From Cytophagaceae bacterium (GTDB lineage Bacteria > Bacteroidota > Bacteroidia > Cytophagales > Flexibacteraceae): a stretch of 64,000 nt of DNA. Within the stretch, counting starts at the first letter, position 1; each line of letters opens with the position of its first letter. The position numbers were made by a program, and so were the translations under genes. The notes under the pieces are model-generated. The model was not told the origin of the DNA. It searched no databases and saw only the letters and a list, made by a program, of their open reading frames with translations. Below, piece by piece: positions 1-64,000 of this stretch. The stretch lies in the NCBI GenBank assembly GCA_027487695.1, contig JAIYDB010000043.1, forward strand, positions 1 to 64,000. Direction: 5' to 3'.

Positions 1-510
1 GCTCTAGGCTTACCACAAGGAATGGTAGATAGAACCCCGCTTTCTGGAACTAGCCCTGTAATTACCAGAGGTAGTTGGCCAACCCAAATTGCAGCCCAAA
101 TAGCTAAGCCAGTAGGCGCTACTCTAAAAGTTACCAAACTTTATGATGCTGCTAGCAGGAAACTTAACCTTAAAATAGCATCTAAAAGGGTAGGGGAGCT
201 TCCTGCTGACGTAGGCTTGATAGTTTGGCTTACAGAAGATAGCATAAAAAGCTTGCAAAAGGATTATTCCATCCCTCCTCCTGGCGATAATATCAAAGAC
301 TACATACATCGCCATGTATTACGCGATGCAGTCAACGATACTTGGGGTGAAGACCTCGGCACTATAGCTCAAGGAGCCACCAAGAACAAATACTATGGCT
401 ATACCATCCCTGAAAATTGGAATGCAAAGCATATAGCAGCAGTGATAGCCCTTTACAACAAAGCCGATAGAACAATACTTCAGGTAGAGGAAGTGAAGAT
501 AGCGAAGTAG
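1..510 (+). CDS. Omp28-like outer membrane lipoprotein, C-terminal part
   Basis: The frame is open through the left edge of the window, so the gene is 5'-truncated here; the first in-window ATG (22) is probably internal. The visible 169 residues resemble the C-terminal half of Omp28-family proteins of Bacteroidota: a stretch on a mature partner domain, then a conserved region around IHRHVLRDAVNDTWGEDLG, and a beta-rich end. Omp28 proteins are surface or periplasmic lipoproteins, often with a thioredoxin-like N-terminal part that would lie outside this window. A perfect hairpin terminator follows 20 bases after the stop, so the gene is transcriptionally separated from the ribosomal operon downstream. 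Function beyond envelope location is unknown. Confidence 0.6.
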   Translation, partial: ALGLPQGMVDRTPLSGTSPVITRGSWPTQIAAQIAKPVGATLKVTKLYDAASRKLNLKIASKRVGELPADVGLIVWLTEDSIKSLQKDYSIPPPGDNIKDYIHRHVLRDAVNDTWGEDLGTIAQGATKNKYYGYTIPENWNAKHIAAVIALYNKADRTILQVEEVKIAK

Positions 511-530
511 GGTTAGGGGTTTATGATATA

Positions 531-578
531 AATGCTGGAATACAGAAAGTTAAATATTTCTGTATTCCAGCATTTTTT
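531..578 (+). terminator. Rho-independent terminator after the Omp28-like gene
   Basis: A perfect 18-bp inverted repeat (531-548 with 557-574) encloses an 8-base loop and runs into a T tract at 573-578. It lies 20 bases after the Omp28-like stop codon and insulates the ribosomal operon from upstream transcription. Confidence 0.9.
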
Positions 579-700
579 GTTGTTTAAATTAGTGAGCACT
601 TTCAGGATGGTTGCAAAGACAATCTCGAAATAGATGATGAGCGTACTATTGTCCTGCTTAAAATGTAAGAGTACGTACATAAAAACTTTTTCAAAATAAA

Positions 701-731
701 TTTGGGCTATACAAATCTTTTCCTACCTTTG
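701..731 (+). promoter_or_regulatory. Promoter of the rpsH-rplQ operon
   Basis: TTTG at 701-704 and TACCTTTG at 724-731 are separated by 19 bases. This matches the Bacteroidota vegetative promoter form (TTTG, about 19-23 bases, TAnnTTTG). Transcription should begin near 736-740, giving a leader of roughly 35-40 bases before the rpsH start at 775. No attenuator or protein-binding leader structure is evident. Confidence 0.8.
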
Positions 732-774
732 CAGTCCTATTTTAAAGGCAAAATACGGAAATCTCACCGAGACA

Positions 775-1173
775 ATGCATTCCGATCCAATTTCAGACTT
801 CCTGACCCGCATCAGAAATGCGATTAAGGCGAACCACCTAATTGTTGAAATTCCTTCTTCTAATTTGAAGAAGCGTATCACCGAGGTGTTGTTCGAGCAA
901 GGCTTCATTCAAAGCTATAAATTTGAGGACAACCAAGTACAAGGCACAATCAAGATTGCGCTAAAGTACAACCCTCAAACTAGAAAGAACGCCATTGTGG
1001 AACTTAAGCGCATTAGCAAACCAGGCTTACGTAAATACGTAGGTCACGACAAGCTGCCACGCGTACTTAGCGGCCTTGGCATAGCTATCGTTTCAACCAG
1101 CAAAGGTGTAATCACCGACAAGCAAGCGCGCGAGCAAAAGCTTGGTGGTGAAGTACTGTGCTATGTTTACTAA
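775..1173 (+). CDS. rpsH: 30S ribosomal protein S8
   Basis: S8 binds the central domain of 16S rRNA early in small-subunit assembly and, in other bacteria, also represses the spc operon. The 132-residue product has the family length and carries the start [13 protein letters not shown] and the C-terminal end with [18 protein letters not shown]. It is the first gene of this operon; the genes that normally precede it (rplN, rplX, rplE, rpsN) are absent, and an Omp28-like gene and a promoter are found instead. The ATG at 775 is the only start that preserves the conserved N-terminus. Confidence 0.97.
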
Positions 1174-1200
1174 TCACCCACATCCCAAATCTGAAAGCAA

Positions 1201-1755
1201 ATGTCACGTATTGGTAAAAAACCTATAGTGTTGCCAAAGGGAGTGGAAGTATCCATTGCCAAGAACAATCTGGTAACCGTTAAAGGACCTAAAGGTACCT
1301 TAACTCAGCATGTAGATGCTGACTTAATACTATCTATTGAAGATGGTGTTTTAAATGTAGAACGCCCAACTGAACAAAAGCGTCATAAGGCAATGCACGG
1401 TTTATACCGTTCATTAATTGCCAACGCAGTTACAGGTGTGAGCGAAGGCTACAAGAGCGATTTAGAGTTAGTAGGTGTAGGTTTTAAGGCTGCCGTGAAT
1501 GGCAAAATCTTAGATCTAGCCCTAGGTTACTCTCACACTATTGTAATGGTTATGCCAGATGAAGTTAAGGCTAGTGCTTTAACAGAAAAAGGTAAGAACC
1601 CAATAGTTACCCTAGAAAGTATTGATAAGCAATTGCTTGGACAAGTAACTGCCAAAATACGCTCACTACGTAAAGTAGAACCATACAAAGGCAAAGGTGT
1701 TCGCTTCGTTGGTGAAGTGGTACGCAGAAAAGCCGGTAAAACTTCAGCTAAATAA
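1201..1755 (+). CDS. rplF: 50S ribosomal protein L6
   Basis: L6 binds helix 97 of 23S rRNA near the sarcin-ricin loop and the GTPase-associated centre. The 184-residue product has the usual length with two tandem L6 domains, the typical start MSRIGKKPI and the C-terminal signature PYKGKGVRF. It follows rpsH after 27 bases and precedes rplR after 27 bases, within one transcript. Confidence 0.97.
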   Translation: MSRIGKKPIVLPKGVEVSIAKNNLVTVKGPKGTLTQHVDADLILSIEDGVLNVERPTEQKRHKAMHGLYRSLIANAVTGVSEGYKSDLELVGVGFKAAVNGKILDLALGYSHTIVMVMPDEVKASALTEKGKNPIVTLESIDKQLLGQVTAKIRSLRKVEPYKGKGVRFVGEVVRRKAGKTSAK

Positions 1756-1782
1756 TCTTCTTAACAGCAACATCCATACACA

Positions 1783-2133
1783 ATGGCAAATAAACTTTCA
1801 AGAAGAGATAAAATTCGTCTTAGCATACGCAGAAAAATCAGTGGAGAGGCTACAAAACCTCGTTTATCTGTTTTCCGTTCAAATGCGCATATTTATGCAC
1901 AGCTAATTGACGATAAGAGCGGCAGAACATTAGCGCAAGCTAATAGTGCCGAAGTAGGTGCTGAAGTAAAGGGTACTAAAATCGAAATAAGCAAGGCAGT
2001 TGGTGCAAAACTAGCTAGCAAGGCCATCGGTAATGGTATTAGCACAGTAGTATTTGATCGTGGTGGTTACTTATACCACGGCCGCATAAAAGCATTAGCC
2101 GAAGGAGCTCGCGAAGGAGGGCTCGTATTCTAA
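1783..2133 (+). CDS. rplR: 50S ribosomal protein L18
   Basis: L18 helps place 5S rRNA in the central protuberance of the large subunit. The 116-residue product has a basic N-terminus, the motif [10 protein letters not shown]-like [16 protein letters not shown] and the C-terminal end [19 protein letters not shown], all typical. It sits between rplF and rpsE in the conserved order. Confidence 0.97.
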
Positions 2134-2142
2134 GAAATAGAT

Positions 2143-2661
2143 ATGATTCCGAAGGAAGCAAAAGTTTTACGTGCCAATGAGGCCGAGCTAAAAGAAACAG
2201 TAGTTGCTATTAACCGTGTAGCCAAAGTGGTGAAAGGTGGTAGACGTTTTAGTTTCTCTGCTATTGTTGTAGTAGGTAACCAAAACGGACTTGTAGGCTT
2301 TGGCTTAGGCAAGGCTAATGAAGTGCAAGATGCCATTCGTAAAGGCACTGAAGATGCAAAGAAGAACTTAGTTAAAGTTCCAATTTTGCACCAAACAGTT
2401 CCTCACGAAAATATTGGCAAATACTCTGGTGGGTTTGTGTTCTTGAAACCAGCCGCTCCAGGTACAGGTATTATTGCAGGTGGTGCAATGCGTGCCGTTT
2501 TAGAAAGTGCTGGTGTACACAATGTACTAGCAAAATCTAAAGGCTCATCTAACGCCCACAACGTGGTAAAAGCAACTGTAGATGCCTTAGCTAACATGCG
2601 CGATCCGAAAATGATTGCCAAGCAGCGTGGTGTTTCAATGAAAAAAGTGTTTAACGGTTAA
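2143..2661 (+). CDS. rpsE: 30S ribosomal protein S5
   Basis: S5 takes part in decoding fidelity and mRNA unwinding at the entry site. The 172-residue product has the S5 double-stranded-RNA-binding domain (about residues 15-80, with [17 protein letters not shown]) and the C-terminal S5 domain with [19 protein letters not shown]. It begins 9 bases after the rplR stop. Confidence 0.97.
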
Positions 2662-2672
2662 TATTATCTGAT

Positions 2673-2852
2673 ATGGCAAAGGTTAAGATTACTCAGGTGC
2701 GCAGCACCATCAAAACCCCTCAGGTTCAGAAAGATACTATGAAGGCCCTAGGTCTTGGTAAGTTAAACCGTAGCGTTGAACGTGAATATACCCCAAGTAT
2801 AGCCGGTATGGTTGCTGTAGTTAGCCACTTGGTTATAGTTACTGAACTTTAA
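2673..2852 (+). CDS. rpmD: 50S ribosomal protein L30
   Basis: This short gene encodes 59 residues, the normal length for bacterial L30, a protein of the large-subunit surface near 5S rRNA. It begins MAKVKITQVRSTI and contains the family pattern of a conserved KDTMKALGLGKLNRSVE segment (about residues 20-37). It lies in the expected place between rpsE and rplO, 11 bases after rpsE. Confidence 0.95.
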   Translation: MAKVKITQVRSTIKTPQVQKDTMKALGLGKLNRSVEREYTPSIAGMVAVVSHLVIVTEL

Positions 2853-2875
2853 TACTGTAGCTCAAATTTAAAGAG

Positions 2876-3328
2876 ATGGAATTACATAATCTAAGACCTG
2901 CTGCAGGTTCAACACATACAAAGAAAAGACTAGGTCGCGGTACAGGTAGTGGCATGGGTGGAACTTCCACACGTGGTCACAAAGGTGCTCAAAGCCGTAG
3001 TGGTTATTCTGCAAAATCTGGTTTTGAAGGCGGTCAAATGCCTTTACAACGTAGGGTTCCTAAGTTTGGTTTTAAGAATATTAACCGTGTAGAATACAAG
3101 GTTATTAACTTAGATACTATCCAAACTTTGGCAGATAGCTTTAATGTTAGTACTATTGACATTCAATTCTTACTAGACCACGGCATGGTTGCTAAAAAGC
3201 ACCTTGTTAAAGTACTAGGCAGAGGCGAACTAAAATCAGGCATAACAGTAACAGCTCACGCGTTTTCAAGTTCTGCAATTGCTGCCATTGAAAAGGCAGG
3301 TGGTTCCACCAATGTAATTGCAGCCTAA
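2876..3328 (+). CDS. rplO: 50S ribosomal protein L15
   Basis: L15 is an early-to-middle assembly protein of the large subunit. The 150-residue product has the Gly/Arg-rich N-terminal extension ([18 protein letters not shown] and onward, about residues 20-45), which threads into rRNA, and the globular C-terminal domain ending in a Gly-rich turn near AIEKAGGS. It ends 8 bases before secY. Confidence 0.97.
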
Positions 3329-3336
3329 TCCAGGCA

Positions 3337-4662
3337 ATGAAACAGTTTATCAACACCATTAAAAATATCTTCTCTATTCAGGAACTGAAAGAGAGGCTTC
3401 TTTATACCTTTTTATTCTTAGCAGTTTTTCGCTTAGGTTCCTTTGTGGTACTTCCAGCGGTAAATCCTGCCATGCTTGAAGATGGTGACGGAAGTGGTAT
3501 TTTAGGTTTGTTAGATACCTTCTTAGGCGGGGCGTTTTCGAACGCCTCCGTTTTTGGTTTAGGTATTATGCCGTATATATCGGCCTCAATTATTTTGCAG
3601 CTTTTAGTAGTGGCAGTGCCATTCTTCCAAAAGCTTAGCAAAGAGGGCGAAAGCGGCAGAAAGAAAATTAATCAATACACCCGTGTGCTTACCATTGCGG
3701 TAGCAGTTGCACAAAGTATTGGTTATTTGGCTACAACTATTCCTCAAGAAGCAATTAGACCAGATTTTAATGGCGTTTACTTCTTCCTAACATCGGTGCC
3801 GCTAATTGTTGCAGGTACTATGTTTTGTATGTGGTTAGGTGAGAAGATTACTGAAAAAGGAATTGGTAACGGTATTAGTATGATTATCATGATTGGTATC
3901 ATTAGCCGTTTACCTAGTGCAATTATCAAGGAATTTGTAAGCAAAGAAATGACTGGTGTAATGTTCGCCTTCATTGAATTGATTATCTTATTCGTAGTAG
4001 TTGTATTTGTAGTAGCTATTACCCAAGCTACCCGCAGAATTCCAATTGAATACGCAAGACAAATGGTTGGTAACAGAGTTGTTCGTGGCGAACGTCAGTT
4101 CCTTCCTTTAAAGTTTAACAGTGCAGGTGTAATGCCAATTATCTTTGCACAAGCATTAATGTTTTTACCTGCGTTGTTTGCTTCAACCTTCCGTGAGAGT
4201 TTAGAGATTGCCGATAAAATTGGTAGTACTTTCTCTGATGTTACTAGCTGGCAGTACAACCTAGTAAACGCATTGCTAATTGTTATTTTTACTTATTTCT
4301 ACACAGCTATTGCGGTTAACCCACAACAGATCTCTGAAGATTTAAGAAGGAATAACGGTTATATCCCGGGTGTTCAGCCTGGCGAAGCTACTACAGAGTA
4401 TATTTCTACCATCATTGATAGAATTACACTTCCAGGAGCTTTATTCTTAGCTTTAATTGCCATTATGCCAGCTATTGCTAAAGTAGCAGGTGTAAATCAG
4501 GAATTAGCTTACTTCTTCGGTGGTACTTCACTACTGATTATGGTGGGTGTTATCCTTGATACCTTACAGCAAATTGAAAGCTACTTATTAATGCAGCAAT
4601 ACGAAGGAATGATGAAAACCGATAGGTTCTCTGGTACTCCTGAAGCTATGGCTACCTTATAA
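3337..4662 (+). CDS. secY: Preprotein translocase channel subunit SecY
   Basis: SecY forms the protein-conducting channel in the inner membrane with SecE and SecG. The 441-residue product has ten predicted hydrophobic segments, the plug-region and first-loop motif LGIMPYISASIILQLL (about residues 75-90), and a late cytosolic loop with the pattern IPGVQPGEATTEY. Its place between rplO and map is the conserved one. All secretion in the window that depends on signal peptides, including the type IX substrates, would pass through this channel. Confidence 0.97.
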   Translation: MKQFINTIKNIFSIQELKERLLYTFLFLAVFRLGSFVVLPAVNPAMLEDGDGSGILGLLDTFLGGAFSNASVFGLGIMPYISASIILQLLVVAVPFFQKLSKEGESGRKKINQYTRVLTIAVAVAQSIGYLATTIPQEAIRPDFNGVYFFLTSVPLIVAGTMFCMWLGEKITEKGIGNGISMIIMIGIISRLPSAIIKEFVSKEMTGVMFAFIELIILFVVVVFVVAITQATRRIPIEYARQMVGNRVVRGERQFLPLKFNSAGVMPIIFAQALMFLPALFASTFRESLEIADKIGSTFSDVTSWQYNLVNALLIVIFTYFYTAIAVNPQQISEDLRRNNGYIPGVQPGEATTEYISTIIDRITLPGALFLALIAIMPAIAKVAGVNQELAYFFGGTSLLIMVGVILDTLQQIESYLLMQQYEGMMKTDRFSGTPEAMATL

Positions 4663-4686
4663 TTAAGGTATTAGGTTAGCATTAAT

Positions 4687-5490
4687 ATGTTTAAAAGAAA
4701 AGTGAAGCAGCCAATTTTAAAAACTGCTGAACAAATAGAACTGATTAGAGTGAGTGCCGATCTTTTAGGTCGTACCCACGGAATGGTAGCCGAGGCAATT
4801 CGCCCAGGCTTAACCACTTTAGAGTTAGACAAGATGGCTCACGATTTTATTAAAGATCATGCAGGCATCCCTAGCTTTTTAGGCACCTATAATTGCCCTA
4901 GTAGTACTTTAATTTCTGTAAATGAAGTTGTAGTACACGGTTTACCAAGTAATTACATCTTAAAAGAGGGTGATATTGTTTCGGTAGATATGGGAGTGAA
5001 AATGAACGGTTTTCATAGCGATAGTGCCTTTACTTACTGGCTTGGTGAAATTAAGCCCGAAGTAAAAGCCCTACTAAAAGCTACTTATGAGTCTTTGTGT
5101 AAAGGCATTGAAGCAGCAAGAGTAGGAAACACTATTGGCGATATTGGATACGCAGTTCAAAATCACGTACAACCCAAAGGGTATAGCGTAGTAAGGGAGC
5201 TTATTGGTCATGGTTTAGGTGAAAACCTACACGAACCACCAGAAGTTCCTAATTACGGTAAAAGGGGTAGCGGACCTGCGGTTGTTAACGGTATGGTTAT
5301 AGCTATTGAGCCTATGATAAACTTGGGACGGAAAGATATTATTGAAATGCCTGATGGCTGGACAATAAGAACCGTCGATAAAAAACCAAGTGCCCATTAC
5401 GAACACACAGTAGCAGTTTGGGACAATGTACCTCAAGTGCTTACTACCTTTAAATACATTGAACATCTGTTCTCAATAGAACAATTATAG
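4687..5490 (+). CDS. map: Type I methionine aminopeptidase
   Basis: This cytoplasmic M24A metallopeptidase removes the initiator methionine from nascent proteins. The 267-residue product shows the five metal ligands: two Asp in the [17 protein letters not shown] stretch, His in ELIGHGLG, Glu in AIEPM and Glu in HYEHTVAV. The NYNCPSS-like segment near residue 75 forms the substrate pocket wall in the family. It lies 24 bases after secY and one base before infA, so translation of infA may be coupled to it. Confidence 0.97.
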
Positions 5491-5491
5491 T

Positions 5492-5731
5492 ATGGCTAAA
5501 CAGTCCTCTATCGAACAAGACGGAGTTATTGAAGAATCGTTATCTAACGCAATGTTCAAAGTGCGTTTGCAAAACGGACATACAGTGATCGCTCACATTA
5601 GTGGGAAGATGCGTATGCACTATATCAAAATTCTGCCGGGCGATAAAGTAAAACTGGAAATGAGTCCGTACGACCTTACCAAGGCGCGTATCACTTACCG
5701 ATACAAATCGCACGAAGGACCAACTTTCTAA
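5492..5731 (+). CDS. infA: Translation initiation factor IF-1
   Basis: IF-1 binds the A site of the 30S subunit during initiation. The product is 79 residues with one S1/OB-fold domain; the motifs [12 protein letters not shown] and HISGKMR are present. It is slightly longer than the common 72 residues owing to a C-terminal end KSHEGPTF. The ATG lies one base after the map stop, and rpmJ follows 13 bases later. Confidence 0.96.
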
Positions 5732-5744
5732 ATCATAGGCAACA

Positions 5745-5861
5745 ATGAAAGTAAAAGCATCTATCAAAAAGCGTAGTGTTGATTGTAAAATCATCCGCAG
5801 AAAAGGCAAGCTCTACGTAATCAACAAGAAAAATCCTCGTTTCAAACAAAGACAGGGGTAA
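5745..5861 (+). CDS. rpmJ: 50S ribosomal protein L36
   Basis: This 38-residue gene encodes L36, starting [10 protein letters not shown] and ending NPRFKQRQG. The zinc-binding form of L36 has three Cys and one His; here only the Cys at position 14 remains, so this is the zinc-free (C-minus) form usual in Bacteroidota. It lies between infA and rpsM, in the conserved order. Confidence 0.95.
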
Positions 5862-5870
5862 TCAGAAACT

Positions 5871-6248
5871 ATGGCACGTATAGCAGGAGTAGATATTCCA
5901 GATAACAAGCGTGGCGAAATTAGCTTAACCTATATTTTCGGTATAGGCAGAAGCAGCGCCAAGGTAATTTTAGGCAAAGCCAATGTTGATGTCAACAAAA
6001 AGGTAGCCCAGTGGAGCGAAGCGGAAGCGAATGCAATTCGCCAGATCATTAGCAATGAGTTCAAAACAGAAGGTCCGTTGAAAAGCGAAGTTTCTTTGAA
6101 CATCAAGCGTTTAATGGATATTGGTTGCTACCGTGGTCTTCGTCACAGAAAAGGTTTACCAGTTCGTGGCCAACGCACTAAGAACAATACACGTACTCGT
6201 AAGGGTAAGCGTAAAACAGTTGCAAACAAGAAGAAAGCTACTAAGTAG
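5871..6248 (+). CDS. rpsM: 30S ribosomal protein S13
   Basis: S13 sits in the head of the small subunit and contacts the P-site tRNA and the large subunit bridges. The 125-residue product starts [10 protein letters not shown], has the helix-two-turn-helix region with GIGRSSA (about residues 25-31), and ends in the highly basic tail after [19 protein letters not shown]. It starts 9 bases after rpmJ. Confidence 0.97.
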
Positions 6249-6315
6249 TAATATTCTTATGGTTACTGCGTAAGTAACGATCACCTCTATCTTTAATAAT
6301 TTCGAATTTCATTAG

Positions 6316-6717
6316 ATGGCTCAATCATCGGGAAAAAGGAAAGATAAAGCTAAAAAGCGCGTAGTAGTGGTAGAAAGCCACGGTCATGTGCATATAAGAG
6401 CTTCTTTCAACAACATTATCATTTCTATTACCAATTTGAATGGTCAAGTAATTTCTTGGGCATCTGCTGGTAAAATGGGCTTTAAAGGCTCTAAGAAAAA
6501 TACTCCTTATGCTGCTCAAATGGCAGCTGGAAACTGTGCACAAGTTGCCTATGAACTTGGCTTGCGCAAGGTAGAAGTTTTTGTAAAAGGTCCGGGTTCA
6601 GGACGTGAGTCTGCCATCCGTACTATCCAAAATAGTGGATTGGAAATTTCTGTAATTAAAGATGTAACTCCGTTGCCTCACAACGGTTGTAGACCACCAA
6701 AACGCAGAAGAGTTTAA
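6316..6717 (+). CDS. rpsK: 30S ribosomal protein S11
   Basis: S11 lines the platform of the small subunit near the E site. The 133-residue product has a basic N-terminus, the motif [18 protein letters not shown] and the C-terminal signature [18 protein letters not shown]. The 67-base gap before it is slightly wider than others in the operon and shows no clear promoter. Confidence 0.97.
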
Positions 6718-6750
6718 TCAGCTCCCACCACTTATTTAGCAAGAAACAAT

Positions 6751-7359
6751 ATGGCAAGATATACAGGCCCCCGTTCAAAGGTTGCACGCCGTTTTAATGA
6801 ACCTATTTTTGGACCAAGCAAGGCATTGCAACGCAAGCCTCATGGCCCTGGTCAGCATGGTAGAGGTCGCAAGCGTAAGCAAAGCGAATATGCTGTTCAG
6901 TTAGGTGAAAAGCAAAAAGTAAAATATATATATGGTGTATTGGAGCGTCAGTTCCGTACCCTATTTGAAAAAGCATCTCGTAAAGGTGGTATCACAGGTC
7001 ATAACCTACTTCGTATGTTGGAGTCTAGGTTAGATAATGTGGTTTACCGTTTAGGAATATCTCCTACCAGACGTGGTGCCAGACAAATTGTATTACACAA
7101 GCACATTACAGTGAATGGTGTATTGGTTAACATTCCAAGTTACCAAGTGAAGCCAGGCGATGTAGTTAGTGTTCGTGAAAGTAGCAAGGCCCTTGAAAAT
7201 ATCGTTAATTCGGTTGCTTCAAGAGCTGGTTCAAACCGCTTTAGCTGGTTAGAATGGAATTCAAGCGATATGGCAGGTACTTATGTTACTTACCCAGAGC
7301 GCGATGCCATTCCTGAAAATATCAACGAGCAGCTTATCGTTGAACTTTACTCTAAGTAA
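6751..7359 (+). CDS. rpsD: 30S ribosomal protein S4
   Basis: S4 nucleates assembly of the 16S rRNA 5' domain and takes part in decoding accuracy. The 202-residue product begins [15 protein letters not shown]; the S4 RNA-binding domain (about residues 90-155) contains [10 protein letters not shown] and [15 protein letters not shown]. No zinc-binding Cys cluster is present near the N-terminus, so this is the zinc-free form. Confidence 0.97.
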
Positions 7360-7391
7360 TAAACCGTAGCACCCCCAACCGTACACATACT

Positions 7392-8384
7392 ATGTCAATC
7401 CTTGCTTTTCAAATGCCTGAAAAAGTGGTGATGGAGAAGGCCGATGATTTCAAAGGCACTTTCGAATTCAAACCACTAGAAAGAGGCTACGGAGTAACCA
7501 TAGGCAACGCGCTTCGTCGCATTTTGCTGTCGTCTCTGGAGGGATACGCCATTACTTCTATCAAAATTCCTGGAGTTTTGCACGAATTCTCTACCGTTGA
7601 AGGTGTTGTAGAAGACGTGGCAGAAATCATCTTAAACCTTAAGATGGTTCGCTTCAAGAAAATTTCTGATGCCCCTATCAATAAAATCGTTGTAACTGTA
7701 AATGGTCAAGAAACCTTTACCGCTGGCGATATCAATAAGTTTACAAGTAGCTTCCAGGTGTTAAACCCTGAGTTGGTAATTGCAAACTTAGATCCTTCTG
7801 TTTCTTTTGAAATAGAACTTACCATTGATAAGGGAAGAGGTTATGTTTCATCTGATGATAATAAGCCTACTAACGACCAATTAACTGGTGTTATAGCTAT
7901 TGATTCAATTTTTACGCCGATTAAGAACGTTAAGTACAGCGTAGAAAATACCCGTGTTGAAGGTCGTACAGATTTCGAGCGTTTATTGCTTGATATTGAT
8001 ACCGATGGTTCAATACACCCAGAAGATGCACTTAAAGGTGCCGCCAATATCCTGATTAAGCATTTTATGCTATTCAGCGATCAAACAATGACTTACGAAA
8101 TAGCTAAGCCAGCTGAGGAAGATACAATTGATGAAGAATTTATGCGTTTGCGTAAGCTTCTGAAAACGAGCCTTGCCGATTTAGATCTTTCTGTACGTGC
8201 CTACAACTGCTTAAAGGCTGCGGATATCCGTACCCTTGGCGATTTAGCACAGCTTGAAGTAAGCGATATGATGAAGTTCCGCAATTTCGGTAAGAAATCG
8301 TTAACGGAACTCGAGCAACTGATGACCGAAAAGAACCTTCAGTTCGGCATGGAAGTTTCAAAATTTAGACTGGAGGAGGATTAA
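7392..8384 (+). CDS. rpoA: RNA polymerase alpha subunit
   Basis: The alpha subunit dimerises to start RNA polymerase assembly and contacts promoter DNA and activators. In the 330-residue product the N-terminal domain (about residues 1-235) contains [19 protein letters not shown], and the C-terminal domain (about 255-325) contains the helix-hairpin-helix end with [11 protein letters not shown]-like [14 protein letters not shown]. It ends 6 bases before rplQ. Confidence 0.97.
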
Positions 8385-8390
8385 GAATCA

Positions 8391-9026
8391 ATGAGACACG
8401 GTAATACTATCAATCACTTAGGCCGTACCTACAGCCACCGCAAGGCAATGTTGAACAACATGGCTTGCTCATTAATTGTTAAAAAACGTATATTCACTAC
8501 AACCGCTAAGGCTAAGGAATTACGTAAGTTCATTGAGCCACTACTAACTCGTAGCAAGCCTCAGAACGATACAATGCACAGCCGTAGAACAGTTTTCGCT
8601 TACTTACAAGATAAGGAAGCAGTAAAAGAATTGTTCGACGTAGTTGGCGAAAAAATTGCTGAACGCCCAGGAGGTTACACTAGAATCATTAAAATCGGTA
8701 CTCGTTTAGGCGATAACGCTGATATGTGTATGATTGAACTAGTTGACTTTAACGAGGTTTACGGCGTTAAAGAAGAAGCTAAGACAAAAACTCGTAGAAG
8801 CCGTAGAGGTTCAGGTAAAGGTGCTGCTGTTGCAGCTGCTGGAACTGATTCTATTGAAGAAGCGGTTATTGTTGATGAGGTTGTTGCTGAAGAGCCAGCT
8901 GTTGAAGCTGCTTCTGAAGAAGTTGTTGCTGAAGAGTCGACTTCTGAAGAAACATCTTCATCTGATGAGACTTCATCTGAAGGCGATGCTGATGCATCTG
9001 CTGAAGAAGAAAAGAAAGCTGAATAA
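8391..9026 (+). CDS. rplQ: 50S ribosomal protein L17 with long acidic C-terminal extension
   Basis: L17 surrounds the polypeptide exit region of the large subunit. Residues 1 to about 125 are an ordinary L17, starting [20 protein letters not shown]. After a basic linker rich in Arg, Lys and Gly (about 128-142) comes a low-complexity tail of about 65 residues made almost only of Glu, Asp, Ser, Ala and Val, containing the repeated block VVAEE. The total of 211 residues is far above the 115-130 of most L17 proteins; tails of this kind are seen in some Bacteroidota. It is the last gene of the operon and is followed by a strong terminator. Confidence 0.95.
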
Positions 9027-9048
9027 TTTCACTTTCAACAAGTTTAGC

Positions 9049-9081
9049 AAAGGGGACCTCAATTGGTCCCCTTTCTTTTTT
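9049..9081 (+). terminator. Terminator of the ribosomal operon
   Basis: A 10-bp perfect stem (9049-9058 with 9065-9074) with a 6-base loop is followed by a T-rich run to 9081. It ends 9 bases before the stop of the convergent minus-strand gene at 9090. There is no matching T tract on the minus strand, so it should act only on the plus strand. Confidence 0.9.
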
Positions 9082-9089
9082 AAAGCTTT

Positions 9090-10688
9090 TTAGGCAATTC
9101 CTTTTAAGGTAAAGCTCATGGTATTGTTTTCAGTTGGGTTTAGTTGTAGACTTTGAATTTGGAATGGGCTTTGTTTGTAGGCTACCTTATTGGCTTGAAT
9201 AAGATTCCCTAATTCCTGGACTGAGATTTTGCCTTCTGTTTGCAGGACTTTGGTAAATGTATTTTTCTCATCTTCTAAAGTCAATACTACTGGTACGAAG
9301 CTTGTAATAGTATAGCCTTCCAATTTTATTTGTTGGGAACTTTCAGGCACTTTAACAAGGAATGTAGGTTGCGAATAACTTACAATTTCACTAGGTGAGG
9401 GAAGTAAATTCTTTGTACTCGGTAATTGAATAGCCGCAGCAGTTACTGTGCTAAGGTGTAGGTATTGGTTGAATCTGTTGATTTGAATCAGCTTGTTATT
9501 CCTATAGCTGCGCTCATTGAAATTGATGTTTATTTCATTCTTTGTTTTGCTAGCAATAGGTAAATCATAATCCACTTGTGTCGGCATTACAAGTTCAAGG
9601 GTGTTGTTAAATTGGTTCCATTGCCATTGTTTCCCCGTTGTGTTTTCTATAAGTTGAAATAGTTCCCCAACTGTGATATTATCTAGCAGTTGGCTAACCA
9701 CAATGCCTTCATTGGTTTGTGGAATTATGGTACCAGCTATACTATAATTGAGGTCGACAAAGGTATTGTCTGGTACTAGGGTAATAGTAAATAAGTCGTT
9801 TGTAACTCCATCGCCTTCTAAGTTGAGCGTATAAGTTTGGCTACTATTGGCTTCTACCTCATAACTTAAAATAGCTTCTTGCTTTAAAAGTACTTGGCTT
9901 GGATCGGTAATATTGATATAGAAAAGACCTGTATTACTACTATTGCCATTGTTTTCCAAGGTGAGGTTAACTGTTGTTTGTACTGAATAATTACTCAGAA
10001 AGGTGGTTTTATAAACCTTAGCTACAGATGTATGGGCCTCTGTAATAGTACCTAGTTCCGAATTCAATGATAGTCCTAATGCATTGCTGACCTCAAAATT
10101 TATTGCAGCAAGTGTTTGCCAAGGCCAGTTTATTGCTTGGTTACCAAAGTAGGGTAACACTAATTCCTCTGATAAGGGACTAATATCAATGCCTATTGCT
10201 TTGCTTAGGCTTTGAAGTAATGGATTTATCCTAACTGCTGGTGGAAGTAAATCAATCGGCAGATTTGTGGGTTTGTCTAAAGGCCATTGCTGGTAGCCAA
10301 TTAGTGGAAAGCAAAGGAGTTCTGTTGGTGTTTGGTTGTAATAGTCAATACTTCCTTCCTCAAAACCGCTTAGTGTGAAAGGATAATTGTCTAAGCTTTC
10401 TAGTTGATTGGCAAGAAGTTGGTTGTTCTTTAAAAGTGCAGATTCAATATTAGTATATTGAAATTGTGTATTGCTACCTTCCAAGTGCGTGATTTCTTCA
10501 AGCACAAAACAGCCAAGCCAAGTGCCGTCTAGGGTTAGATAAACTGATTTTCCTAAACTAGTTTCAGCTTCCGGATTGGCCGTTTTAATGAAGGAGCATT
10601 CAATAGTCTTGTCGTTTTTACCTATTTGTTTGCATTCATTTACGCTGAATTCGATTATAGGTATATGATTATTTTCCATCGGTTTCAA
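9090..10688 (-). CDS. Unrecognised 532-residue protein of the terminase cassette, possibly tail-like
   Basis: I do not recognise this protein with certainty. It has no signal peptide or membrane segment. The N-terminal 160 residues include a segment SVYLTLDGTWLGCFVLEE and a stretch with AVRINPLLQSLSKAIGIDI. The middle (about 225-330) reads as a beta-sandwich rich in Thr, Asn and Val. Near residue 345 is a piece, TVGELFQLIENTTGKQW, that recalls short modules seen in phage tail or baseplate proteins; this is a resemblance noted by eye, not a match. The start overlaps the stop of the upstream gene by up to 20 bases (a second ATG at 10679 would shorten the overlap to 11), pointing to coupled translation with the terminase group. 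Confidence 0.6.
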   Translation of the reverse strand: MKPMENNHIPIIEFSVNECKQIGKNDKTIECSFIKTANPEAETSLGKSVYLTLDGTWLGCFVLEEITHLEGSNTQFQYTNIESALLKNNQLLANQLESLDNYPFTLSGFEEGSIDYYNQTPTELLCFPLIGYQQWPLDKPTNLPIDLLPPAVRINPLLQSLSKAIGIDISPLSEELVLPYFGNQAINWPWQTLAAINFEVSNALGLSLNSELGTITEAHTSVAKVYKTTFLSNYSVQTTVNLTLENNGNSSNTGLFYINITDPSQVLLKQEAILSYEVEANSSQTYTLNLEGDGVTNDLFTITLVPDNTFVDLNYSIAGTIIPQTNEGIVVSQLLDNITVGELFQLIENTTGKQWQWNQFNNTLELVMPTQVDYDLPIASKTKNEININFNERSYRNNKLIQINRFNQYLHLSTVTAAAIQLPSTKNLLPSPSEIVSYSQPTFLVKVPESSQQIKLEGYTITSFVPVVLTLEDEKNTFTKVLQTEGKISVQELGNLIQANKVAYKQSPFQIQSLQLNPTENNTMSFTLKGIA

Positions 10689-12036
10689 GGGTTAATGTGA
10701 GAAAGTTATCTGTGCTGGTGAGGTAGGTAATACTTGAAATGGTATTGGCTGTTTCTATTCCATGCCTAACCATCCATTTCTCGGGACTATTTTGCCATTG
10801 AGTTATAGCATGATTATCTAAGCCCATTGGTTCACTTAAGTACCTACGCTTGCCATTCAGATAATGCTCATTTGCAATAGGGATATGCAAGAAACTTGGC
10901 AACCCAAAAGGATTTAAGAATCCGAGGGTGACTGTTTCAGAGGTATTAGGCTGAAGGGAAAATTCCCAATCAGTACCTTGATACAAAATCTGACTACCAC
11001 CTTCTACACTTACCTTTATCTTAGTTTGGGGATTGCTAAAGTCGGTCGCTTGTAACCAATAGACATATAAACCTGGCGAGTTGGCATTTCCAATGCTTAT
11101 CACATCGGTATTTATTACTGTTTCCCCTTGCAGACTTTTAATTTTTAAATTGATAATTGCGGTTGGGTTTATATATCTGTCGATTTGCGCAGGGACTATG
11201 AAATATAAGGGTAGGGCAGGGCAGCCTTCTATCAATACCCTGCTTTCAAACCTATTCAGTGGGATACCAACTTGGGTAGAGGATGGAAGTAAATCAAAGG
11301 CGTTTATTTCTTCAGGGATGTTGGGTAGAAACATAATTGGATCAGAAACACCCAACCGATTTAAAAGTCCGTTTTCTTCTTGGAGATAGGCTGTTAGTTG
11401 AAGGCTTTGAAAAGCAAGACGTTCAAGTCCTTCTTTGGGTACCCTTGAAAATTGCACCTTATCAAAATTTATATTGGTACTAATTGGGTGGATTCCGCTC
11501 GGATTTAAAGGGTAAATCTTCTGTGCCTTCACCCTTTGTTCGGTTAACCAATTACCACCTTCAGAATATGTTGTTCCTGTTCTGTAATTGATAACTAATT
11601 TATTTTGAGGGAGATAATATGGATTTATTGCTTCCCCATTGTTGATTATGGATACACTTTCAATGGCAGGGCTTTCGCTTATAGTTTCAGTTTCAAGTAA
11701 AATGTGTTTGCTTTTAGGCTTTGCGAAAAGATTGAGTATATGAGTGCTCTCAACAGAAGTATAAAAGTTGTTAAACTGTGGATGGTAATTAATTAGGTTT
11801 TGAAGGCTAATTGCAGGTGAGTTGGCATTGAAATAGAAGGGCAGTTTAGTTTCCGAACTGGCTAGGAATGAGGTGCCTAATAGTACAAGCGAACTTGCTA
11901 AGGGAATTGAGGTATTAAAGTTGAGCCTGATATGTGCATCACTTTCTTCCAGAATAGGATCTATAATTTCGAAAGTTATAACAGGTGGCTTGGCAGCACT
12001 TTGAATAGTAGTGGGTTGATTAAATCTGATTTCCAT
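10669..12036 (-). CDS. Unrecognised 455-residue protein of the terminase cassette
   Basis: No family is recognised. The protein lacks a signal peptide and transmembrane segments and is predicted mainly beta by composition, with many alternating hydrophobic and Ser/Thr/Asn residues. Its first line is MEIRFNQPTTIQSAAKPPV. A segment near residue 375 with GFLNPFGLPSFLHIPI is distinctive. It begins 9 bases after the terminase large subunit gene ends and overlaps the next gene, so the four genes are very likely one transcript. In a phage the position after terL is usually the portal gene, but this protein does not have the helical character of a portal, so I make no such claim. Confidence 0.6.
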   Translation of the reverse strand: MEIRFNQPTTIQSAAKPPVITFEIIDPILEESDAHIRLNFNTSIPLASSLVLLGTSFLASSETKLPFYFNANSPAISLQNLINYHPQFNNFYTSVESTHILNLFAKPKSKHILLETETISESPAIESVSIINNGEAINPYYLPQNKLVINYRTGTTYSEGGNWLTEQRVKAQKIYPLNPSGIHPISTNINFDKVQFSRVPKEGLERLAFQSLQLTAYLQEENGLLNRLGVSDPIMFLPNIPEEINAFDLLPSSTQVGIPLNRFESRVLIEGCPALPLYFIVPAQIDRYINPTAIINLKIKSLQGETVINTDVISIGNANSPGLYVYWLQATDFSNPQTKIKVSVEGGSQILYQGTDWEFSLQPNTSETVTLGFLNPFGLPSFLHIPIANEHYLNGKRRYLSEPMGLDNHAITQWQNSPEKWMVRHGIETANTISSITYLTSTDNFLTLTLETDGK

Positions 12037-12045
12037 AGCGTTGGT

Positions 12046-13398
12046 TTAGTTGAATGAAAATATTTGTGGTTTAAGGGCGAAGTACATCCGAAGCATCACG
12101 GCATCTGCTAAATCTGGACTATGACCTAGGATACGTTTTTGCTCGTCTTTTGAATTGATGTTTACGGTTCCATCGATTACATCTGTAGCTCTATGAATGC
12201 ATTCTAGTTCTTCATTGAGTCGGTCAATGATGGTTTTGCCGTGAAAAATCGCTGCCGCTGCATTAGGGGAAATACTGATTTGATTAGCTTCCATCAACTC
12301 CTGCAACTTGAAATAGCATTGCGCCTTCAAGTGTTGGAAATTGGCAAGTCGATTTCCCGATTTTTCTGGTTTTCTATTGGCGTGAAAGCCTATACTGCCT
12401 GGCAGAATATCGGTAACGCCACTGCCAATACCATCGGCATCAATTACAATGCAGTTAGCTGCGATGTGGTGTGTGCGACGAAGGTTACTGATATACTCAG
12501 CAGATTGGGCTATAGAGAACTTTTCTAGGCAGGCTATTTCCTTTATATGCAGATCTTGCCACCTGATTACTACGGTGGTATCTGAACCAAATCGAGCTAT
12601 ATCGGCACTGATATAACCTTTGCCTACCATTTGCTTGGCTTCGGCAATGGTTATCTTTTCAAGTATTTGGGGTGGGAAAAGACTTAAGGCATTGCTATCA
12701 AATTCCCATAAACCGTGCAAAAGGCGTTGCTTAGAAATAGCATCTAATTGGGCAAGCTGTTCGGCATACTGTTGGGCAAAATCGGCTTTGAGATTATCCT
12801 TAAGTAAGGCTTGCACAAATGCACGTTCTGTTGGAAGGATACCCAATTTCCAAGGTTCATAAAACCGACGGAATAGCCAGTTTCTGCTTGGGTTTGCAGT
12901 AAGCAATAATTTAGCGCACCTACCACTTTCTTTGATTTTGTAACGGATACGACTTGCCAGAATGAGCGATGCTTTTTCAGTAACCTCAGCAGCTTCATCA
13001 ATAAAGGCATCTGTAATTTCAAGAGAGCCAAGTCGGGCATAGTCAGGATCAGAAGGGAGCCAAGCTATTTCTTTCAAGTAAATGGTACTGCCGTTGATAA
13101 ACTCTATAATACCGGCATCGGCCTTGTATTTGAAATGCTTGCCAGATATAAATCCCATTTGCTTTGCTACCTGAAATAAGGTTTGCAAGGTGGTAGTAAG
13201 TAAATGCTTGGCTCTGGCACGAGCTATTACCCCACGACTTTCTGGTATTCTGATGCGTTCTGTAATTTGCCAGCAACAACCTAAGAAGGTTTTAGCACCT
13301 CCGGCAGCACCACCATACAGTAGCTCTCGGGTATGCTGGTTATACAGCAAATTGAGGGCTTCGCCTTGTTTTGGGAAAATGAAGATATCAGTTTCCAT
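12046..13398 (-). CDS. Phage-type terminase large subunit
   Basis: Terminase large subunits package phage DNA into capsids with an ATPase motor and a nuclease. This 450-residue product is full length and both domains look intact. ATPase: Walker A-like GGAAGGAKT (29-37, with Ala in place of the usual final Gly), Walker B AFIDEAAEV with D134 and E135, and the coupling motif LLLTANPS (about 164-171). Nuclease, RNase H fold: D266 in SADIARFGSD, D320 and D322 in VIDADGIGSG, D429 and D432 in PDLADAV. It overlaps the small gene upstream by 11 bases. No portal, capsid, protease or integrase gene is seen in the window, so its role here is unknown. Confidence 0.88.
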   Translation of the reverse strand: METDIFIFPKQGEALNLLYNQHTRELLYGGAAGGAKTFLGCCWQITERIRIPESRGVIARARAKHLLTTTLQTLFQVAKQMGFISGKHFKYKADAGIIEFINGSTIYLKEIAWLPSDPDYARLGSLEITDAFIDEAAEVTEKASLILASRIRYKIKESGRCAKLLLTANPSRNWLFRRFYEPWKLGILPTERAFVQALLKDNLKADFAQQYAEQLAQLDAISKQRLLHGLWEFDSNALSLFPPQILEKITIAEAKQMVGKGYISADIARFGSDTTVVIRWQDLHIKEIACLEKFSIAQSAEYISNLRRTHHIAANCIVIDADGIGSGVTDILPGSIGFHANRKPEKSGNRLANFQHLKAQCYFKLQELMEANQISISPNAAAAIFHGKTIIDRLNEELECIHRATDVIDGTVNINSKDEQKRILGHSPDLADAVMLRMYFALKPQIFSFN

Positions 13399-13747
13399 TA
13401 GAGGCTAATTCAGAGGTAAAGGGTTTCAAGTTGATGCTGATAGGCTCTGAAGCATCGGTTTCATTTTGAGTAATTGGAGCAGGCTTTGGTGCCGCCCATT
13501 GTTCTACTAACTGGAACCATAGTTTCTGATGCGTTACACTGCCTGCAATAGCTTTGTTAAACACACTTGCTAACACCAATTCCGATAGCGGCTTTAGGTG
13601 TTGGTAAGGGGTAATTGGCTCTAAAGTTTCATTTGTATTATGCTGGAAGAATGGTTTACATTCTTCTGCATTGGGCAATCGCTTTTCATCTGCAAGCATT
13701 TGCAAACAGAAAGCGGCTAACCTTTCCTTGTTTGTTTCAGTAGTCAT
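13388..13747 (-). CDS. Small protein in terminase small-subunit position
   Basis: The 119-residue product lies just upstream of the terminase large subunit and overlaps it by 11 bases, the usual place for a small subunit, which recognises the DNA to be packaged. The sequence, starting MTTETNKERLAAF, has a helical central part (LSELVLASVFNKAIAGSVTHQKLWFQLVE, described here as residues about 55-85) and a polar tail, but no motif that I can tie to a known family. A longer frame exists from a TTG at 13774, but the ATG at 13747 is preferred because a promoter-like TACTTTG lies just upstream of it on the minus strand (13772-13778 region). Confidence 0.55.
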   Translation of the reverse strand: MTTETNKERLAAFCLQMLADEKRLPNAEECKPFFQHNTNETLEPITPYQHLKPLSELVLASVFNKAIAGSVTHQKLWFQLVEQWAAPKPAPITQNETDASEPISINLKPFTSELASNGN

Positions 13748-13839
13748 AAAATTAATCCAATGGTTCAAAGGCAAAGTACGCGCTTGTACCTATGCGCTTT
13801 ACAGCCTTACGGATTATTGGGATAGCCAAAAAATTGCAC

Positions 13840-13875
13840 AAAAAAATGCCGCCCACCGTTTGAGTAGTGGGCGGC
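13840..13875 (-). terminator. Terminator of the downstream IPT/TIG lipoprotein gene
   Basis: A perfect 9-bp GC-rich stem (13848-13856 with 13867-13875) is followed, on the minus strand, by seven T residues (13840-13846). It separates the lipoprotein gene from the terminase cassette. Confidence 0.9.
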
Positions 13876-13926
13876 TTCGGTTGAGTAATAAAGGTAGGAA
13901 GAATAGGTCTTTAAGTAGCTAAGCTA

Positions 13927-14661
13927 TTAGAATGCAAAGCGACCATTAGTAATTTTTACTTGTTGCGACGGATTGGTATTTCTGCCAGCAGTGAAATTGA
14001 AAGTTCCTCTAACGAACGATGTGGCATTTTCAGAAATACGCATTTTGCCAGCACTATTATTGGTTCCATTGGCTACCCAAATATTACTGCTTTCGCTTAG
14101 TTTAGGTAGGAAGGCAAAAGGAGTATCTTCAGAAGCTATTACACTATCCCCAACAACGCCATCAGAAGGGAAGGTTAATAAAATAGCTCTTTCAGTTTCC
14201 GCACCTAGGATAACTACCACTTGTTTTCCGTTAACTGAGTCTATATCAATTTCTGTTTCACCTTCGAAAGGAACCCCATTGATAAGGCAGGCTACAAAGC
14301 CTCTGCCAGTAAGGGGACCTGAAGGTTCTGTTACAGTAAAGGTTTTTGAGGAATCTACACTAAACTGCGTGTAGTAATACAGTTTGCCAGAAAATGCATT
14401 GTTTGGAATAATGAATCTAAAACTGGAAGGGGTTAAGTTAGTTACAGATAACTTTACATTTCCCAATTTTACAGAATCAGGGGTTTTGAAATTGATACCT
14501 GAAACGGTTACTTGGATTTGGGGCGTGCCGGAAACTGGACTAATAGAGGTAATAGTTGGTTCAATTGCAAGCTTTATATCATCATTATCTGATTTACAGC
14601 TTGCAAAAAAAGCAAGCGACACCAGCAGCCAAAAGGCCTTGAGGAGAGTAATTAATTTCAT
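13927..14661 (-). CDS. IPT/TIG-domain lipoprotein (copy 1)
   Basis: The 244-residue product starts with a lipoprotein signal: a hydrophobic segment ending FFASCKSDNDD, where the Cys (about residue 22) would be lipidated. An Ig-like IPT/TIG domain follows (about 34-110) with PTITSISPVSGTPQIQVTVSG, then a beta-rich domain ending in a conserved pattern of RGTFNFTAGR and ITNGRFAF. The neighbouring gene at 14789 encodes a paralogue with the same layout. Such proteins are envelope lipoproteins of unknown binding role. Confidence 0.8.
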   Translation of the reverse strand: MKLITLLKAFWLLVSLAFFASCKSDNDDIKLAIEPTITSISPVSGTPQIQVTVSGINFKTPDSVKLGNVKLSVTNLTPSSFRFIIPNNAFSGKLYYYTQFSVDSSKTFTVTEPSGPLTGRGFVACLINGVPFEGETEIDIDSVNGKQVVVILGAETERAILLTFPSDGVVGDSVIASEDTPFAFLPKLSESSNIWVANGTNNSAGKMRISENATSFVRGTFNFTAGRNTNPSQQVKITNGRFAF

Positions 14662-14737
14662 TGAGTTTTGTGAGGTATTCTGAAAGGATACTTACTACAA
14701 TGACCCTAAGGTTTTAAAAATGGTTGGAATAGGCACA

Positions 14738-14769
14738 AAAAAAGCCATCGGCTGGTTGGCCGATGGCTT
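14738..14769 (-). terminator. Terminator of IPT/TIG lipoprotein copy 2
   Basis: An 11-bp stem (14742-14752 with 14759-14769) with a 6-base loop precedes a minus-strand T run (plus-strand A run 14737-14743). Each paralogous lipoprotein gene therefore has its own terminator. Confidence 0.85.
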
Positions 14770-14788
14770 GAAAATCTTTTTCTAAGGA

Positions 14789-15529
14789 TTACTGCAAACG
14801 TAAAGCTAAACGACCATTAGTAACATTAGCTCTACTGCCACCAGTTGAAATGCCTAAGAAATTGAAGGTACCACGAAGGTAAGTACCATTTGCGCCAATT
14901 TCTGTAACGGTAAATGAACCACTTGTTCCATTTAAGCCAGTAGCAGAGAAAAGTATAGGGCTTGCATTAGAAAGGTCTGGAGAATAAAAGAACTGATTAG
15001 TTGTAGAAGCTGGAATAGTTTGGTTAAGTGCCAAACGATTTGGAAGCGTTAAAACAATAGTAGAAGTACCTACAACACCACCTACTAAAAGTACTGGGTT
15101 GCCAGCAATAGTATCATTTTCAGCGAAAGTTGTTCCTGAGAATTCTTTGCCATTTAAGAAACAAGTTAAGGTGCTTGCAGGTACAGGACCAGTAGGTTCA
15201 GATACCGTAAAAGTTTGGCTAGAATCTACTGCGCCACCCTTGTACACATATACTTTGCCAGTAAAAGCACTAGCTGGTACAGTAAATTTAAAGCTAGAAC
15301 CTGTATTGTTAGAGATGGTAACTTTTGACTTACCAAGCTTTACAGAATCTGGAGCTGAAAGGTTTGAGCCATTTACAGTAACTGTAGTACCTACGGTACC
15401 AGTGGTTGGAGAAAGACTAGTTACTTTTGGTTTTGTGTCTGGTGCTGGACTATCGTCAGAACCACAAGCGAAGGTGAAAGCAGCTATAGCAACAATGCCT
15501 GCATACTTTAAGAATTGGGTAATTTTCAT
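14789..15529 (-). CDS. IPT/TIG-domain lipoprotein (copy 2)
   Basis: The 246-residue product has a lipoprotein signal ending IAAFTFACGSDD (Cys about residue 22), an IPT/TIG domain containing KVTSLSPTTGTVGTTVTVNG, and a C-terminal domain ending RGTFNFLGIS and VTNGRLAL. It shares the layout and several motifs (APDSVKLG, VDSSQTFTVSEPTGP) with the copy at 13927, so the two arose by duplication. It has its own promoter and terminator. Function unknown; an outer-membrane surface role is inferred. Confidence 0.8.
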   Translation of the reverse strand: MKITQFLKYAGIVAIAAFTFACGSDDSPAPDTKPKVTSLSPTTGTVGTTVTVNGSNLSAPDSVKLGKSKVTISNNTGSSFKFTVPASAFTGKVYVYKGGAVDSSQTFTVSEPTGPVPASTLTCFLNGKEFSGTTFAENDTIAGNPVLLVGGVVGTSTIVLTLPNRLALNQTIPASTTNQFFYSPDLSNASPILFSATGLNGTSGSFTVTEIGANGTYLRGTFNFLGISTGGSRANVTNGRLALRLQ

Positions 15530-15575
15530 GGGTAGGTAAAGAAATTAGGGATTAGGTGAAGAAGTAAATCGGGTG

Positions 15576-15610
15576 CAAATTTAAACTTTGTTTTGATAAA
15601 ACTAGCCAAA
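15576..15610 (-). promoter_or_regulatory. Promoter of IPT/TIG lipoprotein copy 2
   Basis: On the minus strand TTTG (15607-15610) and TAAATTTG (15576-15583) are separated by 23 bases, matching the Bacteroidota promoter form. The start codon lies 46 bases downstream. Confidence 0.6.
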
Positions 15611-15675
15611 TAAGTAACGGTTGAATTACGCATGTATTATTTATTGGTAAAAGGAACTTGTGAGGTAATACCGTT

Positions 15676-15711
15676 AAAAAAGGTCTGAAAGCATTTGCCT
15701 CCAGACCTTTT
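15676..15711 (-). terminator. Terminator of the 21084-15732 gene group
   Basis: A 10-bp stem (15678-15687 with 15702-15711) follows the M42 peptidase stop by about 20 bases on the minus strand and is flanked by T residues. Confidence 0.8.
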
Positions 15712-15731
15712 CTATGATAATCATGCTTAAC

Positions 15732-16802
15732 CTACACGAAATACCTAAAATCTTGACCTGCTTTCAGATTAATTAGGCTTTGGTAAATGAGCTCAATTAC
15801 GTTTTCAACATCAGCTTTATCTACTGTTTCAACAGTAGTGTGCATATATTTCAATGGTAATGAAATTAATGCAGATGCTGTTCCCCCGCTGCTATAAGCA
15901 AAAGCATCGGTATCGGTACCAGTCCATCTTGTGGCGGAGGCACGCTGGAATGGAATTTCGTGTTGCTCTGCTGCGCTAATAATATGCTTTAGCAAGTTAT
16001 TCTGCACCGATGGACCGTAAGTTAAAACTGGTCCACGACCACATTTTTGATCGCCTTGCTCAATTTTCTTGTATTGAGGGCTGTGGGTATCGTGGCACAC
16101 ATCCGTAATAATGGCTACATCGGCTTTTAATTGAGCGGCTACCATTTCGGCACCACGCAAACCAATTTCTTCCTGCACAGCATTCACAATGTACAAGCCA
16201 AATTCTGGTCGTACATTGTTTTCTTTCAATTTGCGAGCAACCTGGGCAATCATATAACCACCAATGCGGTTGTCTAAAGCTCTACCAACAAAGTACTTGT
16301 TGTTAAGCTCCATAAACTCATCGTCAAAAGTACAAACGGTACCTACGTGGATACCCATTTCTAGTACTTCTGCCTTGGTGCTTGCGCCAACATCTACAGA
16401 AAGGTCCTTTAATTTAGGTGCAGCATCTTTTTCAATTTCACGTACGTGAATGGCTGGCCAACCAATAATACCTTTAACTACACCTTTATCGGTGTAGAAA
16501 TTTAGACGCTTACTAGGTGCAATGAGTACATCTGAACCACCATTTCTGCGTAGATACACATAGCCATCTTCAGAAATGTAGTTTACGAACCAAGCAATTT
16601 CATCAGCGTGGGCTTCTATAACTACTTTGTACTTTGCCTCAGGATTTATAATACCTACTACTGAACCGTAAGTATCAACATAATGGGTATCTATATATGG
16701 CTTCAGGTAGTCTAGCCAAATTTTTTGTCCGCTGCTTTCAAAACCGGTAGGACTGCTATTATTAAGGTAGCGTACCAGAAAATCGTGTGCGTGTTGGTCC
16801 AT
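15732..16802 (-). CDS. M42-family aminopeptidase
   Basis: M42 peptidases are cytoplasmic dinuclear metal aminopeptidases forming tetrahedral complexes that trim peptides. The 356-residue product shows the ligand pattern of the family: His and Asp in IEAHADEIAWFV, bridging Asp in GRALDNRIGG, the Glu pair in NAVQEEIGLRGAE, Asp in AIITDVCHDTHS, and His in YMHTTVETV. Length is normal. It lies 22 bases after the polymerase delta gene and ends the six-gene group. Substrate specificity cannot be told from sequence. Confidence 0.92.
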   Translation of the reverse strand: MDQHAHDFLVRYLNNSSPTGFESSGQKIWLDYLKPYIDTHYVDTYGSVVGIINPEAKYKVVIEAHADEIAWFVNYISEDGYVYLRRNGGSDVLIAPSKRLNFYTDKGVVKGIIGWPAIHVREIEKDAAPKLKDLSVDVGASTKAEVLEMGIHVGTVCTFDDEFMELNNKYFVGRALDNRIGGYMIAQVARKLKENNVRPEFGLYIVNAVQEEIGLRGAEMVAAQLKADVAIITDVCHDTHSPQYKKIEQGDQKCGRGPVLTYGPSVQNNLLKHIISAAEQHEIPFQRASATRWTGTDTDAFAYSSGGTASALISLPLKYMHTTVETVDKADVENVIELIYQSLINLKAGQDFRYFV

Positions 16803-16824
16803 ATTTATAGGTAAGGGGAGTTAA

Positions 16825-17865
16825 TTAATGAAGTATTTTATAGATGAGTTCTTGCATTATCTCGTATTCAGTCATGTTGGCTGAATCTACCCCCTTTGCG
16901 CGGAGGTCTGCCTCACGAAGGGCACTGATAATATGCATTACTTTAGCTGCTGGAAAAGTGCGGACTGCCATAGCGTATTCCTTAGCGATAAATGGGGCAA
17001 TGCCCATACCACTTGCTATACCTTCTGCCGATTTATTAGGTAGTGCGTGAGCCATTAACAACTTAGTAAAGAAGCTAAACAGCATGGCTATATGCCCAAT
17101 AGCAGGGTGGCTTTTAGGGTCTTTAGAGAAGTAAACTATGATTTTATTGGCCTTGGCTACATCCTTAGCTAGGAGCGCTTTCTGTAATTCAAGGATATTA
17201 TAATCTCTACTTATGCCAATAAACTTATGCACAGTATCAGCAGTAAGTTCAGTTTGTTTACCAGCAATATTGAGCTTTACTTTTTCGAGTTCATTATGTA
17301 CTCTACTTAAATCTGAACCAATGTTTTCAGCTAAAATGCGGATAACCTCCTCATTAGCTTTTAGCTTTAATTCATCTAACTGTTCTTTGATATAAGTAGG
17401 TAGCTGATAGTCTTTTATTTTATCTGAAACCACTACAACTGCTTTGCCTTTCAGAGCCTTAGCAATTGCCTTTCTAGAATCTAACTTTCCGTGTTTGTAA
17501 GCGAAAACTAAAACTGTGGTTGGCTGCGGCTGCTTGAGATAAGATTCTAGTAATTTCTGAGGTTCTTCTTTGTTTAAGTCGGAAAGGTCTTGGGCTTCTC
17601 GAACTATAACCAATACTCGCTCGGCCATCATTGGGAACCTGCGGGCATTATTAATGATAGTGCCTATGGTAGTATCTTTTCCGTAAACAACTACTTGGTT
17701 AAAGCTACGTTCCGCATCAGAAAGTGCCTTATGTTCAATAGCTTGTGAAATTTTATCAATAAAATAGTCTTCTTCGCCGTGCAAAAAATATACGGGGGCT
17801 AACTTTCCCGCATTTATTTCTTTCAATACTTGCTGAGGGGTTTGTTCTGCGCTCGCTGTTGCCAT
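16825..17865 (-). CDS. holA: DNA polymerase III subunit delta
   Basis: Delta opens the sliding clamp ring during clamp loading. The 346-residue product has the family N-terminal region YFLHGEEDYFIDKI, where a degenerate P-loop fold begins, and a helical C-terminal collar domain (about 220-346). Key pieces are FPMMAERVLVIVREAQ and VLVFAYKHGKLDSRK. It sits between a NifU-type gene and the M42 peptidase gene, in a group of unrelated housekeeping functions. Confidence 0.92.
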   Translation of the reverse strand: MATASAEQTPQQVLKEINAGKLAPVYFLHGEEDYFIDKISQAIEHKALSDAERSFNQVVVYGKDTTIGTIINNARRFPMMAERVLVIVREAQDLSDLNKEEPQKLLESYLKQPQPTTVLVFAYKHGKLDSRKAIAKALKGKAVVVVSDKIKDYQLPTYIKEQLDELKLKANEEVIRILAENIGSDLSRVHNELEKVKLNIAGKQTELTADTVHKFIGISRDYNILELQKALLAKDVAKANKIIVYFSKDPKSHPAIGHIAMLFSFFTKLLMAHALPNKSAEGIASGMGIAPFIAKEYAMAVRTFPAAKVMHIISALREADLRAKGVDSANMTEYEIMQELIYKILH

Positions 17866-17913
17866 TATTGAATGATTGAAGGAGGTAATAGGCTAATCAC
17901 TTAGCTAAAAACC

Positions 17914-18174
17914 TTAGGCTTTATTAATGGCTACTACTTTCGTTATTTCAGGTACTGCGTTTTTAATGGCATCTTCAATGCCTGCTTTCATCGTCATCGC
18001 GCTCATAGGGCAGCTTTCACACGCACCCATCAATTCTACTTGCACCTCATTTTCTGGGGTAATTTGGATTACACGCACATCGCCCTGATCGCTTCTTAAA
18101 AAAGGTCTTATATTTTCTAAAGCAAGTTCAACCCTATCAAATAATGGGTGTTTTGCTGTTTCTATATCAACCAT
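17914..18174 (-). CDS. NifU C-terminal-domain iron-sulfur protein
   Basis: The 86-residue product is a single NifU-like domain. The motif GACESCPMSAMTMKAGIE contains the CxxC pair that holds a transferable [4Fe-4S] cluster between two subunits. Proteins of this size act as cluster carriers (NfuA-like). It is separated by 18 bases from the NlpC/P60 gene upstream. Confidence 0.92.
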   Translation of the reverse strand: MVDIETAKHPLFDRVELALENIRPFLRSDQGDVRVIQITPENEVQVELMGACESCPMSAMTMKAGIEDAIKNAVPEITKVVAINKA

Positions 18175-18192
18175 AAAATCAAGTGCTTTTAA

Positions 18193-19023
18193 TTAGGAGA
18201 GGTTTAAAGCTTTGGTGTTGGTACTAAATTGCTCCAAAGCATTCGTCAAAGTTAATAAATTGGACTGATGATACCGCTTTGTCCATTGAATGAGGGCTTT
18301 TCTTTTTGCATCGTAGGCCTTGTGTTCAGGTTTAATAGCGTTGATACTTACTTGAGCACTACTATGGATATAGGCACCTTCATTCATATAAAGCACAACA
18401 TGGCTTATTCTGTTTTCAAGTTCGCCCATAAAAATGAGGTCGCCTTCTTGAAGGTCTGCTAATTCTACTTGCTTACCTATTAACGCCTGCTGACCGCTAT
18501 TCCTTGGTAAAACGAAACCTTGCATTAGAAACAAGTGCTGAATAAATCCGCTACAATCAAACCCTAATTCAGAAATGCCACCCCATAGGTATTGCACCCC
18601 AAGGTATTGTTGTGCTTGAGCAACAATTTCTGCAGGATTATAAGTGGTTTCTAAAGGTACCAGGTTAGGCTTTTCAAGTTCAAGGAAAACCCGATCTGGA
18701 AAAATAAGCTCTGTAAATTGCTGACTTGCGTTACGGATTATAGCTAAGGAACCCGACAAGTAATGCCCGCAGGTTTGTGCTAAAACTTGCTTTGGGGCTG
18801 CTAGCCACATCGCAAATTCTTCCTCATTGGAAGCAACTAAAGCACCGCTTTCTATATAACCTTTAATACCACCAACTGTGATTATTTGGTGCCAATCGCC
18901 TTTTTCGTTGGTACTTATAATATATACTGGCCAGCCTCTTAATATTTGCGTATCCAGTTCTGCCCTATGGCTTGGTTCTGTTCTAACGTTGGCAATCTTA
19001 AGCTTTACGAAACTATAACTCAC
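18193..19023 (-). CDS. NlpC/P60 endopeptidase with SH3 domains
   Basis: NlpC/P60 enzymes cut stem peptides of peptidoglycan. Residues 1 to about 130 form bacterial SH3-like modules (NVRTEPSHRAELDTQILRG at the start), and the catalytic domain follows from about 140. The catalytic Cys lies in FDCSGFIQ and the His in ISHVVLYM, with HSSAQVSIN after it. No signal peptide is evident at the chosen start, so export is uncertain; related gamma-glutamyl-diamino acid peptidases that recycle murein act in the cytoplasm. Confidence 0.9.
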   Translation of the reverse strand: MSYSFVKLKIANVRTEPSHRAELDTQILRGWPVYIISTNEKGDWHQIITVGGIKGYIESGALVASNEEEFAMWLAAPKQVLAQTCGHYLSGSLAIIRNASQQFTELIFPDRVFLELEKPNLVPLETTYNPAEIVAQAQQYLGVQYLWGGISELGFDCSGFIQHLFLMQGFVLPRNSGQQALIGKQVELADLQEGDLIFMGELENRISHVVLYMNEGAYIHSSAQVSINAIKPEHKAYDAKRKALIQWTKRYHQSNLLTLTNALEQFSTNTKALNLS

Positions 19024-19058
19024 AGTTAATTAAATGATTATGTAGAAAACTGATATAC

Positions 19059-20822
19059 TTAAAGCACTTCTTTGTATTGCATTTTATGCAATTGGGCATA
19101 CAACCCACCCTGCTCAAGTAGTTGGTGGTGATTGCCTTGTTCTTTGATTTCGCCTTTGTCCATCACTAGGATTTGGTCGGCTTTTTGGATGGTACTCAAA
19201 CGGTGAGCAATAACAATTGAGGTACGTCCTTGCATCATTCGCTCAATAGCAGCCTGAATCATTTCCTCTGTTTCGGTATCCACTGAACTGGTGGCTTCAT
19301 CTAATACAATGATAGCAGGATCAAAAACGAGTGCCCTAATAAAGCTAATCATCTGACGCTGACCTACCGATAGCGTTGCACCACGTTCCATAACTGGGTA
19401 ATCTAATTTGCCAGGTAGGTTATTGATGAAGTGCATAGCCCCAATTTGTTCAGCAGCATCAATAATTTGGGCATCGGTAATTTCAGTATTGCCAAGGGTA
19501 ATATTATCTCTAATGCTACCACCAAAAAGGAATACATCTTGTAGTACCACACCAATATGTTTGCGCAGGTAGCCTAGTTCGTAGGTTTTGATATCGGCAT
19601 TATCTACCAGAATTTCACCTTTTTGGATTTCGTACAACCTATTTAGCAGGTTGATTACTGAACTTTTACCTGCGCCTGTTGCACCAACTAGGGCTAGGGT
19701 TTTGCCTGCCTCAACTTTGAAACTGATGTTCTTTAACACGAAGTTTTCTTCATCGTAAGCGAACCAAACATTGTTAAAGGCTACTTCACCGTTTACTTTG
19801 GCAGGAGTAAACTTGCCGTAGTTAGCTATGTATTCTGTATTATCTAAGAGATTCATTATTCTTTCGCTGCTCACAATACCCAATTGTAGGGTATTGAACC
19901 TATCGGCAATGGCACGAATAGGACGGAAGAACATTTGGATATACATAATGAACGATATAAGCGTTCCCAAACTCACTGTATCTTCCAAAACGCCCTTGGC
20001 TCCGTACCAAACCAGCAAGCCAGTACCTGCGGCACCAATAACTTCAGCAACTGGGAAGTAAATACTATAATACCAAACTGAGCGAATATTGGCTTTTCTG
20101 TGCTCGTCGTTAATTACAGTAAAGCGTTGGTATTCACGTTTTTCGGCTCCGAAAAGCTGCACGATGGTCATCCCTGTAATGTGCTCTTGTACAAAGGTGC
20201 TCAGATTGGCTACTGCAACACGTGCATCGTTAAAGGTTTCCTTTATTTTTTCCTTGAAAACATAGGTTGAAAGCAATAGCAACGGGAATGCACTCATAGA
20301 AACTAGGGTCAGTTTCCAATCGGCATAAAACATAAAGCCTAGAATAAATACCAATTGCAGCACATCGCCTGCCATAGCAGCAAGTCCATCAGTAAATACA
20401 TCCGATAGGGTTTCTACATCGCTAATGTTTCGTGTGATAAGCCTACCCACTTGGTTGGTATCGAAAAAACGGAGACGCAAATGAAGAATATGCTCGTAAA
20501 GTTTAACCCGAATATCCCTAATAATAGTTTGCCCTAACCAACCACTAGTGAAAGTGTGTACATATTGGGCTATGGAGTTAATAATCAGGACCACTAACAT
20601 GAGGATGGTCATATACAGCGTTCCCTCTAAATCGCCGATGGCAATGTAATTATCAACGGTTTGTCTGATAAGTTCTACCCGCCAAGGCGCTAATACCCCC
20701 ATACTAAGGGTAAGGACTATAATAAGTATAAAACGCCAACGGTAAGGTTTTGCGAAGGTCATTAACCTTTTCAAAACCTTACCGTCAAAAATTTTACCGC
20801 TTGTTTCTGAGATTTGGGCCAT
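19059..20822 (-). CDS. MsbA-type ABC exporter (half transporter)
   Basis: The 587-residue product fuses six membrane helices (about 30-310) to an ATP-binding domain (about 340-580). The cassette has Walker A GATGAGKSS, the signature LSVGQRQ, Walker B IIVLDEATSSVD and the switch His in IVIAHRLST. It would work as a homodimer in the inner membrane, possibly on lipids or lipophilic drugs. The directly upstream gene encodes an ACP-like protein with no serine, an association worth noting. The start lies 10 bases after that gene. Confidence 0.93.
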   Translation of the reverse strand: MAQISETSGKIFDGKVLKRLMTFAKPYRWRFILIIVLTLSMGVLAPWRVELIRQTVDNYIAIGDLEGTLYMTILMLVVLIINSIAQYVHTFTSGWLGQTIIRDIRVKLYEHILHLRLRFFDTNQVGRLITRNISDVETLSDVFTDGLAAMAGDVLQLVFILGFMFYADWKLTLVSMSAFPLLLLSTYVFKEKIKETFNDARVAVANLSTFVQEHITGMTIVQLFGAEKREYQRFTVINDEHRKANIRSVWYYSIYFPVAEVIGAAGTGLLVWYGAKGVLEDTVSLGTLISFIMYIQMFFRPIRAIADRFNTLQLGIVSSERIMNLLDNTEYIANYGKFTPAKVNGEVAFNNVWFAYDEENFVLKNISFKVEAGKTLALVGATGAGKSSVINLLNRLYEIQKGEILVDNADIKTYELGYLRKHIGVVLQDVFLFGGSIRDNITLGNTEITDAQIIDAAEQIGAMHFINNLPGKLDYPVMERGATLSVGQRQMISFIRALVFDPAIIVLDEATSSVDTETEEMIQAAIERMMQGRTSIVIAHRLSTIQKADQILVMDKGEIKEQGNHHQLLEQGGLYAQLHKMQYKEVL

Positions 20823-20832
20823 TAGAAATTGC

Positions 20833-21084
20833 TTAGTGCAACTCTACCGTTCCAATATGCCTTTTTACGGCTTTGAGGGCATCGCCCACGGTGAGTATGC
20901 TTTGAACCTCGTTATCGGTTAAATCAATCTTAAACTCGGTCTCTAGATAAAAGAAAACCTCATTCAGCTCTAATTGGTTTAACCCAAGGTCCTGCAATTT
21001 ACGACGTACTTTTAATTGCGCAGGCGTAATTAAAAAGTGTTGCTTAAATATTTTGTTGAAGCGTTGGTTAACTACTGATACCAT
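20833..21084 (-). CDS. Acyl-carrier-protein-like protein lacking the carrier serine
   Basis: The 83-residue product has the size and helical layout of an acyl carrier protein. The region QDLGLNQLELNEVFFYLETE aligns with the ACP segment around the DSL motif, but the serine that carries phosphopantetheine is replaced by Gln37. It therefore cannot be loaded in the normal way. Downstream residues (EFKIDLTDNEVQSILTVGDAL) also fit the ACP fold. It is the first gene of a group with the ABC exporter, and a -7 element TACTTTTG lies about 30 bases upstream. Role unknown: a structural or regulatory partner is possible. Confidence 0.7.
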   Translation of the reverse strand: MVSVVNQRFNKIFKQHFLITPAQLKVRRKLQDLGLNQLELNEVFFYLETEFKIDLTDNEVQSILTVGDALKAVKRHIGTVELH

Positions 21085-21113
21085 TGTTTTCTTGAGTTTT
21101 GTTTTGTGTGTTG

Positions 21114-21121
21114 CAAAAGTA
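21114..21121 (-). promoter_or_regulatory. -7 element of the ACP-like/ABC exporter group
   Basis: The minus strand reads TACTTTTG, an exact TAnnTTTG match, 30 bases before the start codon at 21084. No good -33 TTG lies at the expected distance; the dyad at 21137-21162 covers that place. Confidence 0.45.
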
Positions 21122-21136
21122 AGTAATTAAACTGTG

Positions 21137-21162
21137 GAAACTTTTAATGGTTCAAAAGTTTC
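21137..21162. repeat. Perfect 9-bp dyad upstream of the ACP-like gene
   Basis: GAAACTTTT (21137-21145) and AAAAGTTTC (21154-21162) form a perfect inverted repeat with an 8-base centre. It begins 16 bases upstream of the -7 element of the minus-strand operon, where a regulator could cover the -33 region. An operator is inferred; a small RNA hairpin is the alternative. Confidence 0.5.
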
Positions 21163-21484
21163 TATAAAAATTTTTCGTCGAGTTTTGTGAGTCTATACTT
21201 GCGTATAATTGGTAGATGCTTCCTTGCTAATAGTGGTTGCATGCCGCTAAATAATTTACTATTTTTTGAATGGGCTAATTCAAAGGTATGAAAGTCGTGT
21301 TCTCATTTTTAAATGGCGTTTAATGCAGATTGTTGGTATAACGACAGTAGACTAATAATAATTTTACTTTGTTTTGATATAATAAAAAGTGGCAGTGTTT
21401 TTGAAGTGTATTAGGTAGCTCAGAAACCCAAAATCAACTGAAAATTATTGGAAGGTTTTCACTCCCTTTTAAACCACAAAAACA

Positions 21485-21943
21485 ATGGCATACTCAGAAA
21501 CAGCGATACATCAAGTTATAGAAGTTTTAAGCAAGACATTAGCAAATACCTATTTGCTTGCTCTTAAAACCAAGAATTTCCATTGGAATGTAAAAGGACC
21601 AAACTTCCATTCATTACACTTATTGTTCGATGAACAAAATGGTGCCTTGGTTGCCACTGCTGATGAAGTAGCAGAACGTATTAGAGCTTTCAACAAACCA
21701 GCCATAGGCACTATGACAGAATTTCTGAAAGCTGCCACACTAAAAGAATCGCCTGCCAATTACCCAGATGCACCTACTATGATTGCCGCTTTAGTGGCTG
21801 ACCACGAGCATATCATTGAAGCATTGTTGGTTGATATTGAAGTGCTTACTGGTTTGTCTGATGTAGGTTCTGCCGATATGCTAACAGGTCAGCTTCAAGA
21901 ACACGAAAAAATGGCTTGGATGCTACGCTCGCATTTGCAATAG
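21485..21943 (+). CDS. dps: Dps-family DNA-binding ferritin-like protein
   Basis: Dps proteins form 12-subunit shells that oxidise ferrous iron with peroxide and protect DNA. The 152-residue product has the ferroxidase residues spread over the interface helices: His in KNFHWNVKGPNFHSLHLLFDEQ (about 31-50), plus Asp and Glu in the same helix. The next gene encodes superoxide dismutase, so the two form an oxidative-stress pair in the same direction. Confidence 0.92.
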   Translation: MAYSETAIHQVIEVLSKTLANTYLLALKTKNFHWNVKGPNFHSLHLLFDEQNGALVATADEVAERIRAFNKPAIGTMTEFLKAATLKESPANYPDAPTMIAALVADHEHIIEALLVDIEVLTGLSDVGSADMLTGQLQEHEKMAWMLRSHLQ

Positions 21944-22038
21944 TTGTTTAATACTAAAAAATAAAAAATCAATAACTATAACATAGCCTAAGCTTGTTAT
22001 AATTGTACCGATTATTCTTACAAAAACACCTTAACTAT

Positions 22039-22647
22039 ATGGCTTTTGAATTGCCTCAATTACCTTACGCTACCAATGCGTTAGAACCAAATATAGATGC
22101 TCAAACTATGGAAATTCACCATGGCAGACATCATAAAGCTTATGTAGATAACCTAAACAATGCTGTTTTAGGTACTGAAGCAGAAGGCAAAACCATTCAA
22201 GAAATCATTGCTAACATTAGCAAATACCCAGCTCCTATCCGTAACAACGGTGGTGGTCACTGGAACCACGCCATGTTCTGGAATTGGTTAAGCCCTAGCG
22301 GTGGAGGCAACCCAACTGGTGCCATTGCCGATGCTATTGACAAGGACTTCGGTTCATTCGATAAGTTCAAAGAAGAGTTCGCAAAGGCAGCAGCTACTCG
22401 CTTCGGATCAGGTTGGGCTTGGTTAATTGTTCAGAATGGCAAATTGGTTGTTAGTTCTACGCCAAACCAAGATAACCCTTTAATGGATGTGGCTGAAGTA
22501 AAAGGCACACCAGTTCTAGGTTTAGACGTTTGGGAACACGCTTATTACTTAAAGTACCAAAACAAGCGTCCAGATTACGTAGCCGCATTCTGGAACTTAG
22601 TGAACTGGACTAAGGTAAACGAATTATACGCAGCAGCGAAGAAGTAA
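22039..22647 (+). CDS. sodB: Iron/manganese superoxide dismutase
   Basis: This enzyme converts superoxide to hydrogen peroxide and oxygen in the cytoplasm. The 202-residue product starting at ATG 22039 ([10 protein letters not shown]) has the normal length; a longer frame from 22003 would add 12 residues not found in the family. Metal ligands are visible as His in [11 protein letters not shown], His in [10 protein letters not shown], and Asp/His in DVWEHAYYL. Whether it uses iron or manganese cannot be told. A strong terminator follows. Confidence 0.95.
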
Positions 22648-22666
22648 TTACTTCTTAATTGAAACA

Positions 22667-22706
22667 AAAAGCCCCTTAATTAAAAGATTAAGGGGCTTTT
22701 GATTTT
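22667..22706 (+). terminator. Terminator of sodB
   Basis: A perfect 14-bp stem (22667-22680 with 22687-22700) with a 6-base loop is followed by a T-rich stretch. It ends the dps/sodB unit. Confidence 0.92.
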
Positions 22707-22973
22707 TTGAGGTTTATTGTTTTTTAGTATTGTTAATGGGAACAATCGGGCTCAGGAATGGAATAGCTTTCGAAAAATAATGAAGCTTAATTCTGCTTTT
22801 TTATTTCGTTAATCAGAAGGTAGAGTGGTAAAGTTTTGGCTAAAATTATTTTTCACCAAAATTTCGCTAAAAGTTGCACTTTGATACCATAAGCATAACA
22901 AAATGTTGCTTACTTGCAGGTGCGTTACCAGACGCAGGATTCTGGCTAACTTCAACAAAACTACCTCCGAACA

Positions 22974-24410
22974 ATGAGTTCTAAAAGGAAAATCACAGTA
23001 GCCTACGGCGATGGCATAGGTCCAGAAATTATGGACGCCACCATTAAAATTTTGGATGCCGCAGGTGCACAACTTGAATACGAAGTAATTGAAATAGGTG
23101 AAAAGGTATATTTAAGCGGAGTAACCTCTGGGATACTAGATAGCGCTTGGGATAGCCTTAGAACCAATAAGGTATTTTTGAAGGCCCCAATTACAACACC
23201 TCAGGGTGGGGGATACAAAAGTATGAACGTAACAGCAAGGAAAATGCTAGGCTTGTACAGTAATGTACGCCCTGTGCAAACCCTTGTGCCTTACGTGGCA
23301 AGCAAGCACCACATGGATTTGGTGATTGTGCGTGAAAACGAAGAAGATTTATACGCTGGTATTGAACACCGCCAAACGGCTGATGTAGTGCAGTGTATTA
23401 AATTGATTTCAAGACCAGGTTCTGAAAAAATTATCAGATACGCTTTTGAGTATGCCGTTCAGTACAACCGCAAGAAAGTAACTTGCTTTACCAAGGATAA
23501 CATTATGAAAATGACGGATGGTATGTTCCACCGTATTTTCAATGAAATTGGTGAAGAGTATCCGCACATTGAAAAAGAGCACCGTATCATTGATATCGGT
23601 TCTGCTTTATTGGCCGATTCACCTGAGCGTTTCGATGTTATTGTAACCGAGAACTTGTATGGCGATATCATCAGTGATATAGCTGCCCAAGTAGCTGGTT
23701 CAGTTGGTTTGTGCGGTAGCTTTAACATTGGCGATCATTGTGCCATGTTTGAGGCTATTCACGGTTCTGCACCAGATATTGCTGGTCAGGATAAGGCGAA
23801 CCCTTCAGGTTTATTGAATGGTGCAATTATGATGTTGGTGCATATTAACCAACCAGAAGTAGCTTCAAAAATTCATAATGCATGGTTAAAAACCCTTGAA
23901 GATGGTATCCATACTGGAGATATCAAGAGCGATTACACCAAGCAATTGGTAGGTACCAAAGCTTTTGCTGAGGCAGTTATTGAGCGTCTTGGTCAAATGC
24001 CAAGTCACTTTGCTCCAATAACTTATTCAAAAGGTAAAGACCACGATATTAAAGTATTTGGTGTGCGCCCAATGGTGGCTCCAAAGAAAGATTTAGTTGG
24101 TTTTGATTTGTTCCTAGATGGACCAAACTTTAAAGCTGATGATTTGGCTGCTTTTATCCAAAGTGTTTGCGGAAGGTTAACCCTGAAAATGATATCTAAC
24201 CGTGGTGCCAGAGTATGGCCAAACGGTATTCCAGAAACCTTCACTACTGACCATTGGCGTTGTCGCTTGTTTGGTGGTGTAGGTACTACCCACCAAGAGC
24301 TAATTGATATTCTTCAAACTGCTCACGATAAAGGGTATGACTTCATCAAAATCGAAAACCTTTATTACTTCGACGGCGAGCCAGGTTACACTGCTGGTCA
24401 GGGCGAGTAA
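22974..24410 (+). CDS. icd: NADP-type isocitrate dehydrogenase with C-terminal domain
   Basis: This citric-acid-cycle enzyme converts isocitrate to 2-oxoglutarate. The 478-residue product has the decarboxylating dehydrogenase fold (about 1-340): GDGIGPEI at the N-terminus, the substrate loop with RPVQTL and RENEEDLYAG, and metal-site Asp residues in NLYGDIISDIAAQ. An extra C-terminal domain (about 345-478, rich in charged and aromatic residues, ending near EPGYTAGQGE) is like that of the Thermus-type enzyme, longer than the E. coli one. Cofactor choice is inferred from the family. Confidence 0.88.
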   Translation: MSSKRKITVAYGDGIGPEIMDATIKILDAAGAQLEYEVIEIGEKVYLSGVTSGILDSAWDSLRTNKVFLKAPITTPQGGGYKSMNVTARKMLGLYSNVRPVQTLVPYVASKHHMDLVIVRENEEDLYAGIEHRQTADVVQCIKLISRPGSEKIIRYAFEYAVQYNRKKVTCFTKDNIMKMTDGMFHRIFNEIGEEYPHIEKEHRIIDIGSALLADSPERFDVIVTENLYGDIISDIAAQVAGSVGLCGSFNIGDHCAMFEAIHGSAPDIAGQDKANPSGLLNGAIMMLVHINQPEVASKIHNAWLKTLEDGIHTGDIKSDYTKQLVGTKAFAEAVIERLGQMPSHFAPITYSKGKDHDIKVFGVRPMVAPKKDLVGFDLFLDGPNFKADDLAAFIQSVCGRLTLKMISNRGARVWPNGIPETFTTDHWRCRLFGGVGTTHQELIDILQTAHDKGYDFIKIENLYYFDGEPGYTAGQGE

Positions 24411-24430
24411 TTAGAAATAGTAGCATATTG

Positions 24431-24458
24431 AAAAAGCAGCCGCAAGGCTGCTTTTTTT
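24431..24458. terminator. Terminator between icd and the metallophosphoesterase gene
   Basis: An 11-bp stem (24431-24441 with 24446-24456) and a GCAA tetraloop flanked by A and T runs on both sides. It lies between two convergent genes and can serve both strands. Confidence 0.9.
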
Positions 24459-24473
24459 GTGGAGTTGTAAATC

Positions 24474-25739
24474 TTACGCCCTCCCTAACTCAAACAAGGT
24501 TATCTCAGGCCAAATACCTAATCTGCCAGGGTAACCGATAAAGCCGAAGCCACGGTTAACGTAGAGTTGCTGGTCGCCATCTTGGTACAAACCGCCCCAT
24601 TGTTTGTAGCGGTATTGCACAGGACTCCATTTCAATACCTTATTATCTACCCCGAACTGCATACCGTGAGTATGCCCGCTAAACTGAACATCTATTTGTG
24701 GGAATTCTGGTTTTACTTGGGCATCCCAGTGACTAGGGTCGTGGCTTAGTAATAGCTTTACTGGCACTTCATTGGGTAAGCCTTGCAATGCTTTAGATAG
24801 ATTACCATATTTCGGGAACCTGCCAGTTCCCCAGTTCTGGATACCAATAATGGCTATTTGCTCCCCATCCTTCTCAAGGAGTTTGTAGGTATCAATTAAT
24901 AGGTTCCAGCCCAAGTTGTGGTGATGCGCTTTAAGGTCTGCTAAGTTTTTGGCTTTAGCTCCCTCACTTGACCAAGGTTTGTAATCGCCGTAATCGTGGT
25001 TACCTAGGATAGAGAATATTCCCATCGGGGCCTGTAGTTTACCGAAAACTTCACGCCATGGGTCAAACTCATCGGCAGTATTATTTACCAAATCGCCAGT
25101 AAAGAAGATAACATCTGGCTTTAGTTCCATAATCTTTTGGATACCGCGTTCTACGCCTGATTTATTCCAAAAGCTACCTGCGTGAACATCTGAAATCTGG
25201 ACAATCTTGAGTCCTTCAAATGATTTAGGCAGATTCTTCAAAACTAGTTTTTGTTTGCGAACTTGGTAGTTATGGGCACCAAAGGCTATCCCTGTGGTAA
25301 AACCAACTACAGGTACTGCCGCACCATATACCGCTAATCTTGAAAAGAATTGTGACCTATCTATGCCTTCAACTGCAGTATTTGTTGGTCCTTCCGAAGT
25401 TTTTGATTGGAAGAAAGCGAATACCCATTGCACAACTCTTGAAATATCGTCAATCAGCAAAAATGGAAGCACCAATATTTTACTGATGTAAAGCATTACC
25501 GTTAACACAAAAATCCAATTGCTGAAGGTATTACCTTTTGGTTGTGGCAACGATAGTGCAAACACTGTAAAGATAAAGGCAATCAAGCTTATTGAAAGTC
25601 CCCAGTAAATATAGGTAGCTATCTTTTGAGCGTTGGCGGAATAACTCTTGAGGGTAGTTTTAAAGCCTTGAAAAAAATACCAATCAATAAAAAATAGCAC
25701 CGCCACCACCAGTAGCATAGTGATTAAACGAGAGGTCAT
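24474..25739 (-). CDS. Membrane-bound metallophosphoesterase
   Basis: Calcineurin-like phosphoesterases use two metals to hydrolyse phosphoesters. From the ATG at 25739 the product has 421 residues; an upstream start at 25889 is rejected since it would overlap the LysM gene. Four hydrophobic segments occupy the first 150 residues, followed by a catalytic domain with QISDVHAGSF, FFTGDLVN, LGNHDYGDY, LSHDPSHWD and FSGHTHGMQFG, the complete set of metal ligands. The layout resembles the YkuE/YaeI type, whose substrate may be lipid-linked. It lies 37 bases downstream of the LysM gene. Confidence 0.88.
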   Translation of the reverse strand: MTSRLITMLLVVAVLFFIDWYFFQGFKTTLKSYSANAQKIATYIYWGLSISLIAFIFTVFALSLPQPKGNTFSNWIFVLTVMLYISKILVLPFLLIDDISRVVQWVFAFFQSKTSEGPTNTAVEGIDRSQFFSRLAVYGAAVPVVGFTTGIAFGAHNYQVRKQKLVLKNLPKSFEGLKIVQISDVHAGSFWNKSGVERGIQKIMELKPDVIFFTGDLVNNTADEFDPWREVFGKLQAPMGIFSILGNHDYGDYKPWSSEGAKAKNLADLKAHHHNLGWNLLIDTYKLLEKDGEQIAIIGIQNWGTGRFPKYGNLSKALQGLPNEVPVKLLLSHDPSHWDAQVKPEFPQIDVQFSGHTHGMQFGVDNKVLKWSPVQYRYKQWGGLYQDGDQQLYVNRGFGFIGYPGRLGIWPEITLFELGRA

Positions 25740-25776
25740 AATATCGGGAGAGGTATGTGTGAGTTTAAAGAGCCAG

Positions 25777-26424
25777 TTACGGTAATGGTATAACGAGCTG
25801 TGAACCAGACTGTAAACCATCTGAATTGAGTTTGTTGGCTTTTTTAATGTAATCTGCACCAACATTATACTTACTCGCAAGAGCGCCAATTGTTTCGCCG
25901 CTGGCTACAGTATGTATTGCAGTAACAGGAATGATAAGTTTTTTGCCTGCCTGCATTACATCGTTCTTCATATTATTTGCCTCACGAAGTTTGGCAATAA
26001 GTACGTGATAACGTCTGCTTAGGGTGCTCAGGTTGTCGCCTGATGCAATCATATGTTCGTAGTTAGTACCACCACCAACAGGTGCTTTAGTAGGTGTAGT
26101 TTCTGCAACTACAGGAGCAGTTTCGGTCTTAGGCTTGGCAGCAGTATCGGCAACAGGAGCAGGTTTAATTTCTTCTTTAGCTGGTTCTGGAGTTGCTACA
26201 GGCAATTCTTCCTTCGGATTTTCCTGCACAATTAGTGAAGCTGTAGAATCTCTAGCGTTCGGATTTATAATAGGGTGGTTGCGCAATTCAGCCTCTACCA
26301 TTAATGTAGGGTCGCGCTTTGTGGAAGTAATAGCAATAGCAAACGTGGCTATGATAGCTAGCGCCATCAATAGCAAGATAACCAAGAAGTTATTTCCTTT
26401 TCTGGAGGTATTCTTTTTATTCAA
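25777..26424 (-). CDS. Membrane-anchored LysM protein
   Basis: The 215-residue product has one transmembrane helix near residues 12-34, a Pro/Glu/Ala/Thr-rich linker (about 65-120) and two LysM domains (about 126-170 and 172-215) with the patterns IASGDNLSTLSRRYH and VASGETIGALASKYN. LysM modules bind peptidoglycan. It therefore likely stands in the periplasm tethered to the inner membrane and touching the wall. It shares a direction and close spacing with the metallophosphoesterase gene. Confidence 0.9.
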   Translation of the reverse strand: MNKKNTSRKGNNFLVILLLMALAIIATFAIAITSTKRDPTLMVEAELRNHPIINPNARDSTASLIVQENPKEELPVATPEPAKEEIKPAPVADTAAKPKTETAPVVAETTPTKAPVGGGTNYEHMIASGDNLSTLSRRYHVLIAKLREANNMKNDVMQAGKKLIIPVTAIHTVASGETIGALASKYNVGADYIKKANKLNSDGLQSGSQLVIPLP

Positions 26425-26465
26425 TTTCCGAAAACGGATAGTGTGTGAACCTTTTGAGGCAAGTG

Positions 26466-26494
26466 CAAATTTAACAAAAAATAATCTACTTCAA
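26466..26494 (-). promoter_or_regulatory. Promoter of the LysM/metallophosphoesterase unit
   Basis: On the minus strand TTG (26492-26494) and TAAATTTG (26466-26473) are separated by 18 bases, followed by a 41-base leader. This is the same TAAATTTGC core as in front of the lipoprotein and acetyltransferase genes in this window. Confidence 0.6.
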
Positions 26495-26566
26495 TTTTTG
26501 CTAAAGGTATTGTTAAATAACTTGATGCATTATAGGTTTTAAAGCTGCCATTAGCGTTTATTTATT

Positions 26567-26574
26567 TAGTTTTG
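26567..26574 (+). promoter_or_regulatory. -7 element upstream of purA
   Basis: TAGTTTTG is an exact TAnnTTTG match about 80 bases before the purA start. No good -33 TTG is found at a fitting distance, so this is tentative. Confidence 0.35.
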
Positions 26575-26655
26575 CTACTTAAAATTTCCTTATCCCTGTT
26601 GAAGTACCTGTAACCGATGTATAGGTAAATCTTCAACGTTTTTATACAGATTGAA

Positions 26656-27948
26656 ATGAGTGTAGATGTTTTGCTCGGCTTACAGTGGGGCGATGAAGGC
26701 AAAGGTAAAATTGTTGATTTCCTTGCGCCGCAATACAATGTAGTAGCACGTTTTCAGGGTGGTCCTAATGCAGGTCATACCCTTGTTTTTGACGGACAAA
26801 AGCACGTGTTGCATCAAATACCAAGCGGTATTTTTCACGCTCATATCAGCAATATCATAGGTAATGGGGTGGTTTTAGACCCAATTATCTTCAAAAAAGA
26901 GATAGATGGTTTGTTAGCTCGTAATGTAGGTGTATTTGATAACCTGATTATTAGCAAGCGTACCTTCTTAATTGTGCCAACCCATAGGTTATTAGATGCT
27001 GCTAGCGAAACCCAAAAAGGCGATGCTAAAATTGGCAGCACTTTAAAGGGTATAGGACCAGCCTATCAAGATAAATATGCCCGTCACGCCCTTAGAGTAG
27101 GTGATATCCTAAGTAAAAACTTTGCCGATTTCTACGCTAAACTGCTTAAAAAACACAAAGAACTATTAGATAGCTTCGGGTATGATTACAGCCACTTGCC
27201 AGCCTTAGAAGAGGAATTTTTCGCTGCTATTGAATTCTTAAAGCGTTTCCAAATTGCCGAGGTAGAATATACCATTAACAAGTCTATTTCTGAAGGTAAG
27301 GCTATTTTGGCTGAAGGTGCCCAAGGTGCTCTATTGGATATTGACTTTGGCAGCTACCCATTTGTAACGAGTAGCAGCACTATGGCTGCTGGTGCTTGTA
27401 CAGGATTGGGTGTTGCTCCAAGACATATTGGCGAGGTATATGGCATTTTCAAGGCATATTGCACCCGAGTTGGTAGCGGTCCGTTCCCAACAGAATTGAA
27501 CGATGAAATAGGCGAGCAAATACGTGTAGCAGGTTCAGAGTTTGGCAGCACAACTGGCAGACCACGCCGTACTGGTTGGTTAGATTTACCTGCATTAAAG
27601 TATGCTTGTATGATTAATGGCGCCACACAACTTTTAATGATGAAGGCCGATGTGTTGAACGATTTTGATGAAATCAAAATCTGTACGCACTATGAATTGC
27701 CTGATGGTGAAATAACCGACGAGCTACCAATGGATTTAAGTCCTGAAAGTGTGCAGCCAGTTTATACCACCTTACCAGGCTGGAAAACCGATATTTGCGG
27801 CATTAAAGAATTTGATGCATTGCCACAAACTTTAAAGCAATACATCACCTTTATTGAAGAGCAAGTGAATGTGCCAATTACTTTGATAAGTGTTGGTCCT
27901 GATAGGGTACAAACCATTATCAAGCATCCTGAATTATTAAGTTTATAG
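26656..27948 (+). CDS. purA: Adenylosuccinate synthetase
   Basis: This purine-synthesis enzyme joins IMP and aspartate using GTP. The 430-residue product has the P-loop-like GLQWGDEGKGKIVDFL (about 7-22), the IMP loop with QGGPNAGHTL, the GTP-binding C-terminal part and the motif TTTGRPRRTGW-like STTGRPRRTGWLDL. Length is normal. The fmt start lies 9 bases beyond, so the two genes share a transcript. Confidence 0.96.
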   Translation: MSVDVLLGLQWGDEGKGKIVDFLAPQYNVVARFQGGPNAGHTLVFDGQKHVLHQIPSGIFHAHISNIIGNGVVLDPIIFKKEIDGLLARNVGVFDNLIISKRTFLIVPTHRLLDAASETQKGDAKIGSTLKGIGPAYQDKYARHALRVGDILSKNFADFYAKLLKKHKELLDSFGYDYSHLPALEEEFFAAIEFLKRFQIAEVEYTINKSISEGKAILAEGAQGALLDIDFGSYPFVTSSSTMAAGACTGLGVAPRHIGEVYGIFKAYCTRVGSGPFPTELNDEIGEQIRVAGSEFGSTTGRPRRTGWLDLPALKYACMINGATQLLMMKADVLNDFDEIKICTHYELPDGEITDELPMDLSPESVQPVYTTLPGWKTDICGIKEFDALPQTLKQYITFIEEQVNVPITLISVGPDRVQTIIKHPELLSL

Positions 27949-27957
27949 TATAACTTG

Positions 27958-28893
27958 ATGTGCGAAACTCAAAGCCCTAGCGGCTTACGCATTGTTTTTA
28001 TGGGAACCCCAGAGTTTGCTGTGCCATCTTTAAAGGCATTGGTAGAAGCAGGGGAAAATATAGTAGCCGTAATCACTGCACCCGATAAACCATCGGGTAG
28101 GGGACAGAAGCTAATGCCCACCCCCGTAAAAGAATATGCACTCACTCAAAATCTGCCAATCCTTCAACCTGAAAAACTGAAAGACCCTCAGTTTTTAGAA
28201 GATTTAGCCAGTTTAAAGGCCGATTTTCAGGTGGTGGTAGCGTTCAGAATGTTGCCAGAAGTGGTATGGAATATGCCTCCAAAGGGTACCATCAATCTGC
28301 ATTCATCTTTATTACCGCAATATAGAGGAGCCGCCCCAATTAATTGGGCCATTATCAATGGCGAAAAAGAAACAGGTGTTACTACCTTTTTCTTACAGCA
28401 CGAAATAGATACAGGCAATATCATTTTTCAGGAGAAAGAGCCGATATATCCAACTGATAATGCAGGAACCCTTTATGCCCGTTTGATGGATAAAGGTGCT
28501 CAACTTATTGTAAAAACTGTGCAGGCGGTAGCTAAAAATACTGCACCTTCACTTCCGCAAGTATTTGCAGAAACCTTAAAACCTGCCCCTAAAGTATTTA
28601 AAGATACTGCACAAGTAAAATGGGATTTATCAGCTGAAGCAACAGTGAACTTAGTGAGAGGTATGAATCCCTTTCCAGGGGCTTGGTGCATATTGAACGG
28701 TAAAAATTACCGATTGCATCTGGTTGAGTCAGTTGCAATTGAGCAAGCCTTAAAGCCAGGCGAAATATTTACCGATAACAAAAGCCTACTATACATTGGT
28801 TGTACTAATGGCGCTATCTCAGTTTTAGAATGGCAGGCAGAAGGTAAAAAGCGCATGGATATTGCAGCCTTCTTCAATGGTAATACCCTTTAA
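27958..28893 (+). CDS. fmt: Methionyl-tRNA formyltransferase
   Basis: This enzyme formylates initiator methionyl-tRNA with 10-formyltetrahydrofolate. The product has 311 residues from ATG 27958 (a TTG codon lies directly before it). The N-terminal Rossmann part contains IVFMGTPEFAVPSL, and the formyl transfer site is in INLHSSLLPQYRGAAPINWAI with the Asn, His and Asp that make up the active centre. The C-terminal OB-like domain (about 205-311) holds the tRNA. It lies between purA and pdxJ in one run of plus-strand genes. Confidence 0.95.
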   Translation: MCETQSPSGLRIVFMGTPEFAVPSLKALVEAGENIVAVITAPDKPSGRGQKLMPTPVKEYALTQNLPILQPEKLKDPQFLEDLASLKADFQVVVAFRMLPEVVWNMPPKGTINLHSSLLPQYRGAAPINWAIINGEKETGVTTFFLQHEIDTGNIIFQEKEPIYPTDNAGTLYARLMDKGAQLIVKTVQAVAKNTAPSLPQVFAETLKPAPKVFKDTAQVKWDLSAEATVNLVRGMNPFPGAWCILNGKNYRLHLVESVAIEQALKPGEIFTDNKSLLYIGCTNGAISVLEWQAEGKKRMDIAAFFNGNTL

Positions 28894-28914
28894 AAAATAC
28901 ACCTATCAGCAAGA

Positions 28915-29628
28915 ATGACCCGTTTAAGCGTTAACATCAATAAATTAGCTACTCTACGCAATGCCAGAGGAGGCAATAATCCTGATGTAGTAAAAATGGC
29001 ATTGGCTTGTGAAAGCTATGGGGCTCAAGGTATTACAGTGCACCCAAGACCAGATGAGCGCCATATTCGTTTTGCCGATGTTGTTGCACTTGCTCCAGTT
29101 TTAACCACCGAATTCAATATTGAAGGCTATCCAGATGCACGTTATTTTGAGTTAATTCAATTGGCAAAGCCTGCACAAGCTACTTTAGTGCCAGACCCTC
29201 CTGGTGTGTTAACAAGCAATGCTGGTTGGGACACCGTTAAGCATAAAGATTTCTTAACTGATGTTGTAGCTGAATTACATGCCTTAGGAACAAGAGTTTC
29301 TGTTTTTGTAGGAACCGATTTAGCTTTAATTGAAGGCGCGGCTGCCATAGGTGCAGATAGGATTGAGCTATACACAGAACCTTATGCGGCTAACTATTTC
29401 AAGAACAAGGCAGAAGCTATCGCTCCATTTAAACTTGCTTCTGAAAGGGCTTATGAATTAGGTTTAGGCATAAATGCAGGTCACGATTTAGACCTTGATA
29501 ATTTGGCATACCTGAAAAAAGAAATCACCCATTTGCAAGAAGTAAGTATAGGCCACGCACTAATAACCGATGCACTTACTTGGGGCTTGCAAAATACCAT
29601 AGGTATGTACTTACGACAGTTACAATAA
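28915..29628 (+). CDS. pdxJ: Pyridoxine 5'-phosphate synthase
   Basis: PdxJ makes pyridoxine phosphate from 1-deoxyxylulose phosphate and 3-amino-1-hydroxyacetone phosphate. The 237-residue product has the TIM-barrel start [17 protein letters not shown], the phosphate loop region with [10 protein letters not shown], and the C-terminal pattern with SIGHALI. Length is normal for the family. It is 21 bases from fmt. Confidence 0.95.
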
Positions 29629-29703
29629 TAGTAGTGGCATAACATTTGCCTTATTACTGTGTTTACCTTAAGTTGAACAATCACATAGAGACTTATTTAC
29701 ACA

Positions 29704-30153
29704 ATGGCATTACAAGTTAACGACCTAGCCCCTGATTTTACTTCTAAAGATCAAAGCGGAGCTACCATTACCCTTTCTTCTTTCAGAGGTAAAAAGGTTG
29801 TCCTTTACTTTTATCCTAAAGACGATACCCCAGGCTGTACAAAGCAAGCTTGTAACCTTCGCGATAATAATACTGTATTACAAGATGCAGGTTATCAGGT
29901 AATTGGTGTAAGTATTGACGATGAAAAGGCGCATACTAAATTCATAAACAAATATGAATTGAACTTTCCTTTAGTTGCTGATACCGACAAAAGCATTGTT
30001 GAAGCCTATGGTGTTTGGGTTGAAAAGAGTATGTACGGTAAAAAATACTTCGGTACTGCCAGAGTTACTTTCGTTATTAATGAAGAAGGTGTTATTACCA
30101 AAATCATTGATAAAGTGAAAGTTGATGATCACACGGCTCAAATATTGGCATAG
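29704..30153 (+). CDS. bcp: Thioredoxin-dependent peroxiredoxin, BCP/PrxQ type
   Basis: BCP reduces hydrogen peroxide and organic peroxides with thioredoxin. The 149-residue product contains the peroxidatic Cys in PKDDTPGCTKQAC (about 41-53), with the resolving Cys five residues later, as in the one-subunit atypical two-Cys form. The region with YGVWVEKSMYGKKYFG is typical. It has its own spacing of 75 bases from pdxJ. Confidence 0.95.
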   Translation: MALQVNDLAPDFTSKDQSGATITLSSFRGKKVVLYFYPKDDTPGCTKQACNLRDNNTVLQDAGYQVIGVSIDDEKAHTKFINKYELNFPLVADTDKSIVEAYGVWVEKSMYGKKYFGTARVTFVINEEGVITKIIDKVKVDDHTAQILA

Positions 30154-30254
30154 TGCAATTGGAGTTTAATCTTGTTTTGTTTAGTTTTTAGATAGTATTT
30201 ATTAAACAAAACGGCGTTACTATTCGTATTATCTAAACGCTAATCCTTTTCATA

Positions 30255-30665
30255 ATGAAAGTATCCGTTTTCAGGAAAGAACATTTTAATGCAGCCCACC
30301 GATTAAATAATCCTGCTTGGGATGCTGAAACTAACGCCAAAATTTTTGGTAAATGTAATAACCCGAATTACCACGGACACAATTATGAATTGATTGTTGA
30401 AGTAGCAGGCGAGGTTGATCCTAATACTGGCTATGTGATGGACTTAAAGATTCTGAGCGACCTTATTAAGACGGAAGTTCTTGATCCCTTTGATCATAAA
30501 AACCTGAATTTAGATACCACCGAATTTGCAGAACTCATTCCCAGTGCAGAAAATATTTGTATTGTGATTTATAATAAACTCAGAACTCATCTCAACCCGC
30601 TAAACGATCTACGGATTACCCTGTATGAAACAGAACGGAACTATGTCCAATATCCAGTCAAATAA
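30255..30665 (+). CDS. 6-pyruvoyl-tetrahydropterin synthase, eukaryote-like
   Basis: The 136-residue product belongs to the QueD/PTPS fold, which acts on dihydroneopterin triphosphate. Zn ligands are H15, H40 and H42, and the catalytic triad is C34, D80 and H81. The spacing CNNPNYHGHNY (Cys, five residues, HGH) is that of animal 6-pyruvoyl-tetrahydropterin synthase, not that of QueD, whose motif has Cys, three residues, HGH. GKCNNPN and FDHKNLNLD are almost identical to the animal enzymes as I remember them. This argues for a tetrahydrobiopterin-like product rather than queuosine. GTP cyclohydrolase I overlaps its 3' end. Confidence 0.8.
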   Translation: MKVSVFRKEHFNAAHRLNNPAWDAETNAKIFGKCNNPNYHGHNYELIVEVAGEVDPNTGYVMDLKILSDLIKTEVLDPFDHKNLNLDTTEFAELIPSAENICIVIYNKLRTHLNPLNDLRITLYETERNYVQYPVK

Positions 30666-31344
30666 CTTGATGGTTGAATTACCTCATATCGATATAGATG
30701 AAGTAGGCGACGCGCACCACAGTACTTCAGCGGATACCCCAATGCGTCCTGATGCCTTTGAACTTTCAGACGATGCTAAGATTACATTGATTGAAGACCA
30801 TTTCAGAGAAATCATGAACGTACTTGGCTTAGACTTGACCGATGATAGTTTGTCAGGTACTCCAAGAAGAGTGGCAAAAATGTACGTCAAAGAAATATTT
30901 AGTGGTCTTAATCCTGCTCTAAAGCCTAAAGTTGCCTTGTTTGATAACAAGTACAAATACGGCGAGATGTTGGTAGAAAAGAATATCCAATTCTTCAGCA
31001 ACTGCGAGCATCACTTTGTGCCAATCTATGGTATGGCTCACGTAGCCTATATCAGCAGCGGTAAAGTGATTGGCTTAAGTAAGATAAACCGTATAGTACA
31101 ATATTTTGCTAAGCGTCCTCAAGTGCAAGAGCGTTTAACCGTTCAAATTGCCGAAGAGCTTAAAGTAATGTTAGATACCCAAGATATTGCAGTAGTAATT
31201 GATGCCAAGCACATGTGCGTAAGTACCCGCGGCGTTCAGGATACAACAAGCAGTACCATTACAGCACACTACAGCGGTAAGTTTTCTGATGAAAAGACCA
31301 AGAATGAGTTTTTGGCACATATCTATCAGCAAACCAGCCACTAA
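30643..31344 (+). CDS. folE: GTP cyclohydrolase I
   Basis: This enzyme turns GTP into dihydroneopterin triphosphate, the shared precursor of folate and tetrahydrobiopterin. The zinc site is visible as Cys and His in NCEHHFVPIYGMAHV and Cys in KHMCVSTRG. The core (about 40-233) is normal; an N-terminal stretch of about 40 residues is extra. I list ATG 30643 as the start, but 30625 (more overlap) and 30670 are possible. All of these overlap or abut the 3' end of the PTPS gene, so the two are coupled. Confidence 0.93.
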   Translation: MSNIQSNNLMVELPHIDIDEVGDAHHSTSADTPMRPDAFELSDDAKITLIEDHFREIMNVLGLDLTDDSLSGTPRRVAKMYVKEIFSGLNPALKPKVALFDNKYKYGEMLVEKNIQFFSNCEHHFVPIYGMAHVAYISSGKVIGLSKINRIVQYFAKRPQVQERLTVQIAEELKVMLDTQDIAVVIDAKHMCVSTRGVQDTTSSTITAHYSGKFSDEKTKNEFLAHIYQQTSH

Positions 31345-31362
31345 GAATTATATACCAGCCCA

Positions 31363-32070
31363 ATGAACAACAAAAATATATTAGTAGTAGGTGCAAGTAG
31401 TGGTATTGGTTTGGCATTAGCCAAGCAATTACAAGCGAAAGGAGCCAATGTATTTACTGCTAGCAGAAACCATTCAGAGGCTTTAAAGGCTACAGGTTTG
31501 CCATTTCTATCTTTAGATGTAACTTCAGATATTTCGGCATTAGAAGGCTTTTTACCTGAGACCTTGCACGGATTGGTATATGCGCCTGGTACTATTAATC
31601 TAAAACCTATTACCCGTTTAACGGAAGCCGAATTTACTAACGACTTTCAAGTAAACGTAGTTGGTGCTGTTAAGGTGATTCAGGTAAGCTTAAAGAAATT
31701 AAAGGCTTCTGGTTCTAGTTCTGTGGTAATGTATAGTACTGTTGCAGCGGCTGTGGGTATGCCATTTCACGCTTCGGTAGCCGCTTCAAAAGCAGCTATT
31801 GAAGGTTTAGCACGTAGCTTGGCCAGTGAATTAGCATCAAGCAAAATTAGGTTTAACGTAGTTGCACCTAGCTTAACAGATACCCCATTAGCTGGAACTT
31901 TACTAAGTACACCAGAAAAAAGAGAGGCAAGCGATAAGCGTCACCCGCTTGGTAGAGTAGGAACTCCGGAGGAGTTGGCATCTATTTCAGCATTCTTGTT
32001 GTCAGACGAAAGTGGCTGGATATCAGGTCAAACCATTGGGGTTGATGGCGGTATGAGCAAGTTAAGATAA
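31363..32070 (+). CDS. Atypical short-chain dehydrogenase
   Basis: The 235-residue product has a Rossmann fold with the nucleotide motif VGASSGIGLALAKQL (9-23). In the classical active site YxxxK the Tyr is replaced: V139 A A S K143, with the Lys kept. Ser125 is present in MYSTVAAA. The C-terminal signature near ISGQTIGVDGG is typical of the family. Following PTPS and folE by 18 bases, it sits where a sepiapterin-reductase-type enzyme would be expected in a tetrahydrobiopterin pathway, but with no catalytic Tyr it may work differently. Function is inferred from neighbours only. Confidence 0.75.
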   Translation: MNNKNILVVGASSGIGLALAKQLQAKGANVFTASRNHSEALKATGLPFLSLDVTSDISALEGFLPETLHGLVYAPGTINLKPITRLTEAEFTNDFQVNVVGAVKVIQVSLKKLKASGSSSVVMYSTVAAAVGMPFHASVAASKAAIEGLARSLASELASSKIRFNVVAPSLTDTPLAGTLLSTPEKREASDKRHPLGRVGTPEELASISAFLLSDESGWISGQTIGVDGGMSKLR

Positions 32071-32138
32071 AATTTTAAGCTGATTATAGGTAGTATTGCA
32101 GGAGAATTAAGTACACCAACACCCTGAAAGTACTACCT

Positions 32139-33131
32139 ATGTTCAACTTCCATAGCTTGGCGGAAAACTTTTTGCACCCGCCTGTTTTATTTTTTTTCCT
32201 TGGTGTTTTTGCAATGGCAGTAAAATCTGACCTTGAAATCCCCCCTGCTATTTCTCGCTTTTTAACTTTATACCTATTACTGCATATTGGTTTTACGGGC
32301 GGCGTAAAGCTATTCGCTAATGGTATAGACAGTAGTGTAATCCTGATTTTGGCGATATGTATGATAGCATCCTTTGTGATGCCATTTTTATCTTATCAAG
32401 TTTTATCAAGAAAACTAGATAATGTAAATGCAGGTGCTTTAGCAGCCACGTATGGTAGTATTAGTGCAGTAACTTTTGCGACGGCTGCCACTTTTTTAGA
32501 AGGGCAAAAAGTAGCTTTCGGAGGTTATATGGTAGCAGCAATGGCACTAATGGAATCGCCCGCTATTATTTCAGGTTTGTATTTAATTGCTAAAAACGCC
32601 CACAAGGGTGCTGATTTTAAACCATCGGAACCCAAGCTAAAATCTGAAATGGGCAAGATTCTGCACGAATCGTTTACAAATGGTTCAGTTTTGTTATTGC
32701 TTGGTTCGCTTGCCATAGGTTTTACAACAGGTTTGGAAGGTGCCGAAGAGATGAAACCCTTTGTAACTGATATTTATAAAGGCTTTTTGAGTTTGTATAT
32801 GTTGGATATGGGTATTACCGCTGGTAAACGTATAGGAGAATTACGCAAACAGGGTGCTTTCCTTATTGCTTTTGGAATACTATACCCTATAGTGGCAGGA
32901 TCATTAGGGATATTAATAGCAGTAACCTTGGGCCTTAGCCTTGGCGATGCATTATTGTTCACCATTCTATTTGCCTCGGCTTCCTATATAGCTGTACCTG
33001 CAGCTATGCGATTGGCAGCACCTACTGCCAATATGAGTATTCTTTTGCCAATGGCTTTAGGGGTTACTTTTACCTTTAATATAGCCCTAGGTATACCTAT
33101 CTATTACTTTTTGCTGAATGCCTTGTTATAG
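32139..33131 (+). CDS. SbtA-type sodium-dependent bicarbonate transporter
   Basis: The 330-residue product is a membrane protein with about ten hydrophobic segments. The start NFLHPPVLFFFLGVFAMAVKSDLEIP and the segment GFTGGVKL match the SbtA family, which takes up bicarbonate with sodium. No PII-like SbtB partner gene follows in the window. It may supply bicarbonate for carboxylation reactions; the true substrate is not shown. Confidence 0.85.
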   Translation: MFNFHSLAENFLHPPVLFFFLGVFAMAVKSDLEIPPAISRFLTLYLLLHIGFTGGVKLFANGIDSSVILILAICMIASFVMPFLSYQVLSRKLDNVNAGALAATYGSISAVTFATAATFLEGQKVAFGGYMVAAMALMESPAIISGLYLIAKNAHKGADFKPSEPKLKSEMGKILHESFTNGSVLLLLGSLAIGFTTGLEGAEEMKPFVTDIYKGFLSLYMLDMGITAGKRIGELRKQGAFLIAFGILYPIVAGSLGILIAVTLGLSLGDALLFTILFASASYIAVPAAMRLAAPTANMSILLPMALGVTFTFNIALGIPIYYFLLNALL

Positions 33132-33166
33132 ATTTTTGCATAATAATTCGCCTATTTCACTTGTAA

Positions 33167-33186
33167 ATACCGCATAATAGCGGTAT
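33167..33186. repeat. Small dyad ahead of the E1 alpha/beta gene
   Basis: ATACCGC (33167-33173) and GCGGTAT (33180-33186) form a 7-bp inverted repeat with a 6-base loop. It ends 5 bases before a -7 element. It could be an operator over the promoter, or a weak terminator of the transporter gene. Confidence 0.4.
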
Positions 33187-33191
33187 TCCTT

Positions 33192-33199
33192 TAGTTTTG
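33192..33199 (+). promoter_or_regulatory. -7 element of the E1 alpha/beta gene
   Basis: TAGTTTTG is an exact TAnnTTTG match 28 bases before the start codon at 33228. No clean -33 TTG is placed at a fitting distance. Confidence 0.45.
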
Positions 33200-33227
33200 C
33201 AGCACCATTATTACGCCACCTCCAATT

Positions 33228-35207
33228 ATGAATTTCGATAGACTTAATTATACAAACGAAACCCTAAAACAACTTTACTACGAGCTAGTACTCCCTCGAA
33301 TGATTGAGGAAAAAATGCTCATTTTGCTTCGCCAAGGCAAGGTAAGTAAGTGGTTTAGCGGAATAGGACAAGAAGCTATAAGTGTTGGGATTGCCCAAGC
33401 TTTAGAATCTGACGAATATATAATGCCTCTGCATAGAAATTTGGGCATTTTCACAGGCAGAAAATTACCTTTACCTCAGTTATTTGCACAGTTACAAGGC
33501 AAGAAAAGTGGTTTCAGTAAGGGTAGAGAGCGTAGCTTCCACTTCGGTACCAACCCGCACCACGTAGTAGGGATGATATCTCACCTTGGTCCGCAAATGG
33601 CAGTAGCCAACGGGGTAGCTCTAGCCAATAAAATAGGTAATGAACCAAAAGTAGCCGTAGCCTTTACAGGCGATGGTGGCAGTAGCGAAGGCGATTTCCA
33701 CGAAGCTTTAAACGTGGCTGCTGTTTGGGAGCTACCAGTAATTTTTGTGGTTGAAAACAATGGCTATGGGCTGAGTACACCATCAAACGAGCAGTTCCGC
33801 TTTAAGCAGTTTATTGATAAAGGAATAGGCTATGGAATGGAGGCCATTCAGGTAGATGGTAATAATATACTTGAAGTATATGATACTGTAAATAGAATTG
33901 CAGCCGACCTCCGTCATAACCCAAGACCAGTACTTTTGGAGTGTCTTACTTTCCGTATGCGCGGGCACGAAGAAGCCAGCGGTACCAAATACGTTCCGAA
34001 GGAACTATTTGAAATGTGGGAGAAGAAAGACCCTGTAATGAACTATGAGAACTATTTGCTATCAAATGGCATCCTTGAAAATGCTGAAGTGCTCCAAATA
34101 AGGGCAGGTATTAAAAAGCAAATAGATGAAGCTATTGAAATAGCCTTCCCAGAGCCTGAACCAACAGCAAATACCGCTGAGGAACTTGCTGATGTTTATG
34201 CACCGTACAACCAAGTAGTGACTTCTCCTAGTGTTGAAACCACTGAAAAGCGTTTGGTAGATGCTATTTCTGATGGCTTAAAGCAATCAATGGAACGATT
34301 CGACAACTTGGTATTGATGGGTCAAGATATAGCAGAATACGGCGGTGTTTTTAAAGTTACTGAAGGTTTTGTTGAAAAGTTTGGCAAAGCAAGAGTGCGC
34401 AATACTCCACTTTGTGAAAGTGCCATTATTGGTGCTGGGCTAGGCCTAAGCATTAAAGGCTATAAAGCTATGGTAGAAATGCAGTTTGCCGATTTCGTAA
34501 CCGTTGGCTTTAACCAAATAGTTAACAACCTAGCCAAAATACACTATCGTTGGGGACAAAATGCCGATGTAGTGGTTCGTATGCCTACAGGTGCAGGTGT
34601 GGGTGCAGGTCCTTTCCACAGCCAAAGTAATGAGGCTTGGTTTGTGCATACCCCAGGCTTAAAAGTAGTTTACCCAAGTAACCCAGCCGATGCAAAAGGC
34701 TTGCTTTGCGCCGCTTTGGAAGACCCAAACCCTTATATGTTCTTTGAACATAAAGCTATGTACCGCAGTCAAATAGGTCAGGTACCTAATAACTGGTACA
34801 CGATTGAAATAGGCAGAGCTAATATAGTTCGTGAAGGTTCAGATGCTACCATTATCACTTATGGAATGGGTGTACATTGGGCAAAAGCTTTGGCAGAAAA
34901 AATGGCTAACGATTACGATATTGAAGTAATTGACTTACGCACTCTATTACCTTGGGATAAGGAAACTGTAGCTGCCTCAGTTAACAAATGCGGTAAAGTA
35001 ATGGTGATGCACGAAGATTGTCTTACGGGTGGTATTGGTGGTGAAATTGCCGCTTGGATTGGAGAACATTGCTTCTCTAGTTTAGATGCCCCAGTAATGC
35101 GTGAAGCATCGTTAGATACTCCTGTGCCATTTGCACTTACTTTAGAAGCAAATTTCTTACCTACCGCACGATTAGAGGCAACAATGAAAAAGTTGCTTTT
35201 ATACTAG
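33228..35207 (+). CDS. Fused E1 alpha/beta subunit of a 2-oxoacid dehydrogenase complex
   Basis: The E1 component decarboxylates 2-oxoacids with thiamine diphosphate and passes the acyl group to lipoyl-E2. Here both subunits are one 659-residue chain. The alpha part (about 1-320) has the thiamine motif from GDGGSSEGDFHEA to NNGYG (about 147-180). The beta part (about 340-659) starts near RLVDAISDGLKQSMERFDN and has the family segment FNQIVNNLAKIHYRWG. Joined E1 chains are common in Bacteroidota. Its substrate (branched-chain 2-oxoacid or pyruvate) is not decided by sequence, and no E2 or E3 gene is nearby. Confidence 0.9.
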   Translation: MNFDRLNYTNETLKQLYYELVLPRMIEEKMLILLRQGKVSKWFSGIGQEAISVGIAQALESDEYIMPLHRNLGIFTGRKLPLPQLFAQLQGKKSGFSKGRERSFHFGTNPHHVVGMISHLGPQMAVANGVALANKIGNEPKVAVAFTGDGGSSEGDFHEALNVAAVWELPVIFVVENNGYGLSTPSNEQFRFKQFIDKGIGYGMEAIQVDGNNILEVYDTVNRIAADLRHNPRPVLLECLTFRMRGHEEASGTKYVPKELFEMWEKKDPVMNYENYLLSNGILENAEVLQIRAGIKKQIDEAIEIAFPEPEPTANTAEELADVYAPYNQVVTSPSVETTEKRLVDAISDGLKQSMERFDNLVLMGQDIAEYGGVFKVTEGFVEKFGKARVRNTPLCESAIIGAGLGLSIKGYKAMVEMQFADFVTVGFNQIVNNLAKIHYRWGQNADVVVRMPTGAGVGAGPFHSQSNEAWFVHTPGLKVVYPSNPADAKGLLCAALEDPNPYMFFEHKAMYRSQIGQVPNNWYTIEIGRANIVREGSDATIITYGMGVHWAKALAEKMANDYDIEVIDLRTLLPWDKETVAASVNKCGKVMVMHEDCLTGGIGGEIAAWIGEHCFSSLDAPVMREASLDTPVPFALTLEANFLPTARLEATMKKLLLY

Positions 35208-35228
35208 AAAAAATTGTATTATTTCAAG

Positions 35229-35262
35229 AATAGCCACTTATTTAAGTGGCTATTTTGCTTTT
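35229..35262 (+). terminator. Terminator of the E1 alpha/beta gene
   Basis: A stem of 11-12 bp (35229-35240 with 35243-35254, the innermost pair probably open) followed by a T-rich stretch, 21 bases after the stop codon. Confidence 0.85.
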
Positions 35263-35353
35263 ATCTGAATTTTACACGAACTTCCTTAAACATAACTATT
35301 TAGAAGTAGTTCTACTATCTTGATTCAGGAGTATAGGATTGTTTTAAGGATTA

Positions 35354-38284
35354 ATGACAAACCAAGAATACGATATCTTATACAACAGAAAGCTGCTTAC
35401 GCTATTGGCGGTAGCTTTTGGTTTTGGTTTAGGTGTGCTCCCTTTATTTGGGTTTTCTGTTTATGCAGAAAAACTAGACGGGATGTTATTTTCGCTTGGC
35501 GAAGCTATGGCCTATGCGATTGCCTTAACAGGCTTGTTTTCTTTTCTAACGCTACAAGCAAAAAGTAGGTTAAAATTCAGTGGTTTAATAGGGTTAATAT
35601 TGTTAAAGGCTAGTTTGTTATACTTGCTATTTTACCACTTGCATATACCATTAAAAAGTGAATTCACTAATCCGGATCAACTCTACGGAAGCGCTTCCTC
35701 TTTATTGGTTTACTTTCATGGATTTGGATTTTTTTTAGCAATAAACCTTGTTTTGTTGTTCCTAATAATAGAAACACTTTATCCTTCTTTAAAGCAACCT
35801 TTGGAGGTTATTCCTTTTGCAGGATTTGTGTATTTCTTGATGCAATTTATTAGCATTCTGCTTATAGGGTGCTTAGAAGGCAATGTTCTTCTGATAGATG
35901 CTAATGCACTAATAGGCTTGCTTGGATTAGGAATGCTGGTTGGAAATATTGTACTATTCCGAGAGAACAGTAGTTTAATGTATTTCTTTCCAGGTAAATC
36001 AGAATCGGGTTTTATGTTCAGATTTGCTTTGGTATTTACAGTTTGTATTCCTGTATTGCTTATTAATTTATTTTTCAAAACTTACCATGGAATTAGTAAT
36101 TCTAACGAATTACTAGGAAGTCAGGTACTTATATTGGCTTATGTATTAGTTGTTGTAAATGGGGTTTTTCGTTTTTCAAATAAGGTTAAAAAGTACCAGT
36201 TAGAACAGCTTTATAACAAGCGATTGCTTATTGAAAAAAACATAGAAATTACCAGAGTTAACCAAGAGCTTGATAGTGCTAACCAAGTTTTGGCCTATTA
36301 CAATGCAGAAATACAGCGAAATTATACCCAACTAAAAACATCGTCTGAAATTCAGCAAGAGCAGCAAATAAGAATAGAACAGCTGCTTTCTAAATCTTTA
36401 GCTGAAAGCGAAAATAAGTATAAGCGGATATTTGATAGCCACCCATTACCTGTAGTGCTTTTCAGTACTGCCGATTCTAGAGTGTTAAATGCTAATCAAG
36501 CTGCCCAAATTTTGTATGGGTATGATTTAGAGGATTTTAAAAGACTTTCTTATCCTAATCTTCTAGCTAATCCTGAAAACTGGGAGCCTAATACGTTTAC
36601 CCAATTATTAAATGAGGGCTCTAATAAGGCACTAACTGTAAAGCATCAAGATTACCAAGGTAATTTATTAGTAGTTGAAACTGTAGGTTACCAAATAGAT
36701 TATGAAGGTGAGCAAGCCTATATGGCAGTCTTTATTGATGTAACAGAGAAGTATATAATCGATTACCGTTTCAAATCGTTAAGCGATAGCCTGCAAGTTG
36801 TATTCTTTGAAATTGATAAGGAGTATAACTATGTGTATATGAATAAGTTCTGTGAACAATTGGTTCAACGCAGTGCATCTGAACTTATTGGTACTAATTT
36901 GTTAGATTTCTTGCCTTCTTATAAAGATAGTGAGTTTTTAAGGATGGTTGATTTAACTATAGCCACGAATAAACCTCAATCATTTTTGATGGATGTAATT
37001 GGACCTATCATTGAAAACGTGTACTACGATGTTTATTTTTATCCAACTTTAGAAGGGGTTGCAGTTTTAAGTAGAGAAGTAACCAAAGAAAAGGAAATTC
37101 AACTAGCATTTGAAAGGCAACAAGAATTGCTTAATGCTATTGTAACTACTATACCATCACTGGTTTATATTCAAAATATTCAAACAGAGCTTTTTGATTT
37201 TGCAAACGATGGTTTAGCGGTGCTAATTGGCGATCTTAAATGTGGAAGGCCAACTAAGTTGAACGACATAAGGCAATTAGTGCATCCTGCCGATTTGTAT
37301 TTGTTTGAAGAAGTATTGGCAAAGCCTGTTGAAATACTTAAGAAACAGCCCACTATTAATGTTGAATATAGAATTAAGAATATTGAAGGGCATTATGTAT
37401 ACGTAAACCATAGACTTGTTCCTTTTGAATTTGACGAAAGCGGAACGCTTATTAAGGTTTTATCGGTACTTAACTCAGTGCAAGATTACAAACAGATTCA
37501 GGCTGAACTTACCCTTGCAAAGTCTAGGGCAGAAGACGCTAGCATTGCTAAAAGTAATTTCCTTGCCAATATGAGTCATGAACTCAGAAATCCATTACAT
37601 GCACTTTCAGGCATTACCCAAATTTTGGATAGAGACTATGCCCACGAACCAAAGCTGGCATTGTATGTAGATTTGATGAAGCAGAGTACCACCAGATTGT
37701 TAGATACAATTGGCGATATACTCGATTTGTCGAAAATTGAGCAGAATAAAATAACCATCCAAAAAACAAATTTTAACCTAGTTCATCTTATCCATAAGGC
37801 AGTTCAGTTTTATAAGCCTATGGTGAACAGGAAAGGTTTGAATATTACATTCTCTACTGAATTTCAGGAGCTTATAGTAAACTTAGATCCTATCCTTATT
37901 GATAGAATTTTAGGTAACCTAATTAGTAATGCGGTAAAGTTTACTTTCACTGGTGGTATAAGCATACTATTAGAAGAATACCAGGAACCAACAACTTCAA
38001 AAGTAGTGCTAACTATAGCCGATACAGGCATTGGGATGAGCCCTTCATTTTTAGAAAACAGTATTTTTCAATCGTTTGAACAAGAATCAGGCGGAATTTC
38101 TAAAGTTTACCAAGGCACTGGCTTAGGGTTACACCTAGTAAAAAAATATATAGACGAGCAAAACGGCTCTATATGGGTTGAAAGCCAAAAGAACATAGGC
38201 TCAACTTTCTTTATTATGTTCAAACAGCCACTTCGAGAAAAACAAACCAAGAACCATAATGAAACCAAGAATATTACTAATTGA
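35354..38284 (+). CDS. Membrane PAS sensor histidine kinase
   Basis: The 976-residue product has an N-terminal part with about eight hydrophobic segments (about 15-285), a coiled-coil (about 285-345), three PAS-like domains (about 350-465, 470-580, 590-715), a dimerisation domain with phospho-acceptor H742 in SHELRNPLHAL, and an ATP-binding domain with NLISNAVKFT, ADTGIGM and GTGLGLHL. It is a complete transmembrane kinase. The response regulator gene overlaps its end by 26 bases, so the pair is coupled. The signal sensed is unknown. Confidence 0.92.
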   Translation: MTNQEYDILYNRKLLTLLAVAFGFGLGVLPLFGFSVYAEKLDGMLFSLGEAMAYAIALTGLFSFLTLQAKSRLKFSGLIGLILLKASLLYLLFYHLHIPLKSEFTNPDQLYGSASSLLVYFHGFGFFLAINLVLLFLIIETLYPSLKQPLEVIPFAGFVYFLMQFISILLIGCLEGNVLLIDANALIGLLGLGMLVGNIVLFRENSSLMYFFPGKSESGFMFRFALVFTVCIPVLLINLFFKTYHGISNSNELLGSQVLILAYVLVVVNGVFRFSNKVKKYQLEQLYNKRLLIEKNIEITRVNQELDSANQVLAYYNAEIQRNYTQLKTSSEIQQEQQIRIEQLLSKSLAESENKYKRIFDSHPLPVVLFSTADSRVLNANQAAQILYGYDLEDFKRLSYPNLLANPENWEPNTFTQLLNEGSNKALTVKHQDYQGNLLVVETVGYQIDYEGEQAYMAVFIDVTEKYIIDYRFKSLSDSLQVVFFEIDKEYNYVYMNKFCEQLVQRSASELIGTNLLDFLPSYKDSEFLRMVDLTIATNKPQSFLMDVIGPIIENVYYDVYFYPTLEGVAVLSREVTKEKEIQLAFERQQELLNAIVTTIPSLVYIQNIQTELFDFANDGLAVLIGDLKCGRPTKLNDIRQLVHPADLYLFEEVLAKPVEILKKQPTINVEYRIKNIEGHYVYVNHRLVPFEFDESGTLIKVLSVLNSVQDYKQIQAELTLAKSRAEDASIAKSNFLANMSHELRNPLHALSGITQILDRDYAHEPKLALYVDLMKQSTTRLLDTIGDILDLSKIEQNKITIQKTNFNLVHLIHKAVQFYKPMVNRKGLNITFSTEFQELIVNLDPILIDRILGNLISNAVKFTFTGGISILLEEYQEPTTSKVVLTIADTGIGMSPSFLENSIFQSFEQESGGISKVYQGTGLGLHLVKKYIDEQNGSIWVESQKNIGSTFFIMFKQPLREKQTKNHNETKNITN

Positions 38285-38657
38285 GGATGATAGAGTAAAC
38301 GCCATTGTATTTCAGCATTACTTCCAACAAGAATTTGATATTGTGCATTTGCTCACAGGGTATGATTTGTTCGATGAATTAGCGAAATTTCCGACCGATA
38401 TTGTGATCTTAGATATTAACCTAGGTAAAGACGATATTAACGGAATTAAACTTGTAACCGCCATTAGGGAACACCCTATTTATAATGAACTTATTGTTTT
38501 CGCACTCACAGGCTATGCCACCCACGGCGATGAAGCCTTATTTATTACCAAAGGCTTTAACAAGTACATTGCAAAACCTGTTGACTTTGAATTTGTTAGG
38601 CATATTATTTGGGAGGCTATCAATACTAAGCATACTGGTAATTCTATTAGCAAATAG
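38259..38657 (+). CDS. Single-domain response regulator
   Basis: The 132-residue product is one receiver domain with the acidic pair in LLIEDDRVN, phospho-acceptor D52 in VILDINLG, and the conserved Thr and Lys in ALTGYATHG and IAKPVDF. There is no output domain, so it probably acts by protein contact or passes the phosphate on. Its start overlaps the kinase gene, and its 3' end overlaps the muramidase gene. Confidence 0.92.
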   Translation: MKPRILLIEDDRVNAIVFQHYFQQEFDIVHLLTGYDLFDELAKFPTDIVILDINLGKDDINGIKLVTAIREHPIYNELIVFALTGYATHGDEALFITKGFNKYIAKPVDFEFVRHIIWEAINTKHTGNSISK

Positions 38658-39774
38658 TAAAAGCATTGCACAAAATTCCGAAGGTGCTGAAAACTTAATC
38701 AATAACCCAAGCCTACTTCAAGAACTAAAAGGAAAGCGATTAGGCTTGGTTTGCAACCAAACTACCATTGTGGGCAATAGGTATTTGGTTGATGTTTTAC
38801 AGGAAAAGGGGCTAAATCTGGTTTTGTTATTTACACCTGAACACGGATTTAGAGGCACTGCCGATGCAGGTGAAAACTTAGAAAGTTATACCGATCCTAT
38901 TTCTAGAATACGAGTGGTTTCCTTATACGGAAAACAAAAGGGCCCTACGGAATCGCAAATGGATAGCCTTGATGTGCTCATATATGATTTAGAAGATGTA
39001 GGCTGTCGTTTCTACACTTACATTAGTACGCTAGAGTACTGCCTCAATGCGGCAGGAAAGGCAAAAAAGTCTTTTTGGGTATTAGATAGACTTGGATATA
39101 ACAAGACCTTTGTTGCAGGTCCTGTGCTAGAAGAAAGGTATAAAACTTTTGTGGGGATGCAGCCAATCCCAGTTTTGTATGGGATGACTCCAGGCGAATA
39201 TGCCCAAATGCTCATAGGAGAAAACTGGCTAAAAACCCCTCCAACCAATTTTAAGGTAGTTGAAGGAACCTATCCTAAGGGACTAAAAAAGAAGTTTGAT
39301 GCTAATAATGTGGCACCTAGCCCAAACTTAAAAACCAATCAGGCAATTGCCTTGTATCCTAGTTTGTGTCTGTTTGAGGGAACGCCAGTCAGCGTGGGTA
39401 GGGGAACGGCTAGCCCATTCGAAGTATTAGGTTGCCCAATTCCAACAATGGGTTTTTACACATTTACACCAATGCCAACTACAGGGGCTAAGGATCCGAT
39501 GTATAAAAACCAGCTTTGTTATGGGATAGATTTAAGTAAGGAAAAGCAAGAGGGGTTTACGCTCAAATATCTTGCTCAAATGTATAGGTTATATCCAGAT
39601 AAGGGTAGGTTTTTCCGGTCCTTCTTGGATAGACTTGCTGGAACAGCTACCATAAGAGAGCAAATTTTGGTAGGAAAATCGTACCAAGAAATTGAGAAAA
39701 GTTGGGAGCCAGCTTTATTACAGTTCAAATCAATCAGAAAGAAATACTTACTCTACTATAAAAATGAACGCTAA
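38530..39774 (+). CDS. namZ: NamZ/DUF1343 exo-muramidase-like protein
   Basis: DUF1343 proteins include the NamZ exo-beta-N-acetylmuramidase that frees MurNAc from peptidoglycan fragments. The core (about residues 40-415) begins ELKGKRLGLVCNQTTIVG and has TPEHGFRG, DLEDVGCRFYTY and SVGRGTASPFE. A hydrophobic stretch ending LLANSKSIAQ just before it looks like a signal peptide. No ATG sits immediately before this stretch: the nearest is 38530, inside the response regulator gene; TTG codons at 38581, 38587 and 38593 give a better-shaped signal. The start is thus uncertain. Confidence 0.82.
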   Translation: MKPYLLPKALTSTLQNLLTLNLLGILFGRLSILSILVILLANSKSIAQNSEGAENLINNPSLLQELKGKRLGLVCNQTTIVGNRYLVDVLQEKGLNLVLLFTPEHGFRGTADAGENLESYTDPISRIRVVSLYGKQKGPTESQMDSLDVLIYDLEDVGCRFYTYISTLEYCLNAAGKAKKSFWVLDRLGYNKTFVAGPVLEERYKTFVGMQPIPVLYGMTPGEYAQMLIGENWLKTPPTNFKVVEGTYPKGLKKKFDANNVAPSPNLKTNQAIALYPSLCLFEGTPVSVGRGTASPFEVLGCPIPTMGFYTFTPMPTTGAKDPMYKNQLCYGIDLSKEKQEGFTLKYLAQMYRLYPDKGRFFRSFLDRLAGTATIREQILVGKSYQEIEKSWEPALLQFKSIRKKYLLYYKNER

Positions 39775-40159
39775 GGTTATACAAGTTTTTGCAGGCATTG
39801 CAGGATTAATTGGAGTTGCATTAGGTGCTTTTGGAGCCCACGCATTAGAAATAATGCTCACTAAATCAGGCAGGACAGATACTTGGGATACTGCTACCCT
39901 TTATTTATTTGTGCACGTTTTGGCATTGCTATTTATTGTCCAACAGAAACAACGTGGCGATAGTAATAGCAGGTTAAGCTGGAGTGCAGGCCTCATTATG
40001 GTAGGGATTGTGGTGTTCTGTGGTGCACTTTATACCATTTGCCTAACAGGTATTACCAAATTAGGAATGGTAGCGCCAATTGGCGGTTTATCGTTTATGA
40101 TTGGGTGGTTACTTTTAGCCTTAGCAGTGTTCAAATCAAAGTACGATTTGCCTTATTAA
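39764..40159 (+). CDS. DUF423 membrane protein
   Basis: The 131-residue product has about four membrane segments and the family pattern GLIGVALGAFGAHALE near the start. The ATG at 39764 overlaps the muramidase stop by 11 bases and gives the normal family length; a longer frame from 39692 is rejected. Function of the family is unknown. Confidence 0.9.
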   Translation: MNAKVIQVFAGIAGLIGVALGAFGAHALEIMLTKSGRTDTWDTATLYLFVHVLALLFIVQQKQRGDSNSRLSWSAGLIMVGIVVFCGALYTICLTGITKLGMVAPIGGLSFMIGWLLLALAVFKSKYDLPY

Positions 40160-40184
40160 GGATTCTAAATGAATTAGCTATTGC

Positions 40185-40233
40185 ATATAGTCACCAAAAA
40201 AGCCCGCGAAGCGGGCTTTTTTGGTGACTATAT
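40185..40233. terminator. Bidirectional terminator with a 23-bp perfect stem
   Basis: Bases 40185-40207 pair perfectly with 40211-40233 around a GAA loop. The GC-rich tip has A and T runs on both sides, so it can end both the DUF423 gene (plus) and the DUF1573 gene (minus). Confidence 0.92.
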
Positions 40234-40244
40234 CTAAAATACAA

Positions 40245-40679
40245 TTAGTTCTTAGGAGCTAATATATTGCTATTGATAGTTAGGTATTCGGTAGCATTGC
40301 TTGCGTTACTAGTTACAGTAATCACTTTGTTTTGCTTACCCATTTTACCAGCACTATTGAACGATACTTCAATTACAGCGGTTTTGCCAGGCATAATTGG
40401 CTCTTTTGGCCACTTTGGTGCAGTACAACCACAAGTTACCTGAACATTAGTAAGGATAAGCGGAGCCTTACCTGTATTCTTAAACTTGAATGAGTGAGAA
40501 ACTACATCGCCTTGGTTAATATCGCCGAAATCGTGGATATTTTTATCAAAGGTTAAGGTAGCCTTGTTTTCATCAGCTTGTGCAGGAGTTGCCGCTTGCT
40601 TGCCTTTATCGGCCTGAGCTTGTGCAGTGCCAACTATTCCGAAGAAAACAACTGCAAGGGCTATGATTAATTTGTTCAT
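40245..40679 (-). CDS. DUF1573 secreted protein
   Basis: The 144-residue product has a signal peptide (about 1-20, ending GTAQAQA) and a single immunoglobulin-like DUF1573 domain with FKFKNTGKAPLILTNVQVTCGCT near residues 70-90, where the CGC motif is typical. It is widespread in Bacteroidota; function unknown. It converges on the DUF423 gene. Confidence 0.9.
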   Translation of the reverse strand: MNKLIIALAVVFFGIVGTAQAQADKGKQAATPAQADENKATLTFDKNIHDFGDINQGDVVSHSFKFKNTGKAPLILTNVQVTCGCTAPKWPKEPIMPGKTAVIEVSFNSAGKMGKQNKVITVTSNASNATEYLTINSNILAPKN

Positions 40680-40758
40680 TACGTTATTGTTTTATGTTGA
40701 TGGGTTAAAGTTATTACTTTTAATAATGCCTGCCAACCTTAAATGATTAAGCGGTGGC

Positions 40759-41391
40759 TTATACTTTTTGAGCTGGGTTTCCGAATACTTTAGTGTTGGC
40801 AGCTACTGGGGCAACTACTACACTTCCTGCACCAATACTGGCATTTTCGCCAATCGTAATTCCGTTTATAATTACAGCTCCCGTGCCAATAAAAGCACCA
40901 TCGGCTATGGTAACATCGGCACCTATTCTTGCGCCAGGACCAATAGTAACAAAGTTGCCAATTTTGGCTGTGGCATCTACTACTGCTCCAGCATAGATAT
41001 AATTATGGTGACCCATTTTTACACCTGTGCCAATTACTGCACCTAAATCAACCAAGTTTCCGTGTCCTAAGGTGATGTCTTGGGCAAGTATAGCAAGTTT
41101 ATGAATGGCGTTAGTTGGCACGCTTTCACGCTCATTTTTAAGCATTTCCACAACGTGCTTACGCTCTACTAAAGAAGATAAGGCCACAAAAGCTTCGGTT
41201 TTCTTGCCAATAAGGCGGGTATAGCCTTCATCGTCCAAGAAGCTATAGATAGGAGTATCGTGAATTTCCGTGCCGTGTAAAGCGTCGTTATCGTCTAAGA
41301 AGCCATAAACAACAACATCGTTACTTTTAAATATTTCTAAGGCAATGTGCCCAATAAGACCAGCCCCAAAAATTAATACTGGATTTTCCAT
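40759..41391 (-). CDS. NeuD-like sugar O-acyltransferase
   Basis: The 210-residue product has an N-terminal Rossmann-like lobe (FGAGLIGHIALEIFKSND) and a C-terminal left-handed beta-helix with hexapeptide repeats (about 100-205, e.g. IGADVTIADGAFIG). This is the layout of NeuD/PglD acyltransferases that modify sugars of glycans. A likely catalytic His is in KMGHHNYIYAG. No sugar-synthesis genes adjoin, so the acceptor is unknown. Confidence 0.85.
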   Translation of the reverse strand: MENPVLIFGAGLIGHIALEIFKSNDVVVYGFLDDNDALHGTEIHDTPIYSFLDDEGYTRLIGKKTEAFVALSSLVERKHVVEMLKNERESVPTNAIHKLAILAQDITLGHGNLVDLGAVIGTGVKMGHHNYIYAGAVVDATAKIGNFVTIGPGARIGADVTIADGAFIGTGAVIINGITIGENASIGAGSVVVAPVAANTKVFGNPAQKV

Positions 41392-41414
41392 AGTTGTGAG
41401 TTTTTAATAGGATG

Positions 41415-41422
41415 CAAATTTA
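41415..41422 (-). promoter_or_regulatory. -7 element of the NeuD-like gene
   Basis: TAAATTTG on the minus strand, 24 bases before the start codon at 41391. No clear -33 TTG is seen. It overlaps the flank of the hairpin downstream of the S46 gene. Confidence 0.45.
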
Positions 41423-41427
41423 AAGAT

Positions 41428-41457
41428 AAAGGGATGGAGTAAGCACCCCATCCCTTT
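41428..41457 (-). terminator. Probable terminator of the S46 peptidase gene
   Basis: A 10-bp perfect stem (41428-41437 with 41448-41457) lies 22 bases after the S46 stop codon on the minus strand. The following T tract is interrupted, so strength is uncertain. Confidence 0.6.
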
Positions 41458-41478
41458 AAAATATTGTGGTAATAAGAA

Positions 41479-43815
41479 TTACTTAACGGTTTTGCCAGTA
41501 GCAGGAACTGCGGCAGCATTTGCTTTCTTAGCTTGCTTAACTGGAGTTTGCACAGCCTTTACTTTTTCCTTTACAGGAGCAGGTGGCATCGGAGGTGCAG
41601 TTACTGGAGTTGGAACTACTTCAGCAGGTTTAGGAGCTTCTACAACATCACGAACTAATGTCATTTCATCTACCAAGTGTTTTGCACCTGCATACTTATC
41701 TATAATAAATAGGGTGTACCTAATATCCAGAGATATGGTACGCTGTAAACTTGGCTCGAAGGCGATATCGCCGCTCATTGCTTCCCAGTTACCATCGAAT
41801 GCGGTACCAATAAGCTCACCTTTACCATTGATAACTGCTGAACCTGAGTTACCACCAGTAATATCAGTATTAGATAGGAAAGCTACTGGAATAGTACCAT
41901 CTACCGCATACTGACCGTAATCCTTAGCTTTGTAAAGGGCTTTCAACTTCGCAGGTACTTCAAACTCTGGATTTGAAGGATCCTCTTTTTCCATAATACC
42001 ATCAATAGTAGTATAGAAGTTATAAGTTACAGCATCTTTAGGAGTGTACTTTAGAATGTTACCATAAGTAACGCGCATAGTGCTGTTGGCATTTGGATAG
42101 AAGTTTTGGTTTTTCTTCATTTCCATTAGCCCAGCAGTAAATAGGCGGTTGCCTTTATCTAAGTCTTCAGTAAAGCTGCTTAGCATTGGAGCAATACCAT
42201 TTCTGTAGGTGCTATAAATCTCTTTCGAGAAAGAATAAGCAGGGTCGTTCTGAAGGGTTTTTAAACTTGGCTTATCCAAGAAAGCCTTTAACTTATCTTT
42301 AGTGGCAAGGAAAGACTTCTGATATACCATAGCTGCGTGCTTAGCATAATCGCCTTTGAACTTTTTGGTGATGATGTCAAATGCCGCTGCAGGAAGTTGG
42401 TCGGCAGGAACATACTCAGCAAACAACTTATTGGTTGTAGCATACATTTCTTGCTCTAAGGCTGGGTTATATTCATCGTAAAGTTCACCATCTACTTCTT
42501 TTCTTAGTTTAGCGATGGCTTCTTTCATTTCAGCATCATCGGCCTTTACTCCTTTTTTCAGAAGTTCTTCAATTTCCATTAGCTCTAAAGCAATGTTATT
42601 GATTTCTGCACCTCTAATAGCTTCGCCATAGGCAACTTCGAAAGCACGGTACTTATACCACTTTTGGTAGCTAGCATCCATAAGTTTAATAGCTTCGCCA
42701 TACTTAGCAGTTCTTGTAGCATCGGCACTTACCCAAGTTTGAAATTCTCTTTCGGTATCTGCCTTGCGTTCTGCAACCTTCAAACGCTTTAAACCAGCAG
42801 TTTGACCTATGAAATACTTCCAATAGTTACTTACTTGTGCATACTTAGAAGCATAAAGAATTTTAGTAGCCTTATCGGTAGCACCAAAGTTTTCGATGAT
42901 ATCTAGTTTCGCTCTGCGGATTTTTACACGCATTGGGTTCACTAAATCAACAGACATTTTTACCCCGAACGAAGATAGGTATCTATCAGTACGTCCTGGC
43001 CAACCCATAATCATGGCAAAATCACCTTCTTTATAACCACTAACCGATACAGGCAAGTGCTTACGAGGAGTAAATGGAACGTTATCAGCACTGTAATCTG
43101 CAGGCTTACCATCTTTGCCCGCATAAATACGGAACATAGAAAAATCGCCAGTGTGGCGTGGCCACATCCAGTTATCGGTTTCGCCACCAAATTTACCTAC
43201 CGATGATGGAGGTGCACCAACTAAGCGAACATCTCTGAATGTTTCATATACTAGTAGGTAGAATTCATTACCATTAAAGAAGCTCTTTACTTGAGCATTA
43301 TAATGTGTGCCAGCTTCAGCTTCTTTCTTTACAGTAGCCATTGCCTTTTGAATAGCAGCATTACGCTCCTTTTCACCAAGGTTTGGACCTACTGTAGCAA
43401 GCACCTTAGCAGTTACGTCTTCCATGCGAACTAGAAAAGAAGCGGTAAGTCCCTTGTTTGGAAGTTCTTCTTTTTTGTTCATAGCCCAAAAGCCATTAGA
43501 AAGGTAATCGTTAGTTACTGTGCTGTGATTCTGGATAGCATCGTAACCACAGTGGTGGTTGGTTAAAATTAAGCCTTGGCCACTTATCATTTCGCCAGAG
43601 CAAAAGCCACCAAACCAAACTACCGCATCTTTTAAACTGGTATTGTTGATATTGTAAATTTCATCGGCTGTAAGTTTTAAGCCGTGCTTTTGCATATCGG
43701 CTTCATTCATTCTTTTCAAATGAATAGGCAACCACATACCCTCGTCAGCCTTGGCTTGGAAGGTGATTATGGTGAGAAGTACTACAAAAAGTAGCGAAGT
43801 AATTTTTCGGGTCAT
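41479..43815 (-). CDS. S46-family dipeptidyl peptidase
   Basis: S46 peptidases (DPP7/DPP11) take dipeptides from N-termini of oligopeptides in the periplasm. From ATG 43815 the product has 778 residues with a signal peptide (about 1-23). The catalytic triad is seen as His in LTNHHCGYD, Asp in TDNWMWPRHTGDF and Ser in TGGNSGSAVIN. The region with FDGNWEAMSGD looks more like DPP7 than DPP11 to me. After the peptidase core there is a Pro/Lys/Ala-rich tail of about 50 residues, not usual for the family. A longer frame (start 43878) is rejected because it precedes the signal peptide. Confidence 0.92.
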   Translation of the reverse strand: MTRKITSLLFVVLLTIITFQAKADEGMWLPIHLKRMNEADMQKHGLKLTADEIYNINNTSLKDAVVWFGGFCSGEMISGQGLILTNHHCGYDAIQNHSTVTNDYLSNGFWAMNKKEELPNKGLTASFLVRMEDVTAKVLATVGPNLGEKERNAAIQKAMATVKKEAEAGTHYNAQVKSFFNGNEFYLLVYETFRDVRLVGAPPSSVGKFGGETDNWMWPRHTGDFSMFRIYAGKDGKPADYSADNVPFTPRKHLPVSVSGYKEGDFAMIMGWPGRTDRYLSSFGVKMSVDLVNPMRVKIRRAKLDIIENFGATDKATKILYASKYAQVSNYWKYFIGQTAGLKRLKVAERKADTEREFQTWVSADATRTAKYGEAIKLMDASYQKWYKYRAFEVAYGEAIRGAEINNIALELMEIEELLKKGVKADDAEMKEAIAKLRKEVDGELYDEYNPALEQEMYATTNKLFAEYVPADQLPAAAFDIITKKFKGDYAKHAAMVYQKSFLATKDKLKAFLDKPSLKTLQNDPAYSFSKEIYSTYRNGIAPMLSSFTEDLDKGNRLFTAGLMEMKKNQNFYPNANSTMRVTYGNILKYTPKDAVTYNFYTTIDGIMEKEDPSNPEFEVPAKLKALYKAKDYGQYAVDGTIPVAFLSNTDITGGNSGSAVINGKGELIGTAFDGNWEAMSGDIAFEPSLQRTISLDIRYTLFIIDKYAGAKHLVDEMTLVRDVVEAPKPAEVVPTPVTAPPMPPAPVKEKVKAVQTPVKQAKKANAAAVPATGKTVK

Positions 43816-43864
43816 ATTAAGGTGGAAGGTGATGAATTTGTATCCGTAAACAAGATCTTGATTG

Positions 43865-43872
43865 CAAAGTAA
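43865..43872 (-). promoter_or_regulatory. -7 element of the S46 peptidase gene
   Basis: The minus strand reads TTACTTTG, one base from TAnnTTTG. It lies in the 15-base word GTGCTTACTTTGCAA, which also occurs in front of hemL (59900-59914). Confidence 0.45.
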
Positions 43873-43981
43873 GCACAAAATCCACTAACTTTCCTTTACA
43901 TAAATACACAAATAGTGTTAATTTCTGTTTAAACGGCGTTGATAATTTCCGAGCCAGAGTTAAAAATTAACTGAACCTTAA

Positions 43982-44007
43982 CTTACAAAAACATTGTCTT
44001 TTGTAAG
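43982..44007. repeat. Perfect 9-bp dyad upstream of the surface protein locus
   Basis: CTTACAAAA (43982-43990) and TTTTGTAAG (43999-44007) form a perfect inverted repeat with an 8-base centre, just upstream of the possible promoter of the type IX secretion locus. It has the same arm and loop lengths as the dyad at 21137-21162 but a different sequence. Confidence 0.5.
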
Positions 44008-44171
44008 ATTTAGCTTGTTTTGTGAAAATTTTACCAACTTTGCGGTGGTATTCAATATTTCATAATTTGCACAAAATTGTGATTGGCATACTAATTGGTA
44101 CCCGAATCTAACGTATATTGCGCTTATTAAAGTTAACTTCAATTAATTATTGAGCCCCTAAATTTGCTCAA

Positions 44172-47100
44172 ATGAAACATCGATACTCTATTAAATTACT
44201 AGCCGCTTTCCTTTTTATTTTGGCTGCTAACACCACTTTCGGACAGTCTGTACAATTACGTGCAAACCAGACCTTAGTTGATGGTAACACTAAATTAAGA
44301 ATTGAATTCTCTATAAGGAATGCGAGCGGTTCTCCGCTTTCTTTAGGTAATTCCGATATTCTATTTAGTTTAAATGATGGAGCCCTAAATACTCGAGCAT
44401 TTGTTAAAGACGCATCTGCCGATGGTATTTGGGACGATAATACAAACCCTCGTTTTTATGAGGACATTAGGTTCCCTTACATTCAATCTAACAATCAGTT
44501 TTTCCTTTCCACAAGAAGAACTATTAACGATACAACCGCAGCCGTTGCAACTGTTGCAAATGGACAAACTGCTGTATTAGCAGCTATTGTTATTCCAATT
44601 ACCGATTGCCAAGGCTTTAGTAATTTGACTTTTAATGCTGTTAATAGTACAATTAGAAATTTTAGAGGCGAGGTACTAACCGCTGGCTACACCAATGGAA
44701 CTATTGGTTTAGCTGCTCCTGCGCCAAACGTTGTTTTTAATCAAGAGCCAGGCTCTTTACCACTTGAGCCTTTCAGATATTGTGCCGATCAAACAGTTGC
44801 ATTAACGGCTGTAGGTGCTGGCGTTCAGCAATATCGTTTTTATAAAATCCCCGCAGGTGGTGGAATTAATGATACTGTTAATTTAGGTCCTTGGCAAAAT
44901 TCGGGTAGCTTCCCTCTTAACTTAGCCTCTAGAAACATTCAGACTGGCGATAGCGTTATAGTTTTCGTAAGAACAGCTACTTGTACGTATAAAATAGCAA
45001 GAGGTGCCTATTTTGAAATTGATAGACCATATACTGAGGCTCCTACACCTACAGATCCTTCTACAGCTAATAACATTATCTGTGTAAACAGTACCAATGG
45101 TACTTTTTCAATTAACCCTATACCAGGTGCGGTAGCTTATCAGTGGTCAGTAAATAGACCTCAGGCTGGTAATTTTGTGGGTACGCCTACCGGTACTACT
45201 GCTCAATTTGATTGGAATAATACCTATGTTGGTCCTGTAAGAATAAGAGTAAGAGCTATAAATACCTGCGGTCTTGGTAGAGGTGCAGAATTTGAGTTTT
45301 TTACCCGTATAGATGGTGGTCGTCCTGCAACACCTGCTTTACCAGATGCAGCTTCCCCAATTGCTGAGCCAGTTTGTATAAACGCGCAAATTATTACTCA
45401 ATTTACTGTACCAGCTGGTAGGTTTGCTTATGATTATGTTTGGGGTGTAACTCCATCTAATGCTATTAATAGTTTTAGTGTTAATACGTCGTCAGATACT
45501 AACACAAGCACTAGATCTATCACTATCAATTGGAATAGAAACTTTAGAGGATCTAGCGTACGTATTGCCGTAGCAGCTGAAAATTCGTGCGGCAGATCAG
45601 ATTCTTCTATTCTTACTTTGCAAGTGCAACCGTTACCTAACAAACCTACACGTATAGTTAGCAATATTTCTAATAATACACTTTGTGAAGGAGATACCAA
45701 TGAAGTAACCTTTACAATGGTTGTTGCCCCAGGTGCAACTCCTATTGCTACAACCAATGGTTACAGATGGGCTTTCCGAGTTTCACCGAATGCTTTGAAC
45801 CAACTTTATCCAGGTAATCCAAATACAGTGCTTGCCCGTTCGGTGAATCCAGTTTTCTCAACCGATGGACCTACTATTACAGTAAAAGCCAATAAAGATT
45901 TCTTCGGTTATTATCAAGTTATTGGTGCCGTAGCAGGTGTTAACTGTGAAGGTGAAGATTTTCTTTCTGAATCTTATGGTTTAGATGGTGGCTTTGAAAC
46001 ACCAAGATCTTCAGCGTTGAGCGATACTGTTTCTTTAGATTTCTTTATGAGCCCTAAGCCAAGAAGAGATTTTGTAGAAGCACCAACAGGCGCAAGAGCA
46101 ATATGTAGATCTGCTGGTTCAGATACTGCACGATTTACCTATACACCATCTAGGTATAACCCTCGTTATACTTGGAGTGTGCTTCAGGTTCCAGATGGTC
46201 CAGATCCAAGCTTATTGGGTAACTTCCTAGCTACAGATACTAGTTTGACCTCAAACTTGGTGATAAGCCCTACAGCACCAAATGGAGATTATTTTATCCG
46301 TGTTACTACTTCAAATGCTTGCGGCGCTGGCGATACTTCTAGCTTATTAAGAATTAGATTGAGTACAGCCCCTGCAACTAAGATTGATAGTATTTTTGTT
46401 TTCTACGCTAATACCAATATAACTACCGACTCTGCTCAAAGAGGTGGTGGTGATAGAAGATTCTGTAAAAACAACAACGAAACCACTCAGCTCTTTGCAT
46501 TGGTTAAGTATGATAATAACGTATTTGATACAGTTGCCTCGTCTAGCCCAACTGCCTTGTTTTACAGATGGGAAGTACGCAATGGCTCAGGATCGATTAT
46601 TCCTGGTGTTATTGTAAGAGGAGTAAATTCAGGCGATTTAGGTAATGGCATAGGGAAATTGGGTACCACAACAGGTGGAAGAATAGCAACTAATCCTTAT
46701 CCTTCAGTATTTAAAAGAACTGCTGAAAGGTTAACAGTAAGAGGTGCTCAATTTAGAGACGATTCTTCTGTAGTGCATATAACGTTGCCAACTGGTTATA
46801 CTGGTCCATTTACTATTGTTTCACTACCAGTTAATGGTTGTAATGTGAATAGCTTAACGCTACAACGAGATAGTTCAATCACGTTCAGAGGTGGCTTATT
46901 TGTTCGTCCTCAGGTTTATGTAGGTAGAAGTACTGATGCTGCAAGCAGAGTTCCATTAGGCACTGCTTATAGATTAGGTGGCGGACCAGCAGTAAATGCA
47001 CCACTTACACCAACCGCAACTGTTTTTAATGGTTCTTTAAGATCTTCAGATTTTACTTGGATTCTAAATACTCCAACAGTTGGTACTTTAGATATATCTG

Positions 47101-48065
47101 ATTCTATAAACCCTGTATTTACTTCTTCTTCTGCTGGTTCTCAGTCGGTTTCACTAAAGGTAGTTGATTCACTAGGTTGCGGAAGTTTAGCAGGTACTAA
47201 CGTATCAATAGCTTCTTTCGATTCTTACAACGTGAGTTTAAAAGCTCTATTAGAAGGACCGTATAACGCAGCTACACAATTGATGCACGATTCGCTTTAC
47301 AATACCTTAGATCCAGCAAATGGAAATGAAAGAGCTGTAGCATTACGTTTTGAAAGAAGAAATTTAGCAACTGCTGTATTAGCAACTCAACCTACATTAA
47401 CACCAGGAACAAGATTCCCATCTTCTCCTAGTAATCAGATTGTAGATTTTGTTAAAATTGAACTCTACAGAGAAGGAAACACAAATCCGGCTGTTGCGGC
47501 AAATATTGTTGCTGAGGGCTATGCATTCCTTAAGCAAGACGGTACTATTGTTGATGCTTATACTGGAACATTACCATACGCAAACCTTGCAAAGGTTCGT
47601 CCTGCTGATGTTATTGCCCCTACAGATGCATTCATGGTAAGAGTAAAACATAGAAACCACCTTCAAATTTTCTCAAATGCAACAAATAAGGTTATTCCAC
47701 AAGTTAACCTAGCCCCTGGAAATACTCTTGCAACAGGATTTGTTGATCTTACAGTGCCGGGTAACGTTTATCAGGAAGTTAGAGGTGTGAATGGTTCTAA
47801 CATAAATATTGTTGGAGGTAAAGCACTGGCTATTGCTGGAAATGTTGAAAGCGGTTTATCAGCTGCTAATAGTCGCTTCTCGTTGAACGAGATTAACTCT
47901 CACGATATTAAACAAGTAGGCGATGCAATGTTCAGGGCAGTTCCACCTAATCAAAATAGATATTTCTTACTAGCAGATATCAATTTGTCTGGCAGTGTAA
48001 CAGCTACCGATTATTTGATTACGTTACGCAATTCTTCTCAATTGCTTTTCACAACCAATCCGTAA
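44172..48065 (+). CDS. Large secreted Ig/PKD-like surface protein (1297 residues)
   Basis: The product has a signal peptide (about 1-24, ending NTTFGQS) and then an N-terminal domain containing SLGNSDILFSLNDG that is shared with the next protein. A row of beta-sandwich domains (about 200-1050) follows, with PKD-like parts repeating a pattern of YxWxV, SNACGAGD and paired Cys. Near the C-terminus the segment ADINLSGSVTATDYLITLRN resembles one half of a dockerin repeat. No type A or type B sorting domain is visible at the end. It lies 34 bases before the next gene and is likely one unit with it and PorP/SprF. A role in adhesion is inferred. Confidence 0.75.
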   Translation: MKHRYSIKLLAAFLFILAANTTFGQSVQLRANQTLVDGNTKLRIEFSIRNASGSPLSLGNSDILFSLNDGALNTRAFVKDASADGIWDDNTNPRFYEDIRFPYIQSNNQFFLSTRRTINDTTAAVATVANGQTAVLAAIVIPITDCQGFSNLTFNAVNSTIRNFRGEVLTAGYTNGTIGLAAPAPNVVFNQEPGSLPLEPFRYCADQTVALTAVGAGVQQYRFYKIPAGGGINDTVNLGPWQNSGSFPLNLASRNIQTGDSVIVFVRTATCTYKIARGAYFEIDRPYTEAPTPTDPSTANNIICVNSTNGTFSINPIPGAVAYQWSVNRPQAGNFVGTPTGTTAQFDWNNTYVGPVRIRVRAINTCGLGRGAEFEFFTRIDGGRPATPALPDAASPIAEPVCINAQIITQFTVPAGRFAYDYVWGVTPSNAINSFSVNTSSDTNTSTRSITINWNRNFRGSSVRIAVAAENSCGRSDSSILTLQVQPLPNKPTRIVSNISNNTLCEGDTNEVTFTMVVAPGATPIATTNGYRWAFRVSPNALNQLYPGNPNTVLARSVNPVFSTDGPTITVKANKDFFGYYQVIGAVAGVNCEGEDFLSESYGLDGGFETPRSSALSDTVSLDFFMSPKPRRDFVEAPTGARAICRSAGSDTARFTYTPSRYNPRYTWSVLQVPDGPDPSLLGNFLATDTSLTSNLVISPTAPNGDYFIRVTTSNACGAGDTSSLLRIRLSTAPATKIDSIFVFYANTNITTDSAQRGGGDRRFCKNNNETTQLFALVKYDNNVFDTVASSSPTALFYRWEVRNGSGSIIPGVIVRGVNSGDLGNGIGKLGTTTGGRIATNPYPSVFKRTAERLTVRGAQFRDDSSVVHITLPTGYTGPFTIVSLPVNGCNVNSLTLQRDSSITFRGGLFVRPQVYVGRSTDAASRVPLGTAYRLGGGPAVNAPLTPTATVFNGSLRSSDFTWILNTPTVGTLDISDSINPVFTSSSAGSQSVSLKVVDSLGCGSLAGTNVSIASFDSYNVSLKALLEGPYNAATQLMHDSLYNTLDPANGNERAVALRFERRNLATAVLATQPTLTPGTRFPSSPSNQIVDFVKIELYREGNTNPAVAANIVAEGYAFLKQDGTIVDAYTGTLPYANLAKVRPADVIAPTDAFMVRVKHRNHLQIFSNATNKVIPQVNLAPGNTLATGFVDLTVPGNVYQEVRGVNGSNINIVGGKALAIAGNVESGLSAANSRFSLNEINSHDIKQVGDAMFRAVPPNQNRYFLLADINLSGSVTATDYLITLRNSSQLLFTTNP

Positions 48066-48099
48066 TCAGCTACAACCTTAATTTGTTAAAGAAATTGAT

Positions 48100-50112
48100 A
48101 TGTTTCGTCTAAGAATAATATACTTACTTACGCTTTTCATTTGTGGGGCATCGGCATTTGGTCAAACCATAAATGCAAGAATTACACCAGTAATAAGTGT
48201 TAATAACGACTCTCTATACTTGGATATAGAAGTAACAAGGTCTGGAATGGCAACGTTTCCGTTAGGAAATTCAGACTTTGCTTTCCGAATTACAGACTCA
48301 AGAACAAGCGTTCCTGGGTTATCAAGCCCAATTGATTTAGCCGGAATTACAATAAAATCTCGTGGTCGTTGGGATGCTACAGCAGATACAAACTATCTTC
48401 CAATAGCATTTGATAAATCAGTTGATAACAGTACTTTTATTTTAAAAGTAAGAACAAAAACACCAAGATCGCTTGCAACATTGTCTAATTCAACAATTGT
48501 TCAGTCTAACTTTGGACCAACCTCTTTAGTTGCTAGGTTAGCGACTAAAATTGAAGCTGGTGCTTGTTTAGATAGTATAAAGCTTGAGTGGAACAGAAAT
48601 ATTTCAAATGCTGCACCAGTAGGTTACCTTAATGCCTATACATTTAATATTACCAATAGTACCTACGGAAATTCATTTATACCTGTATCTGGTAATAACT
48701 ATATAAAACTACGTCCTACTATTGTTGCTCCTTTAGTTGGTGCGGCATCGTTGCCACAGGCGGTTTTATTTACTTGGTATTCAGTTCCTAACGTTCGCAG
48801 ATATTTTGCAAGAATTGTGAAGAACAATGGTACTGAAACAACTTTTGTAAACATTGGCAATGGCAACGTTACTGAATATCGTGTTCAAACCAGACCTAGA
48901 GATACAGTTTGTTTCACTTTGTTTGCAAAATCGTCTTGTGGATTGGATTCAGTACAAAGTGGTGTGGCTTGTGGTACGGCTTTAGAATGTCCGATCTTAA
49001 CTTTAGAATCTTCTAACGTTACCTTAAATAAGAATACGCCATATTGCCCAACAGAATTAGTAACTATTACTATTGATACGGCAGGTAAAAACTTAACCAG
49101 ACCAGCACGTTTTTCTTTTGACAATGGCTTAACCTTTACAGGTAGCAATACATTTTCGTTCAGAGGAACAAGAGATACTACTTTAAGAGTGACCTATCAG
49201 GATGGAGATTTTTGCCCTGCAAATACTACTATCACAGTAAATGTGCCAATTTTAAGACTAACCCAAGCTAATACTTCTATTGCTATGAATCTGGTTGATT
49301 CTATTTGTAATAGTAGTAATGTAAGTTTAGCCTATACCCCAACTGGCGATAACTTAATTTATACTTGGACAACATCAGGCGCTGGTACTTTTGTAGATGC
49401 CGCTGGTGGTGTTTTACCTACTCCGGCAATAGGTACTCCAATTTTCTACCGTCCTGCTCCAGGTGAAACAGGTGTGATTAACTTCCGTGCCTTTAACGAT
49501 TGCTTTGGCATTGGCGCAAATGACAATGTGAAGTTATTGGCTCAACCTGATGCTGCTGTATTGGCCGATCCAACTCAACTACAAGGTAATAGCTTCCCTA
49601 CAAATTCGCCAATTCGTTTTTCTAGAACTACTCCAGTTGCGGGTGAGATTTACGATTACGTGTTTAGTGATAACTTAGGTAATGTTTTAGATACAAATGC
49701 TTCAACTATTACGCGTACTTTCTCTACTGGCGGTACTTACAGAATTACTTTAACTGTAACAAACGGCTCAGGATGTGTTGATACTGCTAGTCAAACCTTT
49801 AGAGTTGTTGAAAACTTTAATGTTTATCTGCCTAACGTTTTCTCTCCAGCAGCTACTAATCCTTTAGATCAGACCTTTAGAATTAACGGTACTGGTGTTC
49901 AAGAAGCTATTGAATTGATCGTGTTCGACCGTTGGGGTAAGGAAGTGTATACTGAATCTAATTTTACCAGAGCTAAGAATGTTGGCTGGAATGGTAAAAA
50001 AGATAACACTGGCGATTTACAACAAACAGGTACATATTCGTATGTTATCCGAGGTAAATTCGTGAACAACAATAACTTTGAAAAATCTGGTACAGTAACC
50101 TTAATTCGCTAA
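48100..50112 (+). CDS. Type IX secretion substrate with gliding-type C-terminal domain
   Basis: The 670-residue product has a signal peptide (about 1-21), an N-terminal domain homologous to that of the preceding gene (LGNSDFAFRITD), Ig-like and PKD-like parts in the middle, and at the end (about 580-670) the gliding-motility C-terminal (type B) sorting domain: VYLPNVFSPAATNPLDQ, then VFDRWGKEVY, then GWNGK and a TGTYSYVI strand. This domain sends proteins to the type IX secretion machine. The PorP/SprF gene follows after 9 bases, which is the usual pairing for type B substrates. Confidence 0.9.
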   Translation: MFRLRIIYLLTLFICGASAFGQTINARITPVISVNNDSLYLDIEVTRSGMATFPLGNSDFAFRITDSRTSVPGLSSPIDLAGITIKSRGRWDATADTNYLPIAFDKSVDNSTFILKVRTKTPRSLATLSNSTIVQSNFGPTSLVARLATKIEAGACLDSIKLEWNRNISNAAPVGYLNAYTFNITNSTYGNSFIPVSGNNYIKLRPTIVAPLVGAASLPQAVLFTWYSVPNVRRYFARIVKNNGTETTFVNIGNGNVTEYRVQTRPRDTVCFTLFAKSSCGLDSVQSGVACGTALECPILTLESSNVTLNKNTPYCPTELVTITIDTAGKNLTRPARFSFDNGLTFTGSNTFSFRGTRDTTLRVTYQDGDFCPANTTITVNVPILRLTQANTSIAMNLVDSICNSSNVSLAYTPTGDNLIYTWTTSGAGTFVDAAGGVLPTPAIGTPIFYRPAPGETGVINFRAFNDCFGIGANDNVKLLAQPDAAVLADPTQLQGNSFPTNSPIRFSRTTPVAGEIYDYVFSDNLGNVLDTNASTITRTFSTGGTYRITLTVTNGSGCVDTASQTFRVVENFNVYLPNVFSPAATNPLDQTFRINGTGVQEAIELIVFDRWGKEVYTESNFTRAKNVGWNGKKDNTGDLQQTGTYSYVIRGKFVNNNNFEKSGTVTLIR

Positions 50113-50121
50113 TTACTGAAG

Positions 50122-51174
50122 ATGAAACTTTATACTAAGAAATTTGCTGCGGCATTATTTACCATTTTCATAACAGGCGTAGGTCAAATGGTTACTGCAC
50201 AAGAGGTTCAATTCTCGCAGTTTTACGCTTCATCGTTATACTTAAACCCAGCTTTAGCGGGTGTTGAAAACGATTTTACTGTTAACTCTAATTTCCGCTC
50301 TCAGTGGATTAGTTCTTCAAGTAGCCAAATCACTACTCAACTATCAGCTATCATGCCGTTGTATGCTAGCAGCGGAAGAAAAGGATTAATGGGTGGTGTT
50401 GGTTTAGGCCTATTTACCGATGGTTCTGGAGCAGGTGGTGCTATGCGCCAAACTGGTTTCCGTGCTAGTTATGCATATAGCTTTGGTTTGGATAACGATT
50501 TACACCGCTTTAGCTTCGGTGCTCAGGCGGGCTTTACCCAAAGAGCTATTGATGCAAATGCACAATGGGGTAGCCAATATGTAAATGGTAATTACGATCC
50601 GAATTTAATCCCTGATAACGTAGGTGTTAATAATAGAGTTTCTCATGGTGTGTTTAACCTTGGTGCTTTTTGGAGTTTTAACCCTGCAAGAAACTATTAC
50701 CGTGCTGGTACAAGTGGTTACAGTGGTATTGCTATCGGCAACTTAAACCGTCCGAATGTTTCTTTGACTGATAATGGTACCGATCAATTACCAGTGGTTA
50801 TTAAGTACCATGGCGGTTTAGAGTTACACGGAACTCGCAGGTTTAACTTTGGTCCGCAAGTTTTAGTTGCAGCTACTCAAGGTCACGGTAATCAAATTAA
50901 TGCAGGTATTTCTGCAAATTATAAGTTGATTGATAATCCTTTTGGTTTGTTGGGTAATACCGACTTGCTATTTAGCGGTTGGTATAGAGTTGGTAATGGT
51001 GTAATTGCTGCCGTTGGTATTAGCAATGCAACATACACGTTAGGTTTTAGTTATGATTTAACCACTTCATCGTTAGGTAATTATAATAATGGCAATGGTG
51101 CTTACGAGATTTCGTTCAGCATCAGAAATGCTAAAGATAAGCGTCGTCGTCGTTTCGATACACCACGTATTTAA
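50122..51174 (+). CDS. PorP/SprF-family type IX secretion membrane protein
   Basis: The 350-residue product has a signal peptide (about 1-26) and the family start QEVQFSQFYASSLYLNPALAG, followed by an outer-membrane beta-barrel. Family members form the exit or anchoring partner of a type B secreted protein, as SprF does for SprB. It is next to such a protein here. A hairpin terminator ends the unit. Confidence 0.93.
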   Translation: MKLYTKKFAAALFTIFITGVGQMVTAQEVQFSQFYASSLYLNPALAGVENDFTVNSNFRSQWISSSSSQITTQLSAIMPLYASSGRKGLMGGVGLGLFTDGSGAGGAMRQTGFRASYAYSFGLDNDLHRFSFGAQAGFTQRAIDANAQWGSQYVNGNYDPNLIPDNVGVNNRVSHGVFNLGAFWSFNPARNYYRAGTSGYSGIAIGNLNRPNVSLTDNGTDQLPVVIKYHGGLELHGTRRFNFGPQVLVAATQGHGNQINAGISANYKLIDNPFGLLGNTDLLFSGWYRVGNGVIAAVGISNATYTLGFSYDLTTSSLGNYNNGNGAYEISFSIRNAKDKRRRRFDTPRI

Positions 51175-51195
51175 TTGCTACTACTTCAGATTATG

Positions 51196-51226
51196 AAAAC
51201 CTCAGTATTTACTACTGAGGTTTTTT
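51196..51226 (+). terminator. Terminator of the type IX secretion locus
   Basis: A perfect 12-bp stem (51196-51207 with 51213-51224), 5-base loop, T tract at 51221-51226, 21 bases after the PorP/SprF stop. Confidence 0.92.
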
Positions 51227-51312
51227 CATTTCATGTGATTTTAAGTATTGAAATGCAGTATAATTTTGTTGTTTAAGCACTACTTTTGGAGTTCTATTAT
51301 TGAAAGTTTTAA

Positions 51313-54300
51313 TTGCCTATGATGAGCGAAAAGCTCTTAATGTCTTTAATTCAACTCTTTGCAATTATTGCAAAGCTAGATTTTTTTGATCTGTACTCCA
51401 GAAGCGTAGTGCTCAATTTTCTAGCATCTCGTTTGAGCCAAGACGAAGCTGAGCGTTACATCATTCACTTCGATAGGCACTTGATTGAAATGACTAAGGC
51501 TAATGAAGGGAAAGCAGTTTCAAATAGACTTTCAGTTAAGGATAATGCACGTGTTTTATTGATTTGCTCTCAGATAAATCAGGAACTAACTCAAGCAGAT
51601 AAGATTGCTATTTTGGTTGTGGTCTTTGACCTAATTTCCGCCAATGATGAAATTTCTGCAGGGGAATTAGACTTGGTTACTACCATGGGCGATGTGTTGA
51701 ATATAGCCCAACATGAATACCAAATGATTTCAGATTTTGCTATGGATAAAACCCCTAGTGAAATAAATGAACCATATTTTCTTACCTTCAACAGTATTGG
51801 CGAAGGTTATGGAAAGGTAATTGCTAAACCAGATTTACAAGGCACTATCAGGTTACTGCATTTACCGAGCATAAATAATTACATCATTAAATATAAGGGC
51901 AAGGCTAAGTATTGGCTCAATGCTCAATCAATGCCTAATGGTAGAATTTTTAATTTTACCACAGGTAGCATTTTGAGGGGTGCTAAGTTGGCACCTATTT
52001 ACTTTTCAGATGTAGTAGCAGCCTTTAGTGGTAATGTTTACGCTAATCCTATCGTTTTTGAAGTTAAGGACATTGCCTATCAGTTTGTTGGTGGCAAGGT
52101 AGGACTTCATCCATTTTCAATGACCGAAGAAAGTGGTAACCTAGTAGGAATTATGGGTCCTTCTGGTGCTGGAAAAAGTACTTTATTGGAACTTCTAAAT
52201 GGCACATTAACTCCTTCTAAAGGCAATATCCTGATTAATGGGGTTGATTTAACAACAGAAAAAGATAAGTTAGAAGGCTATATAGGCTATGTTCCACAAG
52301 ACGATTTATTGATTGAAGACCTTTCCGTTTATGAAAATTTGTTTTATGCTGCCAAACTTTCATTAGCGCACCTTAATACAGTTGAGATAAATGAGGTGGT
52401 CAATCAAACTCTTGAAAGTCTTGCCATTAAAGATATTAGCCATTTAAAAGTGGGTAATCCATTAAGTAAAACGATAAGTGGTGGGGAACGCAAAAGGGTA
52501 AACATTGCACTTGAATTATTGCGCCAGCCTTCCATTCTGTTTTTGGATGAGCCAACCAGCGGTTTATCGTCCAGAAACTCTTTGAGTATTATGGATTTGC
52601 TTAAGCAATTAACCCTTACCAACAAGCTCATATTCGTAGTAATACATCAGCCAAGTTCAGACATTTTCAAAATGCTGGATAAATTGGTGATTTTAGATAC
52701 GGGAGGGTACCCCATTTATTACGGTAATCCAGTTGAGGCTATTGGCTATTTCAAGGAAAGGGTAAACCAGATTAGGGCAGGCGATACAGTATGTCCTGAA
52801 TGTGGCAATGTAAATCCTGAGCAGATTTTCGATATTATTGAAACCAAGGTCGTTAATGAATTCGGTCGGTTTACGAATAAACGACGCGTGACACCTGAGG
52901 CTTGGAATTTGTATTACCGTGAGTTTTTACAGAAGACCAAACCCAAAAGGGAGATAGTCTTTGAAAAGGCACATACCAATATTGCCAATCAGCTACAGCA
53001 ATGGCTCGTTTTCATCAGTAGAGATGTAAAAGCTAAGCTTCGCAATAAGCAATACCTGCTAGTTAATGCCTTGCAAACACCATTGCTAGCCTTGGTTTTG
53101 GCGTTTGTAAATCGATACTACGATACCACTAACCCTGATTCTGAATACTCACTCAATCAGAATAGTAATATCCCAGTATATTTCTTTATGAGCATTATTG
53201 TAGCCTTGTTTACAGGGCTCATTATAAGTGCAGAGGAGATTTACCACGACCGTAAAATCCTGAAACGAGAAAAGTTCTTAAAGCTAAGCAGGTTAAGTTA
53301 TTTGTTCTCCAAGGTATCAGTATTGTTTACTTTATCGGCAATTCAGATGCTGGTATTTGTACTTATAGGAAATTATGTACTTGAAATAGAAGGGATTACA
53401 ATAATGAACTGGCTTGTCATGTTTTCCTTAGCCTGTTTTGCTAATACCCTTGGTCTTAATATTTCTAGTGCCTTTAATAGTGCGGTTACCATTTATATCC
53501 TTATCCCGATACTCCTTATTCCACAGCTTATTTTAGGGGGAATTGTTATTAAGTATGATAAGCTAAATCCCCTGTTAACCGATGGTTACAAGGTTCCGTT
53601 TATTGGTCAAGCCATGGCAAGTCGATGGGGATTTGAAGCTATTATGGTGCATCAGTTTATGGAAAATCCATATAACAAACCTTTCTATGGACCAGATAGC
53701 CGTATGGCCAATGCCGAATTCAAGAAGAATTTCCTTATTCCAGAATTGCAGGCCAAGTTAGAAGGCTGCTATATGCTTACCCTCAATTCAGATGAAAACC
53801 AGCAACAACAACTCACCTCAACTTTAGATGCGGTACGCCTGTTTTTGATAGAAGAAGGCAAACAGAATCCAAAATACGCTTTCCCACAGGCTAACTTGGT
53901 AACAACAACAAACTTTGAACCCAAGCTTGGAGAAGCGGTTAATGCCCATTTGCTGAATCTGAAAACGCTTTATGTTGAAAAGTTTAACCAAGCCAATGCC
54001 GATAAGCAACGTATTTTAAACCAAATGATTTCAAAAGTAAATGGTGCTGAGCAACTTCAGTATTTGCAAAAAACTTATCAGAATACGGCAATCAATGATT
54101 TAGTGCTTTATAAAGATGCCGAAACTCACGTTTGGCCTTACAACAATAGCTACGTAGAAAAAAGCAATCCTATTTATAATGCACCTACCCCAAGCGGGTA
54201 TTTAGATTTTAGTGCGCAAATGTTTACCCCAGTGGTGTGGTTTATGGGTAGGTATTGGCCTACGCCTTGGTTTAATTTGGCGGTGGTTTGGGCAATGTCT

Positions 54301-54387
54301 GGCTTATTGTTTTTGAATTTGCAATTCAATGGGCTCAAGAAATTTGTCGATTTTTGCGGTAGGTCTTTCGGCAGACCAGTAAAGTAA
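51313..54387 (+). CDS. ABCG-like transporter with TerB-like N-terminal domain
   Basis: The 1024-residue product has four parts. Residues 1 to about 145 are helical and TerB-like (KIAILVVVFDLISANDEIS). Then a beta-rich stretch (about 150-250) that may be an FHA-like or unknown fold. The ATP-binding cassette (about 255-480) has Walker A MGPSGAGKSTLLELL, signature SGGERKRV and Walker B ILFLDEPTSGL. After a small CPECGN piece comes an ABC-2 permease (about 575-770) with six hydrophobic segments and a long extracytoplasmic part. This resembles the ABCG/White family. The substrate is unknown. It may be one unit with the BatC-like gene 3 bases later. Confidence 0.88.
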   Translation: MPMMSEKLLMSLIQLFAIIAKLDFFDLYSRSVVLNFLASRLSQDEAERYIIHFDRHLIEMTKANEGKAVSNRLSVKDNARVLLICSQINQELTQADKIAILVVVFDLISANDEISAGELDLVTTMGDVLNIAQHEYQMISDFAMDKTPSEINEPYFLTFNSIGEGYGKVIAKPDLQGTIRLLHLPSINNYIIKYKGKAKYWLNAQSMPNGRIFNFTTGSILRGAKLAPIYFSDVVAAFSGNVYANPIVFEVKDIAYQFVGGKVGLHPFSMTEESGNLVGIMGPSGAGKSTLLELLNGTLTPSKGNILINGVDLTTEKDKLEGYIGYVPQDDLLIEDLSVYENLFYAAKLSLAHLNTVEINEVVNQTLESLAIKDISHLKVGNPLSKTISGGERKRVNIALELLRQPSILFLDEPTSGLSSRNSLSIMDLLKQLTLTNKLIFVVIHQPSSDIFKMLDKLVILDTGGYPIYYGNPVEAIGYFKERVNQIRAGDTVCPECGNVNPEQIFDIIETKVVNEFGRFTNKRRVTPEAWNLYYREFLQKTKPKREIVFEKAHTNIANQLQQWLVFISRDVKAKLRNKQYLLVNALQTPLLALVLAFVNRYYDTTNPDSEYSLNQNSNIPVYFFMSIIVALFTGLIISAEEIYHDRKILKREKFLKLSRLSYLFSKVSVLFTLSAIQMLVFVLIGNYVLEIEGITIMNWLVMFSLACFANTLGLNISSAFNSAVTIYILIPILLIPQLILGGIVIKYDKLNPLLTDGYKVPFIGQAMASRWGFEAIMVHQFMENPYNKPFYGPDSRMANAEFKKNFLIPELQAKLEGCYMLTLNSDENQQQQLTSTLDAVRLFLIEEGKQNPKYAFPQANLVTTTNFEPKLGEAVNAHLLNLKTLYVEKFNQANADKQRILNQMISKVNGAEQLQYLQKTYQNTAINDLVLYKDAETHVWPYNNSYVEKSNPIYNAPTPSGYLDFSAQMFTPVVWFMGRYWPTPWFNLAVVWAMSGLLFLNLQFNGLKKFVDFCGRSFGRPVK

Positions 54388-54390
54388 TTC

Positions 54391-55233
54391 ATGGTTTTAA
54401 AGATATCTCAATGGTTAGTACTGCTATTCGTTATCCCTTTTTTGGGAGAAGATAGCCCTATAAACTCCATTGTGTATATCAATAAAACTTTAGATAATGC
54501 GCAGGTAGCCACCTCTGTAGGTAATTTTAAAAAGGGAGCTAAACTATATGGTATTTTAGTAGATAGCCTAAACCAAACTGATCCAAGTATTTTAATGAAC
54601 TATGCCCATTGCCTCTTCAAAACAAAAAGGGAAGAACAAGCCAAGAAGATTTATAGGAAGGTACTAATTTCAGACTTCGTTTCTGCTAACGAGAAAAGTT
54701 ATGCAGCGCTGCAACTTGGCGTTATCTATAAAAACGAAGCTGAAATTGCTTTGGGCTATTTTCAAAGGGCTTTGGAGTTAAATACCAATAACGAAGTGGC
54801 AAGGTATAACTATGAACTCACCTTGCAGCTTTTGGAAATGGACCCCGAGTTTACAAGGAAGCAACGGAATAAGGATAAAAGAAAAACTCCAGTTGGAAAT
54901 TCTAGTGCCGATGGTGTTCAAGGCAATGCTTTGCAACAAGCAGGAGAAGGAAACCAGAACAATGGGTTCAAAAAGGATAAAGAGAAAGATCCCAATAAAA
55001 CTGAAAAGCAAGCCAAGGCCGATGCAAATAGCAATGGTCTGAAAAATAAGGACGATAAATCTGCCCAAGTATTAGAGGTGAACAGAAACGATTTAAAAGA
55101 GCTTAACCTTTCGCCAGAGCAGGCTATCCAGTTATTAGATGCGATGCAGGCTGCGGAAATTCAGTATTTGCAGCAAGCCCCAAAGAAACGAACGCTTTCT
55201 AAAAAGGATAAAGCAAATTACAAGGATTGGTAA
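54391..55233 (+). CDS. BatC-like TPR protein
   Basis: The 280-residue product has a hydrophobic N-terminus, two or three TPR units (about 35-145), then a low-complexity, Lys/Asn/Asp-rich stretch (about 155-230) and a conserved end with LNLSPEQAIQLLDAMQAAE. That order resembles BatC of the aerotolerance (Bat) operons of Bacteroidota, but no other Bat gene is present here, so the name is loose. Its stop overlaps by 16 bases the convergent aminotransferase gene. Confidence 0.7.
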   Translation: MVLKISQWLVLLFVIPFLGEDSPINSIVYINKTLDNAQVATSVGNFKKGAKLYGILVDSLNQTDPSILMNYAHCLFKTKREEQAKKIYRKVLISDFVSANEKSYAALQLGVIYKNEAEIALGYFQRALELNTNNEVARYNYELTLQLLEMDPEFTRKQRNKDKRKTPVGNSSADGVQGNALQQAGEGNQNNGFKKDKEKDPNKTEKQAKADANSNGLKNKDDKSAQVLEVNRNDLKELNLSPEQAIQLLDAMQAAEIQYLQQAPKKRTLSKKDKANYKDW

Positions 55234-56345
55234 TAGGCTTTAATACCTTCTATTACTTCCGTTTGATGTTCATTAGTAAGACCTGTACCGCTAGGAAGAC
55301 AAATACCTCTTACAAAAATATCGAGGTCACCACTAAGGTCAATATCAGTCTTAACTAGGTAAGGAAGAGGCATCATGTGCATAGGGGTCCACAAATGTCT
55401 AGCTTCAATACCTAAAGCTTTTAGGTATTCAATCAAGTCACTTACGGAAGCCTTTTCATTTTCAGGGATAAGAGCAACGGTTAACCATCGGTTGCTTTCG
55501 CATAATTCCGGCTCCTCTTGAAATTGGAAGCCTAAAGGTTCTAAGGCATTTTGGTAACGCTCAAAAATAGACCTTTTCTTAGCTACCTTTTCTTCTAATG
55601 CTTTTAACTGACCTAGTCCTACTGCAGCAGAAAGATTACTTAAACGGTAGTTATAGCCCGTTTCGTGATGCATATAAAAAGGCGTATTGTCTTTAGCCTG
55701 ATTTGCCCAAAACTTCATGCGCTCAAAATGGTCTTCATTATTCGTGCAAACTGCACCACCAGAAGATGTGGTGATAATCTTATTCCCATTGAAAGAGAGT
55801 GCTGCCCCATGGGCAAGGTTGCCACACATTCCGCCAAAATAGGAACTGCCTAAGGCTTCAGCCGCATCTTCAATCACTACGATATCTTGTTTCTTGCAAA
55901 TTTCAAGTATGGTAAAAATATCCGCAGGCATCCCATATAAGTGCGTAACCAGCAAAGCTTTTGGCGTAATTCCTTCCTTTCTGCACCAATTTAAGGTTTC
56001 TTCTAAGGAGTCGGGACACATATTCCAGGTTTGGCTGTCACTACCTACAAGGATAGCCTTTGCCCCCACATAATCCACCGCAAATACCGTAGCTGCAAAC
56101 GTGATATTACTGCACAAAACATAATCGCCAGCACCAATATTATGCGCTTTTAATAATAAATGCAGAGCAGCTGTACCGCTACTAACTGCGCTTACATTCG
56201 TGCCAATTGTTTCATTAAGCAAGGCTTCAAACTCGTTTAAGGCAGGACCGAAAGGAGCAATCCAGTTGCTATCGAAAGCCTCTAGAAGTAGGTTACGTTC
56301 GGTAGCCCCAACATCGGGCGGAGAAAGGTGGATACGAAAGCTCAT
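55218..56345 (-). CDS. DegT/DnrJ/EryC1-family sugar aminotransferase
   Basis: The 375-residue product has the PLP fold type I of sugar aminotransferases; the Schiff-base Lys is in SFNGNKIITTSSGG (about residue 185) and the cofactor Asp in VVIEDAAEALG. Such enzymes make amino-sugars for lipopolysaccharide or glycoproteins. The glycosyltransferase gene next door starts directly upstream, and the two share an operon with DedA. Neighbourhood supports a surface glycan role. Confidence 0.93.
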   Translation of the reverse strand: MSFRIHLSPPDVGATERNLLLEAFDSNWIAPFGPALNEFEALLNETIGTNVSAVSSGTAALHLLLKAHNIGAGDYVLCSNITFAATVFAVDYVGAKAILVGSDSQTWNMCPDSLEETLNWCRKEGITPKALLVTHLYGMPADIFTILEICKKQDIVVIEDAAEALGSSYFGGMCGNLAHGAALSFNGNKIITTSSGGAVCTNNEDHFERMKFWANQAKDNTPFYMHHETGYNYRLSNLSAAVGLGQLKALEEKVAKKRSIFERYQNALEPLGFQFQEEPELCESNRWLTVALIPENEKASVSDLIEYLKALGIEARHLWTPMHMMPLPYLVKTDIDLSGDLDIFVRGICLPSGTGLTNEHQTEVIEGIKAYYQSL

Positions 56346-57473
56346 TTACACAGGAATTACCTGTTGCAAGATAGCTGATAATTTGTCTGACTCATTTTCC
56401 CAGCAATATTCTTGCGCTGCTAAATGAGTATTAGCTTTTAAGGTTTTGTAATAGTGCGGCTCATTTACAAGCTTTTGCATAGCTGTTAATACCGCATTAG
56501 CTTCATAAGGAGTGGCTATCCCTATTTCATATTTCTGTAAAACCTCTTGGTATGCTGGCAACGCAGGACAAATCTGAGGGAGGCGTGCCTGTATGTAGTC
56601 AAAAAATTTATTGCCCAAACTTTGGGTATAGTTTTCGCCCATTGGGGCTACAAAACTTAGTCCTGCAAAAGCATTGGCTATTACCTCTTCCATTTCTAAT
56701 GGCGGTAAAAAGCCCCTGATAATGAGTTTTTCTTTGAGGATAGGGTTCTTTTCTATTTCTGATTTCAGCCAAGGAAGTACATCGCCATTGCCAATAATAT
56801 GCACGGGGTAGGGGAGTTGTTCCGCAATTGAAACCAGTAAATCCATCCCTCTGCCAATGTTAACTGCACCGGCGTACACAAAGTATGGAGCACCATAAAC
56901 CTTATCTCTTTCAGGTTTATAAGGAGCTATATTTCTGATGGTATGGAAATGAGTATGAAAATCCGCAGTCATTATTTCTGCTAGTCCTTCACTTACAGTA
57001 AAGCGTGCATTGGTTTGAGGGATGCAAACTTTTTCTATCCAATGCCAAATCCCCTTTACAAAAGGACGATTTACCAATTCAGGTAACTCGCTAAAGTATT
57101 CGTGGGCATCGAAAATTAGGGGAATACCTCTAGTCTTAGTATATAAGGTTGCAGCTAGAAGTGTATCTGCATCTACTGCATAAACTGCATCTGGCTTAAA
57201 CTTTTGAAGGATTTTAAAAAGGTTCCAGTTATGTTCAAGGTAGAATTTCGGTCCACTTAAATGTTTGTTCTCCAAGCGTTCAATTGCTACTCCTTCTAAT
57301 TGAAATGGCAAAGAATTTGGCAGTTTTCTCCCAACAAGGATTGGCGCATAACCAAAACCAGCAAGGCTGCTGCAAATGCGCTGCATCCTTCTATCGCCTG
57401 TTAAATCGGTTGTTACGGTACAGGCAATGGAGGGTTTAGTCTTTCTTTTTTCTGCCAAGCCTTCTAAAACCAT
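56346..57473 (-). CDS. Glycosyltransferase, GT4-like
   Basis: The 375-residue product has two Rossmann-like lobes; the C-terminal lobe (about 190-340) has PYFVYAGAVNIGRGMD, HIIGNGDVLPWL and a conserved region around SLGNKFFDYIQAR. It transfers a sugar from a nucleotide donor, probably for a surface glycan. The first ATG (57473) overlaps the DedA gene by 38 bases; a start at a later codon cannot be excluded. Confidence 0.85.
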   Translation of the reverse strand: MVLEGLAEKRKTKPSIACTVTTDLTGDRRMQRICSSLAGFGYAPILVGRKLPNSLPFQLEGVAIERLENKHLSGPKFYLEHNWNLFKILQKFKPDAVYAVDADTLLAATLYTKTRGIPLIFDAHEYFSELPELVNRPFVKGIWHWIEKVCIPQTNARFTVSEGLAEIMTADFHTHFHTIRNIAPYKPERDKVYGAPYFVYAGAVNIGRGMDLLVSIAEQLPYPVHIIGNGDVLPWLKSEIEKNPILKEKLIIRGFLPPLEMEEVIANAFAGLSFVAPMGENYTQSLGNKFFDYIQARLPQICPALPAYQEVLQKYEIGIATPYEANAVLTAMQKLVNEPHYYKTLKANTHLAAQEYCWENESDKLSAILQQVIPV

Positions 57474-58062
57474 TTATGGCTATTATACCTGTTACCCCTA
57501 TAAATCCAAATATGATATAATGAAGATAGTCTAATATAGACGATCCAACTGCTTCACCTAAATAGTAACCTGCTAAACATAATCCTAGCACCCAAATAGC
57601 GGCACCAAGCATGTTATACACAGTAAATGTTACCCAGTTTAAGCGGGTTATCCCTGCTAATATTGGAGCAAATGTGCGTACTACAGGTAAAAAGCGAGCT
57701 ACTACCAAGGCTACACCACCGTGCTTTTCAAATACGGCACGGGTATTATGAATATATTGTTGCTTGAAAAAGAAGTTTTCCTTTCGGTTTTCTAGGGTAT
57801 GCCCCAAGTACTTCCCGAATAAATAGCCTGTGAAGTTTCCTAAAACAGCAGCTATAAAAAGAGTAATACAAAGAATATGTATGGGTGTGGGTAATACTCC
57901 CAACTTCGGACTACAGAGTAATCCTGCCGAAAATAAGAGGTAATCGCCTGGCAGAAAGAACAGGAAGAAAATTCCTGATTCTGCAAATACCGTAAGGGCG
58001 ATTAATAAAAATCCCCCTACGGTAATGATACTCTGGGCATCTAGCCAGTTTATTTCGGTCAT
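57436..58062 (-). CDS. DedA-family membrane protein
   Basis: The 208-residue product has the SNARE-associated (VTT) domain and four or five membrane segments. The segments FFLPGDYLLFSAGLL and VVARFLPVVRTFAPILAG are the family signatures, with the Arg and Pro residues needed in E. coli YqjA and YghB. DedA proteins affect membrane lipid recycling or proton balance. It lies 10 bases after the cyclophilin gene. Confidence 0.9.
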   Translation of the reverse strand: MTEINWLDAQSIITVGGFLLIALTVFAESGIFFLFFLPGDYLLFSAGLLCSPKLGVLPTPIHILCITLFIAAVLGNFTGYLFGKYLGHTLENRKENFFFKQQYIHNTRAVFEKHGGVALVVARFLPVVRTFAPILAGITRLNWVTFTVYNMLGAAIWVLGLCLAGYYLGEAVGSSILDYLHYIIFGFIGVTGIIAINGFRRLGRKKKD

Positions 58063-58072
58063 TTTTAGTTAG

Positions 58073-58528
58073 TTATACTGCTTGGTCATCAAGCACCTTG
58101 ATAGTAAGGATTTTATCTCCTTGCTTAATGGCATCAATTATATCTAAGCCTTCTACTACTTTGCCGAAACAGGTATGCTTACGGTCTAAATGAGCCGTGT
58201 TATCTCTGCTGTGGCAAATGAAGAACTGCGAACCGCCAGTGTTAGGACCACGGTGCGCCATAGATAAAACGCCACGATCGTGGTATTGATTGTTGCCAGT
58301 TAGCTCGCAAGGGATAGAATAGCCTGGACCACCAGCACCTGTGCCAGTAGGGTCGCCACCTTGTACCACGAAATTCGGGATTACACGGTGAAAGGTAGTA
58401 TTATCGTAATAGCCTTGTTTGGCCAACTTTAAAAAGTTTTCAACGGTAATTGGGGTATCTTCAGTATAGAAGGCCAATTTCATTGTGCCTTTTTCGGTTA
58501 CAATTTCTGCTTGAGGCGTCATTGCCAA
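58073..58528 (-). CDS. Cyclophilin-type peptidyl-prolyl isomerase
   Basis: The 151-residue product is a single cyclophilin domain with the active-site pieces FHRVIPNFVVQGGDP and SQFFICH. No signal peptide is seen, so it should be cytoplasmic and help protein folding. It is 35 bases from hemL. Confidence 0.94.
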   Translation of the reverse strand: MAMTPQAEIVTEKGTMKLAFYTEDTPITVENFLKLAKQGYYDNTTFHRVIPNFVVQGGDPTGTGAGGPGYSIPCELTGNNQYHDRGVLSMAHRGPNTGGSQFFICHSRDNTAHLDRKHTCFGKVVEGLDIIDAIKQGDKILTIKVLDDQAV

Positions 58529-58563
58529 TAGGGTTGTTTTAATGGATAAGTATTTAAGTTGTA

Positions 58564-59877
58564 CTATAATTGTGCCAAAGCGTTTTTATGTGCTGCCACA
58601 ATGGTATTTATATGTTCTGGAGTAAGGGCAGTGCTTAAGAACATTGCCTCGTATTGACTAGGTGCTAAGTAAATGCCTTGGTTTAACATGAGACGGAAAT
58701 ACCTGCCAAACTTTTCGGTATCGCTGGTTTTAGCATCTGAGAAGTTACTTACACTTTGGTCTGTGAAGAACAAGGTAATCATACTGCCTACTCGGTTTAT
58801 CACATAAGGCAAACCAGCATCGCAAAGTCCTTGTACTAATCCTGCTTCTAAGGTAGCTCCTGTGGTTTCTAACTGAGTATAAACTTCTGGATTATCATTA
58901 AGGTGGGTTAGCATTGCTTTACCTGCTGCCATTGCAATGGGGTTACCACTCAATGTACCTGCTTGGTAAATTTTGCCAGCTGGGGCTACGCACTCCATAA
59001 TCTCACGTTTGCCACCGTAGCAGCCCACAGGCATACCGCCTCCAATAATCTTACCAAGGGTAGTCATATCTGGTTTAATGCCGTAGAGTTCTTGTGCGCC
59101 ACCTTTCGCAAGACGGAAACCAGTCATCACTTCATCAAAAATGAGTACGATGCCTTCTTCGTCACAGATGTTTCTTAGTCCAACCAAAAAGCCATCGGCA
59201 GGGGGAACGCAGCCCATATTACCTACCACAGGTTCTAAAATAAGGGCAGCAATTTGTCCCTTGTTCGCTGCAACTAGGGTTCTTACTGCTTCTAAATCGT
59301 TAAAGGGAGCGGTTAAAGTATCGTTTGCTACACCTTTAGTTACTCCAGGGCTATCAGGAATACCAAGTGTTGCCACACCACTACCAGCTGCAATCAAAAA
59401 GCTATCGCCGTGGCCGTGGTAGCAGCCTTCAAACTTGATTATTTTATCTCTACCAGTATAACCACGGGCAACTCTAATGGCACTCATAGTGGCTTCGGTG
59501 CCACTGTTAACCATTCGCACCATTTCTATACTTGGCACCATTTGGCAGATAAGGTCTGCCATTTCTACCTCTCTGCGGGTAGGTGCGCCAAAACTTAGGC
59601 CATCAACTATAGCCTTGGCAACGGCTTCTTCTATCAATGGATGGGCGTGACCCAAAATCATTGGTCCCCAAGAATTGATCAATTCTATATATTGGTTGCC
59701 ATCTTCGTCAAACAAATAAGCCCCTTTGGCCGATTTAACAAAAACAGGGTTACCACCAACGGATTTAAACGCACGCACAGGGCTATTTACCCCACCCGGA
59801 ATTTTATGTTTTGCAGCCTCAAATAAGGCTAAACTTGCTGTATGATTCAATGTTTGAACAGGTGTATGTACGTCCAT
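58564..59877 (-). CDS. hemL: Glutamate-1-semialdehyde 2,1-aminomutase
   Basis: HemL is the last step in making 5-aminolevulinate for heme by the C5 route. The 437-residue product has the PLP Lys in TTLGKIIGGGMPVG (about residue 275) and the motifs SWGPMILGHAHP and RAYTGRDKIIKFEGCYHG-like RGYTGRDKIIKFEGCYHG. Length is normal. It leads the minus-strand run and is preceded by a -7-like core. Confidence 0.95.
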   Translation of the reverse strand: MDVHTPVQTLNHTASLALFEAAKHKIPGGVNSPVRAFKSVGGNPVFVKSAKGAYLFDEDGNQYIELINSWGPMILGHAHPLIEEAVAKAIVDGLSFGAPTRREVEMADLICQMVPSIEMVRMVNSGTEATMSAIRVARGYTGRDKIIKFEGCYHGHGDSFLIAAGSGVATLGIPDSPGVTKGVANDTLTAPFNDLEAVRTLVAANKGQIAALILEPVVGNMGCVPPADGFLVGLRNICDEEGIVLIFDEVMTGFRLAKGGAQELYGIKPDMTTLGKIIGGGMPVGCYGGKREIMECVAPAGKIYQAGTLSGNPIAMAAGKAMLTHLNDNPEVYTQLETTGATLEAGLVQGLCDAGLPYVINRVGSMITLFFTDQSVSNFSDAKTSDTEKFGRYFRLMLNQGIYLAPSQYEAMFLSTALTPEHINTIVAAHKNALAQL

Positions 59878-59902
59878 AACTTCAATTACTAAAATGATGT
59901 TG

Positions 59903-59910
59903 CAAAGTAA
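59903..59910 (-). promoter_or_regulatory. -7 element of hemL
   Basis: TTACTTTG on the minus strand, within the 15-base word shared with the S46 promoter. The start codon lies 25 bases downstream. Confidence 0.45.
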
Positions 59911-59957
59911 GCACGGAAAGTGGTTCGGTTGCAGCCTTTAAACGAAAGGTATTTCTT

Positions 59958-59965
59958 TATATTTG
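59958..59965 (+). promoter_or_regulatory. -7 element of pyrH
   Basis: TATATTTG, an exact TAnnTTTG match, 42 bases before the preferred pyrH start at 60008. A TTG at 59929-59931 is 26 bases away, too far for a normal -33. Confidence 0.4.
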
Positions 59966-60007
59966 TGCCCAGATATAAAACACCAATTAAGCTCAACCTT
60001 CTTTTTT

Positions 60008-60721
60008 ATGAAGAAATTTAATCGCGTACTGCTAAAATTAAGTGGCGAAGCCCTATTAGGCAGCAAAGGTTATGGTATTGACCCTGTTGTTCTCCAAACC
60101 TATTCTGCCGAAGTAAAAAAGGTGGTTGATATGGGTGTGCAAGTAGCTATCGTGATTGGTGGAGGTAATATTTTCCGTGGCGAAGATGCTGATACCATTG
60201 GTATTGAACGTGCTCAAGGCGATTATATGGGTATGATGGCAACACTAATTAACTCTATGGCATTGCAAGGCGCATTAGAAAAAGTGGGCATTCAAACTCG
60301 TTTGCTTTCTGCTTTGCGTATTGACCAAGTTTGTGAGCCATTCATTAGAAGAAGAACAATCAGACACCTTGAAAAAGGTAGAGTAGTAATATTAGGTGCC
60401 GGTACTGGTAACCCATATTTCACTACAGATAGCGCCGCTTCGTTAAGAGCAATTGAAATACAAGCTGATGTAGTGCTAAAAGGTACCCGTGTAGATGGTA
60501 TTTACACTGCCGATCCTGAGAAAGATAAAAACGCTAAGCGTTTTGATAAAGTTACCTTTGAGCAAGTGTACGATCTGGGACTTAAAGTAATGGATATGAC
60601 TGCCTTTACACTTTGCCAAGAAAATAACTTGCCTATTATTGTGTTCGATATGAATACGCCAGGTAATCTTGAGCGTTTAATGAAAGGCGAAGATATTGGT
60701 ACTTTAGTAACCTCGAAATAA
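60008..60721 (+). CDS. pyrH: UMP kinase
   Basis: PyrH converts UMP to UDP, an essential step for RNA and cell-wall precursors. From ATG 60008 ([16 protein letters not shown]) the product has 237 residues, the normal length; a longer frame from 59963 is rejected. The glycine loop GGGNIFRG and the segment [17 protein letters not shown] are family signatures. It precedes frr by 50 bases, the common bacterial pairing. Confidence 0.96.
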
Positions 60722-60771
60722 ATTAATTGACGGCGCAATTGTAACTTTGAACCGATAACAGACTCATTTAT

Positions 60772-61332
60772 ATGGAAGAAATTCAAATGTACCTGGATGA
60801 AGCCCAGGATATGATGGACAAAAGCTTGAAGCATACTGGTGCTGAGTTTTCAAAAATTAGAGCAGGCAAGGCTATGCCATCTATGCTTGATGGTATTACC
60901 GTTGAGTATTATGGTGCTGCTACCCCGCTAAGTCAAGTAGCTTCAGTAAATACCCCAGATGCTAGAACTTTGGTAATTAAGCCTTTCGAAAGAAAACTAA
61001 TTACTGATATTGAGCGTGCTATCATTAACTCAGACTTAGGTCTAACTCCAAGTTCTGACGGTGAGGTAGTTCGTTTAAATATCCCTGCTTTAACTGAAGA
61101 CCGTAGAAGAGATTTAGTAAAGGCAGTAAAGAATGAATCTGAAGCGGGTAAAGTGCGTATCAGAAACATCAGAAAAGATATTAACGAAGGCTTACGCAAA
61201 CTCCTAAAAGATGGTGCTAGCGAAGACGACGTAAAACGTGCTGAAGAAAAAGTACAAAAGCGTACCGATGAGTACATCGCTAAAATTGATGTGCTCATGG
61301 CCGATAAGGAAAAGGAACTAATGACCATTTAA
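60772..61332 (+). CDS. frr: Ribosome recycling factor
   Basis: RRF splits post-termination ribosomes with EF-G. The 186-residue product has the three-helix bundle with inserted domain; typical pieces are KIRAGKAMPSMLDGI and RNIRKDINEGLRKLLKDG. A hairpin terminator follows after 20 bases. Confidence 0.97.
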   Translation: MEEIQMYLDEAQDMMDKSLKHTGAEFSKIRAGKAMPSMLDGITVEYYGAATPLSQVASVNTPDARTLVIKPFERKLITDIERAIINSDLGLTPSSDGEVVRLNIPALTEDRRRDLVKAVKNESEAGKVRIRNIRKDINEGLRKLLKDGASEDDVKRAEEKVQKRTDEYIAKIDVLMADKEKELMTI

Positions 61333-61352
61333 TGGTTTTAGAAATATTAATG

Positions 61353-61381
61353 AGCCTCGGGAGTTTTTCTCGGGGCTTTTT
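61353..61381 (+). terminator. Terminator of pyrH-frr
   Basis: A stem of about 11 bp with some G-U pairs (61353-61363 with 61367-61377) is followed by a T tract. Confidence 0.8.
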
Positions 61382-61407
61382 AATGATATTTTGTTTTATT
61401 TGCTGTT

Positions 61408-62391
61408 ATGCTTCACACACTGGTATCGGACTATCAGGCAATTATATCTGCCTTCATTAAGCACAACAACTTTGGCGAACAACCTACGGAGTTGTATGAA
61501 CCAATTAGGTATATCCTCAATTTGGGTGGTAAGCGTTTACGTCCGGTCCTTACCTTGTTGGCGCATCACTTGTATAAAGATTTAGACCACGCATCGGTAG
61601 CGGTGGGTTCAGGTATTGAAGTGTTCCATAACTTTAGTTTGCTGCACGACGATATTATGGACAATGCCCCTGTACGTCGTGGTCAGCCAACAGTACACGA
61701 AAAATGGAATGCCAATGTGGCTATTCTGAGTGGCGATGTAATGCTAGTGCGTGCCTACCAAATGATTATGCAGGTGCCAGACGATAACCTTCGTTGGTTA
61801 TTGCATAGGTTTTCAGAAACGGCAGCCCAAGTTTGCGAGGGACAGCAATGGGATATGAACTTTGAAAGTTTGCCTACCGTAACGGTGGAGCAATACCTAG
61901 ATATGATTAAGCTAAAAACTGCAGTGCTTTTAGGTTTTTCATTAGAGGCAGGGGGGATTACGGCTTATGCAAGCGAACACGACCGCTATATCTTAAACCA
62001 AATAGGTACTTTAGCAGGTATAGGCTTCCAATTGATGGATGATTTGCTTGATGTGTATGGCGAAGCCGATAAGTTTGGCAAGCGTGTTGGTGGAGATATC
62101 GTTTCTAACAAAAAGACTTTCTTGTTGATAGATGCCATTGAAGAAGCTAAAAATACCCCATTAGAAGATGAGTTAAATTACTGGCTTTCAGTTACTGATA
62201 AGGACGATGAAAAAGTCCAAACCATCACTGCTATTTACAATACCCTTGGTGTTAAGGACAAAACAGAGCAACTGATCGCCAAGTATTTTACTGATGCCTT
62301 AGATGCCATCCACCAATTAGAAGGAGCACGAGAGGATAGAAAGCAACACCTTTCTAACTACTTAAAGCAGTTAATGAACAGAGATAGTTAA
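61408..62391 (+). CDS. Polyprenyl diphosphate synthase
   Basis: The 327-residue product adds isopentenyl units to an allylic diphosphate in trans. The first Asp-rich motif is in LLHDDIMDNAPVRRG (about 86-100), and the second in FQLMDDLLDVYGEADKFGKR. The residues five places before the first motif are bulky, suggesting a long-chain product for a respiratory quinone (octaprenyl type), but chain length is an inference. The RNase P RNA gene follows 70 bases later. Confidence 0.92.
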   Translation: MLHTLVSDYQAIISAFIKHNNFGEQPTELYEPIRYILNLGGKRLRPVLTLLAHHLYKDLDHASVAVGSGIEVFHNFSLLHDDIMDNAPVRRGQPTVHEKWNANVAILSGDVMLVRAYQMIMQVPDDNLRWLLHRFSETAAQVCEGQQWDMNFESLPTVTVEQYLDMIKLKTAVLLGFSLEAGGITAYASEHDRYILNQIGTLAGIGFQLMDDLLDVYGEADKFGKRVGGDIVSNKKTFLLIDAIEEAKNTPLEDELNYWLSVTDKDDEKVQTITAIYNTLGVKDKTEQLIAKYFTDALDAIHQLEGAREDRKQHLSNYLKQLMNRDS

Positions 62392-62444
62392 GCTATCAGC
62401 ATTCTTAAAACGGGTTAGAATAACAATACCCTAATATATTCTGG

Positions 62445-62452
62445 TATCTTTG
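62445..62452 (+). promoter_or_regulatory. -7 element of rnpB
   Basis: TATCTTTG, an exact TAnnTTTG match, ends 9 bases before the P1 stem of RNase P RNA, which places the transcription start close to the expected 5' end. No clear -33 TTG is seen. Confidence 0.6.
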
Positions 62453-62461
62453 CGAGGCTGA

Positions 62462-62853
62462 GCGCAGGTTGGTCTATCGCTGCTTTGAGTCCTTCGGGAA
62501 ACAGAGGGGAGGAAAGTCCGGGCAGCACAGAGCACCGTACTTGCTAACGGCAAGGGGACTAGGTTTTAAGACCTAGTTTACAGAAAGTGCCACAGAAAAC
62601 TACCGCCCCTTATTGCTTGCAATAGGAGGTAAGGGTGAAAAGGTGGGGTAAGAGCCCACCGCCATTACAGCGATGTAGTGGGCATAGGTAAACCTTACGG
62701 GCTGAAAAACCAAATAGGCTGGCGTTATGAGGGCTGCTCGCTCCAGGCCAGTGGGTAGGTTGTTAGAGTCATAGCGCAAGCTACTGAACTAGATAAATGA
62801 TAGACACTGCTATTAGCAATAGCGGTACAGAACCCGGCTTATAAAACCTGCGC
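62462..62853 (+). ncRNA. rnpB: RNase P RNA, bacterial type A
   Basis: This RNA is the catalytic part of RNase P, which makes tRNA 5' ends. The ends pair as P1: GCGCAGGTT (62462-62470) with AACCTGCGC (62845-62853). The universally conserved P4 strands are present as GAGGAAAGTCCGGGC (62509-62523) and ACAGAACCCGGCTTA (62827-62841). The size of about 392 bases fits type A. The P1 stem followed by a T-rich stretch can serve as the terminator. Confidence 0.95.
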
Positions 62854-62861
62854 TTTATTTT

Positions 62862-63308
62862 TTAAACTTTTACTGAAGTAGTATAGAAATACCTTTTAGA
62901 AGGTCTAACAAGCTCACCTTTGTTATTTAGGTAAGCTAATTCTGTAACTTCAATAATTACTCGGCTATAAGTTAGTGCGTAGAAATGAGCTAAGCTTACC
63001 TCTTTTACTGCATATTCTTCAATTTGTTCAGGTTTAGCGCATTGGGTTAATAGGTCATCAACTGATTCAGTACCCTGCTTTTCTGAAGACAAAGCTCTTA
63101 TACCTTCGCCAACGGTAACCTCTACTTGTAAGGCATAGAACTTTACCGCATCAGGAAATTTGGCTTTTAGTCCTTTATCGTTGTTAATATCTAATGGGAT
63201 AGTCTTCTCTTTTTGAGGAGCTAATACAGCAATTTCATTGCCAGGTACTGTATTTTGTGCTGTGCTCGGTGCACCAAATAATAGTAAAGCGATTATAGGA
63301 AGTATCAT
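62862..63308 (-). CDS. Small secreted protein of unknown function
   Basis: The 148-residue product starts with a signal peptide (about 1-17, ending GAPSTAQ). The rest is polar with a central part EEYAVKEVSLAHFYALTYSR and an end RYFYTTSVKV. I do not recognise a family. It converges on rnpB with an 8-base gap. Confidence 0.6.
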   Translation of the reverse strand: MILPIIALLLFGAPSTAQNTVPGNEIAVLAPQKEKTIPLDINNDKGLKAKFPDAVKFYALQVEVTVGEGIRALSSEKQGTESVDDLLTQCAKPEQIEEYAVKEVSLAHFYALTYSRVIIEVTELAYLNNKGELVRPSKRYFYTTSVKV

Positions 63309-63428
63309 AAGTGGGTGGGAGTTAAGTATGTGATAAAGTTAGGCAGTGGGGATGAGAAAAGCAAGAGGGTATGCTTTTTTAAACCACATATTATTTAGAG
63401 AGTTATGTCCTGAACTATGATTTATGGG

Positions 63429-63479
63429 ATTAGGGTGATTCTTATGATTCTTGAAACTTACACAGAAATCAACCCTAAT
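63429..63479. repeat. Imperfect inverted repeat in the 63309-63591 gap
   Basis: ATTAGGGTGATT (63429-63440) pairs with AATCAACCCTAAT (63467-63479) with one bulged base, around a 26-base loop. The gap of 283 bases holds nothing else except the terminator of the response regulator. It could be part of a small RNA or simply a chance structure. Confidence 0.35.
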
Positions 63480-63525
63480 AATGGTGTAATATGCTTTTCA
63501 ATACCTAATGACTTTACATTATCTG

Positions 63526-63564
63526 TAAAGAAAAGCACCAATAAAAATGAATCTACTGGTGCTT
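63526..63564 (-). terminator. Terminator of the NarL-type response regulator gene
   Basis: AAGCACCA (63533-63540) and TGGTGCTT (63557-63564) pair; on the minus strand a T-rich run follows. It lies 27 bases after the stop at 63592. Confidence 0.7.
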
Positions 63565-63591
63565 AAATAATTTTAAGAATGTAATCTTAAA

Positions 63592-64000
63592 CTACGAGTT
63601 TGATTTTTTTAGGTTTATTGCAAATGCAAGCAACGAGCCAAATCCAGAAAGACCAAGTTTTTCCATGATATTTCTTTTGTGGCTTAAAACTGTTTTATGA
63701 CTAATAAATAATTGCTCTGCAATTTGCTTGGTTGTTTCGCCATTGCCTACCATTATCAGAATAGACTGCTCTCTTTTGGAAAGTTTATCTATGCCTTTTT
63801 CAGTAATGGTTATTGGTGTTTGTGCTTTTACAACAGTAGTTACAGATTCTATTCTGTTTACTCTTGCATTAACACTTTCTATTAGAGCTGTAATAGAAAA
63901 AGGTTTTGTTAGGTAGTCATCAGCTCCTAAATTCATAGCAGCTCTAACATCATTGCTATCAGTTCTTGCTGAAATTACAATGTACGGGATATGATTATAC
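63592..64000 (-). CDS. NarL/FixJ-type response regulator, 5'-truncated
   Basis: The frame is open from the right edge, so the start lies beyond the window; the Met at 63936 is internal. The visible 136 residues hold the end of a receiver domain (PYIVISARTDSNDVRAA, then GADDYLTKPFSI with the conserved Lys) and a LuxR-type helix-turn-helix (about KLSKREQSILIMVGNGETT and SHKTVLSHKRNIMEKLG). It is a DNA-binding response regulator. The partner kinase is not in the window. Confidence 0.92.
   Translation of the reverse strand, partial: YNHIPYIVISARTDSNDVRAAMNLGADDYLTKPFSITALIESVNARVNRIESVTTVVKAQTPITITEKGIDKLSKREQSILIMVGNGETTKQIAEQLFISHKTVLSHKRNIMEKLGLSGFGSLLAFAINLKKSNS

Follow-up and report, generated by a model that had tools for sequence, protein, structure and literature searches.

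How a terminase with intact motifs comes to sit among ordinary host genes is the question raised by a four-gene cassette in a Bacteroidota chromosome. The window (the whole stretch of DNA that was analysed, 64,000 nucleotides) comes from Cytophagaceae bacterium GCA_027487695.1, contig JAIYDB010000043.1, positions 1-64,000 (G000:C21:1-64000). The genome, G000, is a 2.89 Mb draft Bacteroidota genome, and the contig, C21, is 76.9 kb long. The analysis suggests that the cassette is probably locus A of a two-locus, host-domesticated phage particle resembling a gene transfer agent (GTA). A more tentative reading is that the element is a new, independently evolved GTA lineage of Bacteroidota, found in freshwater Cytophagales, in which terminase and head are split and the tail is strongly remodelled or free of a tape measure.

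The cassette consists of four co-oriented minus-strand ORFs that form a compact operon between rplQ and two lipoprotein genes with IPT/TIG domains (Table 1). Between neighbouring ORFs there are overlaps of 20 and 11 bases, the latter between terS and terL, and a gap of 9 bases. The longest frame of P532 reaches a TTG at 10688, but the ATG at 10679 is the more likely start. The original prediction of a four-gene terminase cassette at this site is confirmed by the four ORFs and by the TerL profiles and motifs, and its statement that base composition equals that of the neighbours is borne out by GC and GC3 (host-like in both). Its remark that head genes are absent holds for the window, but such genes lie elsewhere in the G000 chromosome. 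In whole-genome searches, no portal or capsid genes of the types sought were found on C21 and no second TerL of the same type was found in G000, which was searched for further loci by query only.

Table 1. Genes of the terminase cassette (locus A) in the window
Gene	Position	Strand	Product	Remarks
terS	13388..13747	-	Small terminase subunit	119 aa; possible TTG start at 13774
terL	12046..13398	-	Large terminase subunit (ATPase + nuclease)	450 aa
P455	10669..12036	-	Probable divergent tail protein, phi46:1 gp19 type	Weak evidence
P532	9090..10679	-	Probable divergent tail hub-type protein, phi46:1 gp20 type	Weak to moderate evidence

TerL matches the PHROG TerL profiles phrog_979 (E 3.5e-25) and phrog_2 (E 3e-23) and matches Pfam Terminase_3 under the family cut-off. 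A profile of the TerL group matches the nuclease part of a solved 'Gene 2 protein' (E 3.6e-6), which we take to be the TerL of phage Sf6. The Walker A (GGAAGGAKT) and Walker B (AFIDEA) motifs are intact and align with those of phage TerLs, as do the acidic motifs of the nuclease (SADIARFG, IDADGIG, and SPDLAD). The TerL of Flavobacterium phage 11b is 39% identical to the window TerL. Among 59 related genomes, TerL relatives are present in three: G000 itself and G004 and G007 (44-45% identity to the window TerL), which are freshwater Cytophagaceae MAGs of one genus (D8_MAG_00019, a pond MAG, and RE-27jun17-70). All three carriers are draft assemblies with completeness of 94-100%. The G004 cassette has the order terS-terL-163 aa-500 aa-667 aa and ends beside pgk, and the G007 cassette is interrupted by a contig end inside terL.

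Identity between the window TerS and its positional counterpart in G004 is 24% (E 1e-10). A profile of the element TerS group hits the TerS of a prophage (G207, E 2.4e-5), and a search in the opposite direction recovers G007 (2.6e-5) and G004 (6e-4). The G004 protein aligns over an N-terminal helix-turn-helix-like segment and a C-terminal KLWLQLxE motif, and the N-terminal segment is still recognisable in the TerS of both G004 and G007. The window TerS aligns with the prophage TerS at the C-terminal KLWxQLxE motif only, its N-terminal helix-turn-helix-like region being without a match. A TerS with no detectable DNA-binding domain is known in described GTAs (PMC11841831). The reduced TerS of G000 would fit a loss of packaging specificity, an indirect hint to be read beside the retained segment of G004 and G007.

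The cassette does not stand alone as originally proposed. A search for the portal (PF04860) in 11 genomes of the family gave matches in G000, G004, and G007 only, away from the terminase. Within the family, a capsid of the element type occurs in exactly these three genomes and never on the TerL contig, while the other eight contain neither the terminase half nor the head half. If the two traits were independent, they would coincide in the same three of the 11 family genomes with a probability of 1/165 and in the same three of 59 genomes with a probability of 3e-5; both figures ignore relatedness, and the two same-genus carriers are not independent. Because the unlinked protease-capsid-portal-connector locus co-occurs with the terminase in all three carriers, the cassette is best regarded as one part of a dispersed particle, which does not support the view of it as the surviving piece of a prophage.

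In G000 the head locus (locus B) extends from position 3730 to the end of contig C98 and over positions 1-1536 of C56, unlinked to the cassette. The head cluster encodes an XkdF-like protease/scaffold (PF14550, E 1.4e-11), the major capsid protein, three small proteins, a portal (PF04860, E 6e-9), a connector (DUF6712), and, in G000, an Amidase_3 endolysin. The G000 portal is cut by the contig end, where C98 and C56 have an identical 119-base overlap, and when read across this overlap it is an intact frame of 392 residues. A possible cause of this assembly break (C98 end/C56 start; L019, L018) is that the sample contained several strain variants of the element. The G000 locus is flanked by SatD/DUF3307-like and Smr-domain genes on one side and TonB/ExbB/ExbD-like genes on the other, and the head loci of G004 and G007 by SprT-like and LptF-like genes; these names come from reading of the sequences, and profile searches covered only some of the flank genes. 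The ORFs around both loci in the three carriers read as ordinary host genes, and no integrase or replication gene was recognised among them by such reading. A small basic ORF (L019, about 3440-3625, minus strand) diverges from the protease gene, and a palindrome-like GGATATA-ATG-TATATCC lies between the two, within 90 bases downstream of the ORF. The ORF may encode a local regulator of the head locus, with the palindrome as operator. A search for a promoter motif common to loci A and B gave none that was convincing.

The element capsid matches no Pfam capsid family and matches the virion structural protein profiles phrog_11320 and phrog_1623 (E 3e-12). When a model built from 11 sequences (pLDDT 65, pTM 0.63) was compared with the PDB, it matched the P2/P4 procapsid (E 6e-9) and further shells of the HK97 fold. 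Its matches in BFVD include proteins annotated as phage major capsid (best named match E 3.6e-19). TM-scores of the structural matches are 0.4-0.6, which reflects the modest model, and the predicted HK97 fold of the major capsid protein is sound. Residues 182-238 of the capsid (L019:4798-5961) form an inserted beta domain with a weak match to the E1_FCCH domain of ubiquitin-activating enzymes, and a weak match to the same domain occurs in the connector of a related prophage in G101 (L034:11922-12695).

Of the two companion proteins of the cassette, P455 gave no family match in profile searches, and P532 had no phage family match among PHROG profiles and no match in the phage collection; IMG/VR scans with both proteins also found nothing. 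P455 and P532 occupy the positions of gp19 and gp20 of Cellulophaga phage phi46:1. By hhalign, P455 scores E 0.007 against a gp19-type profile of 31 sequences, at a common Asn-x-x-Gly motif (wrong-protein control, P532, 0.086), and P532 scores E 6e-4 over 574 columns against a hub profile of 33 sequences (wrong-protein control, P455, 0.4). Single-profile hmmsearch of both proteins against these tail-protein types was not significant. An AlphaFold model of P532 from two sequences had a pLDDT of 34.5 and was not used as evidence. The profile-profile scores and the matching position in phi46:1 make it likely, short of proof, that P455 and P532 are divergent tail proteins. In the three carriers, alignment A5 and PF10145 detected no tape measure, phrog_1506 gave weak matches only, and ordinary hub and tail-tube profiles gave nothing, each of these searches being without a positive control inside those genomes. 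The weak phrog_1506 matches were read as the host transglycosylase MltD and rejected as tape measures. Since none of these three kinds of tail gene was detected in the carriers, the particle may be tailless, incomplete, or equipped with tail genes too divergent to detect.

The element probably derives from phages of Bacteroidota. The first TerL and capsid trees were too small or badly resolved, and a larger TerL tree was used. In this tree, which includes 22 phage TerLs, the three element TerLs group in a separate clade of their own (support 100/97), and their sister group consists of the IMG/VR phages L161, L132, and L114 (88/87). In phi46:1 the genes are ordered portal-connector-holin-amidase-TerL-three small genes-gp19-gp20-tape measure, and locus B followed by locus A reproduces this order. 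Capsids related to that of the element occur in contiguous prophages of G101 and of five genomes of genus g208; the identity of the capsids is 63% between the two element genera versus 31-38% to these prophage relatives, and no near relative was found in virus collections. One phage lineage is thus probably ancestral to the element, and the best reading is that the particle was derived independently from a siphophage of Bacteroidota. The five g208 genomes were considered as carriers of the same dispersed element and rejected, as their prophages are contiguous and include tape measure and lysozyme genes. These prophages (G500, G586, G660, G681, and G739; L070-L074) have varied extra genes between the hub and the tape measure.

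Evidence of maintenance comes from a comparison within the sister genus, between G004 and G007. Nine testable genes of both loci have dN/dS values from 0.018 (capsid) to 0.184, and their dS of 0.28-0.82 is comparable to that of five flanking host genes (0.21-0.56). P667 was not found in G007, so P667 and P500 fell outside this test. The genes on either side of the head locus are shared by the two MAGs. The low dN/dS, the host-like dS, and the shared neighbours indicate that the element diverged with its host under purifying selection within that genus. The window copy has no close relative, and its selection is therefore judged from intact frames, overlaps, and motifs, which suggest that it too is maintained. 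Every ORF of the element is open in all three carriers, and neither stop codons nor neutral rates were found. The earlier preference for maintained function over decay is therefore upheld. Between the genera, the capsids are 63% identical, TerL and portal each 44%, and RpoA, for comparison, 77.5%. The loci of G000 occupy other chromosomal sites than those of G004 and G007, so that relocation or separate acquisition is needed. A search for a prophage bearing the same cassette between homologous flanks found none. In the other genomes that could be checked, the rplQ site is without the cassette, whose position there is therefore specific to the window's lineage.

The gene content, the dispersal in three genomes, the common origin of TerL, the vertical descent under purifying selection in one genus, and the capsid fold have direct support, and a plausible mode of action can be built on them. 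Locus A would supply TerS, TerL, and the two probable tail proteins, and locus B the prohead protease, HK97-fold capsid, three small proteins, portal, connector, and endolysin. Host control would turn on both loci together, and a procapsid with one portal would assemble. TerL would fill it with host DNA, and the reduced TerS that guides it would have little if any preference for particular sequences. The cell would then lyse, and particles with short or unusual tails would deliver DNA to kin.

GTAs are defined as caudoviricete-derived, endogenised, often at several loci, mostly vertically inherited, and co-diversifying with the host; they package mostly random host DNA, do not carry all their own genes in one particle, and deliver DNA to cells (PMC9662315). 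Two of six features are present in the element, namely caudoviricete-derived proteins (TerL, portal, protease, and connector by profiles, and the HK97-fold capsid) and endogenisation at two loci, which lie on different contigs with host-gene flanks in three genomes. Vertical inheritance is found within one genus, the insertion sites of the three carriers differing between genera, and none of the six features is contradicted. The particle is unlikely to carry all its own genes together because the loci are unlinked. By its anatomy the element should work like a GTA, and we call it GTA-like rather than an established GTA. A prophage would be a contiguous genome with an integrase or att sites and replication or regulatory genes, and a cfPICI a single island with its own integrase and replication genes; the element is split into two unlinked loci, and neither an integrase nor a primase was recognised close to them.

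Head and packaging genes without classical tail genes are the gene set of capsid-forming satellites, each of which is integrated as one unit that includes an integrase and replication genes. Because head and packaging genes were found here and classical tail genes were not, and because a cfPICI capsid (9gyi) is among the structural matches of the capsid, the element could be such a satellite, or a defective prophage, that makes its own heads and uses the tails of a helper phage. This is most unlikely given two unlinked loci, no recognised integrase, and host-like synonymous rates. A domesticated particle with another use, such as a PBSX-like killing particle or capsids released without DNA injection, is rather unlikely. 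It would agree with the unrecognised tail tube and tape measure, which may make injection impossible, and PBSX, which packages random host DNA without delivering it, has a bacteriocin-like action (PMC7667829). Against this reading, two probable tail proteins are retained here, a full tail would be expected of a killing particle, and PBSX is described as one gene cluster (PMC7667829).

The split loci, the apparently missing tail genes, and the fact that P455, P532, and the small head genes differ strongly from one genus to the other could also mark functionless remnants of one or more prophages, split by rearrangement and not yet decayed. This is very unlikely, as all ORFs are open in three genomes, both halves are present or absent together, and dN/dS of 0.02-0.18 over a dS of 0.3-0.8 is not neutral drift. 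Two independent acquisitions of a related mobile phage, one per genus and each later split, are compatible with GTA-like function, so that their probability does not compete with it; we regard them as fairly unlikely. The different insertion sites and the TerLs of free phages, which are as similar to the window TerL (40-44%) as is the G004 TerL, speak for them. Against them stand the single clade of element TerLs (100/97), capsids far closer between genera than to those of prophages and with no nearer relative in virus collections, and a two-part layout that would need to arise twice. No phage genome with a TerL or capsid intermediate between the copies of G000 and of G004/G007 was found. A GTA-like particle in two loci is thus the preferred reading.

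The closest analogue is FpGTA of Faecalibacterium, which likewise has two unlinked operons, TerL, portal, capsid, and lysis genes, a TerS without an obvious DNA-binding domain, and no replication genes (PMC12946183). FpGTA particles have no visible tails, and no tape measure or tail tube was recognised in the element. For FpGTA, particles, proteomics, and about 9 kb of packaged host DNA have been shown (PMC12946183). Terminase and capsid are in one operon in FpGTA but are split between loci in the element, and host phylum and apparent phage ancestor also differ. RcGTA of Rhodobacter capsulatus is similar in having caudoviricete-derived, vertically inherited genes at several chromosomal loci, but it has five loci and proven transfer (PMC9662315), while no complete tail module was recognised in the element; judged by the nearest relatives found, their phage ancestries differ. 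No described GTA locus in Bacteroidota was found in the open-access literature.

Among phages, phi46:1 (KC821611) shares the order portal-connector-amidase-TerL-gp19-gp20 when locus B precedes locus A, and the prophages of G101 and genus g208 share homologous capsids and portal/connector families. In contrast to the split element, phi46:1 and the related prophages keep their genes together in a single contiguous block. This block includes a tape measure, a tail tube, and small tail-completion genes, which were not found in the element, and phi46:1 has an integrase. The IMG/VR viruses L160, L161, and L163 share a portal homologue (E 4e-46) and a connector. Unlike the element, these viruses and L132 and L147 are contiguous genomes with accessory genes, and L147 has ordinary gp19 and hub proteins after TerL.

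If confirmed, the element would provide genes that can be sought in freshwater viromes and would allow a test of how hosts split and keep phage modules. It would also be an example of a particle that may do without a classical tape measure. A 'lone' chromosomal terminase should prompt a check for unlinked head genes.

The IPT/TIG-domain lipoproteins beside the cassette deserve mention in their own right. Two related genes in tandem lie directly upstream of terS (window:13927-15529, minus strand), and the product of the first also has a weak match to DUF6252. In G004, the third protein of the head cluster likewise ends in an IPT/TIG domain (E 3e-8).
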